From an uncultured Clostridia bacterium (GTDB lineage: Bacteria > Bacillota > Clostridia > Christensenellales > Borkfalkiaceae), in assembly GCA_947629515.1 (NCBI GenBank), contig CANRDY010000005.1:1-64000 (forward strand): 64,000 nt of DNA. The letters are read 5' to 3'. The first letter of the stretch is position 1; every line of letters begins with the position of its first letter. Below the pieces are notes generated by a model. It made no database searches. It was not told the origin of the DNA and was given only the letters and a program-made list of their open reading frames with translations. Shown here in pieces: positions 1 to 64,000 of the stretch. A program made the translations under genes and the position numbers.

Positions 1-84
1 TAAACCTTTCGGAATTTCAAAAAGTCGGGCGCGCAATAGCTTATTTAAGGCAACCCTTAAAAAAAATTCAGGAGGATCACAAAA

Positions 85-555
85 ATGCCCAGAAGAGGCG
101 GAGTTCCCAAAAGGGACGTTTTACCCGATCCCGTGTATCATTCCAAGGTCGTAACCAAACTTATCAATCAGATAATGTACGACGGAAAGCGCGGAACGGC
201 ACAGAGCATCGTTTACGAGGCTTTTTCGATAATGAGCGATAAACTCCAGAAAGACGCAATGGAGATATTCGATCAGGCAATGGCAAACATAATGCCCACG
301 CTCGAAGTTAAGGCAAGGAGAGTGGGCGGCGCGAACTATCAGGTTCCCGTTGAAATAAGACCCGAAAGAAGGCAGACGCTCGCCATTCGCTGGCTGGTCA
401 CCAGCACAAGAAAGAGAAGCGAGCGCGATATGAGCGCAAAGCTCGCCGCGGAGCTTATGGACGCGTACAACAACGCGGGCGGCGCGGTAAAGAAAAAGGA
501 AGATACCCACAGAATGGCGGAAGCAAACAAGGCGTTCGCACATTTCAGGTTCTGA
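85..555 (+). CDS. rpsG: 30S ribosomal protein S7
   Basis: This is S7, the primary 16S rRNA-binding protein that nucleates assembly of the 30S head. The 156-residue length is the family norm. The N-terminal MPRRGG, the central [12 protein letters not shown] segment and the AFAHFRF C-terminus are all typical of S7. A perfect AGGAGG lies at 70-75, 9 nt before the ATG. fusA starts 14 nt after the stop, so this is the rpsG-fusA-tuf part of a str operon. rpsL would be expected just left of the window, but it cannot be shown here. Confidence 0.98.
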
Positions 556-569
556 CAAGAGGTTGAGTT

Positions 570-2678
570 ATGGCAAGAGAATACGATTTGGTCCATACCA
601 GAAATATAGGCATAATGGCGCACATAGACGCGGGCAAGACCACGACTACCGAGCGCATACTGTACTATACGGGCATCAACCATAAGATAGGCGAAGTGCA
701 CGACGGCGCCGCCACCATGGACTGGATGGTTCAGGAACAGGAGAGAGGTATAACCATAACCTCCGCCGCGACTACCTGCCATTGGACGAGGAGCGGACTC
801 ACCAAAAAGGACGAGTGCAGAATCAACATCATCGACACCCCCGGACACGTCGACTTTACCGTAGAGGTCGAAAGATCGCTACGCGTTCTCGACGGGGCTA
901 TCGCCACGTTCTGCGCCAAGGGCGGCGTAGAACCCCAGTCCGAGACTGTATGGCGTCAGGCGGACAAGTACAAAGTCCCCCGCATAGCCTACGTCAATAA
1001 GATGGACATAAACGGCGCGGACTACAAAAGAGCTATTTCGATGATGCGCGAAAGGCTCAACGCCAACCCCATACCCATCGAACTGCCCATCGGCAAGGAA
1101 GCGACTTTCCAGGGCATAGTAGACGTTATAGAGATGAACGCCGAGATCTACGACTCGGACGACGGCAAGCAGTATCACAAGGCCGAAATACCCGAGGACA
1201 TGCGCAAAGAAGCCGAAGAGGCGCATATAGTCGTTATGGAAGCCGCCGCCGAGGGCGACGACGAGATAATGGAAAAATACCTCGACACCATGGAGCTTAC
1301 CCCCGACGAGATAAGAAAAGGTCTGCGCGCGGCTACCATAGCCATGAAGTGCACCCCCGTGCTCTGCGGTTCTTCTTACAAGAACAAGGGCGTACAGATG
1401 CTCCTCGACGCGGTCGTCGACTTCCTGCCCTCTCCCGTAGACGTTGCGCACGTCACGGGCGTCAACCCCGAAACGGGCGCGGAAGAGGAGAGAAAGACCT
1501 CCGACGAAGAGCCGTTCGCGGGTCTTGCGTTCAAAATAGCTACCGACCCGTTCGTGGGCAGGCTCGCGTATTTCAGAGCCTATTCGGGCGTTCTGAACTC
1601 GGGTTCGTACGTCTACAATTCCACCAAGGGCAAAAAGGAGAGGGTCGGCAGGCTCGTGCAGATGCACGCCAACACCCGTACCGAAATAGACAAGATATAT
1701 TCGGGCGATATCTGCGCCATAGTCGGGCTTAAAGACACGACTACGGGCGATACGCTCTGCGACGAAGCGCACCCCATAGTGCTTGAACAGATGACCTTCT
1801 CCGATCCCGTCATTCAGCTCTCCATAGAGCCTAAAACAAAGGCGGGTCAGGAAAAGATGACGCTTGCTCTCGTAAAGCTCGCCGAAGAAGACCCCACGTT
1901 CAAGACCTACACCGATCAGGAGACGGGTCAGACCATAATAGCCGGCATGGGCGAACTTCACCTCGACATTATAGTCGACAGGCTTTTGAGGGAATTCAAA
2001 GTCGAAGCCAACGTCGGCAAGCCGCAGGTCGCCTACCGCGAGACCATAAAGAGAGCCGTAGACTGCGAAGGACTCTACAAGAGGCAGTCGGGCGGTAAAG
2101 GTCAGTACGGTCACTGCAAACTTCATCTTCTTCCCGCAGAGCCGGGCGAGGGATATACCTTCGAGGACCTCACCGTCGGCGGTTCTATCCCCAAGGAGTT
2201 CATTCCCGCCATCGACAAGGGTATCCGCGGAGCGGCGAAGAACGGCTTTTTGGCGGGTTACGAAGTTGTGGACTTCAAAGTGCAGGTTTACGACGGAAGT
2301 TTCCACGAGGTCGACTCGTCCGAAATGGCGTTCCAGATCGCGGGCTCTATGGCGTTCAAAGACGGCATGGCAAAGGCAAACCCCGTTTTGCTTGAACCCA
2401 TAATGAAGGTCGAGATCATAACCCCCGACGATTACTTCGGCGACATAATGGGCAACGTAACGGCGCGCCGCGGCACGATAGTTTCCACCGACGACAGGGC
2501 GGGAGCTAAGGTAGTCGACGCGGAAGTGCCTCTTTCGGAGATGTTCGGCTATGCGACCGACCTTCGTTCGAGGACTCAGGGAAGAGGTCAATTCACCATG
2601 CAGTTCGACCACTATTCCGAAGTGCCCAAGTCCGTAGCCGAAAAAGTTATAGGCGAGCGCGCCAAAAAGCAGAACTAA
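570..2678 (+). CDS. fusA: Elongation factor G
   Basis: This is the translocase GTPase of translation elongation and, with RRF, of ribosome recycling. All G motifs are visible: G1 AHIDAGKTT near residue 18, the switch-[12 protein letters not shown] region, G3 DTPGHVDF and G4 NKMD. They are followed by the domain II-V order of canonical EF-G1. The 702-residue length is normal. The ribosome-binding site before the ATG is only a weak GAGGT, so translation may be partly coupled to rpsG 14 nt upstream. A long minus-strand open frame lies antisense to it and is a codon-usage shadow. Confidence 0.98.
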
Positions 2679-2723
2679 GAGTTGCAACGCGCTTAAAAAT
2701 TATTTATTTTCGCTTAAATTCGT

Positions 2724-2752
2724 TTGTCTTTTTTGAAAATATAAGATATAAT
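2724..2752 (+). promoter_or_regulatory. Promoter for tuf
   Basis: TTGTCT (2724-2729) and TATAAT (2747-2752) are separated by 17 nt, in an AT-rich gap between fusA and tuf. This would give tuf its own sigma-A promoter and a leader of about 85 nt containing a small GC-rich stem (about 2790-2805), besides read-through from the str operon. Confidence 0.75.
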
Positions 2753-2843
2753 GAATAGGACGCAAAAAGGCGAGCAGATAGCTGCGACGCCGCAAGGCGG
2801 AAGTTATCATTTTTATAAAATATAATTTAAGGAGAAAAAAGAA

Positions 2844-4064
<1,221 letters not shown>

Positions 4065-4100
4065 TCGCCAAGGTTAAAGAAGTATAGTAGAATAAAAAGC

Positions 4101-4133
4101 GGCGGGGCGCAGAAAACTGCGCCCCGCCTTTTT
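4101..4133 (+). terminator. Intrinsic terminator of tuf
   Basis: A 12-bp GC-rich stem (GGCGGGGCGCAG at 4101-4112 with its complement at 4117-4128) and an AAAA loop are followed by five T residues. It ends the str operon. Confidence 0.92.
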
Positions 4134-4240
4134 GTTGCCGTTAAACTTCGTACAGCTATTGCCCATTCCTCCCCTTCCATTTGGAGGGGGAGGGGAGGGT
4201 AGGGGTAGCATTTTGAAATAATATCGGATTACATTATGGC

Positions 4241-4481
4241 ACTGTCATTTCGAGCCGATTGAGAAGACGTGAAACGGCTTCGCGCGAGGGCGTAAGCCCG
4301 ACGCTCTGCCGAGGGTTCCCGCTTGCGGGAAACGGCAGATTGAGCGAGAGAATCCCAACGGGGTCTGCTCGGGGCACTTTGAAACGCGTTACCATTTCCA
4401 AATAATATCTACCATATAAAAAACTCCGCTATACTGCGGAATAGACCCGTTCGACGCGCTTCGCTTGCTCAGGGTGACAGT
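4241..4481 (+). repeat. Repeat family A, copy 1
   Basis: The left end ACTGTCATTTCGA is followed by internal hairpins, the conserved GAGAATCCC block, the TCCGC-TATACT-GCGGA hairpin and the right end GGGTGACAGT. The stem around 4265-4340 (CTGCCG...CGGCAG enclosing CCCGC...GCGGG) differs from other copies. Confidence 0.75.
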
Positions 4482-4494
4482 TATTATTTAAAAT

Positions 4495-4522
4495 GCGGCG
4501 GTGCAGTTATCTGCCCCGCCGC
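4495..4522 (-). terminator. Hairpin terminator at the nth 3' end
   Basis: GCGGCGG and CCGCCGC arms enclose GCAG-TTAT-CTGC. It lies 4 nt beyond the nth stop, in the position of a minus-strand terminator. The run downstream on the minus strand is A/T rich rather than a pure U tract. Confidence 0.6.
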
Positions 4523-4526
4523 CTCA

Positions 4527-5147
4527 TCACTTTCCCTCGAACTCGCACAATGTGCGCAGAGTGCAGTGGGCGCAGTCGGGGTTGCGGCTGTGGCAGACCT
4601 GCCGCCCGTGATAAATAAGGTAATGGTGCGCCTTCGACCAAAGTTCCTTGGGGATAGCCGCTTTCAGCCCCTCTTCAACCTTGTCGGGCGTGTTTCCGCG
4701 CGCCAGCCCCAAGCGGTTCGACACTCTGAAAACATGCGTGTCCACCGCGATCGCGTCGCCGCCGAACGCCACCGCATACACCACGTTCGCCGTCTTTTGC
4801 CCGACGCCCGCAAGCGTTTTGAGTTGGGCGTGCTCCGACGGCACTTCGCCCCCGAACTTCTCGACTATATCGCGCGAGGCGGACAGAATGTGCGCCGCTT
4901 TGTGTCTGTAAAACCCGCACGAAAAGATATATTTTTCAAGCTCTTCCTGCGTTAGTTCAAGCATAGTGTCAGGCGTATTGTGTTTTTTGAAGAGTTCGGC
5001 GGTCACCTTGTTCACGCGCTCGTCGGTGCATTGCGCCGACAAAATAACGGCGACGAGCAACTCGTATGGGCTGTTGAATCTGAGCGCGGGAGCGGCGTTC
5101 GGGTACAGCCGCGCCAGCTCTTCCAGAATTTTTTTCTTTCGTTCCAT
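4527..5147 (-). CDS. nth: Endonuclease III (DNA glycosylase/AP lyase)
   Basis: This is a base-excision repair enzyme that removes oxidised pyrimidines and cleaves AP sites. The helix-hairpin-helix with catalytic lysine is LAGVGQKTANVV, and the catalytic aspartate is in AVDTHVFRVSNRLGL. The C-terminal [4Fe-4S] ligands follow the C-x6-C-x2-C-x5-C pattern in CHSRNPDC-AHC-TLRTLC. The chosen start (MERKKKILEEL) gives 206 residues, the family norm. A longer frame back to 5246 adds 33 non-conserved residues and would run through the promoter. The start has no Shine-Dalgarno, and the -10 box ends 6 nt before it, so the mRNA is predicted to be leaderless. Confidence 0.95.
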   Translation of the reverse strand: MERKKKILEELARLYPNAAPALRFNSPYELLVAVILSAQCTDERVNKVTAELFKKHNTPDTMLELTQEELEKYIFSCGFYRHKAAHILSASRDIVEKFGGEVPSEHAQLKTLAGVGQKTANVVYAVAFGGDAIAVDTHVFRVSNRLGLARGNTPDKVEEGLKAAIPKELWSKAHHYLIYHGRQVCHSRNPDCAHCTLRTLCEFEGK

Positions 5148-5153
5148 AAAAAA

Positions 5154-5182
5154 ATTATAGCATATTTCCGCCGATAAATCAA
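5154..5182 (-). promoter_or_regulatory. Promoter of nth, predicted leaderless
   Basis: Read on the minus strand, TTGATT (5177-5182) and TATAAT (5154-5159) are 17 nt apart. Six nt then separate the -10 from the ATG at 5147, which puts +1 on the start codon. Confidence 0.75.
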
Positions 5183-5232
5183 CATATATCGCAATTTTCG
5201 CATATTCTGTTATAAAGCGTTCAAGGAGAACT

Positions 5233-5589
5233 ATGCAGGATTTCAAAAGTTACAGGCGTCCCGACGACGGGCGCGATAAGGCGCAGAACGCCGCCCGCGC
5301 GGGCGGCTTCAACGGCAATTCGGGTAGCGCAAGCAGTGCGGTTGGCGGGGTCGGGGACGCCCGCCTGAACGATACCGTCGAGCTTGTAAAGCTGTTTTCG
5401 GCGGCGATGAACGGCAAGAGCGCGTCTGAAATTCTTTCGACCGTTATAGCCGAAGCCGAGCGCGGCAAGCGCGCGGGCACGCTCACCAACGCCGACCTCG
5501 ATAATTTTTACTCTTCGCTTTCGCCGTTTTTGGACGGCATCAAGCGCAAAAAACTGCGGCAGGTCATCAACCGCTTAAAGGAAATTTAA
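5233..5589 (+). CDS. Hypothetical protein, helical C-terminal domain
   Basis: The function is not recognised. The 118 residues split into a disordered Gly/Ser/Ala-rich N-terminus (about 1-45) and a C-terminal, predominantly helical part (about 48-118) that ends in a basic amphipathic helix, IKRKKLRQVINRLKEI. The SD AAGGAGA at 5222-5228 sits 4 nt before the ATG. It is divergent from nth, with under 90 nt between the two starts. An AT-rich element shared with other operon gaps follows it (5616-5645), before the next small gene, which may be co-transcribed. Confidence 0.75.
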   Translation: MQDFKSYRRPDDGRDKAQNAARAGGFNGNSGSASSAVGGVGDARLNDTVELVKLFSAAMNGKSASEILSTVIAEAERGKRAGTLTNADLDNFYSSLSPFLDGIKRKKLRQVINRLKEI

Positions 5590-5615
5590 CCTTATAAAAC
5601 GACCCGCCGCAACTC

Positions 5616-5645
5616 AAAATTGCAATATATATTGATATTTTTGAA
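5616..5645 (+). repeat. AT-rich intercistronic motif
   Basis: GCAATATATATTGATATTT lies between two co-directional genes. Related sequences occur at 5174-5200, 24800-24829, 40551-40580, 58212-58245 and 62436-62466, nearly all in operon gaps. Confidence 0.55.
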
Positions 5646-5656
5646 TTTTTAAGCCT

Positions 5657-6115
5657 ATGGACGACCTCGGAAACCTTATCGCGCTTTTGGAGTGCGACGA
5701 TCCTTTGACCGAGATTTTTAACTGCATCTTGCGCGACGTGCGCCGCTCCCCGCAGGCAAACTCGCCCGCGGCGTACCTCTTGTGCGCGCTCTTAAACGAG
5801 CTTTCGCACGGGCTTAACGGCGGCGCGCAACCGCCCCAACCCCGCCCGCCGCACGGCGAACGCCCGTTGCACTGCGAACGGAGTTGTCAACCATGTCAGC
5901 CCTGCGAACCGTGCGGACCGTGCACGGCTTGTGAGGAGCGTTCCGCACAGCCCTCGGTTCAGCCAACAGAAAAACCCTGCGCACAGTCCGCAGTTCAATC
6001 AATTGAACAGCCCGTTCAGCCCGACATATTGTCGCCGTTGGGCGATTTGCCCCCGCGGGAGATAGAGGTTGCGCTCAAACGCTTGATATGCGCCGACCGA
6101 CGTGCTATAATGTGA
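5657..6115 (+). CDS. Hypothetical Cys/Pro-rich protein
   Basis: The function is not recognised. The 152 residues comprise a helical N-terminus (about 1-55), a central Pro/Gln/Cys tract with a dense CxxCxxCxxCxxC ladder (about residues 74-95), a Gln/Pro/Ser linker and a helical C-terminus. The cysteine ladder could bind metal or be disulphide-linked. No signal peptide is visible. There is no clear Shine-Dalgarno. Its 3' end contains the promoter of the next gene, whose ATG begins 3 nt after this stop. Confidence 0.65.
   Translation: MDDLGNLIALLECDDPLTEIFNCILRDVRRSPQANSPAAYLLCALLNELSHGLNGGAQPPQPRPPHGERPLHCERSCQPCQPCEPCGPCTACEERSAQPSVQPTEKPCAQSAVQSIEQPVQPDILSPLGDLPPREIEVALKRLICADRRAIM
6083..6111 (+). 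promoter_or_regulatory. Promoter inside the Cys/Pro-rich gene, predicted leaderless
   Basis: TTGATA (6083-6088), a 17-nt spacer and TATAAT (6106-6111) are followed 6 nt later by the ATG at 6118. The promoter lies within the 3' coding end of the upstream gene. Confidence 0.75.
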
Positions 6116-6117
6116 GT

Positions 6118-7032
6118 ATGAAAACGGGAATTTCAACCGCCTCGTTCTTTTTGAGGCAGGAGTGCGAAGAGGCGATAGCCGCCATCGGCGGGCTGGGCGC
6201 GCAGTGCGCCGAGGTGTTCCTCGGCTCGTTTTACGAATATCGCCCCGAGTTCGCGCGCAAGGTCGTGCAGACTTTCGCCGAACGCACGGGGGGCGATCGC
6301 TCCACCGTGGGCGAGGGCTTTTCGGAAAACGCCGCAGACGGCGGGGAAAGAAGGGCGGGCGAACTGCATATTTTGCAGCCGTCGGAGCGACCTTTCGGGG
6401 ACATGGAAGTGACGTCGGTGCACGCGCTTTCGTCCAATTTCGAACCGCAGCTCTTTTCATCGTCGCGCAGGGTGCGCGGGGACGCCTTTTATTGGCTCGA
6501 CCAGATAATGCGTTCGGCGAACATATTAGAGGCGAAAAAGTATACCTTTCACGGGCTTTTCGGGCATGCGGCGCACGGCGCAGGTCGTAAAGATTTGGGT
6601 TCAACCGCGGAATATCTGAACGGCGCGATTGAGTTTTGCGCGCGCTACGGCGTGGAGCTGTGCCTCGAAAACGTGTGCTGGTGCCTCTATAACCGCCCGG
6701 GCGTGTTTGCGGAATTAAAGGAGAGGTGTCCCTCGCTGAGGGGCGTGCTCGATCTGAAGCAGGCGCGCCGTTCGGGCTATCCCGCGCAGATGTACATCGA
6801 GGATATGCGCGGCTGTATTTCGCACGTGCATCTTTCGGACGTCACCGCGGAGGGCAGACTGTGTCTGCCGGGCAAGGGTGTGACCGACTTTTCGGAGCTT
6901 TTCAAAAGGCTGGCGGGCGCGGGCTTCGACGGCGAGCTTATTATCGAGACGTACAGCGACGACTATTCCGACTTGTCCGAGCTGAAAACCTCGCTCGAAT
7001 ACATATCCGAACTCGCCTGTAAGCAGGGCTGA
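6118..7032 (+). CDS. Sugar-phosphate isomerase/epimerase-like TIM-barrel protein
   Basis: It belongs to the AP-endonuclease-2/xylose-isomerase-like superfamily, a metal-dependent TIM barrel. Supporting segments are the first strand MKTGISTASFF, a VELCLENV strand with the metal-ligand Glu, GVLDLKQARRSGY, the HVHLSD strand (His/Asp ligands) and the closing ELIIETYSDD (Glu). The substrate is unknown. The chosen start gives 304 residues; an ATG 30 nt earlier overlaps the -35 box. There is no Shine-Dalgarno, and the start coincides with the predicted transcription start. Confidence 0.85.
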   Translation: MKTGISTASFFLRQECEEAIAAIGGLGAQCAEVFLGSFYEYRPEFARKVVQTFAERTGGDRSTVGEGFSENAADGGERRAGELHILQPSERPFGDMEVTSVHALSSNFEPQLFSSSRRVRGDAFYWLDQIMRSANILEAKKYTFHGLFGHAAHGAGRKDLGSTAEYLNGAIEFCARYGVELCLENVCWCLYNRPGVFAELKERCPSLRGVLDLKQARRSGYPAQMYIEDMRGCISHVHLSDVTAEGRLCLPGKGVTDFSELFKRLAGAGFDGELIIETYSDDYSDLSELKTSLEYISELACKQG

Positions 7033-7101
7033 GTTTTGCGGCGGGGGCGAACACGTTTGCGTGTATAATAGGGTAGAACCGATATGGGGGGAATAATGAT
7101 G

Positions 7102-7139
7102 GCGGCGGGGCGCGCGATTAAAATCGCACGCCCCGCCGC
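7102..7139 (+). terminator. GC-rich hairpin after the TIM-barrel gene
   Basis: GCGGCGGGGCG pairs with CGCCCCGCCGC around a CGCGATTAAAATCGCA centre. It lacks a strong T tract but matches the terminator-like hairpins found at most operon ends here. Confidence 0.55.
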
Positions 7140-7266
7140 AAGCGTTCCCCACAAAAAAACCGCCGTTGCCGCTCACCGAAAAAGTACAGGGTCGTATTGA
7201 TTTTTTACGGCGGTTATCGTATAATGTTTATAATTAAAAAGAGCGGTAAATTTTAAGGAGTTCAAT

Positions 7267-7707
7267 ATGCAGATACGCAATATGCAGCCCGATGACTACG
7301 AAAGCGTTTACGCGCTGTGGCTGAGTTGCCCCGGTATGGGGTTGAATGATTTGGATGATTCGCGGGAAGGTGTGGAAAGGTATCTCGCGCGGAACCCGAA
7401 AACCTGTTTTGTTGCAGAGGAAGAGGGTTCGATAATAGGCGCGATATTAACGGGACATGACGGTCGCCGCGGGCATATCGGTCACACGGCTGTGTCGCCG
7501 AGCTTTCAAAGGCAAGGTATCGGCAAAAATATGGTCGAAACAGCCCTTAAAGCCTTAAAAGCGCAGGGTATAAACAAAGTTAATCTGGTCGTCTTTGCCC
7601 GCAACAAAATCGGCAACGCTTTTTGGGAAAAGATGGGGTTTACCCAACGCCCCGATCTGGTGTATCGAAATAAAAATCTTGTGGATATGATACGTATAGA
7701 CACATAG
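7267..7707 (+). CDS. GNAT-family N-acetyltransferase
   Basis: This is a 146-residue acetyl-CoA-dependent acetyltransferase of the GNAT fold. The acetyl-CoA pyrophosphate loop is seen as TAVSPSFQRQGIGKNMV (about residues 80-96), followed by the beta5 strand NLVVFARN and the helix GNAFWEKMGF. The acceptor is unknown; small-molecule and protein (RimI-like) substrates both fit. The SD AAGGAG at about 7255-7260 lies 6 nt before the ATG. A weak promoter with TATAAT-like boxes lies at about 7205-7240. It stands alone and ends at a perfect hairpin. Confidence 0.88.
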   Translation: MQIRNMQPDDYESVYALWLSCPGMGLNDLDDSREGVERYLARNPKTCFVAEEEGSIIGAILTGHDGRRGHIGHTAVSPSFQRQGIGKNMVETALKALKAQGINKVNLVVFARNKIGNAFWEKMGFTQRPDLVYRNKNLVDMIRIDT

Positions 7708-7757
7708 TCTATCGTGTCTTTTAAATAATTTATAAGTATAAGAACCGCAGTTATTTT

Positions 7758-7790
7758 GCGCGCGGGCGTTGTTTCAACGCCCGCGCGCTT
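7758..7790 (+). terminator. Terminator after the GNAT gene
   Basis: GCGCGCGGGCGTTG and CAACGCCCGCGCGC form a perfect 14-bp stem with a TTT loop, followed by a short T run. Confidence 0.7.
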
Positions 7791-8169
7791 TGCTCCCGCT
7801 CCCGTTAAACTTCGTATATACGTCGCAATACTGTGTTGAACATCGCTCCGCCTTGGTCACGTACTTCATTGTACGCTCCCTGCGGTCGTCGCTCGTTCGC
7901 CTTGTCTTGCTCGCATCTCCGAAGTTTCTCACTTCGTACAGGCAACCCCCACCTTCAATTCCTCCCCCTTACCAAGGGGGAGGGAATAGGGAAAAAATAT
8001 TCGCTCCCCTTCGTCTGCCGCGAGGGGGAGCTGTCTGCGACAGCAGACTGAGGGGGTGTATTATAAATATTATCGGCGCACATTAAGGTATTATTCGCGC
8101 GCCCGCTTCCGCAAGCGTTCACAACACCTCAAATATAGTTCAAAATCACGGCAATTTGTTTTCAAACGG
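7791..8169. other. Intergenic repeats C and D upstream of the purine permease
   Basis: No gene is seen. Repeat C covers 7803-7943 (CCGTTAAACTTCGTATA ... AAGTTTCTCACTTCGTACA). Repeat D covers 7943-8060, with CCTCCCCCTT/AAGGGGGAGG arms followed by GGGGGAGCTGTCTGCGAC and its partner ending GACTGAGGGGGTG. The last 100 bp before the promoter contain nothing recognisable. Confidence 0.65.
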
Positions 8170-8198
8170 TTGCCGAATTGTTTTAGTTATGCTAAAAT
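8170..8198 (+). promoter_or_regulatory. Promoter of the purine permease
   Basis: TTGCCG (8170-8175), a 17-nt spacer and TAAAAT (8193-8198). Confidence 0.6.
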
Positions 8199-8212
8199 GT
8201 GAATGAAAAGCG

Positions 8213-8247
8213 AAAGCCCCTAGGGGCTTTGTCGTTTTACAAACGAC
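8213..8247 (+). promoter_or_regulatory. Double-hairpin 5' leader of the permease gene
   Basis: A perfect palindrome AAAGCCCC-TA-GGGGCTTT (8213-8230) is followed directly by GTCGTTTTACAAACGAC (8231-8247) and an A run. It lies 15 nt downstream of the -10. It lacks the three-way-junction consensus of purine riboswitches. The same two-hairpin order precedes the kinase cluster at 12193-12240. Confidence 0.5.
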
Positions 8248-8287
8248 AAAAAACACTTTAAGAAAAAAATTATCGGAGGTACTTCAG

Positions 8288-9808
8288 ATGAGCGACGAAA
8301 CAAAAGCTCCCCAAGAGCCGCGACCCGACGAGGGCGGCTCGGCGGCGGGTGAACGGCAAAGCCCGTACAAGGGGTTTTTCGGAAAGGTCGATAACTTCTT
8401 CACAATAACCAAGAGCGGCTCAGACTACAAAAAGGAAGTTATCGCAGGTCTCACCACCTTTATGGCGATGGTCTACATTCTCATGGTCAACGCGGGAATG
8501 TTCTCCGAAACGTGGGTCGGGCTTTCCTACGGCGCGGCGTATATCGCAACGGCAATAGGCGCGGTCGCGGGCACTCTGCTTATGGCGTTCCTTGCAAAAA
8601 TGCCGCTTGCGCAGGCGTCGGGAATGGGGGTCAACGCGTTTATCGTTTACACCCTGTTGTTGAACGGTTCGGGTTTAACATTCGCAAACTGCATGGTGTT
8701 CACCCTTTTGGACGGCGTCATATTCGTCATTTTAACGGTGACGGGGCTTCGCCAAAAGATATTCGGCGCAATTCCCGCGGCGGTCCGCAACGCGATCCCC
8801 GTCGGCATAGGTCTGTTCATCGCCTTTATCGGCTTGCAGAACGCGGGGCTTATAGTTAAAGACGATTCCACTTTGGTTGCGTTTAGGTCGTTTAACGTGC
8901 TTGCGAACGACTTTTCGTACAGCGGCATAATAGCTCCCGTCGTTGCAATGCTCGGAGTTCTGGCTATCGCCGTTATGTCCAAAAAGAACGTAAAAGGCTC
9001 TATTTTATGGGGAATACTCGGTTCGACCGTCCTCTATTACGTAATGGCGGGCATAGGCGTTGCGGCGGGCAACGAGGGCTGCAGGGCGATATTCGGCGGA
9101 ATAAGTTTCTCCGATCCCTTCACGGCGTTCGGCGATTGGGGAACGCAGGCGGTCGGCAAGGTGTTCACGGAAGGCTTTGATTTTTCCGCGTATTTGAATA
9201 CCCCCGGCAACAATGCGGGAACGCTTATACTCTTGCTGTTCACGACCGCCCTTTCGTTCTGCATAATAGATATGTTCAATACGATAGGCACGCTCTACGG
9301 CGCGTGCGCCAAGGGCGACCTTCTCGACAAGGACGGCGTTCCCCTCAATATGAACAAAATGATGCTCTGCGACGCGATCGCGACCTGCACGGGTGCTATC
9401 GCGGGTACTTCGACCGTTACCACATTCGTGGAATCTTCCTCGGGCGTGGCGGCGGGGGGAAGAACGGGATTTGCCTCGGTCGTCACGGGACTTATGTTCC
9501 TTTTGGCGATGTTTTTAAGTCCCGTCGCCCAGCTAATTCCCTCGGGCGCAACGGCTGCCGCGCTCATGTGGGTGGGCGTTCTGATGATGACTTCGGTCAC
9601 GGATATAGACTGGACCGACCCCGCCGAAGCGTTCGTAGGGTTTGTGACCATTATCATAATGGTTTTGGGCTATTCCATTCCCGACGGCATCGGCATCGGT
9701 ATTCTGGCGTATGTCATCGTCAAGCTGTTCACGGGCAAGGTCAAGGAGGTATCCATAGCCACATGGGTCATCGGCGCGTTCTTCCTCGCCTACTTCATTT
9801 TGACATAA
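8288..9808 (+). CDS. NCS2-family (AzgA-like) purine permease
   Basis: This is a proton-coupled nucleobase transporter of the adenine/guanine/hypoxanthine group (COG2252-like). It has about 12-14 hydrophobic segments, an early KKEVIAGLTTFMAMVYILMVN start, the MGVNAFIVYTL segment and VRNAIPVGIGLFIAFIGLQNAG. The motif GTSTVTTFVESSSGVAAGGRTG is the substrate-site region. The 506 residues include about 30 hydrophilic N-terminal residues beyond the usual start. The SD GGAGG precedes the ATG. Adenine deaminase follows 514 bp downstream, supporting a role in purine salvage. Confidence 0.92.
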   Translation: MSDETKAPQEPRPDEGGSAAGERQSPYKGFFGKVDNFFTITKSGSDYKKEVIAGLTTFMAMVYILMVNAGMFSETWVGLSYGAAYIATAIGAVAGTLLMAFLAKMPLAQASGMGVNAFIVYTLLLNGSGLTFANCMVFTLLDGVIFVILTVTGLRQKIFGAIPAAVRNAIPVGIGLFIAFIGLQNAGLIVKDDSTLVAFRSFNVLANDFSYSGIIAPVVAMLGVLAIAVMSKKNVKGSILWGILGSTVLYYVMAGIGVAAGNEGCRAIFGGISFSDPFTAFGDWGTQAVGKVFTEGFDFSAYLNTPGNNAGTLILLLFTTALSFCIIDMFNTIGTLYGACAKGDLLDKDGVPLNMNKMMLCDAIATCTGAIAGTSTVTTFVESSSGVAAGGRTGFASVVTGLMFLLAMFLSPVAQLIPSGATAAALMWVGVLMMTSVTDIDWTDPAEAFVGFVTIIIMVLGYSIPDGIGIGILAYVIVKLFTGKVKEVSIATWVIGAFFLAYFILT

Positions 9809-9832
9809 AATTTTACCTGCCGCAAACGTTCC

Positions 9833-10115
9833 GCAAGCGTTCCGCTTGACCAAGATTCTTAACGGCGTTGAGACAGACGAGCGTTTAGGCTATTCAACGC
9901 GAGCAAGCGTTCCGCTTGACCAAGATTCTTAACGGCGGGGAAGTGGGAAGAGCGTACAGGCTGTTCAACGCGAGCAAGCGTTCCGCTTGACCAAGATTCT
10001 TAACGGCGGGGAAGTGGGAAGAGCGTACAGGCTGTTCAACGCGAGCAAGCGTTCCGCTTGACCAAGATTCTTAACGGCGGTGAAACAGGACGGCATATAA
10101 GCTGTTCAATGCGAG
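9833..10115 (+). repeat. Repeat B tandem array (four 70-71 bp units)
   Basis: Units begin at 9833, 9903, 9974 and 10045. Each has the small hairpin AAGCG-TTC-CGCTT, then GACCAAGATTCTTAACGGCG and a less conserved segment ending CTGTTCAACGCGAG. Units 2 and 3 are nearly identical. Single or paired units recur at six other places in the window. Confidence 0.85.
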
Positions 10116-10116
10116 A

Positions 10117-10152
10117 CGGCGGGGCGGGCTGAGATAACAGCCCGCCCCGCCG
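10117..10152 (+). terminator. Terminator-like hairpin after the repeat B array
   Basis: CGGCGGGGCGGGCTG pairs with CAGCCCGCCCCGCCG, followed by CTTTACTTTTTT. Its 3' flank overlaps a TATAAT-containing promoter (about 10171-10176) for adenine deaminase. The remaining 140 bp before that gene hold nothing else recognised. Confidence 0.7.
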
Positions 10153-10322
10153 CTTTACTTTTTTGCGCAAATACGCTATAATCAATATGGTTATATATGA
10201 TCGATTCGGTCACGAACTGATCAAAATTCAACCCCCAACGCGCGGCAAACAAAAAACAACCTGAACGGCTGTAAACAAAAAAACCGACGCAAACGCGACG
10301 GAAATTCAAAAAGAGGTGGAAT

Positions 10323-12041
10323 ATGCTTGAAAAGTTTATACGCGCCGCACGCGGCGACGTAAAGGCGGACGTCGTACTCAAAAACGCAACGTACGCCGAC
10401 GTCTTCTGCGGCGTTCTCAGAAAAGGCGATATCGCCCTCGTCGGCGATAAAATAGCGGGCGTGGGCAGTTATTCGGGCAAAGAAGAATACGACTGCTCGC
10501 GCCTTGTCGTATTGCCGGGCTACATCGACGGTCACGTCCACATCGAAAGCTCCCAGCTCTCCCCCGAGGAGTTCGCCTCGCTCATAGTCCCCCGCGGCAC
10601 CACCGCGATAATCGCCGACCCGCACGAAATAACCAACGTGTGCGGCATGGCGGGCTGCGAATATATCGAAAAGGCGTCGAAAAACGTGCCGCTGGATGTC
10701 AAAATTCAGCTCCCTTCCTGCGTGCCCGCGACCCCGTTCGAGACGAGCGGAGCAACTTTATCGGGCGACGATATTCAAAAACATATAAACGACCCCTGCG
10801 TATTCGGCTTGGGCGAGTTTATGAACTACCCCGGCGTTATAGCGTCCGACCCCGACGTGATAAAGAAGTTGGAAGCGGCACATTCCGCAGGCAAAATAAT
10901 CGACGGGCACGCCCCCGCACTGTCGGGTAAGGAGCTGAACGCCTACCTCTGCGGAGGCGTCTCCACCGACCACGAGTGCGTGACGGGGGAAGAGATAGAG
11001 GAAAAGCTCTCTAAGGGCATGTACGTGCATATACGCCACGGATCGTCCACCCAAAACCTCGGCAACGCGAAGTTCATGACAGATAATAACTTCCGCAGGT
11101 TCCTTCTTTGCACCGACGACAGGCACGCCGACGACCTCAAAAACAAGGGTCACATCGACGACGCGCTGAGGCGGCTCGTAAGCGAGCAGAATATCGACCC
11201 CGTGCGCGCCGTCACGTGCGCCACGCTGAACGCGGCAGAGTGTTACGGCTTGAAATTCCGCGGAGGGATCGCACCCTTTTACCTTGCCGACCTCGTCGCC
11301 GTGGACGACTTAAAGAACTTCAACGCCCGCCTTGTTTTCAAGAGCGGCAAGCTCGTCGCCCGCGACGGAAAACCGCTGTTCGACACCTCGAAACGCTATC
11401 TCCCCGCGTCGGTTCTCAACACCGTCAAGCTCAAAAGACCCATCGTTCCCGATGACTTCAAACTGGCTTTGTCGGGGGATATGGCGCGGTGTATGACCAT
11501 TGAACCGGGCGGGGTCGTGACCGGTTCCCAAACGGTAAAGCTCAGCTCGAAGGACGGCGACGTGCTGCTTGATGGCACGGACGTTTTGAAACTTGCCGTC
11601 GTCGAAAGACACCGCCTTACGGGCAATATAGGCAAAGGGCTTTTCAAGGGCTACGGCTTTAAGGGCGGCGCGCTGGGCATAACGGTCGCGCACGATTCGC
11701 ACAACATAATTCTGATGGGCGACGACAACGCGAGCATGGCGCGCGCGGCGAACCGCTTAAAGGAAATCGGAGGCGGAATGGTAGTCGTGAACTCGAAAAC
11801 GGGGAAAATCACTTCGCTTACGCTCGATATAGGCGGGCTTATGTCCTCGCGCGACGCCGACGGCTTCGAACGCGACAGCCGCAGACTTTCGGAGCTTGCC
11901 TATTCGATGGGTGTGAAGAGGAGCTTCGAGGCGTTCATGTCGCTCGCGTTTTTATCGCTTGCCGTGATCCCCAAACTGAAATTGTTGGACACGGGGCTTT
12001 TCGACGTCACCAAATTCGGTTTTACTTCGGTAGACGTATAA
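10323..12041 (+). CDS. ade: Adenine deaminase
   Basis: This metal-dependent amidohydrolase converts adenine to hypoxanthine and ammonia. The 572 residues carry the metal-site motifs PGYIDGHVHIESS (HxH), ADPHEITNVCG and IDGHAPALSG, the CTDDRHADDL aspartate segment, and the family-specific C-terminal domain with VAHDSHNIILMGDD and EIGGGMVVV. The AGAGGTGG Shine-Dalgarno lies just before the ATG. It follows the purine permease and could be co-regulated with it, although a terminator and its own promoter separate the two. Confidence 0.95.
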   Translation: MLEKFIRAARGDVKADVVLKNATYADVFCGVLRKGDIALVGDKIAGVGSYSGKEEYDCSRLVVLPGYIDGHVHIESSQLSPEEFASLIVPRGTTAIIADPHEITNVCGMAGCEYIEKASKNVPLDVKIQLPSCVPATPFETSGATLSGDDIQKHINDPCVFGLGEFMNYPGVIASDPDVIKKLEAAHSAGKIIDGHAPALSGKELNAYLCGGVSTDHECVTGEEIEEKLSKGMYVHIRHGSSTQNLGNAKFMTDNNFRRFLLCTDDRHADDLKNKGHIDDALRRLVSEQNIDPVRAVTCATLNAAECYGLKFRGGIAPFYLADLVAVDDLKNFNARLVFKSGKLVARDGKPLFDTSKRYLPASVLNTVKLKRPIVPDDFKLALSGDMARCMTIEPGGVVTGSQTVKLSSKDGDVLLDGTDVLKLAVVERHRLTGNIGKGLFKGYGFKGGALGITVAHDSHNIILMGDDNASMARAANRLKEIGGGMVVVNSKTGKITSLTLDIGGLMSSRDADGFERDSRRLSELAYSMGVKRSFEAFMSLAFLSLAVIPKLKLLDTGLFDVTKFGFTSVDV

Positions 12042-12141
12042 GCAGACGTATAAGATATACACCCCGCTCGGGGGCGGGAGGGTTTTATAAGGAAAAATAT
12101 TTAAAAAAATTGAAAAAATTGCGGGAAATGTTGAAAACGTA

Positions 12142-12171
12142 TTGACAATATGTGACCCGAAGTGTTAAAAT
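12142..12171 (+). promoter_or_regulatory. Promoter upstream of the kinase cluster
   Basis: A perfect TTGACA (12142-12147), an 18-nt spacer and TAAAAT (12166-12171). Confidence 0.72.
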
Positions 12172-12192
12172 TTAACAAAGCAGTTTGTGTTT

Positions 12193-12240
12193 CAATGCCC
12201 CGCGGGGCATTGTTTTGCACGCAAAAAAAAGCGTGCAAAA
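12193..12240 (+). promoter_or_regulatory. Double-hairpin leader of the kinase cluster
   Basis: The palindrome CAATGCCCC-GC-GGGGCATTG (12193-12212) abuts TTTTGCACGC-AAAAAAAA-GCGTGCAAAA (12213-12240). No T tract follows, so it is not a standard terminator on this strand. The layout matches 8213-8247. Confidence 0.5.
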
Positions 12241-12329
12241 CAAAAAAATATTAAACGAAAAAAATTCGAATTTCCGATATTGTTTTTAATCGTAACACTT
12301 ATAATGTAACAAATGTGATTAAATTAAAT

Positions 12330-12437
12330 ATGTTAAGGATCGCGGGAAAGATAAGTTACACAGAGGAATTTAAAGACGCAGATACAAAGCGGGGCAGGAT
12401 ATTCAACGAACGATACAGAGCTATGATCGAGATGTGA
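12330..12437 (+). CDS. Possible small ORF, 35 residues
   Basis: An ATG-started frame encodes a mostly hydrophilic 35-residue peptide (begins MLRIAGKISYTEEF, ends YRAMIEM). No Shine-Dalgarno precedes it. It could be a leader peptide, a gene remnant or chance. Confidence 0.2.
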   Translation: MLRIAGKISYTEEFKDADTKRGRIFNERYRAMIEM

Positions 12438-12506
12438 ACAGCCTCATTCGGCTTGTCTGCCGTCTATGCGAACGTTTAAAATAATTAAAATAAAAAGGAG
12501 ACTTTA

Positions 12507-12689
12507 ATGAGTATTTTATTGCTGGTGGCGGGCATAGTGGCTATTGTAGCGGCAATCGCGGGCGTAATTATAGCAAGGTATACGACGCCGCCCAACCTGC
12601 GTGGTTTTTACAGCGTTAAATACATAATGATCGCGGCGATTGCGTTGGCAGCCGGGGTCATTATGATCGTTGCGTCGTTTTTTATTTGA
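12507..12689 (+). CDS. Small two-helix membrane protein
   Basis: This 60-residue protein has two predicted membrane helices (about residues 3-22 and 39-59) joined by a short polar loop, ARYTTPPNLRGFYSVKY. An AAAAGGAGA Shine-Dalgarno precedes the ATG. The family is not recognised. It is the first well-supported gene after the cluster promoter, 114 bp ahead of the kinase and in the same direction. It may be a membrane partner of the system, or only a neighbour. Confidence 0.7.
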   Translation: MSILLLVAGIVAIVAAIAGVIIARYTTPPNLRGFYSVKYIMIAAIALAAGVIMIVASFFI

Positions 12690-12803
12690 CGTTTATTACA
12701 AAAACGGCACGACAGCCCGATGTAAAATTTTGCAATAAAGTTAAAAAAGAGAATTGGTTTTTTGATAAGAGAAGAACTTTGATCAATAGTCGCAGGAGAA
12801 TAT

Positions 12804-14093
12804 ATGCTTTTCAACAAGAATGACGAAATCGATCTGGACGGTAAGAAGGTAATAGTAAAAGAACCGCTCGGCGAGGGGGGTCAGGGCGAGGTGTACCTCG
12901 TCAACTACGACGGCGCAAAATACGCCCTTAAAGCGTATAAAAACGAGGTGAGCGCGGACTTCCGCTACAACCTCAAAAACAATATCGACAAGGGAAGCCC
13001 CTCCGAACATTTTTTATGGCCCAAGAAGTTAGTCGACCTCGGGAACGGGCGCACGGGCTATCTTATGGACGTCCGTCCGAAGAACTTTGTATCCTTTGTC
13101 TCCTACCTTACGGGCAAAAACACCTTTGCCTCGCGCGAGGTGTTGCTTACGTGGTGCATAAACTTATGCACGGCGTTCAAAAAGCTCCACGAAATGGGCT
13201 TTTCATATCAGGATCTGAACGACGGAAGTTTCTTCCTCGATACCGATACGGGCGCGCTCCTCATATGCGACAACGACAACGTGACCGCAGATAAGAAGAA
13301 CCTCGGGATATTGGGCAAAATGCGCTATATGGCGCCCGAAATCGTCAGAAACGAGATGATGCCCGACATTCATTCAGACAGATTTTCGCTGGGCGTGATT
13401 TTGTTTATGGTGATCTGCCTCGGCAACCCCTACGAGGGAGAGCGGTTGAAGAACTACGACATTATAGACGAAAAAGCCGAATACGAGCTGTACGGCTCGA
13501 AACCTCTGTTCGTCTATCACAAGACGGACAAGTCCAACAGACCCATCCGCGGCTATCACACCGCCGTTATAAATCGTTGGGCGTACATACCCCTTTACAT
13601 AAAAGAGGCGTTCCACCGCACGTTTGTGGACGGGCTTTCCGACCGTGAAAACGGCAGAACGACCGAAATAGAATGGTTGCGCCTTTTTATGCGCTACCGC
13701 GACGAACTCATAAGTTGCCCTCATTGCGGCTACGAGTTCAAATACGGCTTCTGGGAAAAAGCTCCCGTGGACAAGTGCCCCAACTGCGGCAAGCCCAAAA
13801 AAGCGATATGCGTTCTCGAACTCGGCAAGCACAGAATAGTGCTCGATTTGGGGAAGAAGATAACGGCGGCGCACCTCGACAAGTTTTCCGCCGAATACAA
13901 CAAGCCGATCGCGACGGTCATAGCCAATAAAAACAACCCGTCGCTGTGGGGCATAAAACTCGATCTGACGCAACCCGTAGTTATAAAAGACTCGAGCGGC
14001 ACGGTAAAAACCATACAGGGAAACGGCGTGATCCCCATTGTCAGGGATCTCAAAATAAAATTCAACGAAAATCTTATAGGAGAAATAAAATGA
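12804..14093 (+). CDS. Ser/Thr protein kinase with C-terminal zinc ribbon (TerY-P triad type)
   Basis: This eukaryote-like protein kinase has 429 residues. The Gly-rich loop is GEGGQGEV (about 23-30) and the ATP-binding Lys is in YALKAY (K43). The catalytic loop reads SYQDLNDGSFF instead of HRDxxxxN, so the Asp is kept while the Mg-binding Asn position is Ser. The DFG position reads DND (ICDNDNV) and the activation segment ends MRYMAPEIV. A CPHC...CPNC zinc ribbon (about 305-330) and a beta-rich tail of about 95 residues follow. It overlaps the vWA gene by ATGA, so the two are translationally coupled. Kinase + vWA + PP2C is the known TerY-P triad layout. Confidence 0.88.
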   Translation: MLFNKNDEIDLDGKKVIVKEPLGEGGQGEVYLVNYDGAKYALKAYKNEVSADFRYNLKNNIDKGSPSEHFLWPKKLVDLGNGRTGYLMDVRPKNFVSFVSYLTGKNTFASREVLLTWCINLCTAFKKLHEMGFSYQDLNDGSFFLDTDTGALLICDNDNVTADKKNLGILGKMRYMAPEIVRNEMMPDIHSDRFSLGVILFMVICLGNPYEGERLKNYDIIDEKAEYELYGSKPLFVYHKTDKSNRPIRGYHTAVINRWAYIPLYIKEAFHRTFVDGLSDRENGRTTEIEWLRLFMRYRDELISCPHCGYEFKYGFWEKAPVDKCPNCGKPKKAICVLELGKHRIVLDLGKKITAAHLDKFSAEYNKPIATVIANKNNPSLWGIKLDLTQPVVIKDSSGTVKTIQGNGVIPIVRDLKIKFNENLIGEIK

Positions 14094-14818
14094 TGCAAGA
14101 CAGAATGTTGGGAGAAGGCATAGCAAGACAGGAGCTTAATCTGATGTTCGTCATAGACAACTCAGGCTCGATGGCAGGCGAAAAGCTGGGCGCGGTAAAC
14201 AACGCCATAAGGGACGTGATGAGCATTATGCCCGAGATACAGGAAGATACCTCGGACGCCGTCATCAAGATCTCCGCGCTCAAATTCAGCGACAGAGCCG
14301 GGTGGATCTATTCCGAACCGCAGAGCGTTGAGGACTTCAAGTGGAAAGACCTCGGCGCGGAGGGCAGCACCAACCTTTCGGACGCGTACGACGAGCTGGC
14401 GAAGTGGCTCTCCAAAAAGAGCAACGGCGGGCAGATGCCCGATATCGGCGGGGTCGCTCCCATAATAATTCTGATGACGGACGGGCTTCCCACAAGCAAC
14501 GATTGGGAAGAGCACCTTAACGCGTTGAAAAAGAAGGGCTGGTTCAAGGTCGCGCTCAGATACGCTCTGGCGATAGAGATAGACAGCGAAGAGGCTATGG
14601 ACGTTTTAAGAAAGTTTACGGGCAATCCCGAGACGGTGCTCAAAGTATACACCGCCGAAGCTCTCCGCAAGGTAATAAACGTCATTGCCGTTACGGCTTC
14701 TAAGGTAAAGTCCAGCTCCGCCAGCATGGGCGTGGGCGGCAACGCCGCGACGAACAACAGCATGGCGCAGTCGGCGATCGCGACCAAGCTCGAAGACATA
14801 GACGACGTGGAATGGTAA
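14090..14818 (+). CDS. vWA-domain (TerY-like) protein
   Basis: This is a von Willebrand factor A domain of 242 residues. The full MIDAS metal site is visible: DNSGS (about residues 23-27), the Thr in GSTNLSDAY, and the Asp in LMTDGLP. A short Ser/Ala/Gly/Asn-rich tail follows. No signal peptide or membrane helix is seen, so it is cytoplasmic. The start is the ATG overlapping the kinase stop, with SD AGGAGA just upstream; an upstream extension of the frame runs into the kinase gene. In TerY-P triads this protein is the likely scaffold and substrate of the kinase/phosphatase pair; that role is inferred. Confidence 0.88.
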   Translation: MMQDRMLGEGIARQELNLMFVIDNSGSMAGEKLGAVNNAIRDVMSIMPEIQEDTSDAVIKISALKFSDRAGWIYSEPQSVEDFKWKDLGAEGSTNLSDAYDELAKWLSKKSNGGQMPDIGGVAPIIILMTDGLPTSNDWEEHLNALKKKGWFKVALRYALAIEIDSEEAMDVLRKFTGNPETVLKVYTAEALRKVINVIAVTASKVKSSSASMGVGGNAATNNSMAQSAIATKLEDIDDVEW

Positions 14819-14930
14819 AAAAGCCGAATGGTCGGCGGTATCGCAGGGCAGAGGTTTAGCGTCGTTATCATCGTCGATCGCCCGTGAAGTACGGCAGGCG
14901 TTTTGCGAAGCTGACGATTGGGAGTTTAAT

Positions 14931-15782
14931 ATGATAAGGTTTTATAATAAGACGTCGAGGGGCTATTCGCATATCCGCGAAGCAAGGGTATGTCAGGACT
15001 TTTCCTCTTCCTACCACGACGTCGAGAGGACGATCGTAACCGCCTGCGACGGGCACGGGGGGAAAATTTACTTACGCAGTCACCTCGGCAGCAAGTTCGC
15101 CGCAAACGCCATATTAAAGGCGTTCGGCAAATTCGACGACCGCGTAGTCGGAAAGCTGCATAAAGAGGATATCGTCGGCAAGCTCAAACTCGATATACTG
15201 TGCGAATGGAACGCTTTGGTCGAAGAGGATATTTCTCAAAACGCCTTTTCGGACGAAGAGACGGGCGCGCTTTCGGAGGACGAGCTGTTCAGACTCAAAC
15301 TCTCGCCCGCGGTCGCTTACGGCACTACGCTTCAGGGCGTTATGGCGTATCGCGGCAGGCTGTACTGCGCGTCGCTGGGGGATGGCGGAATGTTCATCAT
15401 AAAGAACGGGCAAATAGAACCCGTCTTTCCCGAAAGCGACGACGAACCCGTGGCTAACTTCACCTACTCCATGTGTCAGGAGGACGCCTACCGTCATCTC
15501 AAAGCGGAGATCTTCGACCTTGAAGGTTTAGACGGGGCGGTAATATGCACCGACGGCACAATAAACCCCTATCAGAGCATGGACAACTTCAACAAGTCGT
15601 TCGTAACTCCCATAGTCGGGTATCTTAAAAAGGGCGATTATCTTTCGGTGGAAAACTTTATGGAAAGTCTCGGCGCGGAAAAGGGCACGGGCGACGACGT
15701 GTCTTTGGGAATGGTGATCTTCGGAGAGGACGATCGGGAAGAGAGCGCAACGGGGTGTGAAACCGCAGATGAAGATAGCTGA
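14931..15782 (+). CDS. PP2C-family protein phosphatase
   Basis: This is a metal-dependent Ser/Thr phosphatase of 283 residues. Motifs are TACDGHGGK (about 39-47), the central SLGDGGMFII, ICTDGTINPY and the C-terminal GTGDDVSLGMV; the Asp residues match the two-metal centre. Next to a kinase and a vWA protein it would reverse the kinase's phosphorylation. SD GGGAG lies before the ATG, 112 bp after the vWA gene. The last 26 nt overlap the next gene, suggesting coupled translation. Confidence 0.88.
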   Translation: MIRFYNKTSRGYSHIREARVCQDFSSSYHDVERTIVTACDGHGGKIYLRSHLGSKFAANAILKAFGKFDDRVVGKLHKEDIVGKLKLDILCEWNALVEEDISQNAFSDEETGALSEDELFRLKLSPAVAYGTTLQGVMAYRGRLYCASLGDGGMFIIKNGQIEPVFPESDDEPVANFTYSMCQEDAYRHLKAEIFDLEGLDGAVICTDGTINPYQSMDNFNKSFVTPIVGYLKKGDYLSVENFMESLGAEKGTGDDVSLGMVIFGEDDREESATGCETADEDS

Positions 15783-17103
15783 CGCACTGATAATTATAAT
15801 GGGCGAGGACGATACGGCTTACGTCTGCCGTCCGTTTTGCCTGTATTCGCGGCTTGCCGACTTTGTGGGCGCGGATTATCGCGAACGCAAAAAGTTGCTG
15901 TTGCTGTTTGATATAGACAAGCGGCTCTCCCTTGTAAAACGGCTTTATAAAAAGGATATTGCCGAGGTCGCGCGCGTCGGAAAAGAATTTCCGTCTGTGC
16001 GCGATTTGTGCGATAAGGGGGAATTCGACGAGATCCTGAACATGCTGTCCGCCGTTCTTATAAACGGTCGCGCCCTGCAGATGCCCCCCGAGACCCGTGG
16101 GGGCGAACGCGGCTTCGAACGCGGCTTAGGGCGCGGGTTCGACAATGGTTTTGACGGTGGGTTTGACAATGGTTTTGACGGTGGGTTCGAACGCGACTTA
16201 GGGCGCGGGTTCGGCGGCGGCTTTTTCGGCAGATCCCGAACGGAGGCGGGCGATCCTTCGACCGTTCAAAGCAGATTGATGAAGCTGAACGTCAGCCGTC
16301 TGAGAGTTTATTGCAAGGTGCACTTTCATACGGAGTGCACGACCATGAGCAAGACGGAGCTTGTGCAGTTTATCATGAACGGCGGCTCGGTTACGAACGG
16401 CGTGAATATAAACGGCAACGTGAATATAAGCGGCGGCTCGGTTACAAACAGCGTGAACATAAACGGCGGCTCGGTTACGAACGGCGTGAATATAAGCGGC
16501 GGCTCGGTTACGAACGGCGTGAATATAAACGGCGGCTCGGGAACACAGCCGTCTGCGCCGCAAACGGCTTCCCCGCAAACGGCTTCCCCGCAGGGCGTTG
16601 CGCAGTACCCGCCTTACCGCGTATACGGGTTGGGTTTTCGGGATATACTGCCGTGGGCAGGCGTTGCGCTCGGCGTTGCGATCCTTATAGCGGGCGTTAT
16701 ATGTCTCGCCGTCTTTGCAAGCAGGATACAGTGGGCTCAATGGCAACATATCATAGGCTCTGTGGGCGGCCTGCTCGTGTGCGGAGCAGGTTTTTTGATC
16801 GCGCTTTTCGGCGGGTGGATCTTAGACAAAGTCAGTCTGATAATATCCAACGTGTGCTATATCCTCGCCCGATTGGCAGTGATAGCCGTCGTTGCCGTCG
16901 CCAACTTCGTGCTTGCGTTCGTGTTCGGGGAACTTTATTACATAATTTTCTGCTGGCTGAGCGGCTACCTCTTTGCGGCGAGCGTCATCGGGCTTACGGA
17001 GGGCTTTTACGAACTGAGCACGGGGACGGGAATTTTCGGGATCGTCGACGGGGCGGTGATAGCCGTTATGCTCGTAACGCAGGTGCTCATTTGGGTTTTA
17101 TAA
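15757..17103 (+). CDS. SAP-like, low-complexity, polytopic membrane protein
   Basis: This is a 448-residue protein of unrecognised family, starting at GTG inside the PP2C gene. A helical N-terminus (about 1-110) leads into Gly/Phe/Arg/Asp repeats of the type GFDNGFDGGF (about 118-155). Next comes a SAP-like motif, LMKLNVSRLRVYC ... MSKTELVQFIM (about 170-207), which in other proteins binds DNA. Repeats of GGSVTNGVNI follow (about 208-265), then about five membrane helices to the C-terminus. The order suggests a cytoplasmic nucleic-acid- or partner-binding arm tethered to the membrane. The PP2C overlap ties it to the triad. Confidence 0.75.
   Translation: MKPQMKIADALIIIMGEDDTAYVCRPFCLYSRLADFVGADYRERKKLLLLFDIDKRLSLVKRLYKKDIAEVARVGKEFPSVRDLCDKGEFDEILNMLSAVLINGRALQMPPETRGGERGFERGLGRGFDNGFDGGFDNGFDGGFERDLGRGFGGGFFGRSRTEAGDPSTVQSRLMKLNVSRLRVYCKVHFHTECTTMSKTELVQFIMNGGSVTNGVNINGNVNISGGSVTNSVNINGGSVTNGVNISGGSVTNGVNINGGSGTQPSAPQTASPQTASPQGVAQYPPYRVYGLGFRDILPWAGVALGVAILIAGVICLAVFASRIQWAQWQHIIGSVGGLLVCGAGFLIALFGGWILDKVSLIISNVCYILARLAVIAVVAVANFVLAFVFGELYYIIFCWLSGYLFAASVIGLTEGFYELSTGTGIFGIVDGAVIAVMLVTQVLIWVL
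16111..16220 (+). repeat. Coding tandem repeats, Gly/Phe/Asp/Arg
   Basis: Units such as GGTTTTGACGGTGGGTT and its neighbours repeat inside the SAP-like gene and encode alternating GFDNGFDGGF and GFERGLGRGF blocks. Confidence 0.8.
16381..16541 (+). repeat. Coding tandem repeats, GGSVTNGVNI
   Basis: A near-identical unit of about 36 bp (GGCGGCTCGGTTACGAACGG plus GTGAATATAAAC or GTGAATATAAGC) repeats about four times. It is a likely slippage-prone tract that changes linker length. Confidence 0.85.
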
Positions 17104-17226
17104 TTCATTCGGGTTTTATAACAAGATCGGACGACGTCGGATATTTGGGGCAACCGCTTGCAAATATGCGGCGTTTATGAAATAATGTACCAATTAAGTA
17201 AAGGGGGATTTCGCGGGGGAGAAAAT

Positions 17227-18189
17227 ATGGGCAAAACGGCTTTATGTATTAAAATGTTGCAGATCTTAAATTCGGGCAGGATATATAAAATATCCGAGCT
17301 GGCTTCCATGCTCGAGACCAATCCCCGCAACGTCATCGAATACCGCAACGAGCTTGAGGAAGCGGGCTACATAATAATCAGCGCGCCCGGCAAATACGGC
17401 GGCTACAAACTCGACAGAACGTCGGTAATTCCCTCGATAAAACTGAGCGAGGACGAAAAGGACGCCCTCACGGAGGGGAGCGGTTACGTCCTTTCGCGGA
17501 ACGACTTTATGCACAGGGATAATTTCCGTTCCGCCATGTCAAAGATCTATTCTTCCTTAAAGCACGGGGCGGAGAGCGACCCCGCGCTTTTTGACCGCTT
17601 TCCCCTCGCAATGCCCCTCGAAGAACTCAAAAGCCGATACGACGCGATAAGGGACTGTATCCCCAAGAGCGAAAGGGGCAGGGGCAAGGTGATTTCGATC
17701 GGATACAGATCGTCGGGCGGCGAAGAGAAGGAGAGAAGGATCGAACCGTATAAACTGTTCATGTACAACAACGCGTGGTTCGTTCTTGCGTTCGACGAGC
17801 TTTCGGGAGAGATCCGCTACTTCAAACTCAACAGAATAACCGCCTTTGCGCGCACGAACGATACCTTCCGCAAACTGCTCTCCTTTAACGAAAGCGACTA
17901 CCTCGACGACTTCGGAATGAAGAACAACGGCGAATGGCATGAGATAAAGCTGCTGCTTACGGGCAATTACGCCACGCTCGTTGAAGAGCGGATATACGGC
18001 AGGGATCAGACGGTGGAAAAAGCGCAGGGCGGCGCGGTACTGACGGTGAGCATGCAGAACAAAGAGAATATAAAAGTTTTCGTCCTCGGCTTCGGCGAAC
18101 ACTGCCGGGTATTGTCGCCCGAATGGCTTAAAGATGAGATAAGAAAAACGATCGCGAAGATGAGTTGCAACTTTAATAACCGAGGATAA
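17227..18189 (+). CDS. HTH-WYL domain transcriptional regulator
   Basis: This 320-residue protein has an N-terminal winged HTH (about 1-65: KMLQILNSGRIYKISELASML ... NVIEYRNELEEAGY). A WYL domain follows (about 150-230: KVISIGYR ... EPYKLFMYNNAWFVLAF), then a C-terminal WCX-like extension. WYL proteins sense ligands, often nucleic acids, and repress defence operons such as CBASS and BREX. The start is the ATG after the GGGGGAGA Shine-Dalgarno at about 17214-17221; a frame from 17158 lacks one. It follows the membrane protein by 123 bp and precedes the helicase by 23 bp, so it probably controls this cluster. Confidence 0.88.
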   Translation: MGKTALCIKMLQILNSGRIYKISELASMLETNPRNVIEYRNELEEAGYIIISAPGKYGGYKLDRTSVIPSIKLSEDEKDALTEGSGYVLSRNDFMHRDNFRSAMSKIYSSLKHGAESDPALFDRFPLAMPLEELKSRYDAIRDCIPKSERGRGKVISIGYRSSGGEEKERRIEPYKLFMYNNAWFVLAFDELSGEIRYFKLNRITAFARTNDTFRKLLSFNESDYLDDFGMKNNGEWHEIKLLLTGNYATLVEERIYGRDQTVEKAQGGAVLTVSMQNKENIKVFVLGFGEHCRVLSPEWLKDEIRKTIAKMSCNFNNRG

Positions 18190-18212
18190 CATTCCCCAAA
18201 GCGGAGAACAGT

Positions 18213-19904
18213 ATGGCAAAGATGATACCGGCGGCGATATCGCCAAGCGTGAAAAGCCCCGCCGAGAGAAAAATTTACGAGTGGTTCAAAACCGATCCCG
18301 TCACCAGTGATTGGGTGGTCTTTCATTCCCTCGGAATAGAAAATCATCAGACGGTCGTGTTCGGCGAAATAGATTTTCTGGTGTGCGCCTCGGAGCTCGG
18401 CGTGTTCGCCCTTGAGGTGAAGGGCGGCGGAATAGCCCGCCGCGACGGGATTTGGGTGTATACCGACAAGTACGGGGTCGAACACGAAAAGGCGCGCGGA
18501 CCCTTCGAGCAGGCAAGCGAGGGTATGTTCAGCGTAAAAGAGGAACTCAAAAACAGGTCGGGCTCGAAGTCCGTCCAGAACGCCCTGTGCGGCTACGGCG
18601 TAATGTTCCCCGACATAGTCTACGAAAATTCGGATATCGATATCGCGCAGGAGGAGATTTTCGACAAGCGGGACGGGCGGTTCGTAGGCAAATACATAAA
18701 ACGGCTTTCCGATTACAACAAAAACAAGTTTTTGCAAAAGAAAGTGTTTGTGGTCTATCCGTCCGAAGCCGATATAGGCGATATCGTCAACGTGTTGCGC
18801 AGAGACTTCGACAAGGCTCTGCCTCTTTCCGCAAAACTGGAATACGCCGAGAACAACCTCATCACGCTCACGGAAGAGCAGTACCGTTGCATAGACGGTC
18901 TTGCGGGCAACAAACGCTGCCTTATCAGCGGCGGCGCGGGCACGGGGAAGACCGTCCTCGCCGTCAAAAACGCAAAGGAGAGCGTTGCGGCGGGGAAGAA
19001 GCTCGGCTTTTTTTGTTATAATCTTTTGCTTGAAAAAGAGCTTCGCCGTCATTTTAAAAACGCCGATCTGCAGCCCGCATATGTGGGCTCTTTGACCGAT
19101 TATTGCGAACAGCTTGTCAAAAAACACGCCCTTTTCGACTTTTCGAATATAACCGACGCCGCCGAATTTTACAGAAAAAAATTGCCCGAATACGCCCTTG
19201 AAGCGATCGCTCTCGAGGGAGTCGGGTTCGACAAGATAATACTTGACGAGGCGCAGGATCTGATGACGCCCGAGTATCTGCTCGTTATAGATTCCCTTCT
19301 GAAGGGCGGACTTAAAAAGGGGGAATGGTATTTCTTCGGGGATTTCGACTACCAGACTATTTATAACAGAGGGCTTACCGACAGCCGCGTTACCGAAATG
19401 CTCGAAGAGGAGGCGGGGTTTGCGACGTTCCGCCTGACGCTCAATTGCCGAAACACCGTCAACATTCAGCAAGAGATGAACAGGATCGCGGGGGTAAGCG
19501 CGGAGACGCTCTCGAAAGATAAAAACGCCCCCGAGGTCAGGTACATACAATTCGGCGATCCCGACGAGGAGGCGGAACTTCTTACCGGGGAGATAAAAAA
19601 ACTGCTCGCGGCGGGAATTAAGCCGGGAGAAATAACCATTTTGTCCGCCTTCAAACGCGAAAAGTGCGTTGTGGATAAAATCAAAAATTACAGGATCGAC
19701 CCCGCGGGCGGGGAAAGCGAAAATATTACATATTCGACTATACAGGGTTTCAAGGGGCTTGAGAACGCCGTTATCATTCTCTGCGACATTATGACCTATA
19801 ACAGACCCGACCTTATGTATGTTGCAATGAGCAGGGCGCGCTCTATGCTCATTGTTTTGGAAAGCGAGCGCGCAAATAAGTTCCGAAAGGCTTTGCGGGA
19901 ATAA
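18213..19904 (+). CDS. NERD nuclease-SF1 (UvrD-like) helicase fusion
   Basis: The 563 residues join an N-terminal NERD nuclease-like domain to an SF1 DNA helicase. The NERD part spans about residues 15-130, with SPAERKIYEWF, the acidic GEIDFLVCA strand and the ALEVKGG catalytic-type EVK. Helicase motifs are Walker A SGGAGTGKTVLA (about 232-243), Walker B IILDEAQDL, motif III FGDFDYQTIY, motif IV LTLNCRNT, motif V STIQGFKGLE and motif VI YVAMSRARSML. An intact nuclease-helicase at the end of a kinase/vWA/PP2C/WYL operon suggests an inducible DNA-targeting effector. SD GCGGAGA precedes the ATG. Confidence 0.9.
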   Translation: MAKMIPAAISPSVKSPAERKIYEWFKTDPVTSDWVVFHSLGIENHQTVVFGEIDFLVCASELGVFALEVKGGGIARRDGIWVYTDKYGVEHEKARGPFEQASEGMFSVKEELKNRSGSKSVQNALCGYGVMFPDIVYENSDIDIAQEEIFDKRDGRFVGKYIKRLSDYNKNKFLQKKVFVVYPSEADIGDIVNVLRRDFDKALPLSAKLEYAENNLITLTEEQYRCIDGLAGNKRCLISGGAGTGKTVLAVKNAKESVAAGKKLGFFCYNLLLEKELRRHFKNADLQPAYVGSLTDYCEQLVKKHALFDFSNITDAAEFYRKKLPEYALEAIALEGVGFDKIILDEAQDLMTPEYLLVIDSLLKGGLKKGEWYFFGDFDYQTIYNRGLTDSRVTEMLEEEAGFATFRLTLNCRNTVNIQQEMNRIAGVSAETLSKDKNAPEVRYIQFGDPDEEAELLTGEIKKLLAAGIKPGEITILSAFKREKCVVDKIKNYRIDPAGGESENITYSTIQGFKGLENAVIILCDIMTYNRPDLMYVAMSRARSMLIVLESERANKFRKALRE

Positions 19905-20051
19905 AGCCTGAGGGTTTGAGAAAATAATGCCTTTTTATATTTATTAAATAATTTTAATACAGAAGAATTTTTGCGGGACAAATTTTAATTGCCGTAACCG
20001 AAGTCCAAAAGGCTGAATTAAGAGGAATATTTATAGATAAAATAATTTTTT

Positions 20052-20090
20052 ACAAAAAAGAAAACCGATAAGCAGTGTGCTTATCGGTTC
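20052..20090 (-). terminator. Terminator of tRNA-Gln
   Basis: On the minus strand, ACCGATAAGCA pairs with TGCTTATCGGT and is followed by TTTTCTTTTTT. It lies directly beyond the tRNA 3' end. Confidence 0.88.
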
Positions 20091-20094
20091 TTTT

Positions 20095-20169
20095 TGGCTG
20101 GGGCGAAGTGATTCGAACACCCGAATGACGGAGTCAGAGTCCGTTGCCTTACCGCTTGGCGACGCCCCA
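20095..20169 (-). tRNA. tRNA-Gln(CUG)
   Basis: A full cloverleaf is present on the minus strand. The acceptor TGGGGCG pairs with CGCCCCA plus an encoded GCCA 3' end. The D-arm GCCAAGCGGTAAGGC, the anticodon arm ACGGA-CTCTGAC-TCCGT with anticodon CTG (reads CAG), and the T-arm with GTTCGAATC are all recognisable and match bacterial tRNA-Gln. A consensus promoter and an intrinsic terminator flank it. The 3' end points towards the kinase/helicase cluster, the side on which tRNA-targeting islands normally insert; no integrase or attachment repeat was found. Confidence 0.97.
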
Positions 20170-20189
20170 ATATTTCTTTGTCGCATTGT

Positions 20190-20218
20190 ATTATAGCACG
20201 CTTTATCCCAAATTACAA
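20190..20218 (-). promoter_or_regulatory. Promoter of tRNA-Gln
   Basis: On the minus strand, TTGTAA (20213-20218), a 17-nt spacer and TATAAT (20190-20195) lie 20 bp upstream of the tRNA. Confidence 0.82.
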
Positions 20219-20573
20219 GCAATTTTACGGTCTTTTGCAAAAAGTTAATTTCCCCGAAAGCCCCCGGTTCGTTCGCGATCTCTTTTATAAAAGCGGGCGG
20301 CGGAACGCCCCGGCGTTCCGCCGCCTTTATCGCGCCTTTCAAGCGCGCCTGCCGTTAACTCCCCGCGCCCGCAGCTTGCGGTCGGTCTTTTGCGGTTCAC
20401 CCGCCCCATCCGATCCCGTGCGCCCGCCTTTGAGTTAAACCCGCCGTTTATTAAATCGCTATTCACGCGCCCGCGGCTTGCTGATATCCCGCGCCGTCCG
20501 CCGCAAACTCCCGTCCGCGCCCTTTTACGCGCCGTTTAATTTCACGCGCACGCGCCGCCTGTTAAATATTTCC
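20219..20573. other. Intergenic region with a GC-rich hairpin
   Basis: No gene is supported. A perfect GC-rich hairpin, GGCGGCGGAACGCC / GGCGTTCCGCCGCC (about 20296-20325), probably terminates the minus-strand DUF2779 gene. The rest is C-rich sequence without recognisable features. Confidence 0.55.
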
Positions 20574-22070
20574 TCACTCGCCCGCGACCTCTTTCAGCCG
20601 TTCCCAAACCTTTACCATGGCAAAGGTGTCAAGCTCGCAGTATTTCAAGAGGTTGCGCCGCGCTTCTTCCGCCTCGGCGGGCGGCATATCCTTGATTTTG
20701 GGGAAGATATCCATCGCCTCGCCGCCGTTGTGCACGCCGCTGAGGTTGTGGTAGTCGAGCGCGGGGTCGTCGGGGAAGAGCGCGGGCAGCACGCTCTTTA
20801 TCGAAAACGAACTTCCCATAGCCCTGTTGTAGTAACAGCCCCGCTGAAAGGGCACGAGCAGGTCCTTTATGTTGAACCGTATTTTGAGCAGATGTTCCGC
20901 AAGATCGGGGAAGAGGGCGGCAAGCTCCTCTATCCGCCTGCACTCGAACGCCTTGTTGTACGCAAGCACGCATACGTTTTCGGGAATATCCCTGCAAAGG
21001 CTCTCGGCAATTGCCCTGCGGGTATCCTCGCCCGAAGTACCCAAAAACTCCTTGTGTTTAAGTTCCCCGCCCTCGCGTTCAATATAATGTAATGAATACT
21101 GAAAGGGTATCTGACAGTAAGGTCTGCAGCCGTCGAAGGGCGGCACTGCGGGTTGCATGGTCTCGAAGTCGAGAAAGTAAAGGGGATAGCTGAGCTCTGC
21201 GAGAAAGTCCTTAACGCCCTCTTTATCCACGTGGGCGGGTCTGTCGTTAAGGGCAAAATCTATCTGCCTTGCCTGAATTTCGGTGAGCTTTGCGCCCTTT
21301 TTCAGCAAGTCCTCAAAGGTTATCATGCCCTTTTTGTACGAGGCTATCTTGTCGCCGAAGGGCAGTCTGTATAAATCGAAAACGCAGGGGCGGGGGATAT
21401 CCCTCGTGCAGTAGTTCCAGAAACCGCAGTCGTAAGGGGACGTACAGCGCACGTCGATATCCAGCTCGGGTTCGGATTTGGCAGAAAGCAGCTTTTCGGC
21501 GTATTGCAGGTTGCTCCCGACCGACTTCAACTCGTCGTCGACGGTCGGAGAAATGTCGACGATTTTGAAGAGTTTTTGAATGTCAAGCTCGCCTTGGCGG
21601 ACGTAAGAGCCGTCGATGTGTACGAGGTAAGTTCCGACTACATTAAGACCGCATTTTTGAAGGACGTATTTCTGATACGCCACGTCGACGCTGTAAATAT
21701 ACTCCTCGTGCGTGGAGCTTTTGACCTCGTAAATTATGTACCCGCCGTCTGTTTTTTTGAGTATATCCACCGCGCAGTACAGCCCCTTAAAGGAGAACGC
21801 CGCCTCGCAAATGACTTCCTCGCCGCCGTCAATAAGCCGCCTTGTGGCCAAGAGCATCGCGGGAATATCAAGCCCGCCGTCGGGCTTTGTCACGGTGGTC
21901 TCGGTGAACTTTCCGAACAGCCCCATTGCAAGGTCGCCTACTTCGTTGCCCGCCGTCAGCCGCGATCGGAGCGATTGGTCGAAAAATTCCTCCTCGGGTC
22001 TGTACTTTTTCAACCAGCACATCTTGGGGCATTGCCACAGCGTGCAGTATTTGGATTTGCTGAAATTCAT
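20574..22070 (-). CDS. DUF2779 protein: Cas4-like nuclease plus DEDD exonuclease domain
   Basis: This is a 498-residue predicted nuclease. The N-terminal half resembles Cas4/RecB-type PD-(D/E)XK enzymes: SKSKYCTLWQCPKMCWLKKYRPE, an AVDILKK...YIIYEVKSST catalytic core (Asp, Glu, Lys) and a CTSPYDCGFWNYC cysteine cluster likely to hold Fe-S. The C-terminal half is an RNase H-fold 3'-5' exonuclease beginning YFLDFETMQP with the DxE motif, and ending in a conserved YCELDTFAMVKV Asp. The natural substrate is unknown. It is convergent with the NERD helicase, with tRNA-Gln between them. SD AAGGGGGA precedes the ATG. Confidence 0.85.
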   Translation of the reverse strand: MNFSKSKYCTLWQCPKMCWLKKYRPEEEFFDQSLRSRLTAGNEVGDLAMGLFGKFTETTVTKPDGGLDIPAMLLATRRLIDGGEEVICEAAFSFKGLYCAVDILKKTDGGYIIYEVKSSTHEEYIYSVDVAYQKYVLQKCGLNVVGTYLVHIDGSYVRQGELDIQKLFKIVDISPTVDDELKSVGSNLQYAEKLLSAKSEPELDIDVRCTSPYDCGFWNYCTRDIPRPCVFDLYRLPFGDKIASYKKGMITFEDLLKKGAKLTEIQARQIDFALNDRPAHVDKEGVKDFLAELSYPLYFLDFETMQPAVPPFDGCRPYCQIPFQYSLHYIEREGGELKHKEFLGTSGEDTRRAIAESLCRDIPENVCVLAYNKAFECRRIEELAALFPDLAEHLLKIRFNIKDLLVPFQRGCYYNRAMGSSFSIKSVLPALFPDDPALDYHNLSGVHNGGEAMDIFPKIKDMPPAEAEEARRNLLKYCELDTFAMVKVWERLKEVAGE

Positions 22071-22086
22071 ATGTTCCCCCTTGTAT

Positions 22087-22163
22087 CCGTCGTAAGGCTC
22101 AAAACCGCCGATCGTAAGGCTTGCAACTGCCGATCGTAATGCTTGCGACCGCGATCGTTGTAA
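22087..22163. repeat. CGATCG iterons in the leader of the DUF2779 gene
   Basis: Units related to CGATCGTAAGGCTTGCAACTG recur with CGATCG at 22109, 22131 and 22152 (spacing 22 and 21 bp), plus a degenerate unit near 22089. They lie between the promoter and the start codon, as operators would. Confidence 0.6.
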
Positions 22164-22189
22164 GATAATAACAGCTTCGAGCGGGGGGA

Positions 22190-22218
22190 ATTATAGCACA
22201 ATATTTAAAGGTTGTCAA
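22190..22218 (-). promoter_or_regulatory. Promoter of the DUF2779 gene
   Basis: On the minus strand, a perfect TTGACA (22213-22218), a 17-nt spacer and a perfect TATAAT (22190-22195). Confidence 0.85.
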
Positions 22219-22480
22219 CCCGAAAGCCGAAATTTTTTGCAAGCCCTTTAAGGCGTTTTTCTAAAAGGCGGGGAGGAAGGATCGAGGGGCTTTGGGTTCA
22301 AAGAAAAATATCGCTGAGTTTGGGGAAAACGGAGGCGGAAAAGAGGGGCGGAGATGGTTAATTAATTATAAATCAACGGGCAAGTATGGGCGAAACAACG
22401 GCAAGTATGTGCAAATCGACGGGCAAAACGCGCCCGAGCGTTGACATACGCGCGGCGGGGTGGTAAAATTGAGGGGTAAT
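22219..22480 (+). other. Upstream region of yraN with short iterons and a promoter
   Basis: Three degenerate 20-23 bp repeats (AAATCAACGGGCAAGTATGG type) lie at 22370-22392, 22393-22412 and 22413-22432. TTGACA at 22442-22447 and TAAAAT at 22465-22470, 17 nt apart, form the promoter. Nothing else is recognised. Confidence 0.6.
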
Positions 22481-22837
22481 ATGTTTGACAGAATGCACAA
22501 CAAGCGGCTCGGCAGGGCGGGCGAGGACAGGGCGGCGAGGTTTTTGAAACGCCATGGTTATAAAATAGTCGCGCGCAACTACCGCACGCCCTATTGCGAG
22601 GTGGACATAATCGCCTTAAAGGGGGACGTGCTGGCGTTCGTCGAGGTCAAGACGAGGCTGACGGACGAATACGGCACGCCGTCGGAGGCGGTGGACGGGC
22701 GCAGACAGCGGGCGTACTGCCGCGCCGCCGAGAACTATCCGCAGGTACGCGAGGGGCTTTACACCGCCCGCCTCGACGTCATAGAGGTGACCCCGAACGG
22801 CATAAACCACCTTGAAAACGCCTTCTGGCGCAAGTGA
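22481..22837 (+). CDS. yraN: YraN/UPF0102 family endonuclease-like protein
   Basis: This is a 118-residue PD-(D/E)XK-fold protein of the UPF0102 family. Diagnostic features are the LGRAGEDRAARFLKRHGY N-terminus, the ARNYRTPYCEVDIIA strand with the active-site Asp, and the LAFVEVKTRLTDEYGTP core (E-x-K). The role is unproven; homologues sit next to rnhB and are linked to DNA metabolism or uptake. The ATG at 22481 follows the GAGGGG Shine-Dalgarno. A GTG at 22460 would lie before the -10 box. Confidence 0.9.
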   Translation: MFDRMHNKRLGRAGEDRAARFLKRHGYKIVARNYRTPYCEVDIIALKGDVLAFVEVKTRLTDEYGTPSEAVDGRRQRAYCRAAENYPQVREGLYTARLDVIEVTPNGINHLENAFWRK

Positions 22838-23019
22838 TCGAGGCTTGTGGGGTGAGCGGCGGAGAACGCGGGAGTTATAGTGCCCGCCCGCGGGGGTTTA
22901 ATTGACCCGCTTGTGGGAGTTATAGCACCCGCCGCGGTTCAAAACCGTGTTCATACTATATAATAAAAATAACGCTTTGTCGGGCGTACGCGGTGCGGCG
23001 TTCGACACGAGGTGAGCTT

Positions 23020-23964
23020 ATGGACGTATCGATAATAATGATAAATTACAACACGTACGACTACGCGGTGGCCGCGTTGGACAGTATAAAAAAGTATACC
23101 GTCGGGCTTGAGTACGAGATAATTCTCATCGACAACGCCAGCCCCGACGGCTCGGGCGAAAGGTTGCGCAAGACTTATGAAAAAGAGGGCAATCCCGCCG
23201 TGCGGTTCATACGGGCCGAAAGCAACCTCGGCACGTCGAAAGCCTTTAACCTCGGCGTTGGATATTGCACGGGCAAGTATATCCTATGGCTGAACACGGA
23301 TATACTTTTAACAGATAACTTCATAAAAAAGTTGTACGACTTTATGGAAAAAACTCCCGAATGCGGCATATGCGGGGGGAACCTTACAGACGGCGAGGGC
23401 AGACCCGCCAACGGGCAGGTGCGACCGTTACCCTCGCTTAAACTCATAAAAAGAGAGTATAAGCTGTTTGTTCTCGCGTTCAGAAAAATATTCAAAAAAC
23501 GGCTTTCCATATATCATAATTACACCAAAAAGCCCATGACCGTCGGCTCGGTGTGCGGCGCGGATATGTTCGTACGCAGGGAAGTTATCGAAAGGATCGG
23601 CGGGCTGGACGAGTCGTTTTTTATGTACAGCGAAGAGACCGACTTCGAATACAGAATGTTGAAAGAGACCGAATACAAGATGTACTCTGTTCCGTCCGCC
23701 GTTCTGCAACACTTCGAGGGCGGATCGTTTGCCAAACGCCTCGGCGAGGAACGGCTGAGGACGGTGTACGAGAGCGACGCAAAGTTTTACAGCAAACACT
23801 TCGGGCAAGAAGCGGGGCTTAAATATCTTAAAATAAGGTATAAGGGCTGTAAAAAATTCGCTTTCGTGACGCGCTTTGTCAAAAGACGGCGCAGAGAGGA
23901 GTTTCTTACGCGGGTCAAAGTGCTCGGCGAGATGATAGCCTCTTACGGCAAGGGGGAGAACTGA
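23020..23964 (+). CDS. Family 2 glycosyltransferase (rhamnosyltransferase-like)
   Basis: This is a 314-residue GT-A fold glycosyltransferase. It shows the N-terminal VSIIMINYNTYDYAVAALDS nucleotide-binding segment, IILIDNASPDGSGE, the LWLNTDILL region in the DxD position, and the acceptor-side GGLDESFFMYSEETDFEYRM, typical of the cell-wall/O-antigen rhamnosyltransferase subgroup. The basic C-terminus may associate with the membrane. The ATG follows the GAGGTG Shine-Dalgarno; an in-frame start 27 nt earlier has none. It stands alone between yraN and an intrinsic terminator. The donor sugar cannot be read from the sequence. Confidence 0.9.
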   Translation: MDVSIIMINYNTYDYAVAALDSIKKYTVGLEYEIILIDNASPDGSGERLRKTYEKEGNPAVRFIRAESNLGTSKAFNLGVGYCTGKYILWLNTDILLTDNFIKKLYDFMEKTPECGICGGNLTDGEGRPANGQVRPLPSLKLIKREYKLFVLAFRKIFKKRLSIYHNYTKKPMTVGSVCGADMFVRREVIERIGGLDESFFMYSEETDFEYRMLKETEYKMYSVPSAVLQHFEGGSFAKRLGEERLRTVYESDAKFYSKHFGQEAGLKYLKIRYKGCKKFAFVTRFVKRRRREEFLTRVKVLGEMIASYGKGEN

Positions 23965-23995
23965 ACGGCGCGTTTTGCGCCGTTTATGTTTTTTT
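23964..23995 (+). terminator. Terminator of the glycosyltransferase gene
   Basis: AACGGCGC-GTTTT-GCGCCGTT is followed by TATG and a run of T residues. Confidence 0.88.
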
Positions 23996-24162
23996 GGGAA
24001 GAGCACCGCAATACTTTGCGAACGCACGCCCCAAATCGCCCGCCGTCGCTGTCCCGCCGTCGCCCCATGTTTCGCCGACCCAAATCCCCCGCGTTCCCGC
24101 GCCCCCATATTCTTCCGCAAAAAAATTTTTTCGAAAAAAATTAAACTCAGGTACATTTTTTG

Positions 24163-24190
24163 TTGACAAAAAAATATTATGTGGTATAAT
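24163..24190 (+). promoter_or_regulatory. Promoter of the feo operon
   Basis: A perfect TTGACA (24163-24168) and a perfect TATAAT (24185-24190) are separated by 16 nt. The flanking AT-rich DNA could hold a Fur or DtxR-type site, but no clear palindrome was identified. Confidence 0.85.
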
Positions 24191-24243
24191 CTTATTTGAA
24201 AATAAACCTTAATTAATTTTTTGGCGGCAAGAGAGGTTAAAAA

Positions 24244-24456
24244 ATGCCTATTTCAATTGCGCCGACGGGGCGCGAGCTGTGCGTCCGCAAAGTGGCGGCG
24301 GAAGAAAAAGTCAAAAGACACCTGCACGAAATGGGGATATGCGAGGGGGGCAAGATCACCCTCATCTCCTCGTCGGGCGGAAACGTCATAGTCATAGTAA
24401 AAGAGGGCAGGCTCTGCCTCGACAGACAGCTCGCGGGCAAGATCCTCGTAGCCTGA
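24244..24456 (+). CDS. feoA: FeoA-family protein 1
   Basis: This is a 70-residue SH3-like FeoA-domain protein that supports Fe(II) uptake by FeoB. It has the HLHEMGICEGGKITLISSSGGNVIV core and the RLCLDRQLAGKILV C-terminal strand. The SD AGAGAGG precedes the ATG. A second FeoA follows after an unusually long 413-bp gap, then feoB. Paired feoA genes are common in Clostridia. Confidence 0.9.
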   Translation: MPISIAPTGRELCVRKVAAEEKVKRHLHEMGICEGGKITLISSSGGNVIVIVKEGRLCLDRQLAGKILVA

Positions 24457-24869
24457 CCTCTTTTCAAAAAATTTCGGCGGAATACCCACCCTTTACGGTC
24501 GGCAACCGCTTTAATTTTCGCCCACAATATAAACCGTGGTTAAGATTTGAGCTTCCAAAGGCGAATGACCCGCGACCTCGGCGAACGCTTCCGAAGCCGT
24601 AAACGGCTTGTATTGCGATCCTTCCGCACGGCTTTTCCCGTATAAAGAGCGGGGAGCGAGCGGACGTTCCCCAAGAAAGAACGGTTCAAAAAAGGCAGAA
24701 GCAAGGTTCTTAAAAACGGCAAAAGCAAAGCCCATAAAAAAGGGAAATCGCAGGTTTCCAAAAGGACTGAACGGCAGTTCTTAAAAAGGGCAAAAAAGTT
24801 GAAAAATATCAAAGTATATTTAAAAATAACAAGACATATATAAAAAAAGGAGAATATAAAAAAGCAGTT
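24457..24869 (+). other. Long gap between the two feoA genes, Lys-rich frame remnant
   Basis: No gene with a start codon was found. From about 24645 to 24840 one plus frame stays open and reads as a Lys/Arg-rich peptide (KKERFKKGRSKVLKNGK...) with degenerate 25-bp repeats of the GGCAAAAGCAAAGCC type. It begins after a stop and has no ATG/GTG/TTG with a ribosome site. An AT-rich motif of the intercistronic type lies at 24800-24829. It may be a gene remnant or structured spacer. Confidence 0.4.
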
Positions 24870-25103
24870 ATGGCACTCAAGAAATTGAACGATTTTTCGG
24901 TGGGAGAGAGCGGAAAGATAACCCGCGTAGATGGCGAGGGCAGAATACGCCGCAGGCTCTTCGACATGGGCGTAACGCCCGGGGCTGAGCTGACGATGCG
25001 CAAAAAAGCACCCCTCGGCGACCCCATCGAGATAACCATCAGGGGCTACGAGCTGACTTTGAGGAAGTCGGAGGCGGCATGCGTGGAGGTGGAAGTAAGA
25101 TGA
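24870..25103 (+). CDS. feoA: FeoA-family protein 2
   Basis: This is a 77-residue FeoA-domain protein with the complete family pattern: LNDFSVGESGKITRVDGEG, RRRLFDMGVTPGAELT, APLGDPIEITIRGYELTLRKSEA. It overlaps feoB by ATGA, so the two are translationally coupled. This makes it the more likely direct FeoB partner. An AAGGAG lies about 17 nt before the ATG, a longer spacing than usual. Confidence 0.93.
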   Translation: MALKKLNDFSVGESGKITRVDGEGRIRRRLFDMGVTPGAELTMRKKAPLGDPIEITIRGYELTLRKSEAACVEVEVR

Positions 25104-27424
25104 AGAATTTTGCACTGGCGGGCAACCCCAACTGCGGAAAGACAACTCTTTTCAACGCGCTTACGGGCGCGACGGCGCACGTCGGCAACTGGCCGGGCGT
25201 GACCGTCGACAAGCGCGAGGGCGTGTATAAGGGCGGTTCGGAGCACGTCTCCATAACCGACCTTCCCGGCATTTACTCGCTTTCGCCCTACACCCCCGAA
25301 GAAGTCATTTCGCGCAACTATCTGCTCGAAGAAAAGCCCTACGGCGTCATCAACATAGTCGACGCGACCAACCTCGAGAGGAACTTATACCTCACCACAC
25401 AGCTGCTCGAGACCGACGTGCCCGTCATAATCGCCCTGAACATGATAGACGAGGTCGAAAAAATCGGCGACAGGGTGGACGCAAAGGCACTTGAAAAGAA
25501 GCTCGGCGTGCCCGTTGTGGCGATCTCCGCCCTTAAAGGTACGGGTATAAAGGAACTCATGGAGAGGGCGATCGCACTGCCCGCAGAGAGGAAGGGAACG
25601 ACCGTTCTCGGCGGCGACTTCAAAGGCGCGATAGACGTCGCAAAGGAGTTCTATATTTCCGAGGGGGTAACTTCGCCCCTCTTCCACGCCGTAAAACTGC
25701 TCGAGAGCGACGAGATAGAGCTTGAACGCAAGGGCGCGCGGGAAGTTTTGAAAAGAGCGGCGGGCGGCAAGGACATGGAAGCCGAGGTCGCAGACCAAAG
25801 ATATAAATATATATCGTCCGATCTCGCCCCTGCAAAGATAAAGGCGGGGGGAGAGATCCTTACAAAATCGGATAAGATAGACAGAGTGCTCACCCACAGG
25901 GTGTGGGCGTTGCCCATATTCGCGGTTGTGCTGTTCCTTATATTCCACCTCACCTTTTCGGAGGACTTTCTGTACATAGGCGCGATCTGCAATGCGGCGG
26001 GCAACCCCCTGCCCTCGGTGGCGGAGCTGGGCTACACCCTTTCGGACGGCGAAACGCTTTCGGCGGCGGGAAGGACGATATCGGTCTTTTACGACGGCGC
26101 GGTGTTCTCGCCGGGGGTAATGCTGTTCAACGCGTTCGATATATCCACGGGCTGTCTTTTATATGAAATAGCGGCGGCGATGGAGAACGCGGGCGCGGCG
26201 GCATGGGCTTCGGGACTTGTCAACGACGGCATTTTGAGCGGTATATTCGCCGTTCTGGGCTTTTTGCCGCAGATACTCTGCCTTTTCCTCTTCTTCTCGA
26301 TACTCGAGGACTCGGGGTATATGGCGAGGATCGCATTCGTGCTCGACAGAATATTCAGAAGATTCGGGCTTTCGGGCAGGGCGTTCATGCCCATGATAAT
26401 GGGCTTCGGCTGTTCCCTTCCCGCCATAATAAACACGCGCACGCTCGCCGACGACAAGGAGCGGACGGCGACGATAAGGGTAATACCATTCTTTTCGTGC
26501 GGGGCTAAACTGCCCATACTCACCGCCATTGCGGGGGGAATAGTCACGGTGTTCGGCATAGGCAACGCCGACGTCATCACCTTTTCGATGTACATACTCG
26601 GCGTGTGCACGGCGATCACCGCCGTTCTGCTGATGAGGAACACGACGTTAAGGGGCGAAACGCCGCCGTTTATAATGGAACTTCCCGCCTATCATCTTCC
26701 CCGCTTTAAGAACCTGATGATCCACCTTTGGGATAAGACCAAGCACTTCGTCAAAAAGGCGTTCACCATAATCTTTGCTTCGACCGTAATAATTTGGCTG
26801 CTTTCGAGCATAACGTTCGATTGGAAGTTCATTGACGGCGAAGCCGTAAACAGGTTCGGCGAAGTACTTACAATGGAGGACAGTATACTCGCGGGAGTGG
26901 GTAAGTTCATACAGCCGCTGTTCACGCCGCTCGGCTTCGGTTCACAGCTCGGAAATTGGGGCTGGGTGTTCGCCGTAGCCGCCATAACGGGGCTTATCGC
27001 AAAGGAGAACGTCATCGCAACTTTCGCAACGCTTGCCGCGTGCATAGTGGCGGGCTTCGAGGGCACCGACGAGGGCGTGGAAGAAGCCGTTATAATGATA
27101 GAGAATACGGGAATAACCATACCCGCGCTCATAGCCTTTATAGCCTTTAACATGACCACCGTGCCCTGCTTTGCCGCGTGCGCCACGGCAAGGGCGGAAC
27201 TGCCCAAGGGCAAGTTCAGATGGACGCTCTTGTTCTGGGTGTGCACCTCGTTCGTGGTGGGATCGGTCATCTACACCGTGGGCAGTTGGTGGTGGACGCT
27301 GTTCATATGGCTTGCGGTTGCAGGAGTTGTAGTCACGCTGATAGTTCTTAGAAATTTGGGAAAATTCGATATATGTTCGGTGTTCCGCCGCAAAAAGAGT
27401 GACGTCGCCGACAAGGAGGGGTGA
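25100..27424 (+). CDS. feoB: Fe(II) transporter FeoB
   Basis: This ferrous-iron transporter has 774 residues. The N-terminal G domain shows G1 GNPNCGKTTLFN, the G3 region ITDLPGIYSLSPY and G4 LNMID. A GDI-like helical linker and a polytopic membrane domain follow, with the Gate motifs PMIMGFGCSLPAI and ATLAACIVAG and the Cys-containing TVPCFAACATARAE. The chosen ATG overlaps the feoA2 stop; a frame start 21 nt earlier lies inside feoA2. The Cys-rich FeoB-associated peptide follows at once. The operon imports Fe(II) in anaerobic conditions, serving Fe-S enzymes such as the hydrogenase encoded nearby. Confidence 0.97.
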   Translation: MKNFALAGNPNCGKTTLFNALTGATAHVGNWPGVTVDKREGVYKGGSEHVSITDLPGIYSLSPYTPEEVISRNYLLEEKPYGVINIVDATNLERNLYLTTQLLETDVPVIIALNMIDEVEKIGDRVDAKALEKKLGVPVVAISALKGTGIKELMERAIALPAERKGTTVLGGDFKGAIDVAKEFYISEGVTSPLFHAVKLLESDEIELERKGAREVLKRAAGGKDMEAEVADQRYKYISSDLAPAKIKAGGEILTKSDKIDRVLTHRVWALPIFAVVLFLIFHLTFSEDFLYIGAICNAAGNPLPSVAELGYTLSDGETLSAAGRTISVFYDGAVFSPGVMLFNAFDISTGCLLYEIAAAMENAGAAAWASGLVNDGILSGIFAVLGFLPQILCLFLFFSILEDSGYMARIAFVLDRIFRRFGLSGRAFMPMIMGFGCSLPAIINTRTLADDKERTATIRVIPFFSCGAKLPILTAIAGGIVTVFGIGNADVITFSMYILGVCTAITAVLLMRNTTLRGETPPFIMELPAYHLPRFKNLMIHLWDKTKHFVKKAFTIIFASTVIIWLLSSITFDWKFIDGEAVNRFGEVLTMEDSILAGVGKFIQPLFTPLGFGSQLGNWGWVFAVAAITGLIAKENVIATFATLAACIVAGFEGTDEGVEEAVIMIENTGITIPALIAFIAFNMTTVPCFAACATARAELPKGKFRWTLLFWVCTSFVVGSVIYTVGSWWWTLFIWLAVAGVVVTLIVLRNLGKFDICSVFRRKKSDVADKEG

Positions 27425-27425
27425 G

Positions 27426-27650
27426 ATGTCCGCCGTGGATATTGCGGTAATTGCGTGCGTGTGCGTTGCGGTCGTTGCCGTTGCGGGGTATCTTGTGTAT
27501 AAAAGGATAAAGCGCAAAAAGAGCGGCGGCGGCTGCGACTGCTGCGGGTGCTCGACATGCTCCGCTTGTTCCGCGTGCGCCAAAAAGGCGGGATCCCCGA
27601 ACGCTTCGGATCGTGAGGAAGCGGGGGGAACGCATACCGAACGCTCGTAG
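27426..27650 (+). CDS. FeoB-associated Cys-rich membrane protein
   Basis: This 74-residue peptide has one N-terminal membrane helix (about 3-25), a basic KRIKRKK stop-transfer, a cysteine cluster CDCCGCSTCSACSAC (about 37-51) and a polar tail. That organisation matches the small FeoB-associated family found downstream of feoB in Firmicutes, thought to help Fe(II) handling. Its start lies 1 nt after the feoB stop. Confidence 0.88.
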   Translation: MSAVDIAVIACVCVAVVAVAGYLVYKRIKRKKSGGGCDCCGCSTCSACSACAKKAGSPNASDREEAGGTHTERS

Positions 27651-27858
27651 CTACCGTTAAATATCGTTCGGGCAAGGGTAACCCCTACCCTCCCCTCCCC
27701 CTTGAAAAAGGGGAGGGAATAAGAAAAAAATATTCGCTCCCATTCAAAAAAATAAATTTTTCCCATTCGCTCCCCTTCACTTGTGAGGGGGAGCTGTCTG
27801 TGTAACAGACTGAGGGGGTGTATTTCTAAATAATGTCGTATTACATTAAGGTATTTTT

Positions 27859-27886
27859 GCGCGCGGGCGTTCCAACGCCCGCGCGC
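27859..27886. terminator. Perfect GC hairpin after the feo operon
   Basis: GCGCGCGGGCGTT pairs with AACGCCCGCGCGC around CC. The same stem occurs after the GNAT gene at 7758. It has no strong T tract on the plus side. Confidence 0.5.
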
Positions 27887-27909
27887 ATATTATCGGAGCG
27901 ACTTATGGC

Positions 27910-28306
27910 ACTGTCATTTCGAGCGATATGACACGCGCCGCATGCGCGGGATTGAGCGAGAGAATCCCAAGGTGGTCTGTGCTTGCACTTTGAAACGCGA
28001 ACACAAAAACGCTCGCTCTTTGGTTTTTGCTCACTCCCGCTACCCCTACCCTCGCCCTTTCTCGAACGGCGCAAGGAAAAACGCCGTTCTCGGGCACCGT
28101 TCGCGCGTGCATTTGCGCGAACTCATCTCGTGCGGCAAAATAGCGCACTGTGCTGTTTTGAGAAGTCCGCACTTCGACCCTCCGAAGCGGAAGGGGAGGG
28201 AATGGAAGAAAGAACAGGGGGAGGGAATACAAGGGAGGGGGATTTTCTCGATTATACTGCGGAATAGATTTCTCCACTTCGCTAACGCTTCGGTCGAAAT
28301 GACAGT
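27910..28306 (+). repeat. Repeat family A, copy 2 (longest, carries nested E)
   Basis: ACTGTCATTTCGA at the left and TCGAAATGACAGT at the right form perfect 13-bp inverted ends. The internal hairpin is CGCGC-CGCAT-GCGCG. The length (397 bp) is explained by an E element at 28057-28180 and partial D-like sequence. Confidence 0.8.
28057..28180 (+). repeat. Repeat family E, copy 1
   Basis: Three consecutive hairpins: GAACGGCG/CGCCGTTC (28064-28089), GTTCGCGC/GCGCGAAC (28099-28122) and AAAATAGC/GCTGTTTT. They are separated by conserved linkers TCGGGCACC and TCATCTCGTGCGGC, ending near GCACTTCGACCC. Confidence 0.75.
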
Positions 28307-28319
28307 ATTATTTAAATTT

Positions 28320-28357
28320 GCGGCGTGGCGGGCTGTGGAAACAGCCCGCCACGCCGC
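28320..28357 (+). terminator. Terminator-like hairpin at the A/B repeat junction
   Basis: GCGGCGTGGCGGGCTG pairs with CAGCCCGCCACGCCGC. A hairpin of this kind stands at nearly every junction between an A element and a B unit. Confidence 0.55.
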
Positions 28358-28361
28358 TTAA

Positions 28362-28585
28362 TGTTGAACAGCCTATGCGCTCGTTTTGCTTCAACGCCGT
28401 TAAGAAACTTGATTAAGCGGAACGCTTACTTGCGTTGAACAGCCTATGCGCTCGTCTTGCTTCCCCGCCGTTAAGAATTACGACCGCGGCGGCACGCCGC
28501 TCAAGTGGAACGCTTGCTCGCGTTGAACCGCTTACACGCCGTATTGCCTAAACGCCGTTAAGAAACTTGGTTAAGCGGAACGCTT
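28362..28585 (-). repeat. Repeat B, three units, minus orientation
   Basis: Each unit starts GTTGAAC and contains CGCCGTTAAGAA and a 3' hairpin. Units 1 and 3 carry AAGCGGAACGCTT. Unit 2 adds GCGGCGGCACGCCGC, showing that the hairpin is exchangeable. Confidence 0.8.
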
Positions 28586-28632
28586 GGGGCGGGCGCTTTG
28601 AAAAGTGCCCGCCGCCATTTTCTTTTAATTCC

Positions 28633-28661
28633 TTGACAATTTGTTTTTGCCGTGGTATATT
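28633..28661 (+). promoter_or_regulatory. Promoter of the zinc-ribbon membrane protein gene
   Basis: TTGACA (28633-28638), a 17-nt spacer and TATATT (28656-28661). It predicts a leader of about 300 nt. Confidence 0.75.
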
Positions 28662-28689
28662 TAGGTTACCACAACACTTACAACTTAAT

Positions 28690-28936
28690 ATAACGGCACG
28701 GTATTTTTATGCTCTTTTTTGGGTTCGAACGCCCGAAAGTCAAATACAAATACCTCATTTTTGGTATACTTTATATCAAAAATGTCGATTATGTACACAG
28801 CAATAAATATAGCATTGCGTATCTCCTGCTGTGTACTTTGATTGACGATTTTTTCGTGCTGATAAGTTGTGAGTGGTGTGGTAACCGAAAGAGATACCGT
28901 GCGGTGTGCTCTCTCGGGAGCACACCTTATTTTTTA
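28690..28936 (+). promoter_or_regulatory. Riboswitch-like structured leader with intrinsic terminator
   Basis: GCACGGTAT (28696-28704) can pair with ATACCGTGC (28894-28902), closing a domain of about 200 nt like a P1 helix. Inside are the hairpins CATTTTTG/CAAAAATG (28756-28784) and GTACACAGCA/TGCTGTGTAC (28793-28836). Directly after P1 comes a 9-bp terminator stem GGTGTGCTC/GAGCACACC (28903-28926) followed by TTATTTTTT. The gene's SD and ATG lie 30-40 nt beyond. It matches no riboswitch consensus that I can recall. Confidence 0.6.
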
Positions 28937-28968
28937 CGCCGCACAAAAAAATTTTACGGAGGAAATCT

Positions 28969-30960
28969 ATGAACAAGTGTCCCAAATGCGGAACCGAATT
29001 CGAGGGAACTTTCTGTCCCGAGTGCGGCGAAAAATTTTCGGAAAGCAAAAAATGCCCCAAATGCGGTAACGAGTGCGCGGGCGGGGTCAAGTTTTGCCCT
29101 GCCTGCGGCTATGACTTTTACGGCAAAAAGGAGCAGGCAACGCCCGCCGCGCCCGCCGCGCCCGCCGCGGGCGCGGCGGGCGCAAAAAAGGCGGCTGAAT
29201 TCAGCGAACACGCAAAGGCGCCGTTCGGCAAACTGCATAAAATTTTGAATTGGTTGCCCGCTCTGCTGTTCGCGCTGTTTTCGGCGCTTACGTTCGCGTT
29301 CTTTGCCGCGCCCGTCGCGGTAATGACCGACGGCGGCCTGGGAGAGTTGCTCGGTGGCGGCTCTATGTCCGAAAGTTTCGGCAATATGTATTCGGCTTAT
29401 TCGGGGCAGATAACCGACCTGCCCTTAAAGGGTTGCGGCGTGGCGGCTATGGTGTTTGCCGTGCTCTCGATCGTGCCCGTCGTATGTGCGGCTGTCTTTC
29501 TGCTGGTAAGATATCTTTCGGCAAGCGACGGGTCGTCCGTCCGCGTAAACGCCTTTGCCCGTGCAAAGCGCGCCGTATCGAAGAGTGCGGAAATATATTC
29601 ATATGTTATATACATTGTTTTTGTAATAATTTCCGCCGTCATAATGGGCAAGACGGGCGAAGCCGACGAGGGCGCGGGCTTGCTTTCGGCGGGTGCGGGA
29701 ACGATACTTCTGATGGTTTTTCCGCTAGTGTTTGCGGCAATCGCGCTGGGCGGAAAGCTGTTCGACAGACTTTACATTCTTAACCATTTCCCCGAACTTG
29801 CGACAAAGAAGATAGAACCGCTGCCCGCTATCCCCTATACGGGCAAAGAACCCGCCTCGCCCGAAAACATTGAAAAGCCCTCGCGCAAAAGTTCGCCCGC
29901 ATATAATGAGAAAGTATTACAGAATTATCTGCGTTTCAGACGATTGTCAATATTGCTATCGTTGTTTTTGTTTGTGACAAGCGTATTTTTATTTTTTCTG
30001 TTTAATTTGAACCATAACGATAATGTGTCCAATTCGATACAAGCACTACTTATAATTTTATTTATTCTGGCTTGCGCAAGTCTGATATTATTTCCGCATA
30101 TAAAGAACGCGAAAATATTGAACGTAAACGCTAAATTGAAATCTTCTTTCCCATGGTGTGTTATCTTTTGGATAATAGGTGTAATTATGGGTTTGATATG
30201 GTTTTATAATATTAATAACGCATTTTATCATCAATATTGGGCTGATATGAAAGGCTTTTCTCTGTTGGCGTCGGTCGTATATCCGATATTGGCTGCATTG
30301 AGTATATATTGCATATTCGTCTACTGTCTGTTGTTCTCGGCGGCTAAGAGTTACAGAGAGACATTTTACGGTTCAACCAAATATACCGACGGTATGAGTA
30401 TGACTGCTTATGGAAAAGAATTTATCGAAAAGCAAAAAGCCTATTTGGAGAAGATACGCCGATATGAAGCATATAAACCGGTATTAACGGCACACAAAGT
30501 TTCAATGGATAAATATAACTTTGAAAAATCAATGTGCGAGGCGGGGGAAGATTACCGCGATAAAAAGGCAAGGCGTGCGTTTTGGTTTCGCACTCATAAA
30601 TTGGCGACTGCGGGTATTGCGCTTGCCGCGGCGGCGGTCATAACCATTGCCGTAGTGTTGCCTGTGACCGTGACGTTGCCGGGCGGCGGGCTTGACGGCA
30701 CGTATTACGCCTATCGCTCCGAGACATATGATGAGAACAATTACATAATCATCTCGGGGAACACGTGGAAAGATGACGACGATATGAGCGGCACGTTGCA
30801 GAGGAACGGCGACTCGCTCTCGTTCACGTATGACTTTTTCGGCAGTACCGAAGAGCTTTACAGCGGGACGTACATTTCCGAGGGCGTGATACAGCTCAAG
30901 GTTTCCGCGGTGAGCACGGTGTATTATTGCGTTAAGGGGAAAGTTCCGCCGAAGGAATAG
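28969..30960 (+). CDS. Zinc-ribbon polytopic membrane protein
   Basis: This is a 663-residue protein of unknown function. Two double-Cys zinc ribbons are at the N-terminus (about 1-50, CPKCGTEF...CPECG and CPKCGNE...CPACGYDF). An Ala/Pro/Gly linker leads to about nine membrane helices, a charged cytoplasmic segment (about 480-545), a last helix (about 545-570) and an extracytoplasmic C-terminal domain of about 90 residues starting GGGLDGTYYAYRSE. The start is the ATG after a GGAGG. The stretch from about 29900 to 30540 is clearly more AT-rich, with different codon use. It may act in envelope sensing or homeostasis. Confidence 0.8.
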   Translation: MNKCPKCGTEFEGTFCPECGEKFSESKKCPKCGNECAGGVKFCPACGYDFYGKKEQATPAAPAAPAAGAAGAKKAAEFSEHAKAPFGKLHKILNWLPALLFALFSALTFAFFAAPVAVMTDGGLGELLGGGSMSESFGNMYSAYSGQITDLPLKGCGVAAMVFAVLSIVPVVCAAVFLLVRYLSASDGSSVRVNAFARAKRAVSKSAEIYSYVIYIVFVIISAVIMGKTGEADEGAGLLSAGAGTILLMVFPLVFAAIALGGKLFDRLYILNHFPELATKKIEPLPAIPYTGKEPASPENIEKPSRKSSPAYNEKVLQNYLRFRRLSILLSLFLFVTSVFLFFLFNLNHNDNVSNSIQALLIILFILACASLILFPHIKNAKILNVNAKLKSSFPWCVIFWIIGVIMGLIWFYNINNAFYHQYWADMKGFSLLASVVYPILAALSIYCIFVYCLLFSAAKSYRETFYGSTKYTDGMSMTAYGKEFIEKQKAYLEKIRRYEAYKPVLTAHKVSMDKYNFEKSMCEAGEDYRDKKARRAFWFRTHKLATAGIALAAAAVITIAVVLPVTVTLPGGGLDGTYYAYRSETYDENNYIIISGNTWKDDDDMSGTLQRNGDSLSFTYDFFGSTEELYSGTYISEGVIQLKVSAVSTVYYCVKGKVPPKE

Positions 30961-31145
30961 CTACCGTTAAACTTCGTATATGCTTTGCAATACGGCGTTG
31001 AACATCGCTCCGCCTTGGTAAGGCTACGCCTTCGGTACGACACGTACTTCATTGTACGCTCCCTGCGGTCGTCGCTCGTTCGCCTTGTCTTGCTCGCATC
31101 TACAAAGTTTCTAACTTCGTACAAGCAAGTTACTTCGTTCAAGCA
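30961..31145 (+). repeat. Repeat family C, copy 2
   Basis: It starts CTACCGTTAAACTTCGTATA, contains GAACATCGCTCCGCCTTG and CATTGTACGCTCCCTGC, and ends with AAGTTTCTAACTTCGTACA. Minus-strand translations give a spurious, repeatedly occurring peptide. Confidence 0.75.
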
Positions 31146-31174
31146 CTTCTAATATTATCGGAGTAACTTATGGC

Positions 31175-31489
31175 ACTGTCATTTCGAGGGATATGACACG
31201 CGCCGCAGGCGCGGGATTGAGCGAGAGTTCTCGCGCGGCGTAAGGAATGCCGCCGCGCTCGGTCACCGTTTGCGCGGGACGTATGCGCAAACTCATCTCG
31301 TGCGGCAAAACAGCGGGTGTCCGCTGTTTTAAGAAACCCCGCACTCGACCCCCGTGGTCTGTGCTTGCTCTTTGAAACCGACCCCCAAATGTCTAAAATA
31401 ATAACTCCGCTATACTGCGGAATAGACCTGTTCGTCGTACCGCTGCGAAGCAGACTACGCCGCTTCGCGGCTTCGCTCAGGGTGACAGT
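31175..31489 (+). repeat. Repeat family A, copy 3 (carries nested E)
   Basis: The left end is ACTGTCATTTCGA and the right end GGGTGACAGT. The conserved GAGCGAGAG block is interrupted by the E element at 31227-31351. Confidence 0.75.
31227..31351 (+). repeat. Repeat family E, copy 2 (compensatory stem changes)
   Basis: Hairpins are GCGCGGCG/CGCCGCGC (31233-31258), GTTTGCGC/GCGCAAAC (31268-31292) and AAAACAGCGG/CCGCTGTTTT. Compared with copy 1, both arms changed together while the linkers stayed the same. Confidence 0.78.
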
Positions 31490-31509
31490 TATTATTTAAA
31501 ATTAAATTT

Positions 31510-31539
31510 GCGGCGGGGCGCACACGTGCGCCCCGCCGC
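31510..31539 (+). terminator. GC-rich hairpin at an A/B junction
   Basis: GCGGCGGGGCGCAC pairs with GTGCGCCCCGCCGC. Confidence 0.5.
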
Positions 31540-31654
31540 TTAATGTTGAACAGCCTACACGCCGTACTACCGCAACGCCGTTAAGACACTTGATCAAACG
31601 GAACGTTTGCTAATATTTGCATAATTTATTTTGTAATTTTGGGGTCAAAAAGTT

Positions 31655-31683
31655 TTGTCTTTTTGGGCAAGGTCTGTTATAAT
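31655..31683 (+). promoter_or_regulatory. Promoter of the hydrogenase operon
   Basis: TTGTCT (31655-31660), a 17-nt spacer and TATAAT (31678-31683). A second TATAAT lies about 15 nt further on. Confidence 0.75.
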
Positions 31684-31726
31684 AAGGTTCGTTATAATAT
31701 AAAGTATAAAATCACAGGAGTATCAG

Positions 31727-32215
31727 ATGGCACAGATTGATTTCGACGGCACGCCCGAACAGGCTGCCGCACTGAAAAGCTGTATCGACGAACACCGCGC
31801 CGAAAAGGGCGCGCTGATGCCCGTTCTGCACGAGGCGCAGAATATCTACGGATATCTTCCCGCCGAAGTACAGGAGGTCATCGCCGAAGAGCTGGGTATA
31901 CCCCTCGCCGAAGTCTACGGCGTGGCGACGTTCTACTCGCAGTTCTCCCTTCAACCCAAGGGCAAGCACAAAATAAGCGTATGTCTCGGCACGGCTTGCT
32001 ATGTAAAGGGTTCCGACAAGATCCTCGAAGCGGTCGAAAAGGAACTTCACATAACCTGCGGGGAATGTACCGCCGACAGAAAGTTCTCCCTCGACAGCTG
32101 TCGTTGCGTGGGCGCGTGCGGACTTGCGCCCGTTATGATAGTGGACGGCGAGGTCTACGGCAAGCTCACCGCAAAGGAAGTGCCTGCCATACTCGACAAA
32201 TATATGAAGGAATGA
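31727..32215 (+). CDS. Bifurcating [FeFe]-hydrogenase, NuoE-like subunit
   Basis: This 162-residue protein is a thioredoxin-fold [2Fe-2S] subunit of the NuoE/HydC/HndA family. It shows the LMPVLHEAQNIYGYLP and AEVYGVATFYSQF N-terminal signatures. The four cluster cysteines are in CLGTACYVKG and the later CRCVGACGLAP. It passes electrons between the NAD(H)-reactive subunit and the other partners. The SD AGGAG precedes the ATG. It is the first of three tightly linked genes, 9 nt ahead of the next. Confidence 0.95.
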   Translation: MAQIDFDGTPEQAAALKSCIDEHRAEKGALMPVLHEAQNIYGYLPAEVQEVIAEELGIPLAEVYGVATFYSQFSLQPKGKHKISVCLGTACYVKGSDKILEAVEKELHITCGECTADRKFSLDSCRCVGACGLAPVMIVDGEVYGKLTAKEVPAILDKYMKE

Positions 32216-32224
32216 GGTGCTGAG

Positions 32225-34117
32225 ATGACGGTCGAACAACTTAAAAAAATTGCCGCCGAAAGGGCGGACCTCATAAAGGTAAGAAGGATAATCCGAAGCG
32301 AGGCTGAAAAGCTCTCGAAGAACACGGGTTACAGAAAGCAGGTGCTCGTGTGCGGCGGTACGGGCTGCACTTCCTCGCACTCCTTAAAGGTAATCGAACA
32401 GCTCGAAAAGAGCCTTAAAGAACTCAACATTGACGACGTTCTGATAGTGAAGACGGGCTGCTTCGGGCTGTGCGCGCTCGGTCCTATAATGATAGTCTAT
32501 CCCGAGGGCGCGTTCTATTCGCAGATGACCCCCGAGCACGCAAAGACGGTCGCCGAAAAACACCTTGTAAAGGGCGGGGAGATAGTTAAAGAACTCCTCT
32601 ATTCGGGAACGGTCCACTCCGACGGTTCGGTAATACCCTTCGCCGAAATACCCTTTTACAAGCATCAGATGAGAATAGCCCTGCGCAACTGCGGCGTAAT
32701 TGCCGCCGAGGACATTCGCGAGGCTATAGCCGCGGGGGACTACGAAGCTCTGGCAAAGGTCCTCACCGAAATGACCCCCGAAGAGGTCATTGCCGAAGTA
32801 AAGGCTTCGGGACTGCGCGGCAGGGGCGGCGCGGGCTTCCCCACGGGGCTTAAATGGCAGTTCACGCGCGAGGCAAAGGGCGAAAAGAAGTACGTCTGCT
32901 GTAACGCCGACGAGGGCGACCCCGGCGCGTTCATGGACCGCTCGGTGCTCGAGGGCGATCCACACACCGTGCTCGAAGCGATGGCGATAGCAGGCTACGC
33001 CGTCGGCGCGGACGAGGGCTATATTTACGTGAGAGCGGAGTACCCCATAGCCGTGCAAAGGCTCGATATCGCCATAAAACAGGCGAGGGAGCTGGGGCTT
33101 TTGGGCAAAAATATCTTCGGCACGGGCTTTAACTTCGACATACACATCCGCTTAGGCGCGGGTGCGTTCGTGTGCGGCGAAGAGACCGCGCTCATGGCTT
33201 CCATCGAGGGCAAGAGGGGCGAACCCCGTCCCCGTCCTCCTTTCTCGGCGCAGTGCGGCGTGTTCCAAAAGCCCACCGTTTTGAATAACGTCGAGACGTG
33301 GGCGAACATTTCCCCCATAATAATGAAGGGGAGCAAGTGGTTCGCTTCGATAGGCACGGAGAAGTCGAAGGGCACAAAGGTGTTCGCGCTCGGCGGCGAG
33401 ATATGCAACGTGGGGCTTGTGGAAGTTCCCATGGGCACGAAACTGAGCACGATAGTTTATGAAATAGGCGGAGGGCTTCCCAACGGCAGACAGTTCAAGG
33501 CAGCGCAGACGGGCGGTCCTTCGGGCGGCTGTATCCCCGCAAAATATATCGATATCGAAATGGACTTCGACAACCTCGTTTCGATAGGATCGATGATGGG
33601 AAGCGGCGGTCTTATAGTTATGGGAGACCGCACGTGTATGGTCGATATCGCCAAGTTCTACCTTGAATTCACCGCCGACGAGAGCTGCGGAAAGTGCACT
33701 CCCTGCCGCGTGGGAACGAAGAGGATGCTCGAAATACTTACGAGGATAACCGAGGGCAAGGGCGAACCCGCCGACCTTGAAAAGATAAAAGAGATAGCCG
33801 AGCACATGAAGAGCTCGTCGCTGTGCGCGCTCGGGCAATCTGCGCCCAATCCCATACTTTCGACCATGGCGCACTTCGGCGACGAATACGAGGCGCATAT
33901 ATACGAAAAGAGATGTCCCGCGGGGGTATGCAAGTCGCTTTTGAGCTACTATATCGACCCCGACAAGTGCAAGGGCTGTACGCTCTGCGCAAGGAACTGC
34001 CCCGTCGGAGCTATTTCGGGCGCGGTAAAAAGCCCGCACGAGATCGACGCTTCGAAGTGCATAAAGTGCGGACAGTGCATGGCGAACTGCAAGTTCAACG
34101 CCATCTACAAGAAGTAA
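32225..34117 (+). CDS. Bifurcating [FeFe]-hydrogenase, NuoF-like (HydB/HndC) subunit
   Basis: This 630-residue diaphorase subunit carries FMN and several Fe-S clusters. An N-terminal thioredoxin-like [2Fe-2S] domain (CGGTGCTSSHS ... CFGLCALGP) is followed by the NADH-binding SGLRGRGGAGFPTGLKW and the FMN-site CCNADEGDPGAFMDRS. The [4Fe-4S] site is SCGKCTPCRVGT, and a C-terminal 2x[4Fe-4S] ferredoxin reads CKGCTLCARNCP and CIKCGQCMANC. This layout is that of HydB/HndC, the subunit that couples NAD(H) and ferredoxin to H2. It sits between the NuoE-like and HydA genes. Confidence 0.96.
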   Translation: MTVEQLKKIAAERADLIKVRRIIRSEAEKLSKNTGYRKQVLVCGGTGCTSSHSLKVIEQLEKSLKELNIDDVLIVKTGCFGLCALGPIMIVYPEGAFYSQMTPEHAKTVAEKHLVKGGEIVKELLYSGTVHSDGSVIPFAEIPFYKHQMRIALRNCGVIAAEDIREAIAAGDYEALAKVLTEMTPEEVIAEVKASGLRGRGGAGFPTGLKWQFTREAKGEKKYVCCNADEGDPGAFMDRSVLEGDPHTVLEAMAIAGYAVGADEGYIYVRAEYPIAVQRLDIAIKQARELGLLGKNIFGTGFNFDIHIRLGAGAFVCGEETALMASIEGKRGEPRPRPPFSAQCGVFQKPTVLNNVETWANISPIIMKGSKWFASIGTEKSKGTKVFALGGEICNVGLVEVPMGTKLSTIVYEIGGGLPNGRQFKAAQTGGPSGGCIPAKYIDIEMDFDNLVSIGSMMGSGGLIVMGDRTCMVDIAKFYLEFTADESCGKCTPCRVGTKRMLEILTRITEGKGEPADLEKIKEIAEHMKSSSLCALGQSAPNPILSTMAHFGDEYEAHIYEKRCPAGVCKSLLSYYIDPDKCKGCTLCARNCPVGAISGAVKSPHEIDASKCIKCGQCMANCKFNAIYKK

Positions 34118-34133
34118 GGAGGGTAGTCAGGTT

Positions 34134-35849
34134 ATGGTAAACGTCAAAATAAACGGCATTGCGGTCAGCGTGCCCGAGGGTTCTACAATATTGGAAGCGG
34201 CAAAGCTCGCCAACGTAAGAATACCCACTTTGTGCTATCTTAAAGACGTGCAGTGCGTCGGCTCGTGCCGTATGTGCCTTGTCGAAGCGACGGGCGCGAG
34301 GGGGCTGGTCGCGGCTTGCGTGTATCCCGTATCCGAGGGAATGGAAGTTCGAACCAACACCCCGAGGGTGAGGAAATCGAGAAAGACGACGATAGAGCTT
34401 ATTCTTTCCACCCATAAAAAGAAGTGTTTGAGCTGTGTGCGCTCGATGAACTGCGAGCTGCAGAAGCTCGCGCTCGAATACAACGCCGAAGAGGACAGGT
34501 TCGGGACCGACCACGACTTGAAGCCCGTCGACGACCTTTCGCCCTCGGTAGTGCGCGACAACTCCAAGTGCGTAATGTGCACAAGGTGCGTCGCCGCATG
34601 CTCGTTGCAGACGATAGGCGTTATAGGTCCCAAGCACAGGGGCTATGCAAAGGAGATAGGTTCGCCCTACGACGTGTCGCTGGCGCACACGCCGTGCGTC
34701 AACTGCGGTCAGTGCGTCGTCGCTTGTCCCGTGGGCGCGCTCTATGAAAAGAGCTCGGTAGCCGACGTGTGGGGGGCGATAGTCAACCCCGAAAAGCACG
34801 TCGTGTTCTTCACCGCGCCCTCGATAAAGGCGACTCTTGGCGAGGCGTTCGGCATGCCCGTCGGCACAAACGTCGAGGGCAAGATGGCCGCCGCCATAAA
34901 ACAGCTCGGCGACGTAAAGTGCTTCAACATGGATATAACCGCCGACCTCACTATAATGGAGGAAGCCAACGAGTTGCTGGAAAGGCTGATGAAGGGCGGG
35001 GTGACTCCCATGTTCACGAGTTGCTGTCCCGGCTGGGTCAAGTTCGCCGAACACTATTATCCCGAACTTTTACCCAACCTTTCGACGTGCAAGTCGCCGC
35101 AGGAGATGTTCTCCGCCGTTCTCAAAACCTATTACTGTCAGAAGAACGGCATAAAGCCCGAGGATCTGTACGTTGTGTCGGTAATTCCCTGCACGGCTAA
35201 GAAGTTCGAAATAACCCGCCCCGAGCTCGGGCATTACACCGACGCGGCGATCACCACAAGGGAGCTTGCCAAGATGATAAAGGAAGCGGGCATCGACTTT
35301 GCCAACATTGCCGAGAGCGAGTTCGACACGCCCTTCGGCGAGGCGAGCGGCGCGGGCGCGATATTCGGCGCGACGGGCGGCGTTATGGAAGCCGCGCTCC
35401 GTACGGCGGCGTTCGTTCTGGGCGGCGATGGTTCGCCCATAGAGTTCAGGGAAGTGCGCGGCACGCAGGGCGTTAAGGAAGCCGAGTACACCGTGGGCGG
35501 AAGCACCGTAAAGGTGGCGGTCGCCAACGGGCTGGGCAACGCGCGCAAGGTCATAGAGCAGATAAAGAGCGGCGAAAAGGACTATCAGTTCGTGGAGATA
35601 ATGGCGTGCCCCGGCGGCTGTATAAACGGCGGCGGACAGCCCTACGTGCACGACGAGGTCCGCAACAGCATCGACTTAAAGGCGGTGCGCGCGCAGGCTC
35701 TTTACGACTGCGACAAGGAGAACAGGCTCCGTTGCTCGCACGAGACTCCCGCCGTGGAGACGCTGTATAAGGAGTTCTTCGGCAAGCCTCTGAGCCACAA
35801 GGCGCACGAGCTGTTGCACACCACCTACGAAAAACGCGAAAAATATTGA
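34134..35849 (+). CDS. hydA: [FeFe]-hydrogenase catalytic subunit (HydA/HndD)
   Basis: This is a 571-residue catalytic subunit with the CpI-like M3 architecture. It has an N-terminal plant-type [2Fe-2S] domain (CYLKDVQCVGSCRMC), the HKKKCLSC His-ligated cluster site, and two [4Fe-4S] motifs (CVMCTRCVAAC, CVNCGQCVVACPVG). The H-cluster motifs are all intact: TSCCPGW, IPCTAKKFE and ACPGGCINGGGQP. With the two preceding subunits it forms a trimeric NADH/ferredoxin-dependent bifurcating hydrogenase. The maturases HydEFG are not in the window. Confidence 0.97.
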   Translation: MVNVKINGIAVSVPEGSTILEAAKLANVRIPTLCYLKDVQCVGSCRMCLVEATGARGLVAACVYPVSEGMEVRTNTPRVRKSRKTTIELILSTHKKKCLSCVRSMNCELQKLALEYNAEEDRFGTDHDLKPVDDLSPSVVRDNSKCVMCTRCVAACSLQTIGVIGPKHRGYAKEIGSPYDVSLAHTPCVNCGQCVVACPVGALYEKSSVADVWGAIVNPEKHVVFFTAPSIKATLGEAFGMPVGTNVEGKMAAAIKQLGDVKCFNMDITADLTIMEEANELLERLMKGGVTPMFTSCCPGWVKFAEHYYPELLPNLSTCKSPQEMFSAVLKTYYCQKNGIKPEDLYVVSVIPCTAKKFEITRPELGHYTDAAITTRELAKMIKEAGIDFANIAESEFDTPFGEASGAGAIFGATGGVMEAALRTAAFVLGGDGSPIEFREVRGTQGVKEAEYTVGGSTVKVAVANGLGNARKVIEQIKSGEKDYQFVEIMACPGGCINGGGQPYVHDEVRNSIDLKAVRAQALYDCDKENRLRCSHETPAVETLYKEFFGKPLSHKAHELLHTTYEKREKY

Positions 35850-35857
35850 TATGTTGT

Positions 35858-35887
35858 GCGGCGGGCGCGTGGTAACGCGCCCGCCGC
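35858..35887 (+). terminator. Terminator of the hydrogenase operon
   Basis: GCGGCGGGCGCGT pairs with ACGCGCCCGCCGC around GGTA, followed by TTT. Confidence 0.7.
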
Positions 35888-35890
35888 TTT

Positions 35891-36065
35891 GCTACCGTTA
35901 AACTTCGTATATGCGTCGCATAACATTGTCGCGTTCCGCTTTTGCTCGGTTACGTACTTCATTGTACGCTCCCTCGCAAACTGCTCGCGCTCCTCGTTCT
36001 GCTCGCATCTACGAAGTTTCTAACTTCGTAATTGCAAAGGCAACCGAACTTTTCTCACTTCGTAA
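35891..36065 (+). repeat. Repeat family C, copy 3
   Basis: CTACCGTTAAACTTCGTATA start, CGTACTTCATTGTACGCTCC core, AAGTTTCTAACTTCGTA end. Confidence 0.72.
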
Positions 36066-36067
36066 TT

Positions 36068-36300
36068 GCAACCCCCACCTTTAATTCCTCCCCCTTACCA
36101 AGGGGGAGGGAATAAGGAAAAAATATTCGCTCCCCCTTTGCTTGCGAGGGTCGAGTGCGGATTTCTCAAAACAGCGGACACCCGCTGTTTTGCCGCACGA
36201 GATGAGTTCGCGCAAATGCACGCGCGAACGGTGCCCGAGAACGGCGTTTTTCTTTGCGCCGTTCGAGAAAGCTGTCCGCAACGCGGACTGAGGGGGTGTT
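36068..36300 (+). repeat. Repeat family D with nested minus-strand E (copy 3)
   Basis: The D arms TTCCTCCCCCTT/AAGGGGGAGGGAA are followed by an interrupted GAGGG...AGCTGTCCGC...GGACTGAGGGGGTG block. The interruption is an E element at 36148-36271 in reverse orientation, with the copy 1 stems for hairpins 1 and 2 and the copy 2 stem for hairpin 3. Confidence 0.75.
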
Positions 36301-36329
36301 TTCTAAATAATATCGGAGCGCATTACAGC

Positions 36330-36555
36330 ACTGTCATTTCGCGCGAGCCCGCAGGGCGACGCTCTCGCCATAGGCGAGAGGGATATGAAAGTTCACGCAC
36401 AAAGTGCGTGAACGATTGACCGAGAGAATCCCAAGGTGGTCTGTGCTTGCACTTTGAAACGCGTTATCACTTCTGAATAATATCCACCTTATAAAAACTC
36501 CGCTATACTGCGGAATAGACTCGTTCGACGCGCTTCGCTTGCTCAGGGTGACAGT
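36330..36555 (+). repeat. Repeat family A, copy 4
   Basis: Left ACTGTCATTTCGC, right GGGTGACAGT. The internal hairpins are CTCTCGCC-ATA-GGCGAGAG and GTTCACGCAC-AAA-GTGCGTGAAC, unlike those of other copies. Confidence 0.75.
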
Positions 36556-36610
36556 TATTATAAGAAATGCGGCGGCGCAGTATCTGCGCCGCCGCAATTT
36601 TAAATATTAG

Positions 36611-36638
36611 TTGACATTATTTTGCGTTTTGATATAAT
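36611..36638 (+). promoter_or_regulatory. Promoter of the surface-polymer acylation cluster
   Basis: A perfect TTGACA (36611-36616) and a perfect TATAAT (36633-36638) with 16-nt spacing. Confidence 0.85.
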
Positions 36639-36733
36639 GGTATATATAAAAAATCAAAGGCAAAGACGGCGCGGCGGTAGAAAAATATCTTTAAGCCGCG
36701 ACTGCGGAACGGCGTCAAAATACGGAGAAGTAT

Positions 36734-38533
36734 TTGAAAAAGTTGGTTTGTTTGCTCGCGGCGGTGATTTTAGCCGTGTGCGGGCTGTGCGCGTGCGCGC
36801 CCGATAGCGCGTTCGAAAAGGCGGGAATAACCGTTACGTTACTCAACGGCGATCACTACTGCGTAATAGGCGACAACAAGGTCGAAGCCCCCGACGGCAA
36901 GGCTGTTTTTAAGGTGACCTTAGACGACGGTTACAGCGTTTCGGGCGCAACGGGCGACAAGTGCGATTTTACCGCCGTTTCGCCTACGGAGTGCGAAGTG
37001 CGCTTCAACGGCGCGCATTACAGCTGCGTAGCCCAGCTCGAGACTCAAAAGATTTACACGCAGTTCTATTCCTTATATTATTTCCTCGGCGCGGGCGACC
37101 CCGTCTTTCAGGACTGCACCGAACTCATAGCCCACCACTACAAGGCGAACACGCTCACCGAGCGCGATCTGCTCGACAGAGGCGTTATATCCGAAGACGA
37201 AGAGCGCATGCTCGCGGGCTGGCAGACCGAGGACGGGCAGTTTCTGGGGCTTGGCAACAGAGCCGAAGTTTCGGCGGACGGTGCGGTATATCTTTTCGCC
37301 GTGTGGAAAGATTACAGTGACGGCGGGGACTTCACCGTCGAAAACGGAAAGATAACTTCATATTCGGGAAGCGGCGAAGAGGTGGTGATCCCCCGCAAAA
37401 TAGGCGGAGAGGAGATAACTTCGATAGGCTCGAACGCCTTTGAAAACTGTTCGGCGAAGAGCTTTTATGTGCCGTCCACGGTCACGGCGATAGAACCCGA
37501 GGCGTTTAAGGGCTGTGCTTCGATGACCGACTTCTACCTTACAGACAACATAACCGTGATAAGCGATTCTTCCTTTACAGAATGTAAGAACTTCGAGAAC
37601 CTGCACATAAACGCCGTTCTCGCCCCCGTGTACGTTGCGTACAACGACGGCAAAAAGTCGGACGTTTTGAACGGGCTTTCGGTGTGCAAGGGCAAAAAGC
37701 TCGTAATTATGGGCGGTTCGAGCGTTATGTACGGTTACAGCGGGGGACTGATGGAAGAGATCGTGGGCGATTATTCGGTGTTCGACCTCGGGCTTATGGC
37801 AAAGATAAGCCAGACCATATGGCTCGACCTTATAGAGGACTACCTCGGCGAGGGTGATATTTATCTGCACGCGCCCGAACTCAACGGCGGCGCGGTGTCG
37901 GCGTTCATCGGGAATTCATGCCTTACAAATTCGCCCGTAACGCAGTTCTGCTCGCAGCTTTATTACGTTTTCGAGAGCGATTGGGGGCTTGTGCAGAACC
38001 TTAAAATCAACAACTATTGCGAGTTTTTCGATACGTTCGGCGGGTTTAACGACGGAAAGAAACAGGCGATCGCAAGCGGTCAGGCGGCGAAGTATGCCGA
38101 CTATAACGCCTACCTCGACGACTACGGTTCGGTCAGATCCGAAAACGACGACTGCAACCGCAAGGACTACGTGTTCGGGCTGAACGGTCCGTTCCGCTTC
38201 GACGAAGTTACCGACGAATTTCTGGACAACGCCGTAAGGCTTCTCTACGAACCCCTCTCCCAAAAGGGAGTTAAGCTGTTTTTTACCTTTTCGACTCTCA
38301 ATCTTCGAAACCTCTTCGAGCTGTACGCCGACGAGGACGGGGCTTATGCCGCCGCCGCCGACTATACCGGGCGGGTGCGCTCGCACATCGGGGAGCACAT
38401 CACCATTCTTCTGACACAGAGGGATTCGATCTACGACAGCGAATACTTCTGCGATACCGACTACCACCTCGGGCACACCAAGCGCATTGAGCACACGCGG
38501 GCGGTTGCCGAGGCGCTGAAAGCGTGCCTTTAA
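36734..38533 (+). CDS. Lipoprotein with BspA-like LRR and SGNH-like domain
   Basis: This is a 599-residue exported protein starting at TTG after a CGGAGA Shine-Dalgarno. The signal peptide MKKLVCLLAAVILAVCGLCAC ends in a plausible lipobox (LCAC). A beta-rich region (about 25-110) precedes BspA-type leucine-rich repeats (about 215-300: IGSNAFENC, EPEAFKGCASM, SDSSFTEC). The C-terminal half looks like an SGNH/DltD-type esterase fold (VIMGGSSVMYGYSG, late DTDYHLGHTKR with Asp/His). The neighbouring MBOAT gene suggests that it transfers or removes acyl groups on a cell-surface polymer. Confidence 0.8.
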   Translation: MKKLVCLLAAVILAVCGLCACAPDSAFEKAGITVTLLNGDHYCVIGDNKVEAPDGKAVFKVTLDDGYSVSGATGDKCDFTAVSPTECEVRFNGAHYSCVAQLETQKIYTQFYSLYYFLGAGDPVFQDCTELIAHHYKANTLTERDLLDRGVISEDEERMLAGWQTEDGQFLGLGNRAEVSADGAVYLFAVWKDYSDGGDFTVENGKITSYSGSGEEVVIPRKIGGEEITSIGSNAFENCSAKSFYVPSTVTAIEPEAFKGCASMTDFYLTDNITVISDSSFTECKNFENLHINAVLAPVYVAYNDGKKSDVLNGLSVCKGKKLVIMGGSSVMYGYSGGLMEEIVGDYSVFDLGLMAKISQTIWLDLIEDYLGEGDIYLHAPELNGGAVSAFIGNSCLTNSPVTQFCSQLYYVFESDWGLVQNLKINNYCEFFDTFGGFNDGKKQAIASGQAAKYADYNAYLDDYGSVRSENDDCNRKDYVFGLNGPFRFDEVTDEFLDNAVRLLYEPLSQKGVKLFFTFSTLNLRNLFELYADEDGAYAAAADYTGRVRSHIGEHITILLTQRDSIYDSEYFCDTDYHLGHTKRIEHTRAVAEALKACL

Positions 38534-38539
38534 TATACT

Positions 38540-39079
38540 ATGGAAAGTCTGTTTTTTACAAATCCCATATTGCTTGCGTTCGGAATAGTCGCGCTGTTCT
38601 GCGCGGTCACCTGCTTTTTCGTGCCCGATAAAAGGATAGCGGCGATAGTTTCCGTCTGCGGGGCGGGCGTCGCCGTGTTCTGCGTTACGTATGCCCTGCT
38701 TCTCGGCGCGCCGCTCTACGAAGCCCTTGCGTTCGTGCTCGCGCTCGCGGCAGTTTCCGCGCTCTCGTTTTTGCCCCTCGGCAAGGCGCAACAAGGCGAA
38801 AATCAACAAGGCGAAAATCAACAAGGCGAAAATCAACGGGGCGAGCCCGCGGACGGGGATAAAGATATTTCGGAACCGTCAAGCCGAAGCGACGAAGAAA
38901 ATGCGGGCGATAACGCCGACACCCCCGCGGTTGAACCGGCAAGTCAAAGTAACGTTACCCCCGCGGAAAGCGTTGCAACAGAAGATACAAAAACCGCCGC
39001 GGAGAGCGGCGGACAAGCCGAAAGCGTTGATTATGGCGAACGCGCCTCGCAAGACGGCGGCGGGGAGGAGGAAAGATGA
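38540..39079 (+). CDS. Small membrane protein with acidic low-complexity tail
   Basis: This 179-residue protein has about three membrane helices in residues 1-72, then a long acidic Gln/Glu/Asn/Ser/Ala tail. Three exact 15-bp DNA repeats (38791-38835) encode QQGEN units. It starts 6 nt after the lipoprotein stop and overlaps the MBOAT start by 4 nt, so it is translationally embedded in the operon. The family is not recognised. It may be an accessory subunit of the acyltransferase. Confidence 0.72.
   Translation: MESLFFTNPILLAFGIVALFCAVTCFFVPDKRIAAIVSVCGAGVAVFCVTYALLLGAPLYEALAFVLALAAVSALSFLPLGKAQQGENQQGENQQGENQRGEPADGDKDISEPSSRSDEENAGDNADTPAVEPASQSNVTPAESVATEDTKTAAESGGQAESVDYGERASQDGGGEEER
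38791..38838 (+). repeat. 15-bp coding tandem repeats (QQGEN)
   Basis: ACAAGGCGAAAATCA is repeated three times exactly, with a fourth degenerate unit. Confidence 0.85.
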
Positions 39080-40548
39080 GCTTCAACTCCCTTACGTTTT
39101 TGATCTTTCTGCCCGTGGTATTGCTATTATATTGGCTGTTGCCCGCAAAGTTCCGCTGGATAATGCTGCTTATCGCAAGCTATCTCTTCTACATGAGCTG
39201 GAACGTATGGCTCATATTCCTCATCGTGTTCACCACGGCGGTCTCGTATTTGTCGGGCATACTCATGGAGAAATACGCCGGGCGCACGGGCATAAAACGG
39301 CTGTTGCTCGTGCTCACGCTTGTGTGTTGTCTCGGAACGCTGTTCTTCTTCAAGTACTTCAACTTTGCCGTCAACCTCGTTATAGACTTTATCAACTTAT
39401 TCCACGCGGGCGCGCCGCAATTTGCGTTCAGTCTGCTTCTGCCCGTGGGAATTTCCTTTTACACTTTCCAGACGCTCTCGTACGTGATAGACGTATACAG
39501 GGGTAAAATAAAGGCGGAAAGGCACGTCGGCTATTACGCGCTGTTCGTGGTATACTTCCCCCAGCTCGTCGCGGGTCCCATAGAACGCCCCGAAAACCTC
39601 CTGCCCCAATTAAAAGCCGAAAGGCGTTTTTCGCAGGACGATCTGTTCGCGGGGTTAAGGATCGCGGTCGTCGGGTTCTTCAAAAAAGTAGTGGTGGCGG
39701 ACGGGGTCGCAAGCTACGTCAACGCCGTCTACAACAACCTCGGGAGCGCGAACGGCTTTACCGCCGTATTGGCGACGGTGTTCTTTGCCATTCAGATATA
39801 CTGCGACTTTTCGGGCTACACCGACATAGCCATAGGCACGGCGCGGATGATGGGGATAAGGTTAAAGGATAACTTCAACCGCCCCTATCTTGCCGTAAGC
39901 ATAAAGGACTTCTGGCGCAGATGGCACATCTCGCTCACAAGCTGGTTCACCGATTACGTGTATATCCCCCTCGGCGGCAACAGGTGCAGGCTGTGGCGTT
40001 GGGCGCTGAACGTCATGATAGTCTTTCTTTTGAGCGGGCTTTGGCACGGCGCGGCGCTCACCTTTGTGGTCTGGGGCGGAATACACGGGCTGTATCAGAT
40101 AATCGGCAGGTTAAAGGGCATCGCCCTCGGAAAGCTCGAAGAGCGGGGAAAAATCAGACTTCCCAAAGACGACAACCCCGCCGTCGTGTTCTTAAAACGC
40201 ACGATAACTTTCGCGCTCGTCTGCTTCGCGTGGATATTCTTCCGCGGCAACTCCCTTGCCGACTGCGGCACGGTGCTCGCAAAGATATTCACCGACTGGT
40301 CGGGCATGGACGGCGCGCTTGCCGCCATGGGTATCGACGTGCTCGGGGTGGTGCGCGTTGCCCTCTCGTGCTTTATCCTCGCGCTCCTTAACGGTATTTT
40401 GCGCTACGAACCGAAGGGGGAAGGCGATCCTTCCGCTTACGTCCGCAGAAAAGTAACCTACTTTTATCTTATAGCGGCGGTCGCTCTCGCGTGGGCGGCG
40501 CTTGCCGCGGCGGGCGGCGAAAGCGCGTTCATCTATTTCCAGTTTTAG
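39076..40548 (+). CDS. MBOAT-family O-acyltransferase (AlgI/PatA/DltB-like)
   Basis: This is a 490-residue polytopic acyltransferase that moves acyl groups across the membrane onto surface polymers. It has the family-typical N-terminus (SFNSLTFLIFLPVVLLLYWLLP), the VGISFYTFQTLSYVIDVYRG block, FPQLVAGPIERPENLLPQ, SIKDFWRRWHISLTSWFTDYVYIPLGG and the catalytic His in LSGLWHGAALTFVVWGGIHG. The AGGAGGAAAG Shine-Dalgarno is in the end of the preceding gene. The flanking SGNH proteins are the usual partner esterases/transferases in such clusters. The polymer and acyl group are not known. Confidence 0.95.
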   Translation: MSFNSLTFLIFLPVVLLLYWLLPAKFRWIMLLIASYLFYMSWNVWLIFLIVFTTAVSYLSGILMEKYAGRTGIKRLLLVLTLVCCLGTLFFFKYFNFAVNLVIDFINLFHAGAPQFAFSLLLPVGISFYTFQTLSYVIDVYRGKIKAERHVGYYALFVVYFPQLVAGPIERPENLLPQLKAERRFSQDDLFAGLRIAVVGFFKKVVVADGVASYVNAVYNNLGSANGFTAVLATVFFAIQIYCDFSGYTDIAIGTARMMGIRLKDNFNRPYLAVSIKDFWRRWHISLTSWFTDYVYIPLGGNRCRLWRWALNVMIVFLLSGLWHGAALTFVVWGGIHGLYQIIGRLKGIALGKLEERGKIRLPKDDNPAVVFLKRTITFALVCFAWIFFRGNSLADCGTVLAKIFTDWSGMDGALAAMGIDVLGVVRVALSCFILALLNGILRYEPKGEGDPSAYVRRKVTYFYLIAAVALAWAALAAAGGESAFIYFQF

Positions 40549-40550
40549 GC

Positions 40551-40580
40551 AAAAATATCAATACATATTGCGATTTTTAT
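40551..40580 (+). repeat. AT-rich intercistronic motif
   Basis: AAAAATATCAATACATATTG lies between the MBOAT and SGNH genes. It is a reverse-orientation relative of the motif at 5616. Confidence 0.55.
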
Positions 40581-40636
40581 AAAAAACCAACTTCGGATAC
40601 AGACAAAAATCATTCCCGTTATTTCGGGTCGACGCT

Positions 40637-42094
40637 ATGAAGAAGAATGTAATTTCGGTAATTTTAATATTTGTCGCGCTGATAGCCGTTCCCTTAACGC
40701 TTATCATCTTCGCGTTCGCCCTGCCCCCGCAGTACGATCTTTCCTTTTACGGCGGAATGAAGATAAAGTACGAAAGGCTTTACGGGCTGAGCGGCAAAAA
40801 GGCGGTAATAATCGGCGGTTCGAACGCGGCGTTCGGCATAAGGAGCGACCTTCTCGAAGAGGAGCTGGGCTATCCCGCCGTCAACTACGGGCTTTACGCC
40901 AACCTCGGCACAAAGTACATGCTCGACACCGCGGAGGGCGCGATAGGCTCGGGCGATATCGTGATAATTTCCCCCGAGCAGAACTCCCAATCGCTCTCGT
41001 GTTACTTCAACGGCGAGGCGGCGTGGTACTCCGCCGACGGCAATTTCGGCGTTTTGGGCAGAGTTCCCTTTGCAAGCGCGGGCGACCTTTTCAAGGGCTT
41101 TTTGCCCTTTGTCAGCGGTAAGTACAACGCGTTTATTTCGGGGGTAAAACCCGCGCCCGACGGCGTTTACAACGTCTCGTCGTTCAATTCGTTGGGGGAT
41201 ATATGCTATGATAAGCGCGAATACAACGAGATGCCGCAGGGGTTCGACGCGGCTACGCCCATCTCGTTCTCGCGCAATGTGATCTCGCAGGAGTTCATAG
41301 ATTATATGAACGCGTTTGCGCGCAGGGCGCGCGCAAAGGGAGCGACGGTGTATTACGCGTTCTGCCCCATGAACGGTTCAGCCCTCGAAGAGGGGACGGA
41401 CAGCCGGAAGATAGCCGACTATTACGACTTTCTGCGCGAAAAACTCGACTTCGATATTTTGGGAAGCCCCGAAAACCGCGTTATGGACAGCGGCTGGTTC
41501 TACGACAGCAATTTCCACTTGAACGCGAGCGGGGCGATCGCGTACACCCGTCGGCTCGCGCTTGACATAAAGGCGGCGACGGGCGACTATACGGCGGTCA
41601 AAATACCCGTGCCCGAAATGCCCGTCGTGCCCGACGGCGGCGGAGAGAGCGGCGGGACTTCGGAGGAGTTCGACAAGGCGGCAAAGGTGTTCGATCTCTC
41701 GCTTATAACCTCGGTGAGCGGCGCGCGCGTCTGGCGGATAGACGGGCTTACCGCGGAGGGGAAAGCCCTTGCGGAGATAACTTTGCCCGATAAAGTGCTC
41801 GGCATACCCGTGTGCGAGATAGCCGCGGGCGCGTTTGCAGACGATACCGCCGTTGAAAAAATTACCTTCGGCATGAATATCAACACGGTGGGCGCGGGGG
41901 CGTTCGCGGGCTGTACTAACCTCAAAGGGATATATATAACCAACCCCGACCCCAACGCATATCACCCCGCGCGCGACGTTTTGCAGGGCGCGGACGGCTG
42001 TTCGTTCTATCTTCCCGCGGACGTATACGCAAGCAAGTTCCTCCCCGACTACTTCTGGGGCGCGCTCGACAAAGACCGCTTGAAGAGTTATTGA
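40637..42094 (+). CDS. SGNH-like protein with C-terminal BspA-type repeats
   Basis: This 485-residue membrane-anchored protein has one N-terminal helix (about 5-28). The SGNH/DltD-like domain shows AVIIGGSNAAFGIRS (block I Ser, near residue 59) and a closing DSNFHLNASGA (Asp/His pair near residues 290-293). A Pro/Gly/Ser linker leads to a BspA-like LRR domain (about 345-470: EIAAGAFADDTAVEKI, GAGAFAGCTNLKGI). It parallels the lipoprotein at the start of the cluster with the domains in opposite order, and is probably the acceptor-side transferase or esterase of the MBOAT system. Confidence 0.82.
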   Translation: MKKNVISVILIFVALIAVPLTLIIFAFALPPQYDLSFYGGMKIKYERLYGLSGKKAVIIGGSNAAFGIRSDLLEEELGYPAVNYGLYANLGTKYMLDTAEGAIGSGDIVIISPEQNSQSLSCYFNGEAAWYSADGNFGVLGRVPFASAGDLFKGFLPFVSGKYNAFISGVKPAPDGVYNVSSFNSLGDICYDKREYNEMPQGFDAATPISFSRNVISQEFIDYMNAFARRARAKGATVYYAFCPMNGSALEEGTDSRKIADYYDFLREKLDFDILGSPENRVMDSGWFYDSNFHLNASGAIAYTRRLALDIKAATGDYTAVKIPVPEMPVVPDGGGESGGTSEEFDKAAKVFDLSLITSVSGARVWRIDGLTAEGKALAEITLPDKVLGIPVCEIAAGAFADDTAVEKITFGMNINTVGAGAFAGCTNLKGIYITNPDPNAYHPARDVLQGADGCSFYLPADVYASKFLPDYFWGALDKDRLKSY

Positions 42095-42673
42095 AAAGCA
42101 TATGCGGCGGGGCGCAAGCGTTCCGTAAACGTTCCGTTTGATCAAGGGTCTTAACGGCGAAGAGGTAAAGCAAGTGTATAGGCTTATCAACGCAAGCAAC
42201 CCCTACCTTTAAATTCCTCCCCCTTAGAAAAGGGGAGGGAATAAGGAAAAATAAAAACATTCGCTCCCCTTCACGGCTTGCCGAGAGGGGGAGCTGTCCG
42301 CGAAGCGGACTGAGGGGGTGCGTTCCAAATAATAACGGAGCACATTAAGGCACTGTCATTTCGAACGATATGACACGCGCCGTAGGCGCGGGATTGAGTG
42401 AGATAATCCCCCCATGGTCTGTGCTTGCAATTTTGAAACGCGAACCAAAAAATTGCTCACTCTTTGCCTCTTTCGCGCTCCCGCTACCCCTACCCTCGCC
42501 CTCCCCCCTCCAAATGGAAGGGGAGGAAATAGGGGAAAGAACAGGGTCGAAGTGCGGAGTTTTCAAAACAGCGGGTGTCCGCTGTTTTGAGAAATCCCCG
42601 CTCGCCTACAAAGTTTCTCACTTCGTACGGGCAATTTACTTCGTTCTTACTTTTAAATAAAGGCAGGTAAAAA
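42095..42673. other. Repeat mosaic between the SGNH and GDSL genes
   Basis: No gene is seen. It holds one B unit (42103-42195), repeat D (42198-42325), the left end of an A element (42352 to about 42445), a partial D-like block (42490-42530), both ends of an E element collapsed around its AAAACAGCGG palindrome (42543-42601), and the tail of a C element (42603-42650). Confidence 0.65.
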
Positions 42674-43435
42674 ATGAAAAAATATTCGCGTTTTGTTATT
42701 TCGAAAGCGCGCTTTGTTTTGGTTCTTTTGCTGGCGTTGGCGATCGTTTTGCCGTGCGCTGTCTGCGCCGTCGGGTGTTCTCCACGTCAATCGGGCGGAG
42801 ATGATGAAAACGGAGAAAGTATAACGGAGGAAGTCGATTTTTCGGATATGAAGTATGCCGCCCTCGGCGACAGTATTACGTTCGGAGTCGACGGGTTCAA
42901 CGGCTATCAGACCCAAATGACGTCGCCGTATTGCAAGGTCGTGGGCGAACTTCTCGGTTTTAAGGAAGTATACAATCACGGCGTTTCAAGCTCTTGCATA
43001 TCCCTTGTTTTGGGCGAGCGCGACGCTTTTTGCAACAGGTACAGCCAAATGCCCGACGACGCGGACGTCATATCGGTAATGGGCGGGATAAACGATTTCG
43101 GCGCAAACGCTCCCATAGGGAGTATCGACGATAGCGACGGCTATACGTTCTGTGGCGCGTTGAATGTTCTCGCGCAGGGCTTAAAGCAAAAATATCCCCG
43201 CGCGTTCATATTTTTTATGACGCCCTTGAAGTGGAAAGCCAAAACGAACGGGTTTGAGGAAATTTGCGGGGCAGTCAAAGACGTGTGCGCAAAGTATCGG
43301 ATACCCGTACTTGACGCGGCTAACAAGGCGGATTTTTCGGTCGAATACAACGCGGACGGCTATGTGGGAGACGGGCTTCACCCCTCGCAAAATTTTCACA
43401 CGACCGTGACGCGCCCCTTATCGGTCAATTCATAA
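42674..43435 (+). pseudogene. GDSL/SGNH lipoprotein esterase, C-terminally frameshifted
   Basis: This exported SGNH hydrolase has a signal peptide with lipobox AVGC (about residue 35), block I ALGDSITFGVDG, block III VMGGINDFG and block V DGLHPS with the catalytic Asp/His. The frame ends 14 residues after block V in the atypical HTTVTRPLSVNS. An AC dinucleotide is duplicated at 43398-43401. Removing one AC restores a typical tail (HDRDAPLIGQFIKDNFA...) to a TGA at 43465-43467. The catalytic residues precede the shift, so partial activity is possible. Nearness to the MBOAT/SGNH cluster suggests polymer deacylation. Confidence 0.75.
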
Positions 43436-43492
43436 AGGATAACTTTGCGGTTGCTGCAAACAACTGATTTATACCAAAAACAGGAGTATATA

Positions 43493-43849
43493 GTGAAAAA
43501 AATCAAATGTCCGTGTTGCGGAAAAAGAGTGGGCGCGGACGAGGAAAACTGCCCGAACTGCTTTTTTAAGCTCACGCCGAACACGCCCGAAGAAGAGGAG
43601 ACGCTTTTGCGCAAAGCCCTCGGCGGCATATTCACGCCGATGAGCTACTTTTCGGCTGACTTTGCGATAATCCGCCGCGCGGCAAAGGCGGGCAACGCCG
43701 AGGCGCAGTACCGCATGGGCGACGTCTACCTCGACGGGTTCGAAAATATCCCCAAAAGTTTACGTAAGGCAAAGGCATGGTACAAAAAATCCGCCAAAGC
43801 GGGTTACGCTCCCGCCGCCGAACGCTTGCAAATGCTTAAAGAAAAATAA
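43493..43849 (+). CDS. Zinc-ribbon protein with Sel1-like repeats
   Basis: This 118-residue protein has an N-terminal zinc ribbon (CPCCGKRV...CPNCFF, residues about 5-25) and Sel1/TPR-like alpha-hairpin repeats (about 55-115: AAKAGNAEAQYRMGDVYLDG, AKAWYKKSAKAGYAPAAERL). Sel1 repeats mediate protein-protein contacts. The start is GTG after an AGGAG; the frame to its left overlaps the tail of the esterase. It is probably co-transcribed with the esterase, 58 bp after its annotated stop. The cellular partner is unknown. Confidence 0.82.
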   Translation: MKKIKCPCCGKRVGADEENCPNCFFKLTPNTPEEEETLLRKALGGIFTPMSYFSADFAIIRRAAKAGNAEAQYRMGDVYLDGFENIPKSLRKAKAWYKKSAKAGYAPAAERLQMLKEK

Positions 43850-43851
43850 TA

Positions 43852-44006
43852 GCGCAAGCGTTCCGCAAGCGTTCCGCTTGACCTTGTGTCTTAACGGCGT
43901 TGCGATAGTACGGCGTATAGGCTGTTCAACGCGAGGCGGCGTGTCGCCGCGAACGGGATTCTTAACGGCGGGGAAGGGTGGACGGCGGAACGGCTGTTCA
44001 ACGGGA
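43852..44006 (+). repeat. Repeat B, two units
   Basis: The first unit has AAGCG-TTC-CGCTT. The second replaces that hairpin with GCGGCG-TGT-CGCCGC but keeps TTCTTAACGGCG and CTGTTCAAC. Confidence 0.78.
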
Positions 44007-44007
44007 A

Positions 44008-44044
44008 GCGGCGTGGCGGGCTGTTTTTCAGCCCGCCACGCCGC
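44008..44044. terminator. GC-rich hairpin
   Basis: GCGGCGTGGCGGGCTG pairs with CAGCCCGCCACGCCGC around TTTTT. Confidence 0.5.
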
Positions 44045-44075
44045 AATTTTAAATAATAACGGAGCGCATTATGGC

Positions 44076-44382
44076 ACTGTCATTTCGAGCCGATTGAGAA
44101 GACGTGAAACGTCTTCGATTGAGCGAGAGAATCCCCCCGTGGTCCGTGCTTGCTCTTTGAAATCAACACCCATTCCAAATATTATCGTATCACATCATTC
44201 GCGCGCCGCGGTGAACCCCCACCTTTCATTCCTCCCCCTTGTAATTTCTCCTCCCCATATTCCCTCCCCTTTTTCAAGGGGGAGGGGAGGGTAGGGGTTT
44301 TCTATAATATCTACCTTATGACAACTCCGCTATACTGCGGAATAGACCCGTTCGACGCGCTTCGCTTGCTCAGGGTGACAGT
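44076..44382 (+). repeat. Repeat family A, copy 6 (carries D)
   Basis: Left ACTGTCATTTCGA, stem GAAGACGT-GAA-ACGTCTTC, nested D block at 44214-44300, right GGGTGACAGT. Confidence 0.78.
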
Positions 44383-44397
44383 TATTATTTAAAATAA

Positions 44398-44429
44398 GCG
44401 GCGGGCTGTGAAAACAGCCCGCCGCGTTT
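44398..44429. terminator. Bidirectional terminator between convergent genes
   Basis: GCGGCGGGCTGT pairs with ACAGCCCGCCGC around GAAA, with GTTTT on the plus side and CTTATTTT on the minus side. Confidence 0.7.
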
Positions 44430-44468
44430 TAACTTTATTCGAAAAGGGATATGTGCGGGGGAATTGGG

Positions 44469-45335
44469 TCACACCTCGATAAGTTCGTAGTCGCGGGAGC
44501 CGATGTTGAGGGCGGCCGCCGCTTCGACCGTGTGCACGCCGTTGCGGCTTTCGATGCGCTCGATAAGATGCGCTTGCCCGGGGTCGTCCTTGGCGGCGTA
44601 AACAAGGTCGAGGCACGCCTGATCGATCGCAACGGGGTCGAGCGAGGCGAGAATACCTATATCCTTCATGCAGGGGTCTTCGGCGACGGCACAGCAATCG
44701 CAGTCCACCGACATGTTTTTCATCACGTTGATATAAGCGGCGTTGCCCTTGAAAAATTCCACCACCGAAGAGGCGGCGTCAGCCATGCTTTCGAGGAACG
44801 CGTCGTGGTCGCTCGTCCACATCTCTTTGGGTTTGCCCGCGCCGTGAATGTACGCTTTGCCGTAGGACGAGGCGATACCTATCGAAAGTTGCTTCAACGC
44901 CCCGCCGAAGCCGCCCATGGGGTGCCCTTTGAAATGCGAAAGCACGAGTAAAAAGTCGTAATTTGCAAGGTTCTTGCCCACATAATTCTTTTTGATGACC
45001 TTGCCATGCGGAATGTCGAGCACAAGATCGGGACCTTCCGCGTCCAAAAGGTCTACGTCGAAGTACTCGCTCCAACCGTGTTTTTTGAGAAGTTTAAGGT
45101 GTTTCGCGGTGGTGTTGCGCCTGCCGGGATAAGCGGTGTTACATTCCGCGACCGTTCCCCCGACAAAGTCGATAACGGGCTTCCAGAAGTCGGGTCTCAA
45201 AAAGTTTTGGTTGCCCGCCTCGCCCGAGTGGAGCTTTATCGCCACTTTGCCTTTCGGCTGAACGCCGAGAAGTTTGTACATTTCAAGCGTTTTTTCCGCG
45301 CTTATTTCCCTCGAAAAATACACAACAGGTTTCAT
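44469..45335 (-). CDS. DUF362-family protein
   Basis: This 288-residue protein belongs to the DUF362 family, often found with Fe-S proteins but of unproven role. Family features are VAIKLHSGEAGNQNFLRP near the N-terminus, DFLLVLSHFKGHPMGGFGGALKQLSIG in the middle, and a CDCCAVAEDPCMKDIGILASLDPVAIDQACLDLV segment whose cysteines may bind a metal cluster. It carries no separate ferredoxin domain, unlike many homologues. A weak AAGGCGG precedes the ATG. It stands alone and converges on the Sel1 gene. Confidence 0.88.
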   Translation of the reverse strand: MKPVVYFSREISAEKTLEMYKLLGVQPKGKVAIKLHSGEAGNQNFLRPDFWKPVIDFVGGTVAECNTAYPGRRNTTAKHLKLLKKHGWSEYFDVDLLDAEGPDLVLDIPHGKVIKKNYVGKNLANYDFLLVLSHFKGHPMGGFGGALKQLSIGIASSYGKAYIHGAGKPKEMWTSDHDAFLESMADAASSVVEFFKGNAAYINVMKNMSVDCDCCAVAEDPCMKDIGILASLDPVAIDQACLDLVYAAKDDPGQAHLIERIESRNGVHTVEAAAALNIGSRDYELIEV

Positions 45336-45644
45336 ATTATCCGCCTTTTGATTTCTTTTTAGATATAATATACCAAAAATTCCATTCTGTACAGTACTTT
45401 TGCAAAAAAAGTTTGCCGCAAGCGCAAGCGTTCCGCTTGATCTTGTGTCTTAACGGCGTTGCGATAGTACGGCGTATAGGCTGTTCAACATTAAGCGGCG
45501 TGTCGCCGCGGACGGTTCTTATAGGAAAATACCCCCTCAATTATTAATTAAGGGGAGCGAATAGTTAAAAGTTATTTTAGCGAAGGGGAGCGAGTGGGGC
45601 GGCGTTAACACAATCGGCGCGAAAGGGAGTAAAACAATGAAAAG
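45336..45644. other. Gap with one repeat B unit
   Basis: A B unit (45421-45492) nearly identical to the one at 43861 is followed by GCGGCG-TGT-CGCCGC. After about 45530 come the inverted CCCCT/AGGGG pair and two copies of an AAAAGTTATTTT..CGAAGGG block (about 45572 and 45641), the second reaching the end of the XRE gene. No gene is supported. Confidence 0.55.
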
Positions 45645-45863
45645 TTATTTTCTCGAAGGGTCGTCGGTTTCGCCCAACAGATAATCTATGCTCGTACCGT
45701 AAAAACGGGCGAGCTTAATCAATACCTCGGTGGGTATGTCGTTTTCGCCCGTCTCGTACTTCGAGTAGCCCGTCTGCGACATCCCGAGCATCTTTGCGAC
45801 CGCGCTCTGGTTCAAATCGCGGTCCTCTCTTAAATCGCGTATTCTGTGATAGTTTCTCTTCAT
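45645..45863 (-). CDS. XRE-family HTH repressor-like protein
   Basis: This 72-residue single-domain Cro/CI-type HTH has the helix-turn-helix QSAVAKMLGMSQTGYSKYETGEN (residues about 19-41) and the family tail TEVLIKLARFYGTSIDYLLGETD. It is divergent from the PH-domain gene, with a 21-bp palindrome between them (45915-45935). It therefore probably represses that promoter and perhaps its own. A minus-strand extended -10, TGTTATAAT, lies at 45884-45892. Confidence 0.92.
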   Translation of the reverse strand: MKRNYHRIRDLREDRDLNQSAVAKMLGMSQTGYSKYETGENDIPTEVLIKLARFYGTSIDYLLGETDDPSRK

Positions 45864-45908
45864 TTATATTTTTCCGCAAAAAAATTATAACATAGCCTGC
45901 TCAAACGC

Positions 45909-45937
45909 TTGACTTTTAACCTAATTCAGGTTAAACT
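45909..45937 (+). promoter_or_regulatory. Promoter with embedded operator palindrome
   Basis: TTGACT (45909-45914), a 17-nt spacer and TAAACT (45932-45937). An inverted repeat with 8-bp arms, TTTAACCT-AATTC-AGGTTAAA, occupies 45915-45935, i.e. the spacer and the start of the -10. It is an ideal site for the divergent XRE protein. Confidence 0.72.
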
Positions 45938-45989
45938 TAAATCAACGATAAGGCGCAAGCCGACAATTTATACAAAAGGAGAGTTGTAA

Positions 45990-46436
45990 ATGGGCAAATA
46001 CGTAGAGAACAATCTGCAAAAGAACGAGAGCCTCGTAAAGCAGGCGAAGATAACCTTTATATGGGTTATATGGCATATCACGAACATACTTATTATTCCC
46101 CTCATCGTAAGAATAATTAAGCACAACCATATCGAGCTTGCGATCACCAACAAGAGGATAGTGGGAAAGATAGGCGTTTTTAACACCAAGTCGCTCGATT
46201 CGCCTTTGAACAAGATACAGAACTGTTCGGTAAAGCAGACGTTCGGCGGCAAGATATTCAACTTCGGAACGGTGGTCGTGAACACCGCGGCGGGGGAATA
46301 CTGCTTTGAGGGCGTGAAGAGCGCGAACGACTTTAAAAACGCCGTTATGGCGCAGATAGAGCAGTACGAAGAGGACAGAACGAGACAGCAAGCCGAGCAG
46401 ATGGCGCGCGCCATGGCGGGTGCTATAAACAAATAA
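45990..46436 (+). CDS. PH-domain (bPH_2/YdbS-like) membrane-associated protein
   Basis: This 148-residue protein has one or two hydrophobic helices near residues 22-45 and a bacterial PH domain (about 47-125: ELAITNKRIVGKIGVFNTKSLDSPLNKIQNC, followed by VVVNTAAGEYCFEGV). A charged Gln/Arg/Ala-rich helix ends the protein. Such proteins are envelope-associated with unknown ligands. The SD AAAGGAGA lies 9 nt before the ATG. It is under a promoter with a built-in operator, divergent from the XRE gene, so it is likely inducible. Confidence 0.85.
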   Translation: MGKYVENNLQKNESLVKQAKITFIWVIWHITNILIIPLIVRIIKHNHIELAITNKRIVGKIGVFNTKSLDSPLNKIQNCSVKQTFGGKIFNFGTVVVNTAAGEYCFEGVKSANDFKNAVMAQIEQYEEDRTRQQAEQMARAMAGAINK

Positions 46437-46494
46437 GGTTCATTATGACCGCAGACGCCGATAACAAGGCGGACAAACGTTTCTCTCTCTAAGT

Positions 46495-46528
46495 CCCGTG
46501 GCGGGGCAACACCGCCGCGGGGCTTTTT
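46495..46528 (+). terminator. Terminator of the PH-domain gene
   Basis: CCCGTGGCGG and CCGCCGCGGG arms around GGCAACA are followed by GC and five T residues. Confidence 0.75.
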
Positions 46529-46568
46529 CTGTGGGGGGGGATGTTCAATGGGAAGCGGCGGGGCGGGC

Positions 46569-46667
46569 GTGAAATTTTTGCCTTACGGCAAAAGTGAAAT
46601 TTGTGCTACGCGCAAGTTAAATTTTTTGCTAATGCAAAAAGTGAAATTTTTTTGCTGTCGCAAAAAA
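46569..46667 (+). repeat. Tandem GTGAAATT-hairpin array, four units
   Basis: Units of 22-27 bp start GTGAAATT (once GTTAAATT). Each then contains its own small stem: TTTTGCC/GGCAAAA, TGTGC/GCGCA, TTTTTGC/GCAAAAA and TTTTTTGC/GCAAAAAA. The stems differ but remain complementary. Confidence 0.78.
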
Positions 46668-46684
46668 GTTGTGGTGAATAGCGT

Positions 46685-46715
46685 GCGGGCGCGGCTGTTG
46701 TATAGCCGCGCCCGC
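46685..46715. terminator. GC-rich hairpin
   Basis: GCGGGCGCGGCT pairs with AGCCGCGCCCGC. Confidence 0.5.
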
Positions 46716-46746
46716 TATTTTAAATAATATCGGAGCTTATTATGGC

Positions 46747-47072
46747 ACTGTCATTTCGAACGCTATGAGACCCGCGCATAAATGCGCGGGCGATTAAGTG
46801 AGAGAATCCCCCCGTGGTCTGCTCGGGGCACTTTGAAACGCGTACACAAAAAAGCAAGCATTTAATTAAACGTTCTTGCGCGGTACTGCTGTAAACCCCC
46901 ACCTTTAATTCCTCCCCCTTGTAATTTCTCCGCCCCTATTCCCTCCCCTTTTCCAAGGGGGAGGGGAGGGTAGGGGTTTTTCTATAATATCTACCTTATA
47001 AAAACTCCGCTATACTGCGGAATAGATTTCTCCACTGCGCTCGCGTTCGCTCGCTTCGGTCGAAATGACAGT
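46747..47072 (+). repeat. Repeat family A, copy 7
   Basis: Perfect ends ACTGTCATTTCGA and TCGAAATGACAGT. Stem CCCGCGCA-TAAA-TGCGCGGG. A D block is nested at 46893-46976. Confidence 0.78.
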
Positions 47073-47296
47073 TATTATTAGAAGTTCGCTAACGCTTCGG
47101 TCTCGTCTTTGGCGAGGGGTCGGGCAAAGCCCTCGAACGAAATGACAGATTATTTTTAAGAAAGCGCGCGGGCGGGGGCTTTCCTGTGCGGGGGGCTTTC
47201 TTTTTGTGGGCTTTTATGTGCGGGTGGGTTTTGGGGGCGGTTTTTGCAACTTGTCCGAATATGTCGCGAATATGGCGATAATCGACAAAATAGGTC

Positions 47297-47325
47297 TTGA
47301 CAAACGGCGGCAATTAAAATAAAAT
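47297..47325 (+). promoter_or_regulatory. Promoter of the V-ATPase operon, predicted leaderless
   Basis: A perfect TTGACA (47297-47302), a 17-nt spacer and TAAAAT (47320-47325), then 7 nt to the ATG at 47333. No Shine-Dalgarno is present. Confidence 0.78.
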
Positions 47326-47332
47326 AAATAAT

Positions 47333-47644
47333 ATGGAAGAAGAGATAATTTTGCGCGTAAAAGAGGCGGAAGCTCAAGCCGACGCAAAGATAACGGCCGC
47401 CAGGACAGAGGCGGAGGGGATAATTGCCGAGGCGCACCGCACCGCCAAAAAGGCGGGCGAGGACTGTGCCGCAAAGTGCGCCGCCGAGAGGGCGGAGATA
47501 ATTTCCGCCGCAACGGCGGCTTCAGAGGAGAGCTATAAAAATGCCCTCGAAGAGTGCAGACGTGCCGCCGCAGAAAAGGCGCGCGGGGTCGAGGACAAGT
47601 TTGAAAGATACGCCGCGGAGATAGTGGAGAGGATCGTAAAATGA
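47333..47644 (+). CDS. V-type ATPase subunit G/H-like stalk protein
   Basis: This 103-residue Ala/Glu/Lys-rich protein is predicted to be almost entirely coiled coil (VKEAEAQADAKITAARTEAEGIIAEAHRTA...). It corresponds to the small peripheral-stalk subunit (NtpF/AhaH type) that pairs with subunit E. It is the first gene of the nine-gene ATPase operon and overlaps subunit I by 4 nt (ATGA). It has no Shine-Dalgarno, and the promoter's -10 ends 7 nt before the ATG. Confidence 0.85.
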   Translation: MEEEIILRVKEAEAQADAKITAARTEAEGIIAEAHRTAKKAGEDCAAKCAAERAEIISAATAASEESYKNALEECRRAAAEKARGVEDKFERYAAEIVERIVK

Positions 47645-49716
47645 TCTTGAAGATGCGCAAACTCAACCTCGCGGGGCTTATTTCCGAACGCGGGAAAATA
47701 TTTGACCTGCTGCAATGCACGGGCGCGGTCCAGTTAAAGGAGCACCCGTATATTTCGGTTGCGGGTCGAACGTCCGCCGCCGACGAAGAGCCCGCCGAAG
47801 TGAGCGGGAACGCCGAAGTTAAAAGAGTTCCCGAGGAAACTTCCGCTCTGCAGACCACCGCGGAGGCAACGGGCGGCGATCCTTCCCGCGGAGCCGAAGA
47901 GGTAACGGAGAGGTTGGAGGAAGAGCTTGCCGCCTATGAGAGGGCGATGGAGCTTATCGAGGGCGCGTCGGAGCAGAAAAAGGGGCAGGATATGCCCGAG
48001 ATAACGGCGGAGGAGTTCTTTTCGGCATACAAAGAGGAAGAGACGGCAAAGGCGTTGAGGGAGACGGCGGAGAGCGTCCGCGCCAACCTTGCGACCCTTG
48101 CGGCTGAGAGAAGCAAACTTGCAAAGGAGCTTGAAGAGAGCGGCAAGTACCGCGGACTTAAAGGTAAATTTTCGGACTACGCGTCGACGAAGAGCGTGCG
48201 CGTGAGGCTGGGGACGATGCCCGCGCAGGCGTACGGTAAATTCGAAGAGCAGATAGCGGGCGAAGAGCTGTGCTATGCTTCGGCGACCCCCGCGGGCGAG
48301 GACTGCCTTGTGCTTGCCGCCGCGCACGCGACGGCTGAAGAAACGCTCGAAGCCGCTCTTTCGGCTAACGGGTTTTCGCCTTGCCCCTATTTTGAAGACA
48401 GCACGGGGGAAGAGGTCTGCGCACGTATTTCGGAAAAGCTCGAAAGAAATCAAGCCGAGGAAAAGAGCGAGAGGGAGAGGCTTTCTTCCGCCCTCGGCGA
48501 ACTCAAAAAGTTAAAGATATATTGCGAATTTTTGGCGTTCGAGCTTGAAAAGGCAAAGTCGGCAGCCCTCACCGCGACGACCGAGCGGGCGTTTTTTGCC
48601 GAGGCGTTCGTGCCCGCCGAAGCCGAAGAGCGGGTAAAGGAATTTTTGGACGGGAGCGCGCTCACCGTGTGGTACGCCTTTTCCGACCCCGCAGAGGGCG
48701 AGAAAGTTCCCACCCTTTTAAAGAACAACAAAGTCGTCGAAAACTTCGAGACGATAACAAATATGTATTCCCCTCCCGACTCGCGGGAGTTCGACCCCAA
48801 CACCGTTATGGCGTTCTTTTACAGCCTGTTTTTGGGCTTCATCATGGCGGATATGGGTTACGGGCTTCTGATGGCGGTCGGCGGGGGAATTTTGTACCTT
48901 AAAACTGCCAAAAAGGGCGGAATGAAGAGCCTTTCGGGCGTGTTCGCCGTGGGCGGGATATTCGCCGTTTTGTGGGGAATTTTGTTCAACTCGCTCTTCG
49001 GAGTGGCGGTTCTGCCGTTTACGGCAATGCCGATAGCCTTCGACCTTGCGGGCGGCAATTTCGACAACTATACCTTTATGGGAATGGAAATACCCGCCGT
49101 GCTCGTAATCGCGCTCTTCCTCGGAATTTTCCAGCTGTTTGCGGGATATGTGTGCAAGGCAGTGCAGGAATGGCGGCGGGGCAACTTCTTCGACGGGCTG
49201 TTCGACGGCGCGGTGTGGGCGGCGTTCTCCGTGGGCGTGGGAATAGCCATAGCGGGGCTTATACAGAACTTCAACCTGCCTCAGGCGTTCGTTGCGGCGG
49301 GCGGAGGGATCGCGGGCGGAAGTCTGCTTATTGCCGTCGTTACCGCGGGCAGAAAGGAAAAGCTCGTGGGGAAGTTCACCAAGGGCTTCGGTTCGGTCTA
49401 CGGCATAATCAACTACGCCTCGGACATTCTGAGCTACGCGCGGCTGTACGGGCTTATGCTCTCGGGCGCGGTAATAGCGCAGATAGTTTCGAGCTATTCG
49501 ATAGACTTCATAACGGGCGGCGACCCCGTGTTCGCCGTGATCGGCGTGCTTTTGATGATAGTGGGGCACGCGTTCAACCTTGCGATAGGGCTTTTGGGCG
49601 CGTATATCCACGACGCAAGGCTGCAATACGTCGAGTTCTACGGCAGGTTCTACGAGGGCGAGGGCGAGCTGTTCACCCCCCTCGGTTCGAAGAGAAGATA
49701 TGTGGCGTTGAAATAA
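47641..49716 (+). CDS. ntpI: V-type ATPase subunit I (a-type stator)
   Basis: This 691-residue membrane stator forms the ion half-channels. The N-terminal cytoplasmic half is long and charged, with coiled coils and an acidic low-complexity insertion (about residues 40-95). The C-terminal half has seven to eight membrane helices, including MAFFYSLFLGFIMADMGYGLLM and DILSYARLYGLMLSGAVIAQ with the conserved Arg, and ends in ARLQYVEFYGRFYEGEGELFTPL, the subunit I signature. Confidence 0.95.
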   Translation: MILKMRKLNLAGLISERGKIFDLLQCTGAVQLKEHPYISVAGRTSAADEEPAEVSGNAEVKRVPEETSALQTTAEATGGDPSRGAEEVTERLEEELAAYERAMELIEGASEQKKGQDMPEITAEEFFSAYKEEETAKALRETAESVRANLATLAAERSKLAKELEESGKYRGLKGKFSDYASTKSVRVRLGTMPAQAYGKFEEQIAGEELCYASATPAGEDCLVLAAAHATAEETLEAALSANGFSPCPYFEDSTGEEVCARISEKLERNQAEEKSERERLSSALGELKKLKIYCEFLAFELEKAKSAALTATTERAFFAEAFVPAEAEERVKEFLDGSALTVWYAFSDPAEGEKVPTLLKNNKVVENFETITNMYSPPDSREFDPNTVMAFFYSLFLGFIMADMGYGLLMAVGGGILYLKTAKKGGMKSLSGVFAVGGIFAVLWGILFNSLFGVAVLPFTAMPIAFDLAGGNFDNYTFMGMEIPAVLVIALFLGIFQLFAGYVCKAVQEWRRGNFFDGLFDGAVWAAFSVGVGIAIAGLIQNFNLPQAFVAAGGGIAGGSLLIAVVTAGRKEKLVGKFTKGFGSVYGIINYASDILSYARLYGLMLSGAVIAQIVSSYSIDFITGGDPVFAVIGVLLMIVGHAFNLAIGLLGAYIHDARLQYVEFYGRFYEGEGELFTPLGSKRRYVALK

Positions 49717-49910
49717 CTTGTAACGGCTTTTCGATTTGGGCTGAACCATGCTGAACCGTTTTGGGACTGAACGGCGTTCGGGGCGTTTCGGGCTGAACCG
49801 TTCGGGGAAGGATCGGAACAGCCGCGTTCCGAAAAAAATAAAGGCAAAGACGGCTTTTCAAGCCGCGGAAAAAAATAAATAAATTGCATAAAAAACGGAG
49901 GTTTTTTGGT

Positions 49911-50363
49911 ATGTATGCAACAGGTTATGTCATTGCGATCGTCGGGATAGCCATCTGCGTGCTTTTGTGCGGAGTGGGTTCGGCGATAGGTCTTTACAAG
50001 ACCGGCAGCGTGGCGGCGGGCGTCCTCGGCGAGGACCCCAAAAAGTTCGGAAAGCTGATGGTGCTCGTGCTCCTGCCCGCAACGCAGGGTATTTACGGGT
50101 TCATAATCGGCATCATAGCTTCGGGCAAGCTCGTGGCGGACATGGGCGACCCCGCGGGCTGGGCGTTGTTCGGCGCGGTGCTCCCCATGGCTCTTTCGGG
50201 ACTTATCACGGGCATATTCCAGGGGAAGTCGTCGGTCAACTGTATCTATGCGGTGGGCAAGCAGGAATCGCTTTCGGGCAAGCTCATCATCTATCCCGCT
50301 ATGATAGAGTTCTACGCCATTCTCGGACTTATCATATCCATCATGCTCGTGGCGCAGATTTGA
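49911..50363 (+). CDS. ntpK: V-type ATPase subunit K (Na+-type c ring)
   Basis: This 150-residue proteolipid has four helices, a fused pair as in NtpK. The Na+-ligand pattern of the Enterococcus hirae ring is retained: LLPATQGIY (L55, T58, Q59, Y62), IFQGK (Q104) and MIEFYAILG (E133). The ATPase is therefore predicted to move Na+ rather than H+. The ATG follows a GGAGG 9 nt upstream. A 194-bp gap containing repeats of the GGGCTGAACCGTT type separates it from ntpI. Confidence 0.93.
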   Translation: MYATGYVIAIVGIAICVLLCGVGSAIGLYKTGSVAAGVLGEDPKKFGKLMVLVLLPATQGIYGFIIGIIASGKLVADMGDPAGWALFGAVLPMALSGLITGIFQGKSSVNCIYAVGKQESLSGKLIIYPAMIEFYAILGLIISIMLVAQI

Positions 50364-50364
50364 T

Positions 50365-50940
50365 ATGGGAAGCGCAGAGATAGTCGGGCGCATACTCTCC
50401 GACGCGGACGAGGAGTGCGCCAAAATACGCGAGAACGCGCTCAAAGAGGCGGACGCGATAGTCGGCGAGGCGGCAAAGCGCGCCGAAGAGCGGCTTGAAA
50501 ACGCCCGCCGCGAGGCGCAGGAGACGGCAAAGGGGATAGAGGACGGCAAAGCCGCCGCCGCGCGGCTCGACTGCGCCAAAGTCGAACTCGAAGCCAAAAG
50601 GCGGGTTCTGGACGGCGTTTACAAGACGGCGTTGAAACAGCTTGTCGACCTCGACGAGAGGTCTGCCCTCGCGCTTTCGGAAAAACTTTTGGAGCTTTAC
50701 GCCGAAGGGGGCGACGAGATATTCTTCGCCCAAAACTTCGCTTACGCCGAAAAGGTTGCCGCTCTCCCCGTTATAAAGGCTAAAAGGCTGAAAATTTCCA
50801 AAGAGAAAAAGCCCTTGGGGGGCGGATTTATATTGAAAGGTTCGACAAGCGACAAGGACCTTTCGTATCCCGCCCTATTGAAAGAGGATATGGAGAGCAA
50901 TCTTGCCGCCCTTGCGGCGGAGCTTTTCGGCAGGGAATGA
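50365..50940 (+). CDS. ntpE: V-type ATPase subunit E
   Basis: This 191-residue peripheral-stalk subunit has a long N-terminal helical coiled coil (about 1-90: DADEECAKIRENALKEADAIVGEAAKRAEERL) and a globular C-terminus ending with an RLKISKEKKPLGGGFILKG segment, typical of subunit E. The start is 1 nt after the subunit K stop. It pairs with the G/H-like protein at the head of the operon. Confidence 0.92.
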   Translation: MGSAEIVGRILSDADEECAKIRENALKEADAIVGEAAKRAEERLENARREAQETAKGIEDGKAAAARLDCAKVELEAKRRVLDGVYKTALKQLVDLDERSALALSEKLLELYAEGGDEIFFAQNFAYAEKVAALPVIKAKRLKISKEKKPLGGGFILKGSTSDKDLSYPALLKEDMESNLAALAAELFGRE

Positions 50941-50941
50941 C

Positions 50942-52015
50942 ATGGTGAATTTGCTTGTGACAAACGGCGCGATAGCCGTAAAGGAGACAAAGCTCCTCTC
51001 TTCGAAGATACCCTCGCTCGCTTCGGGCAGTTATGCCGAGGCGGTAAAGGCGTTGAAAGAGAGCGGCTTCGGTGCGGGCTACGAGGGCGCGGACGGCGAA
51101 GAACTCTGTCTTGCCGAAGAGCGCGCGCTCGATAAATTTATAACCGAATACGCCCCGTCCGAACGCGAAAGAGCCTTTCTCCTCGCCCCGCGCGATTTTC
51201 ACAACGCCCTTGCGATCGTAAAGGCAAAGACGGCGGGGATAAGCGCGGAGGGCATGTTCGCGCCCGAGGGGCTGTATACCTTGGGCGAGCTTTACGCCGC
51301 CGCCGAAGAGGCGGAAAAAAGGGTCGCAAGGCAGATCGAAGAGGGCGAACGTCAAAAGCCTCAGGCGGGAAAGGTTCAAAAAATACTTATAAACTTAAAG
51401 CAGAAAGTTGCAAAAAACAACGCCGTGTGCGGCGTTTGCCCCGAGCTCTTCGAGGCGTTCGAAAGGGCGTTCGAAATAAGCCTTGCGGGCAGACCATTGA
51501 CGGGCGCACGGGCGGGCGCGCTGTTCGCGTGCGCGCAGTTCGGGTACTTGAAGAGGATAAGTTCAAAAAGCCGCGTTCTTAAAGAACTGCTTGCGGGCAG
51601 AGCCGACAGAAGCAACCTGCTTGCCGCAATGCGCTTAAAGGGCGGGGAATTTACCGAAGATATTTTCCTCGTCGGCGGCAGGATACCGTTAAAGGAAATA
51701 GCCGCGTTCCCCACGGCTTCGAAAGAGGAGCAGTTGAAAACGGCTTCGAAGGCAGACCTTGCCGACTTTTGCAAACTGCTCTTGCCGTGCGCCGAAAAGG
51801 GGCTGCCCTTTACGCAGGCGGAAAGGGAGCTTGAGGGCTTCGAGGCGGAGTACTTCTATTCAAAACGCTTCGAACTGAGCGGAAAGCAGCCCTATCTGTA
51901 CTATGCGTTCCGTCGGCGCGAGGACGTTAAGAACGCGCGGACGGCTCTCGTGGGGCTGAACGCGGGGCTTTCGGAAGGGGAGATACTTTCAAGGCTTAAA
52001 AGGAGGCAGGCATGA
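50942..52015 (+). CDS. ntpC: V-type ATPase subunit C (d-type)
   Basis: This 357-residue helical subunit couples the central rotor to the membrane c ring. It is recognised by the family pattern of repeated helical hairpins, the AFLLAPRDFHNALAIVKAKTAGI segment and the final YYAFRRREDVKNARTALVGLNAGLS block. The start ATG lies 1 nt after the subunit E stop. It overlaps subunit F by 4 nt. Confidence 0.9.
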   Translation: MVNLLVTNGAIAVKETKLLSSKIPSLASGSYAEAVKALKESGFGAGYEGADGEELCLAEERALDKFITEYAPSERERAFLLAPRDFHNALAIVKAKTAGISAEGMFAPEGLYTLGELYAAAEEAEKRVARQIEEGERQKPQAGKVQKILINLKQKVAKNNAVCGVCPELFEAFERAFEISLAGRPLTGARAGALFACAQFGYLKRISSKSRVLKELLAGRADRSNLLAAMRLKGGEFTEDIFLVGGRIPLKEIAAFPTASKEEQLKTASKADLADFCKLLLPCAEKGLPFTQAERELEGFEAEYFYSKRFELSGKQPYLYYAFRRREDVKNARTALVGLNAGLSEGEILSRLKRRQA

Positions 52016-52326
52016 CGGGAAAGATAGCGGCGGTCGGCAACGGCGACTGCATAACCGTGCTCAGGTCGGCGGGCGTGGACGCCTTCCCCGCCGAGGACGA
52101 AAAAAAGGCGAGGGACGTTTTGCGAAAGATAGCCGCCGACTACGCGGTGATCTTCCTCGACGAAAGCTACGCCGTATCGCTTGCGGGCTTTTTGAAGAGG
52201 TTTGACGAACAGCCCTACCCCGTAGTTCTGCCCATTCCCGCCGCGGGCGGGAGCGCGGGCTACGGCGAAAAGTTTTTGAGGGAGACGTGCGAACGCGCCC
52301 TCGGCGTGGATATACTTTTCAAGTAG
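52012..52326 (+). CDS. ntpG: V-type ATPase subunit F
   Basis: This 104-residue central-stalk subunit has the family N-terminus KIAAVGNGDCITVLRSAGVDAF, a KIAADYAVIFLDESYAVSL middle and a VLPIPA strand near the end. It regulates coupling between the A/B hexamer and the rotor. It starts with an ATGA overlap on subunit C. Confidence 0.92.
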   Translation: MTGKIAAVGNGDCITVLRSAGVDAFPAEDEKKARDVLRKIAADYAVIFLDESYAVSLAGFLKRFDEQPYPVVLPIPAAGGSAGYGEKFLRETCERALGVDILFK

Positions 52327-52392
52327 GAAAGCGGTACTTAAATATAAAGTCAAAAAAGATAAATTCAAAAATAAATTAGACGGGTAAAGAAT

Positions 52393-54168
52393 ATGTCAGG
52401 CAAAACTGTTAAAATTTCGGGACCTCTGATAGTTGCCGAGAACATGGCGACGGCGAGAATGTACGACGTTGTGCAGGTATCGGACATGGGGCTTATAGGC
52501 GAGATAATAGAGCTTCGCGGCGACCTCGCTTCCATACAGGTCTACGAGGAGACCTCGGGTCTGGGACCGGGGGACGAGGTGAAGTCGACGGGCGAACCCC
52601 TTTCGGTGGAACTTGCGCCCGGGCTTATAACGGGCATCTTCGACGGCATACAACGCCCCCTCACCACCCTGTACTTCCAATACGGTTCGCGCATATCCCG
52701 CGGCGTTTCGGTCAACAAGCTCGACAGGGAGAAGAAGTGGAAGTTCACTCCCCGCGTGCAGGAGGGCGAAAAGGTGAGCGAGGGCGATATCCTCGGAGTT
52801 GTGCAGGAGACCGAGATAGTCGAGCACAGGATCCTTGTCCCCAACGGGCTTAAAGGCACCGTAACGGACATAAAAGAGGGCGAGTTCACCATAGAAGAGA
52901 CCGTCGCCGTTATATGCAACGAAGATGGCGACCACCCCGTGGCGATGCTCCGCAAGTGGCCCGTGCGCCGCGGCAGACCTTACAGAGAAAAACTCACGCC
53001 CGACGTTCCGCTCGTGACGGGACAGAGGGTTATAGATACGCTCTTCCCCATAGCCAAAGGGGGAGTAGCCGCCGTTCCCGGACCTTTCGGAAGCGGCAAG
53101 ACGGTCGTCCAGCACCAGCTCGCAAAGTGGGCGGACGCCGACATAATAGTCTACGTCGGCTGCGGCGAACGCGGAAACGAGATGACCGACGTTCTCAACG
53201 AATTTCCCGAACTCAAAGACCCCAAGACGGGCGAACCTTTGATGAAGCGAACGGTTCTCATCGCCAACACCTCGGATATGCCCGTCGCCGCCCGCGAGGC
53301 TTCCATTTACACGGGCATAACCATTGCCGAATACTTCCGCGACATGGGCTATAACGTCGCAATTATGGCGGACTCCACGTCGCGCTGGGCGGAGGCTCTG
53401 CGCGAGATGAGCGGCAGGCTCGAGGAAATGCCGGGCGACGAGGGCTACCCCGCCTACCTCTCGAGCAGACTTGCCGAGTTCTACGAGCGCGCGGGCTTCG
53501 TAAAGATCCTGGGCAAGGGCGAAAGGACGGGCTCCGTCACCGCGATAGGCGCGGTATCGCCCCCCGGCGGCGACCTCTCCGAGCCGGTATCGCAGGCAAC
53601 GCTGAGGATAGTAAAGGTGTTCTGGGGGCTTTCGGCTTCGCTCGCGTACAAGCGGCACTTCCCCGCTATCGATTGGCTCATAAGCTATTCGCTCTACGCC
53701 GACAAGATGAAAAAGTGGTATAACGCCAACGTCGGCGAGGAGTTCCTCGGCTACCGCCAGTTCGTAATGACCATATTGCAGGAAGAGGCGGCTCTCGACG
53801 AGATAGTCCGCCTTGTGGGAATAGACGCGCTGTCCTCTTCGGACAGACTTATAATGGAGACGGCTAAGATGGTGAGAGAGGACTTCCTCCACCAAAACGC
53901 CTTCCACGAGACCGATACCTACACGTCCCTTCAAAAGCAGAGGGGAATGTTGGGGCTTATATACGAATTTTACGCCCTTGCAAAGGAGGCGGTCGAAAAG
54001 TTCGTCGCGCTCGACGACGTGCTCGCCTGCCCCTTTAAGGAGAAGATAGGGCGCGCGAAGTATATCCCCGAAGAAAAAATTTCGGAGTTCGGCGAAATTT
54101 CGGCCGAGATGAACGCCGAGATAAAGTCGCTTGAAAAGGGGGAGGACGGCAATGTACAGGGAATATAA
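52393..54168 (+). CDS. ntpA: V-type ATPase catalytic subunit A
   Basis: This 591-residue catalytic subunit has the Walker [13 protein letters not shown] (about residues 231-242), the [21 protein letters not shown] segment, the Walker [34 protein letters not shown] and the non-homologous region (about 115-190) that marks V/A-type A subunits. Its C-terminus overlaps the start of subunit B by 17 nt. Only a weak purine stretch precedes the ATG, after a 66-bp AT-rich gap. Confidence 0.97.
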
Positions 54169-55537
54169 GACCATTAAAGAGGTCGTCGGACCTCTTATGC
54201 TCGTAGAGGGCGTCGAGGGCGTAAAGTACAACGAGCTGTGCGACATACTCTGCGACGACGGCACGGTACGCCGCGGAAAGGTTCTCGAAATAAACCGCGA
54301 CAAGGCGGTCGTTCAGCTCTTCGAAAACTCGCAGGGGCTTAAAATTTCAACGGCAAAGGCGCGGTTTTTGGGGCACAGCCAAAGGCTCGACGTCTCGCGC
54401 GATATGCTCGGCAGAGTGTTCGACGGAATGGGCAACCCCCGCGACGGCGGCGCGCCCGTCATTCCCGAAAAGACCCTCGACATCAACGGCGAACCCATAA
54501 ACCCCGCCGCAAGGGATTACCCCAACGAGTTCATTCAGACGGGAATATCGGCGATCGACGGGCTTAACACCCTTGTAAGGGGGCAAAAACTGCCCGTGTT
54601 CTCGATGAGCGGTCTGCCCCACGCCGAGCTTGCGGCGCAGATAGCGCGGCAGGCAAAGGTGAGAGGTGGCGGCAACTTCGCCGTTGTGTTCGCCGCGATA
54701 GGGATAACTTTCGAAGAGGCGCAGTACTTCGTTGAGGACTTCCGCCGCACGGGCGCGATCGAGAGGACGGTGCTCTTCACCAACCTCGCCGACGACCCCG
54801 CCGTCGAGAGGATAGCGACGCCGAGGATCGCCCTCACCTGCGCGGAGTACCTCGCGTTCACCTGCGGCATGCACGTGCTTGTAATCATGACCGATATAAC
54901 CAACTACGCCGAGGCGTTGAGGGAAGTCTCCGCCGCCCGCCGCGAAATTCCGGGGCGAAGAGGTTACCCCGGGTACCTTTACACCGACCTCGCGTCGCTC
55001 TACGAAAGGGCGGGCAGAATACGCGGCTCCGAGGGTTCCATAACCCAGATCCCCATTCTCACCATGCCCGAGGACGACAAGACCCACCCCATACCCGACC
55101 TCACGGGCTATATAACCGAGGGGCAGATAATACTCTCGCGCGACCTCTATAAAAAGGGAATGAACCCGCCCATCGACGTGTTGCCCTCACTTTCGAGGCT
55201 CAAAGACAAGGGCATAGGCAACGGCAAAACGCGCGAGGACCACGCCGACACAATGAACCAGCTGTTCGCGGCATATGCGCGTGGCAAGGAGTGCAAGGAG
55301 CTTTCGGCTATTTTGGGCGAAGCTGCGCTCTCGCCCGTCGACAAGCTGTATGCAAAGTTTGCCGAGGAGTTCGAAAGGCTTTATGTAAATCAGGGCTTCG
55401 AAACCGAGAGGAGCATAGAGCAAACGCTCGATCTGGGCTGGGAACTTTTGAAGATCCTGCCCGTCGGCGAGTTGAAGAGAATAAAGACCGCGTTCATAGA
55501 AAAATACTTGAATAAGGGCGAAGATGGCAAGGCTTAA
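54152..55537 (+). CDS. ntpB: V-type ATPase regulatory subunit B
   Basis: This 461-residue non-catalytic nucleotide-binding subunit carries the family motifs [42 protein letters not shown] (no complete Walker A, as expected), and [39 protein letters not shown]. The ATG is preceded by a GGGGGAGG Shine-Dalgarno inside the end of subunit A. It overlaps subunit D by 14 nt. Confidence 0.97.
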
Positions 55538-56135
55538 CGTAAACCCCACGCGCATGGAGCTTAAAAAGCTAAAAGCGAGGCTTGCAACTGCCGTGCGCGG
55601 GCACAAACTGTTAAAAGATAAATCGGACGAGATGATAAGGCGTTTTACCGTCATAGCGCGCGAGAACCTCGCACTGCGGCGCGAGGTGGAGGCGGAGCTT
55701 GCCGACGTTATGAAAAGTTACGCGGCGGCGCGTTCGGTCACGCCCTCTTACGCCGCTCAGACGGCGTTCGTTCTGCCGGCTTTCACCGTGGGCGCGGAGT
55801 GCTCGACGGAGAGCATAATGGGGGTTGAAACGCCCTCGATAGAGATAATAGGGGGCGGGAAGGTCGCCGAATTTCCCTACGCCTTTTACGAGATAACGAG
55901 CGAGGCGGACTATTCCGCCGCAAGGGCTTCGGAGCTGTTGCCAAAGCTCATAAAACTCGCGTGCGTCGAAAAGAGCGTGCGACTGCTCGCCGACGAAATA
56001 GAGCGCAACAAGCGGCGCGTTAACGCCCTTGAATACGTCATGATCCCGCAGTTGGAAGAGACCATAAAGTACATTCGCAGCAAACTTGACGAGAACGAGC
56101 GGGCGGCGGTGGTGCGGCTGATGAAAGTAAAGTAG
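55524..56135 (+). CDS. ntpD: V-type ATPase subunit D
   Basis: This 203-residue rotor axle begins with the conserved [34 protein letters not shown] and ends with the matching antiparallel helix ([40 protein letters not shown]). These two long helices form the central shaft. It is the last gene of the operon (G/H-I-K-E-C-F-A-B-D), a complete set. Confidence 0.96.
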
Positions 56136-56564
56136 CTGCCGCAACTCCCGAAAAGTCCGAATAAGCTACGCAATACTGTGTTGAACTTCGCTCCGCCTTG
56201 TTCGTGTACTTCATTGTACACTCGCTTCGGTCGTCGCTCGTTCGCCTTGTCTTGCTTGCTTCTTCGAATTTTCTCACTTCGTTCTTACTTTTCAAATAAT
56301 ATCGGAGCTTATTAAGGCACTGTCATTTCGAACGACATAAGAATCCCGCGAAGCGGGTTCGCTTGAGTGAGAGAATCCCCCCGTGGTCCGTGCTTGCTCT
56401 TTGAAACGCGTTACTATTTTTAAAAAAGTAATCACCTCATTAAACTCCGCTATACTGCGGAATAGACCCGTTCGTTGTACCGCTGCGAAGCAGACTACGC
56501 CGCTATGCGGCTTCGCTCAGGGTGACAGTTTACTAATTAAAAAGACCTTACTCCCCTTTTACTT
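56136..56564. other. Gap with repeats C and A after the V-ATPase operon
   Basis: No gene is seen. Repeat C covers about 56150-56290 (diverged start, GAACTTCGCTCCGCCTTG core, TTTTCTCACTTCGTTC end) and repeat A covers 56319-56529. No clear terminator hairpin lies directly after subunit D. Confidence 0.65.
56319..56529 (+). repeat. Repeat family A, copy 8
   Basis: Left ACTGTCATTTCGA, stem ATCCCGCG-AA-GCGGGTT, right GGGTGACAGT. Confidence 0.76.
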
Positions 56565-57356
56565 ATGAAAATTCTCGCTATATGTTACGATTTCGACCGC
56601 ACTCTGTCGCCCGAAGAAATGCAGGCGCAGGGTTACATACAGTCCTTGGGCTACACCGTAAAGGACTTCTGGGACGAGGCTGACGCCCTTGCCGAAGAGC
56701 GCGGCATGGACGGCAACCTCGCCTATATGTATCTCATGGTCGAACGCTCCAAAGGCAGATTCCCCCTCACAAAAAAGACGCTCAACGGCTACGGCTCGCG
56801 CGTAAGGCTCTATAACGGGGTCGAGGGTTGGTTCAGCCGAATAAACGCCTACGGGCAAAAGCGGGGCGTTGCCGTCGAACATTACGTCATTTCCTCGGGT
56901 CTTAAAGAGATGATCGAGGGCACGTCGGTCGCGGGCGAGTTTACCCAAATCTATGCAAGCTCCTTTATGTACGGCGGCGACGGCGCGGCGGTGTGGGCGG
57001 CGCAGGCGGTCAACTACACCACCAAAACGCAGTATCTTTTCAGGATATCCAAGGGCGTGACGAACGTCAACGACGAGCGCGTAAACGACCTTTTCGGCAA
57101 GGGCGAATACCGCGTTCCCTTCACCCGCATGGCGTACATAGGCGACAGCGCGACGGATATTCCGTGCATGAAACTTTTGCGGCTGAACGGCGGGCTTTCG
57201 GTGGGCGTTTTCGACCCCGTCACGGGCGATCGCAAAAAAGTTGCCAAAATGCTTGCCGAGGGCAGAATTGACTGCGCCCAACCCGCCGACTACACCGAGG
57301 GTTCGGGGCTGGATACGCTCATAAAGTCCTTTATAGATAAGGTAAGCGAACCATAA
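56565..57356 (+). CDS. HAD-superfamily hydrolase
   Basis: This 263-residue phosphatase-like protein has HAD motif I CYDFDRTLSPEE (DxDxT, near residue 8), motif II VISSGLKEMIEG (Ser) and motif IV MAYIGDSATDIPCM (GDSxxD). A large helical cap sits between motifs I and II. This is the phosphoserine-phosphatase-like subclass; the substrate is unknown. There is no clear Shine-Dalgarno before the ATG. It stands alone between the ATPase operon and the convergent potassium genes. Confidence 0.87.
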   Translation: MKILAICYDFDRTLSPEEMQAQGYIQSLGYTVKDFWDEADALAEERGMDGNLAYMYLMVERSKGRFPLTKKTLNGYGSRVRLYNGVEGWFSRINAYGQKRGVAVEHYVISSGLKEMIEGTSVAGEFTQIYASSFMYGGDGAAVWAAQAVNYTTKTQYLFRISKGVTNVNDERVNDLFGKGEYRVPFTRMAYIGDSATDIPCMKLLRLNGGLSVGVFDPVTGDRKKVAKMLAEGRIDCAQPADYTEGSGLDTLIKSFIDKVSEP

Positions 57357-57387
57357 TTTGCGATCCTTTCCACAGGCAAAATGAAAA

Positions 57388-57416
57388 CAAGCTTTCCGCT
57401 TGCTCAGGGTGACAGT
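57388..57416 (+). repeat. Right-end fragment of repeat A
   Basis: Only the GCTTGCTCAGGGTGACAGT end remains. Confidence 0.6.
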
Positions 57417-57429
57417 TATTATTAGAAGT

Positions 57430-57457
57430 GCGGCGGGGCAGTTATCTGCCCCGCCGC
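57430..57457. terminator. Hairpin between convergent HAD and TrkA genes
   Basis: GCGGCGGGGCAG pairs with CTGCCCCGCCGC around TTAT, followed by TTTAT. It may serve both convergent genes. Confidence 0.6.
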
Positions 57458-57460
57458 TTT

Positions 57461-57545
57461 ATGTTGAACAGCCGTTACGCCGTATTCCTTAAACGCCGTT
57501 AAGATACTTGATCAAGCGGAACGCTTGCGGAACGCTTGTCAACGC
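57461..57545 (-). repeat. Repeat B unit reaching the trkA stop codon
   Basis: It starts GTTGAACAGCC, has CGCCGTTAAGA and a duplicated GCGGAACGCTTG end. Its last bases overlap the final codons of the minus-strand TrkA gene. Confidence 0.72.
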
Positions 57546-58192
57546 TGTTTATTGGTAAACTCAATAATTTTTTCGGTGTTGCCGAACACGACCATGTGGT
57601 CGCCCTCTTCGAAGCGGTAGTTGGCGTCGGGCGATGGCAGTATCTGCTTGCCCTTTTTAATGGTCAGAATATTTAAGCCGTGCTTGCCGCGGGGGTTGGC
57701 TTCCACAAGCGTTTTGCCCTTCCACTTGTCGGGCACGGCGATTTCGAATATCGAGTACTCCGAGTCAAGCTCGATATAGTCGTAAACCTTTTCGGCGTTT
57801 ATCTTCACCGCCAGCTTTTCGGCTATGTCGCGGTTGGGGTAGACCACCTCGTCCGCGCCCGCGCGCAGTAAAAACTTTCGCTGAATTTCGGTGTTCGCGC
57901 GGGATATTACGTACTTCGCCCCTAAATCTTTGAGGTTCGAAGTTATTTCGAGCGACGACTGGAAGTCGTCGCCTATCGCCACCACGCACACGTCGAACGA
58001 CGGTATGTCGAGCGATTGCAGCGTGTCAACGTTCATGCAGTTGGCGATGACCGCGCCCGTGTACTTGGGCGCAAGGCGGTTTATAACGTCCTCGTTCTTG
58101 TCGACTATCATTATTTCGTCGCCCATGTTCAGCAGATCTTCGCCAAGCAGTTCGCCGAATTTACCCATTCCTATGAGCAGTACAGATTTCAT
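57539..58192 (-). CDS. TrkA/KtrA potassium-channel regulatory subunit
   Basis: This 217-residue cytosolic protein gates a Ktr/Trk K+ uptake channel. The RCK_N domain carries the Rossmann motif LLIGMGKFGELLGEDLL and acidic DKNEDV strand end (NAD/ATP binding), with the VVAIGDDFQSSLEI loop. The RCK_C domain starts near residue 135 (YSIFEIAVPDKWKGKTL) and ends VVFGNTEKIIEF. RCK_C domains of Firmicutes often bind c-di-AMP. SD GGAGGA precedes the ATG. It follows the TrkH-like gene by 135 nt in the same direction. Confidence 0.94.
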   Translation of the reverse strand: MKSVLLIGMGKFGELLGEDLLNMGDEIMIVDKNEDVINRLAPKYTGAVIANCMNVDTLQSLDIPSFDVCVVAIGDDFQSSLEITSNLKDLGAKYVISRANTEIQRKFLLRAGADEVVYPNRDIAEKLAVKINAEKVYDYIELDSEYSIFEIAVPDKWKGKTLVEANPRGKHGLNILTIKKGKQILPSPDANYRFEEGDHMVVFGNTEKIIEFTNKQR

Positions 58193-58211
58193 CTCTTCCT
58201 CCGATCACAAT

Positions 58212-58245
58212 AAAAATTGCAATTTATATTGATATTTTTGTAATT
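58212..58245 (-). repeat. AT-rich intercistronic motif between the Trk genes
   Basis: GCAATTTATATTGATATTTT on the plus strand. Relative to the genes it has the same orientation as the copies at 40551 and 62436. Confidence 0.55.
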
Positions 58246-58327
58246 TCCCGCGCTCCTCAATGCACCCCGTCGCCGTTTTTTATTGGCTTAAACGACCGCC
58301 CCGCCGAGCTTTTCGGTTCAAAATTAA

Positions 58328-59695
58328 TCAGCCTATCAGCAGCGAGTCGACGGGCATGCGCACGCCCGTCGAGGTGCGCTTTTTGGCGAGCGCGAACGCG
58401 AGGGTCAGGATACCCACCCTGCCCGCGTACATCAGAATGATTATGATAACTTCCGACGCGGGCTTTAATGTGGCGGTAAAGTTTATTATGCCTGCGCCGT
58501 GGGGAACGTTGAGCGAGATACCCACCGTGCCGAGCGCGGAAACGCACTCGAACAGCGCGGACTTGAAGTCGGCGTCGCCGCCCTCGATGGCGCAGATCGA
58601 AAGGGTGGCTATCATGAGCAGCATAAGGCATGCGGCGAATATGGCGAGAGCCTGCGAAAGCAGGGAGTATTCGATGCGCTTTTTGCCGATATTAATGTCG
58701 CGGTTGCCTCTGAAAACGCCTATCATTCCCATAATTATCACCGCAAACGTGCCCACTTTAAGCCCGCCCGCCGTCGAACCCGAAGCCCCGCCGATGAACA
58801 TCAGCATAATAGTCACCACATACCCGCTGTCCGAAAAGTCGGCGGGATTTGTTACGTAAAAGCCCGCCGTTCGCGGCGTTACCGAGTTGAACACCGAAAC
58901 GAGCAGTTTTTCGCCGAAGTTGTAGTCTGCATAAAGCGGGTTGTTCCATTCGAACCCCAAGAACAGCGCGGTTCCCGCAAGGAGCAAAATAAGGCTCATA
59001 ATGAGCACGACTTTGGTGTTGAGCTGGTATTTTTTGAACCTGAATCGGCAGTCGATGACGTCGCCCCACACGCAAAAGCCCAGACCGCCCATTATTATCA
59101 GCCCCGCGATCGTAAGGGTGACGAGGGGATCGGTGGCGTAGTGACTGAGCGAAGCCCAGCCGTTCATGCCCATGATGTCGAAACCCGCGTTGCAGAACGC
59201 CGAGACCGAGTGGAATACCGCAAAGTATATCCCGCGCCCCCAGCCGAGGTCGGGCACAAAGCGTACAGAGAGCAGGATCGCGCCGAGGGCTTCGAATATC
59301 GCAGAGCCTATGACTATCCTTTTGACCAGTCCCGAAACGCCCGAGAGCTTGCCGCCGCTCGACGCCATTATGAGGTGCTTGTTTTCAAGACCCATATTTC
59401 TGCCGATTATTATGAACATTATCGAGACGAAGGTCATAAAGCCCAGCCCGCCCGTCTGAATGAGCAGGAGTATGACGATCTGTCCGAACAGCGTCCAGTG
59501 CGTGCCCGTGTCGTAGGGCGCAAGACCCGTTACGCACGTCGCGCTCGTCGAGGTGAACAGCGCGTTTAAATAGCTCGTGCTTTCGCCCTCAGCCGTCGCA
59601 AAGGGGAGAATAAGCAGCACGCTGCCCATGAATATTACTATTAAGTATCCGACGGCAAGAAACTGCCATACGGAAAGCCTGAATTTCTTTTTCAT
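58328..59695 (-). CDS. TrkH/KtrB-family potassium transporter
   Basis: This 455-residue K+ translocating subunit has about ten hydrophobic segments. Each of the four pore-loop repeats keeps its Gly: TSATCVTGLAPY, SAFCNAGFDI, VTPRTAGFYV and SALGTVGISL. The chosen start MKKKFRLSVWQF follows the promoter by about 20 nt without a Shine-Dalgarno; a frame start 36 nt earlier lies inside the -10 box. With TrkA it forms a Ktr-like system. Its closeness to a Na+-type V-ATPase recalls the ntpJ gene of the enterococcal ntp operon. Confidence 0.93.
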   Translation of the reverse strand: MKKKFRLSVWQFLAVGYLIVIFMGSVLLILPFATAEGESTSYLNALFTSTSATCVTGLAPYDTGTHWTLFGQIVILLLIQTGGLGFMTFVSIMFIIIGRNMGLENKHLIMASSGGKLSGVSGLVKRIVIGSAIFEALGAILLSVRFVPDLGWGRGIYFAVFHSVSAFCNAGFDIMGMNGWASLSHYATDPLVTLTIAGLIIMGGLGFCVWGDVIDCRFRFKKYQLNTKVVLIMSLILLLAGTALFLGFEWNNPLYADYNFGEKLLVSVFNSVTPRTAGFYVTNPADFSDSGYVVTIMLMFIGGASGSTAGGLKVGTFAVIIMGMIGVFRGNRDINIGKKRIEYSLLSQALAIFAACLMLLMIATLSICAIEGGDADFKSALFECVSALGTVGISLNVPHGAGIINFTATLKPASEVIIIILMYAGRVGILTLAFALAKKRTSTGVRMPVDSLLIG

Positions 59696-59721
59696 ATCGT
59701 ACCGTACATTTATACCCGTAC

Positions 59722-59750
59722 ATTTTAACACAGCTTGCGCGCCGTGTCAA
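59722..59750 (-). promoter_or_regulatory. Promoter of the potassium uptake genes
   Basis: On the minus strand, TTGACA (59745-59750), a 17-nt spacer and TAAAAT (59722-59727). Confidence 0.8.
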
Positions 59751-59854
59751 GCAAGCAAACGTTCCGTTTGATCATGTATCTTAACGGCGGGGAAGCAAGA
59801 CGGCGTTGGGGCTTATCAACATTAATTTTAAATATTATCGGAGCACAATAAGGC

Positions 59855-60085
59855 ACTGTCATTTCGAACGCTATGAGAAGCCCGCGAAGCGGGTTCGCGC
59901 GAGGGCGAAAGCCCGACGCTCTGCCGAGGGTTCCCGCTTGCGGGAAACGGCAGATTAAGTGAGAGAATCCCCCCGTGGTCCGTGCTTGCTCTTTGAAACG
60001 CGTTATCACTTCCAAATAATATTCACCTTACAAAAACTCCGCTATACTGCGGAATAGATTTCTCCACTTCGGTCGAAATGACAGT
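59855..60085 (+). repeat. Repeat family A, copy 10
   Basis: Perfect 13-bp inverted ends ACTGTCATTTCGA and TCGAAATGACAGT. The internal stems resemble copy 1 (CTGCCG...CGGCAG), and AGCCCGCG-AA-GCGGGTT resembles copy 8, so it looks like a recombinant of hairpin modules. Confidence 0.8.
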
Positions 60086-60098
60086 TATTATTAGAATT

Positions 60099-60126
60099 GC
60101 GGCGGCGCAGTTATCTGCGCCGCCGC
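60099..60126. terminator. GC-rich hairpin after repeat A
   Basis: GCGGCGGCGCAG pairs with CTGCGCCGCCGC around TTAT. Confidence 0.5.
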
Positions 60127-60323
60127 ACCATTTATGGCATACGGCGCATATGATTTATAAGCGCGTTGGCGCAAACGTCGGTCAAAAAACAGCCCGCCGC
60201 GCGGGCGTTCGCACACATAAAATCATACACAAAAAATCGCACACAAAATCACACACATAAACGCAACCATAAGCTCACACATAAAATTCCGCGCACATAA
60301 AGCGCATAAAAAAGGGGGACGGA

Positions 60324-60950
60324 TTGGGCGAAGAAACATATGCGGGGGTATACATTTCCCCCGACAGCGTTATAGAAGAGGGGGCGCGCATATTTCCCCC
60401 CGCGCACGTGATAAATTCCCGCATATGCGCCGGGGCGCAGATACTGCCCTTTTCATATGTCGAAAACAGCCGCGTGGGCGAAAATTCCCGCGTTATTTCG
60501 AGCACGGTCACAAACAGCGTAATTTGTTCGGACTGCACCGTCGGACCTTACGCATATCTGCGCCAAAACGCATATGTGGGCGAGGGTTGCAGAATAGGCG
60601 ACTTCGTCGAGATAAAAAATTCCACCCTCGGCAAAGGTTGCAGGGCGGCGCATCTTTCTTACATCGGCGACGCCACCCTCGGCGAGCGGGTCAACGTCGG
60701 TTGCGGTGCGGTGTTCTGCAATTACGACGGCTTTAAAAAGCACTCCACCGTCGTCGGCGACGGCGTGTTCATAGGCGCGAACTCCAACCTCATCGCCCCT
60801 TTAACGATAGGCGGCGGGGCGTTCATCGCGGCGGGGACGACCGTTTCGTCCGACCTTAAAGAGGGCGACTTTTGCATAGGCAGACAGCGCGAAAGGATCT
60901 TGCCCGAAGAGGGCGCGAAGCGTTACGAAAATTCGGGCGCAAAACCTTAA
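60324..60950 (+). CDS. Stand-alone GlmU-type acetyltransferase (left-handed beta-helix)
   Basis: This 208-residue protein matches only the C-terminal half of GlmU, glucosamine-1-phosphate N-acetyltransferase. Hexapeptide repeats form a left-handed beta helix (about 5-180). GlmU-specific elements are VGPYAYLRQNAYVGEG, IGDFVEIKNSTLGKG, AAHLSYIGDATLG and FCNYDGFKKHSTVVGDG with its catalytic-type residues. The N-terminal uridyltransferase half is absent, so UDP-GlcNAc formation would need a separate enzyme. The start is TTG after GGGGGAC. It heads a cluster with glmM and glmS. Confidence 0.88.
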   Translation: MGEETYAGVYISPDSVIEEGARIFPPAHVINSRICAGAQILPFSYVENSRVGENSRVISSTVTNSVICSDCTVGPYAYLRQNAYVGEGCRIGDFVEIKNSTLGKGCRAAHLSYIGDATLGERVNVGCGAVFCNYDGFKKHSTVVGDGVFIGANSNLIAPLTIGGGAFIAAGTTVSSDLKEGDFCIGRQRERILPEEGAKRYENSGAKP

Positions 60951-61031
60951 AGCGTGCGATCCTTAAAAACGGGCAAACGCATTAAAAATATTCATATATA
61001 TTTAAAAAACGCGCACGGGGAGGTGTGAAAA

Positions 61032-62435
61032 ACGGGTAAATATTTCGGCACGGACGGCTTCCGCGGCGAGGCGGGAGTGACCGTTACCGCGGAAAGGGCG
61101 TTCAAAATCGGCAGAGTGCTCGGCTGGTATTTCGGCGCGAACATGGGCAAAAAGTGCAGGGCGGTCATCGGCAAGGACACCCGCCGCTCTTCATACACCC
61201 TCGAGTACGCCATTGCGGCGGGGATCACCGCCTCGGGCGGGGACGCGTACATTCTGCACGTCACCACCACCCCCTCGGTTTCGTTCGTAACGCGGCGCGA
61301 GGGCTTCGACTGCGGCGTGATGATCTCGGCAAGCCACAACCCCTTTTACGACAACGGCATAAAACTTCTCAACTCGCAGGGCGAAAAACTCTCGGGCGGG
61401 GTCATCTCGCTCATCGAACGCTATCTCGACGGCGACCTCACCCCGTTCGGCGGGGGTATAAACGCGGGCGAAAATGCGGGCGAAAACACGGGCGAAAATG
61501 CAAATTCGTGCGGAGATATCCCCTTTGCGTCGGGGAAGGACATCGGCAGAACGGTCGACTACGTGTCGGGGCGCAACCGCTACGTAGGACATCTCATCTC
61601 CCTTTCGACGTGTTCGTATAAGGGTCTTAAAATAGGTTTGGACGGCGCGAACGGCTCGGCGTTTGCGATCGCCCCCAACGTGTTCGAAGCTCTCGGGGCA
61701 AAGACCTTTTGCATAGGGGTGGAACCGGACGGCACGAACGTCAACGGCGGCGTAGGCTCGACCCATATTTCGGCTCTTTGTAAAGCCGTGGTCGAAAACG
61801 GGCTGGACATAGGCTTCGCATTCGACGGGGACGCCGACAGGTGCATAGCCGCAGACGGGCGGGGCGACGTTCTCACGGGCGACGAAATTATGTATATATG
61901 TGCAAATTTTCTCAAAAAGCGGGGCGAACTTTCGGGCGGAAAGATAGTGTGCACGGTGCTGAGCAACGGCGGGCTTATTTCGAGCCTTGCGCGCAGGGGA
62001 ATAACGTGCGAAGTGTGCGACGTGGGCGACAAAAACGTGTGGGCTAAGATGTGCGAGTGCAGAGCCGCGCTCGGCGGGGAAAGGAGCGGGCACGTCGTCT
62101 TTTCGAAGTACGAGACGACGGGCGACGGGCTGGTGACCGCCATTATGCTTATGGAAGCCGTCATCTCGGCGGGACTGCCCGTCCGCGAACTATTAAAAGG
62201 CTACAAGCCGCTGTTGCAGACCGAGCGCAACGTTCCCTGCCCCGACAAAGGCGTTCGGGCGCAGAGGGCGGCGCGGGTTTCCATAATAGCCGAAAGGCTT
62301 TCAAGGGAGCGCGGCGTGCGCGTAGTCCTGCGCCCCTCGGGCACCGAAAGCGTGATAAGGGTCATGTGCGAGGGCGCGGAAAGGGGCGTTATCGAAGAGG
62401 TCGCGGAAGAGCTCGAAAGAGAGCTGTTGAAGTGA
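61032..62435 (+). CDS. glmM: Phosphoglucosamine mutase, apparent ACG start
   Basis: It interconverts glucosamine-6-phosphate and -1-phosphate. Motifs are KYFGTDGFRGE at the N-terminus, the phosphoserine loop MISASHNPFYDNGIK, metal-binding FDGDADRC and the C-terminal RPSGTESVIRVMCEG. The conserved N-terminus lies upstream of the first standard start (GTG 61077). An in-frame TGA is at 61026-61028, and ACG at 61032 occupies the Met position of MGKYFGTDG. GGGGAGGTG (61017-61025) sits at good SD spacing. A GENAGENTGENA insertion is near residues 145-158. It has 467 residues from ACG. Confidence 0.9.
   Translation, partial: TGKYFGTDGFRGEAGVTVTAERAFKIGRVLGWYFGANMGKKCRAVIGKDTRRSSYTLEYAIAAGITASGGDAYILHVTTTPSVSFVTRREGFDCGVMISASHNPFYDNGIKLLNSQGEKLSGGVISLIERYLDGDLTPFGGGINAGENAGENTGENANSCGDIPFASGKDIGRTVDYVSGRNRYVGHLISLSTCSYKGLKIGLDGANGSAFAIAPNVFEALGAKTFCIGVEPDGTNVNGGVGSTHISALCKAVVENGLDIGFAFDGDADRCIAADGRGDVLTGDEIMYICANFLKKRGELSGGKIVCTVLSNGGLISSLARRGITCEVCDVGDKNVWAKMCECRAALGGERSGHVVFSKYETTGDGLVTAIMLMEAVISAGLPVRELLKGYKPLLQTERNVPCPDKGVRAQRAARVSIIAERLSRERGVRVVLRPSGTESVIRVMCEGAERGVIEEVAEELERELLK
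61463..61501 (+). repeat. Coding repeat GGGCGAAAA in glmM
   Basis: Three to four 12-bp units (GCGGGCGAAAAT type) encode GENAGENTGENA in a surface loop of GlmM. It is likely a slippage product. Confidence 0.75.
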
Positions 62436-62466
62436 AAAAATATCAATATATATTCACATTTTCATA
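62436..62466 (+). repeat. AT-rich intercistronic motif between glmM and glmS
   Basis: AAAAAATATCAATATATATT spans the glmM stop region. A weaker relative lies between the glmU-like gene and glmM (about 60981-61008). Confidence 0.55.
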
Positions 62467-62481
62467 TGGCAAGGGGAGAAT

Positions 62482-64000
62482 ATGTGCGGAATAGTGGGAT
62501 ATGCGGGCAAAGGCGAAGCCGCCTTAAAGGTCTTTTCGGGGCTTGAACAGCTCGAATACCGCGGCTACGACTCCGCGGGGATAGCCGTAAGCGACGGGCA
62601 TAAGATTAACATCGTAAAAAAATGCGGCAGAGTGCGCCTTTTGAAGGCGCGCTTAAATCAGCTTACGGGCGGCGTGGGCATAGGTCACACCCGCTGGGCG
62701 ACCCACGGCAAGCCGTCCGACGTCAACGCCCACCCCCACGCTTCGGGGGCGGTGGTCGTCGTGCACAACGGCATACTCGAAAATTACTCCGAACTCAAAA
62801 ATTCGCTTTCGGCGGCGGGCGCGCGATTTGTCTCCGAGACCGACAGCGAGGTCATAGCCGCCTCGATAAACGCCGCATATTCACGGGGCAATTGCAATTT
62901 TTGCGCCGAACCGAATTTGTGCGATCCTTCCGCTCCGCACGCGCTGCTGAGGGCGTTGCATACGAGTGCGCAGACGTTCAAAGGTTCATATGCGCTTATG
63001 GTTATGTGCGAGGGTTTCGAGGGGTTCGCCGTCGCGCGGTTCAAAAGCCCCGTTATAGTCGGCGCGGGCGACGACGGATTTTACTGCGCAAGCGACGAGC
63101 CTGCGCTCGCGGGGAGCTGTTCCTCCGTTTACGCCCTGCAGGACGGCGAATATGCCTTGATCACGCCGTCGGGGATACGCCTTTACGACTGCGATCTTTC
63201 GCCCGTGGAGCGTAAATTTTCGCCCAACCGCGCGCGCTCGGCGGCGTTCGATCTGTGCGGTAACGACCGCTATATGATAAAGGAGATCTGCGAATCCCCC
63301 GCCGCCGTAAAGAATACCGTTTCGGCTTTTGCCTCGGCGGAGGGCGACATAGACGGCATACGCCGCGCCGACAGGTTCATATTTTTGGGGTGCGGCACTG
63401 CCTATCACGCCGCGCTCATGGGTAAGATCTATCTGGAGAGGTTTGCGCGGGCGACGACCGAAGCCGAGTACGCGGGGGAGTTCAGATACAAAGACCCCGT
63501 GCTGACCCCGCGCTCGGCGGTCATTGCCGTAACGCAGAGCGGGGAGACGGCTGACACGGTAGAGGCGGCTAAGCTCGCCAAAACGCTCGGGGCGAGGGTG
63601 ATCGCCGTCACCAATTCGCCGCGCTCCGAGATAACGCGGGTAGCCGACGCGGTCGTGCCCGTTGAGGCGGGAACCGAGATCTGCGTAGCCGCGACCAAGA
63701 GCTATTCGGGACAGCTCGTCGCGCTGTATATGCTGGCTAAACGCCTTGCGGGGGAGAGCTTTTCGGAGATCTGCGCCCTGCCCGACGCGCTCGGAAAGGT
63801 CATAAAAAGCGCGGATATATGCGCGCTTGCCGATATGTGCGCGCGTGCTTCGGGGGTGTATTTTTTGGGGCGGAACGCCGACTACGCGCTCGCCCTCGAG
63901 GGCAGTCTTAAAATGAGGGAAGTTACCTATATCGCGGGGGGCGGCTATCCCGCGGGCGAACTTAAACACGGCACGCTCGCCCTTATTGACGAAAACACCG
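62482..64000 (+). CDS. glmS: Glucosamine-fructose-6-phosphate aminotransferase (partial)
   Basis: It makes glucosamine-6-phosphate from fructose-6-phosphate and glutamine. The N-terminal MCGIVGY supplies the catalytic Cys after Met removal. EYRGYDSAGIAV, GHTRWATHGKPSDVNAHPH and VVHNGILENYSEL complete the glutaminase domain. The isomerase half shows FLGCGTAYHAALMGK, AVTQSGETADT, CVAATKSYSGQL and LEGSLKMREVTYI. About 506 of roughly 600 residues are present; the window end cuts the gene. The SD AAGGGGAG precedes the ATG. No glmS ribozyme core is seen in the 46-bp gap before it. Confidence 0.96.
   Translation, partial: MCGIVGYAGKGEAALKVFSGLEQLEYRGYDSAGIAVSDGHKINIVKKCGRVRLLKARLNQLTGGVGIGHTRWATHGKPSDVNAHPHASGAVVVVHNGILENYSELKNSLSAAGARFVSETDSEVIAASINAAYSRGNCNFCAEPNLCDPSAPHALLRALHTSAQTFKGSYALMVMCEGFEGFAVARFKSPVIVGAGDDGFYCASDEPALAGSCSSVYALQDGEYALITPSGIRLYDCDLSPVERKFSPNRARSAAFDLCGNDRYMIKEICESPAAVKNTVSAFASAEGDIDGIRRADRFIFLGCGTAYHAALMGKIYLERFARATTEAEYAGEFRYKDPVLTPRSAVIAVTQSGETADTVEAAKLAKTLGARVIAVTNSPRSEITRVADAVVPVEAGTEICVAATKSYSGQLVALYMLAKRLAGESFSEICALPDALGKVIKSADICALADMCARASGVYFLGRNADYALALEGSLKMREVTYIAGGGYPAGELKHGTLALIDENT

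Follow-up and report, generated by a model that had tools for sequence, protein, structure and literature searches.

The leader of a zinc-ribbon membrane protein gene in an uncultured Clostridia bacterium (Borkfalkiaceae) is very probably a cis-acting transcription attenuator, built on an exchange between a pseudoknot and an antiterminator and belonging to an RNA family that is apparently undescribed. The window analysed here is a 64,000-nt stretch of contig CANRDY010000005.1 (GCA_947629515.1). At the level of sequence comparison, P1, the pseudoknot, the antiterminator, the terminator and the placement of the promoter are established across copies of the RNA; we infer that the RNA passes between its two states inside the cell and that the pseudoknot corresponds to the off state.

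The leader and its gene in the window

The stretch from 28664 to 28942 folds at −111.2 kcal/mol (z −10.6 relative to dinucleotide shuffles), with the long helix P1 beginning directly downstream of a consensus promoter (Table 1). An earlier note had described a riboswitch-like attenuator at 28690–28936, an interval whose own fold reaches z −7.7 against dinucleotide shuffles; z drops to −10.6, and the larger helix appears, once the stretch reaches back to the promoter. An attenuation leader proved to be the right kind of explanation, whereas the anatomy had to be redrawn with a different P1 and with domain boundaries that start further 5′. Several of the parts named at that time were recovered, namely the internal hairpins in our folds (28716–28739, 28757–28783 and 28793–28836), the adjacent terminator with its U-run, a spacing of about 43 nt between the terminator and the ATG at 28969, and the zinc-ribbon membrane protein downstream, in which Pfam zinc ribbons and membrane segments were found. 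Our drawing of P3 departs from the minimum-energy fold, in which 28800–28802 are paired with 28827–28829.

Just 5′ of the leader lie a perfect 17-bp hairpin (28320–28357) and imperfect direct repeats of 37–46 nt (28363–28585). Further upstream on the same strand, 24870–27650 encodes FeoA, FeoB and a FeoB-associated cysteine-rich protein, with nothing to connect them to the leader.

Table 1. Features of the leader and the regulated gene, in window coordinates
Feature	Position	Strand	Description and basis
Promoter	28633–28661	+	TTGACA, 17 nt, TATATT; TG ahead of the −10 box; 11 of 12 consensus matches
P1, 5′ strand	28664–28687	+	10 + 13 bp (28664–28673/28877–28886 and 28675–28687/28863–28875); fold, family-wide covariation
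P1, 3′ strand	28863–28886	+	Fold
P1 inner extension, 5′ strand	28694–28699	+	Partner 28856–28861; fold; includes part of the 5′ strand of the helix in the earlier note
Extra domain of long copies	28700–28783	+	28700–28710/28744–28754 with hairpin 28716–28739, then hairpin 28757–28783; fold; missing from short copies
P2 enclosing P3	28784–28846	+	P2 is 28784–28799/28830–28846; fold adjusted to the family arrangement
Hairpin P3	28800–28804/28814–28818	+	Loop ends AGC at 28811–28813
Pseudoknot, 5′ strand GUAUCUC	28819–28825	+	Partner 28891–28897; covaries in distant copies
Pseudoknot, 3′ strand GAGAUAC	28891–28897	+	Also part of the antiterminator; the disputed strand
Antiterminator, 5′ strand CCGAAAGAGAUAC	28885–28897	+	Partner 28904–28917; 12 pairs (28885–28888/28914–28917, 28890–28893/28909–28912, 28894–28897/28904–28907)
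Antiterminator, 3′ strand	28904–28917	+	Terminator 5′ arm and loop
Intrinsic terminator and U-run	28903–28935	+	Stem 28903–28912/28917–28926
Ribosome-binding site GGAGG	28958–28962	+	Sequence
Regulated gene, 663 aa	28969–30960	+	Double zinc ribbon plus membrane segments; Pfam Zn_ribbon_3, Zn_Ribbon_1

Copies of the RNA and their shared anatomy

In all, 136 copies of the leader were collected. Related leaders occur at seven further places in the window's own genome, and the first search of relatives found them in seven more genomes of the genus; the 60 distinct copies collected at genus level come, where the records are named, from uncultured Clostridia. A first covariance model, built from 16 short copies with the window left out, gave a single match in the window (28751–28898, E 1.2e-8) and matched genomes of other genera as well as 39 of the 93 searched within the genus. 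Two further models, R2 and R3, were derived from distant copies. R2 matched 120 of 301 family genomes, representing 10 of the 18 genera sampled, and at class level 49 of 391 genomes, representing 32 of the 222 genera sampled. With R3, 16 positive class genomes were found to contain between 1 and 20 copies each; in a separate, smaller class sample it matched 15 of 60 genomes. Phylum-wide, R3 matched none of 399 genomes, a result that does not prove absence, as only eight candidates were scored per genome and none of the genomes sampled was a known positive. Two of the 54 loci found by pattern (Tateyamaria and Herbinix) were rejected as probable chance matches.

Viral collections yielded no copies of the genus or family type; class-type copies were seen on two IMG/VR contigs, L200 (6411–6540, 58.9 bits) and L201 (11220–11327, 24.9 bits). 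At L150 (1501–1602 and 1679–1779) and L191, a single gene is preceded by two complete units in tandem, both equipped with a promoter and a terminator of their own, and L152 likewise has two such units ahead of its gene, the first of them strongly diverged.

In the copies the parts come in one common order: promoter, P1, junction, P2, P3, a GUAUCUC-type strand, P2′, P1′, a GAGAUAC-type strand, terminator, ribosome site and gene. In 106 of 132 copies the −10 box ends 5 nt 5′ of the conserved P1 start, a −35 box was found in 98 of 132 copies versus 9 of 126 control stretches, and 134 of the 136 copies have an intrinsic terminator. The junction reads AATA in 116 of 136 copies, while P2 is variable and the P3 loop ends in RGC or GGY; the strand following P3 is typically GUAUCUC and that following P1′ typically GAGAUAC. 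Long copies, the window's among them, carry an additional domain between P1 and P2. With regard to leader-peptide attenuation, which would call for a short translated reading frame in the leader, P1 starts at about +1, so that there is no room for a ribosome site 5′ of it, and 24 of the 136 leaders have no ATG, the one start codon scored, from the start of P1 to the end of the pseudoknot.

Compensatory changes in three helices

Compensatory changes in the copies support three helices, P1, the pseudoknot and the antiterminator. For P1, two-sided changes were seen in 8 of 12 pairs among 23 class-level copies (37 cells versus 8.1 in shuffles) and in 8 of 13 pairs among 16 family-level copies (20 versus 5.3), and in genus-level copies the mean pairing energy of the variable inner part of P1 is −14.7 kcal/mol with its own partner strand versus −6.2 kcal/mol with swapped partners. 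A strand swap between P1 and the terminator, both of which contain GGUGUG, was also considered; in distant copies, however, P1 changes with no matching change in the terminator, and the idea was dropped.

The pseudoknot pairing is near-invariant within the genus (z 0.6), and its support comes only from more distant copies. There, both sides are altered in such variants as GUACCUC/GGGGUAC, GCGUCUC/GAGACGC and GUGUGUC/GACACGC, and a comparison of own with swapped partners across 19 divergent representatives gave z −6.4. The same kind of comparison for the antiterminator, with 25 representatives separated by four edits or more, gave a mean of −14.7 kcal/mol for own partners versus −8.9 kcal/mol for swapped ones (z −9.9, with 0 of 5000 permutations as good), and a control stretch 3′ of the terminator gave z 0.0, all of these swaps leaving some sequence relatedness in place. 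Antiterminator variants include CAUGAAGAGA/UCUCUUCAUG (L126), CAAUGAGAGAUAC/GUGUCUCUUAUUG (L168), CAAAUUCGGAGAUAC/GUGUUUCCGGAUUUG (L110) and CCUUUUAGAGAUAC/GUGUCUUUAAAAGG (L008).

In three class-level copies (L164, L167 and L181) the pseudoknot seems to be extended: the 3′ strand of P3, AAAAAUGC, can pair with GCAUUUUU, which sits between the pseudoknot and the terminator, and this pairing would compete with P3.

A model for the exchange and its effector

The strand GAGAUAC is used by both the pseudoknot and the antiterminator, and the two are therefore mutually exclusive. Two features by which riboswitches are recognized are found here, namely a structured domain that is conserved within the 5′ leader and, from the shared strand and the swap tests, an expression platform that excludes an aptamer helix. 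In the model that we propose, transcription would start at P1 or within a few bases of it, and the RNA would form a P1–P2–P3 rod, after which GUAUCUC beside P3 and GAGAUAC just 3′ of P1 could pair as the pseudoknot. With GAGAUAC sequestered in this way, the terminator would fold and the gene would be off; if the pseudoknot does not form, CCGAA together with GAGAUAC would pair with the 5′ arm and loop of the terminator as the antiterminator, and the gene would be on. When the window leader is folded statically, with the pseudoknot left out of the count, the antiterminator state lies at −97.9 kcal/mol versus −111.2 kcal/mol for the terminator state. Since the antiterminator state is the less stable of the two in this fold, the exchange would need a kinetic or effector drive.

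As to what drives it, we lean towards a small molecule or an ion, because of the conserved unpaired elements and the kind of switch; a general signal is most likely, because many envelope genes are governed at once. Less probably, what operates the same attenuator is a protein or trans-acting RNA bound to P3 or to the pseudoknot. A large part of the RNA does vary in sequence, and a dedicated regulator would equally account for a multigene envelope regulon, but the short conserved unpaired elements (the AATA junction, the P3 loop and CUCUU), together with the pseudoknot, are typical of aptamers. We regard as improbable a device with no effector at all, such as a thermosensor or a kinetic set-point that merely reduces expression. 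Such a device would suit the very stable helices and the strong terminator, but a fixed terminator would not need the compensatory changes by which divergent copies maintain its alternative pairing.

More doubtful still is the P1 of the earlier note, in which GCACGGTAT (28696–28704) and ATACCGTGC (28894–28902) closed the domain and switched with the adjoining terminator. The two strands are indeed an exact 9-bp complement in the window, and all nine pairs are kept in 3 of 12 long copies, the window among them. However, a stretch comparable to the 5′ strand is present in only 12 of 64 genus-level copies and absent from the other 52, and of those 12 copies, 9 have an uncompensated mismatch and none a two-sided change. 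The complement also crosses the larger conserved P1, whose strands lie partly outside the interval of the earlier note, and it was rejected as a closing helix for its lack of conservation among the genus-level copies. The expectation that leaders of orthologous genes would covary held for the leaders themselves, two genus-level homologues of the window's zinc-ribbon membrane protein (L029 and L035) carrying the same leader, but not for this helix. Least likely of all is an inverted-repeat mobile element with a chance promoter and P1 as its terminal repeats, which would fit multiple copies with conserved ends and a variable middle but not the fixed distance to the −10 box, the terminator immediately 3′ in nearly all copies or the compensatory changes in three helices.

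Comparison with described RNAs

The attenuator proposed here, with its pseudoknot and antiterminator competing for one strand, was compared with described RNAs. Against the 4227 families of Rfam 15, with each family's gathering threshold as the criterion, no family scored over threshold on the window leader or on the RNA at 20 class-level loci, in agreement with the earlier impression that no known class could be recognized. Permissive scans of two homologues returned only sub-threshold, unrelated models (eukaryotic microRNA, snoRNA and lncRNA, and a plasmid antisense RNA), and no description of this RNA was found in the main texts of open-licence papers.

Like the T-box, the RNA is a Clostridia leader with a terminator/antiterminator exchange. 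It differs in having no Rfam match to the T-box at the window leader or the 20 class-level loci, in a P3 loop that ends in RGC or GGY in place of the conserved UGGN bulge, and in preceding envelope genes as opposed to amino-acid genes; to read the P3 loop as a T-box-like UGGN was considered and rejected, as the U is not conserved. The c-di-GMP riboswitches provide a case in which one signal controls surface genes of Clostridia through multiple copies of an RNA. This multicopy control of surface genes would be shared by the RNA described here, but its architecture differs and no covariance-model match was found. In transcriptional riboswitches of the preQ1-I type, the 3′ tail takes part in either a pseudoknot or an antiterminator, and formation of the pseudoknot frees the terminator. 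A 3′ tail serving pseudoknot or antiterminator is likewise seen in the family of the window, which differs in its long P1–P2–P3 rod of about 90–260 nt, in a pseudoknot that links an internal strand to the tail, in the lack of an Rfam match and in genes unrelated to queuosine. The preQ1-I type class is reviewed in PMC11625349.

The SLH motif, a riboswitch candidate found 5′ of surface-protein genes, partly in Clostridia, has about 60% of its copies before S-layer-homology genes (PMC6429828). The surface-gene theme in Clostridia is common to both RNAs, but their gene associations, on which this comparison was made, speak against identity. The Pfam hits listed for 112 downstream proteins include no SLH family, and none were found in the window's own genome. 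Conversely, at 30 loci with SLH domains the RNA was present at one, where it lies 3′ of the domain, and an association with SLH was rejected.

The downstream genes and a possible common regulon

By a rough hydropathy rule, about 110 of 121 downstream proteins look exported or membrane-bound. Among the 112 downstream proteins searched with Pfam, BspA-type leucine-rich repeats were found in 36, zinc ribbons in 9 and copper amine oxidase N-terminal domains in 4, with LiaF and a ZIP transporter among those seen once each. By eye, there is a likeness between the C-terminal end of the protein encoded at 28969–30960 (LDGTYYAYRSE...) and that of a lipoprotein at L046, whose gene follows the same type of leader.

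Taken at its widest, the sequence evidence gives about an even chance that these leaders are riboswitches of a large class in Clostridia that has yet to be described, with as many as about 20 copies in a genome, which would sense an unrecognised general signal and set the repertoire of surface proteins through the pseudoknot/antiterminator exchange. That a family spread across the class, and reaching 20 copies in a genome, is missing from the catalogue is a notable gap. The model of the exchange is so specific that a few base changes would suffice to test it. The family also implies that, in uncultured Clostridia, leucine-rich-repeat lipoproteins of the surface share one regulon with zinc-ribbon membrane proteins, and it points to a signal that the RNA itself could help to hunt.
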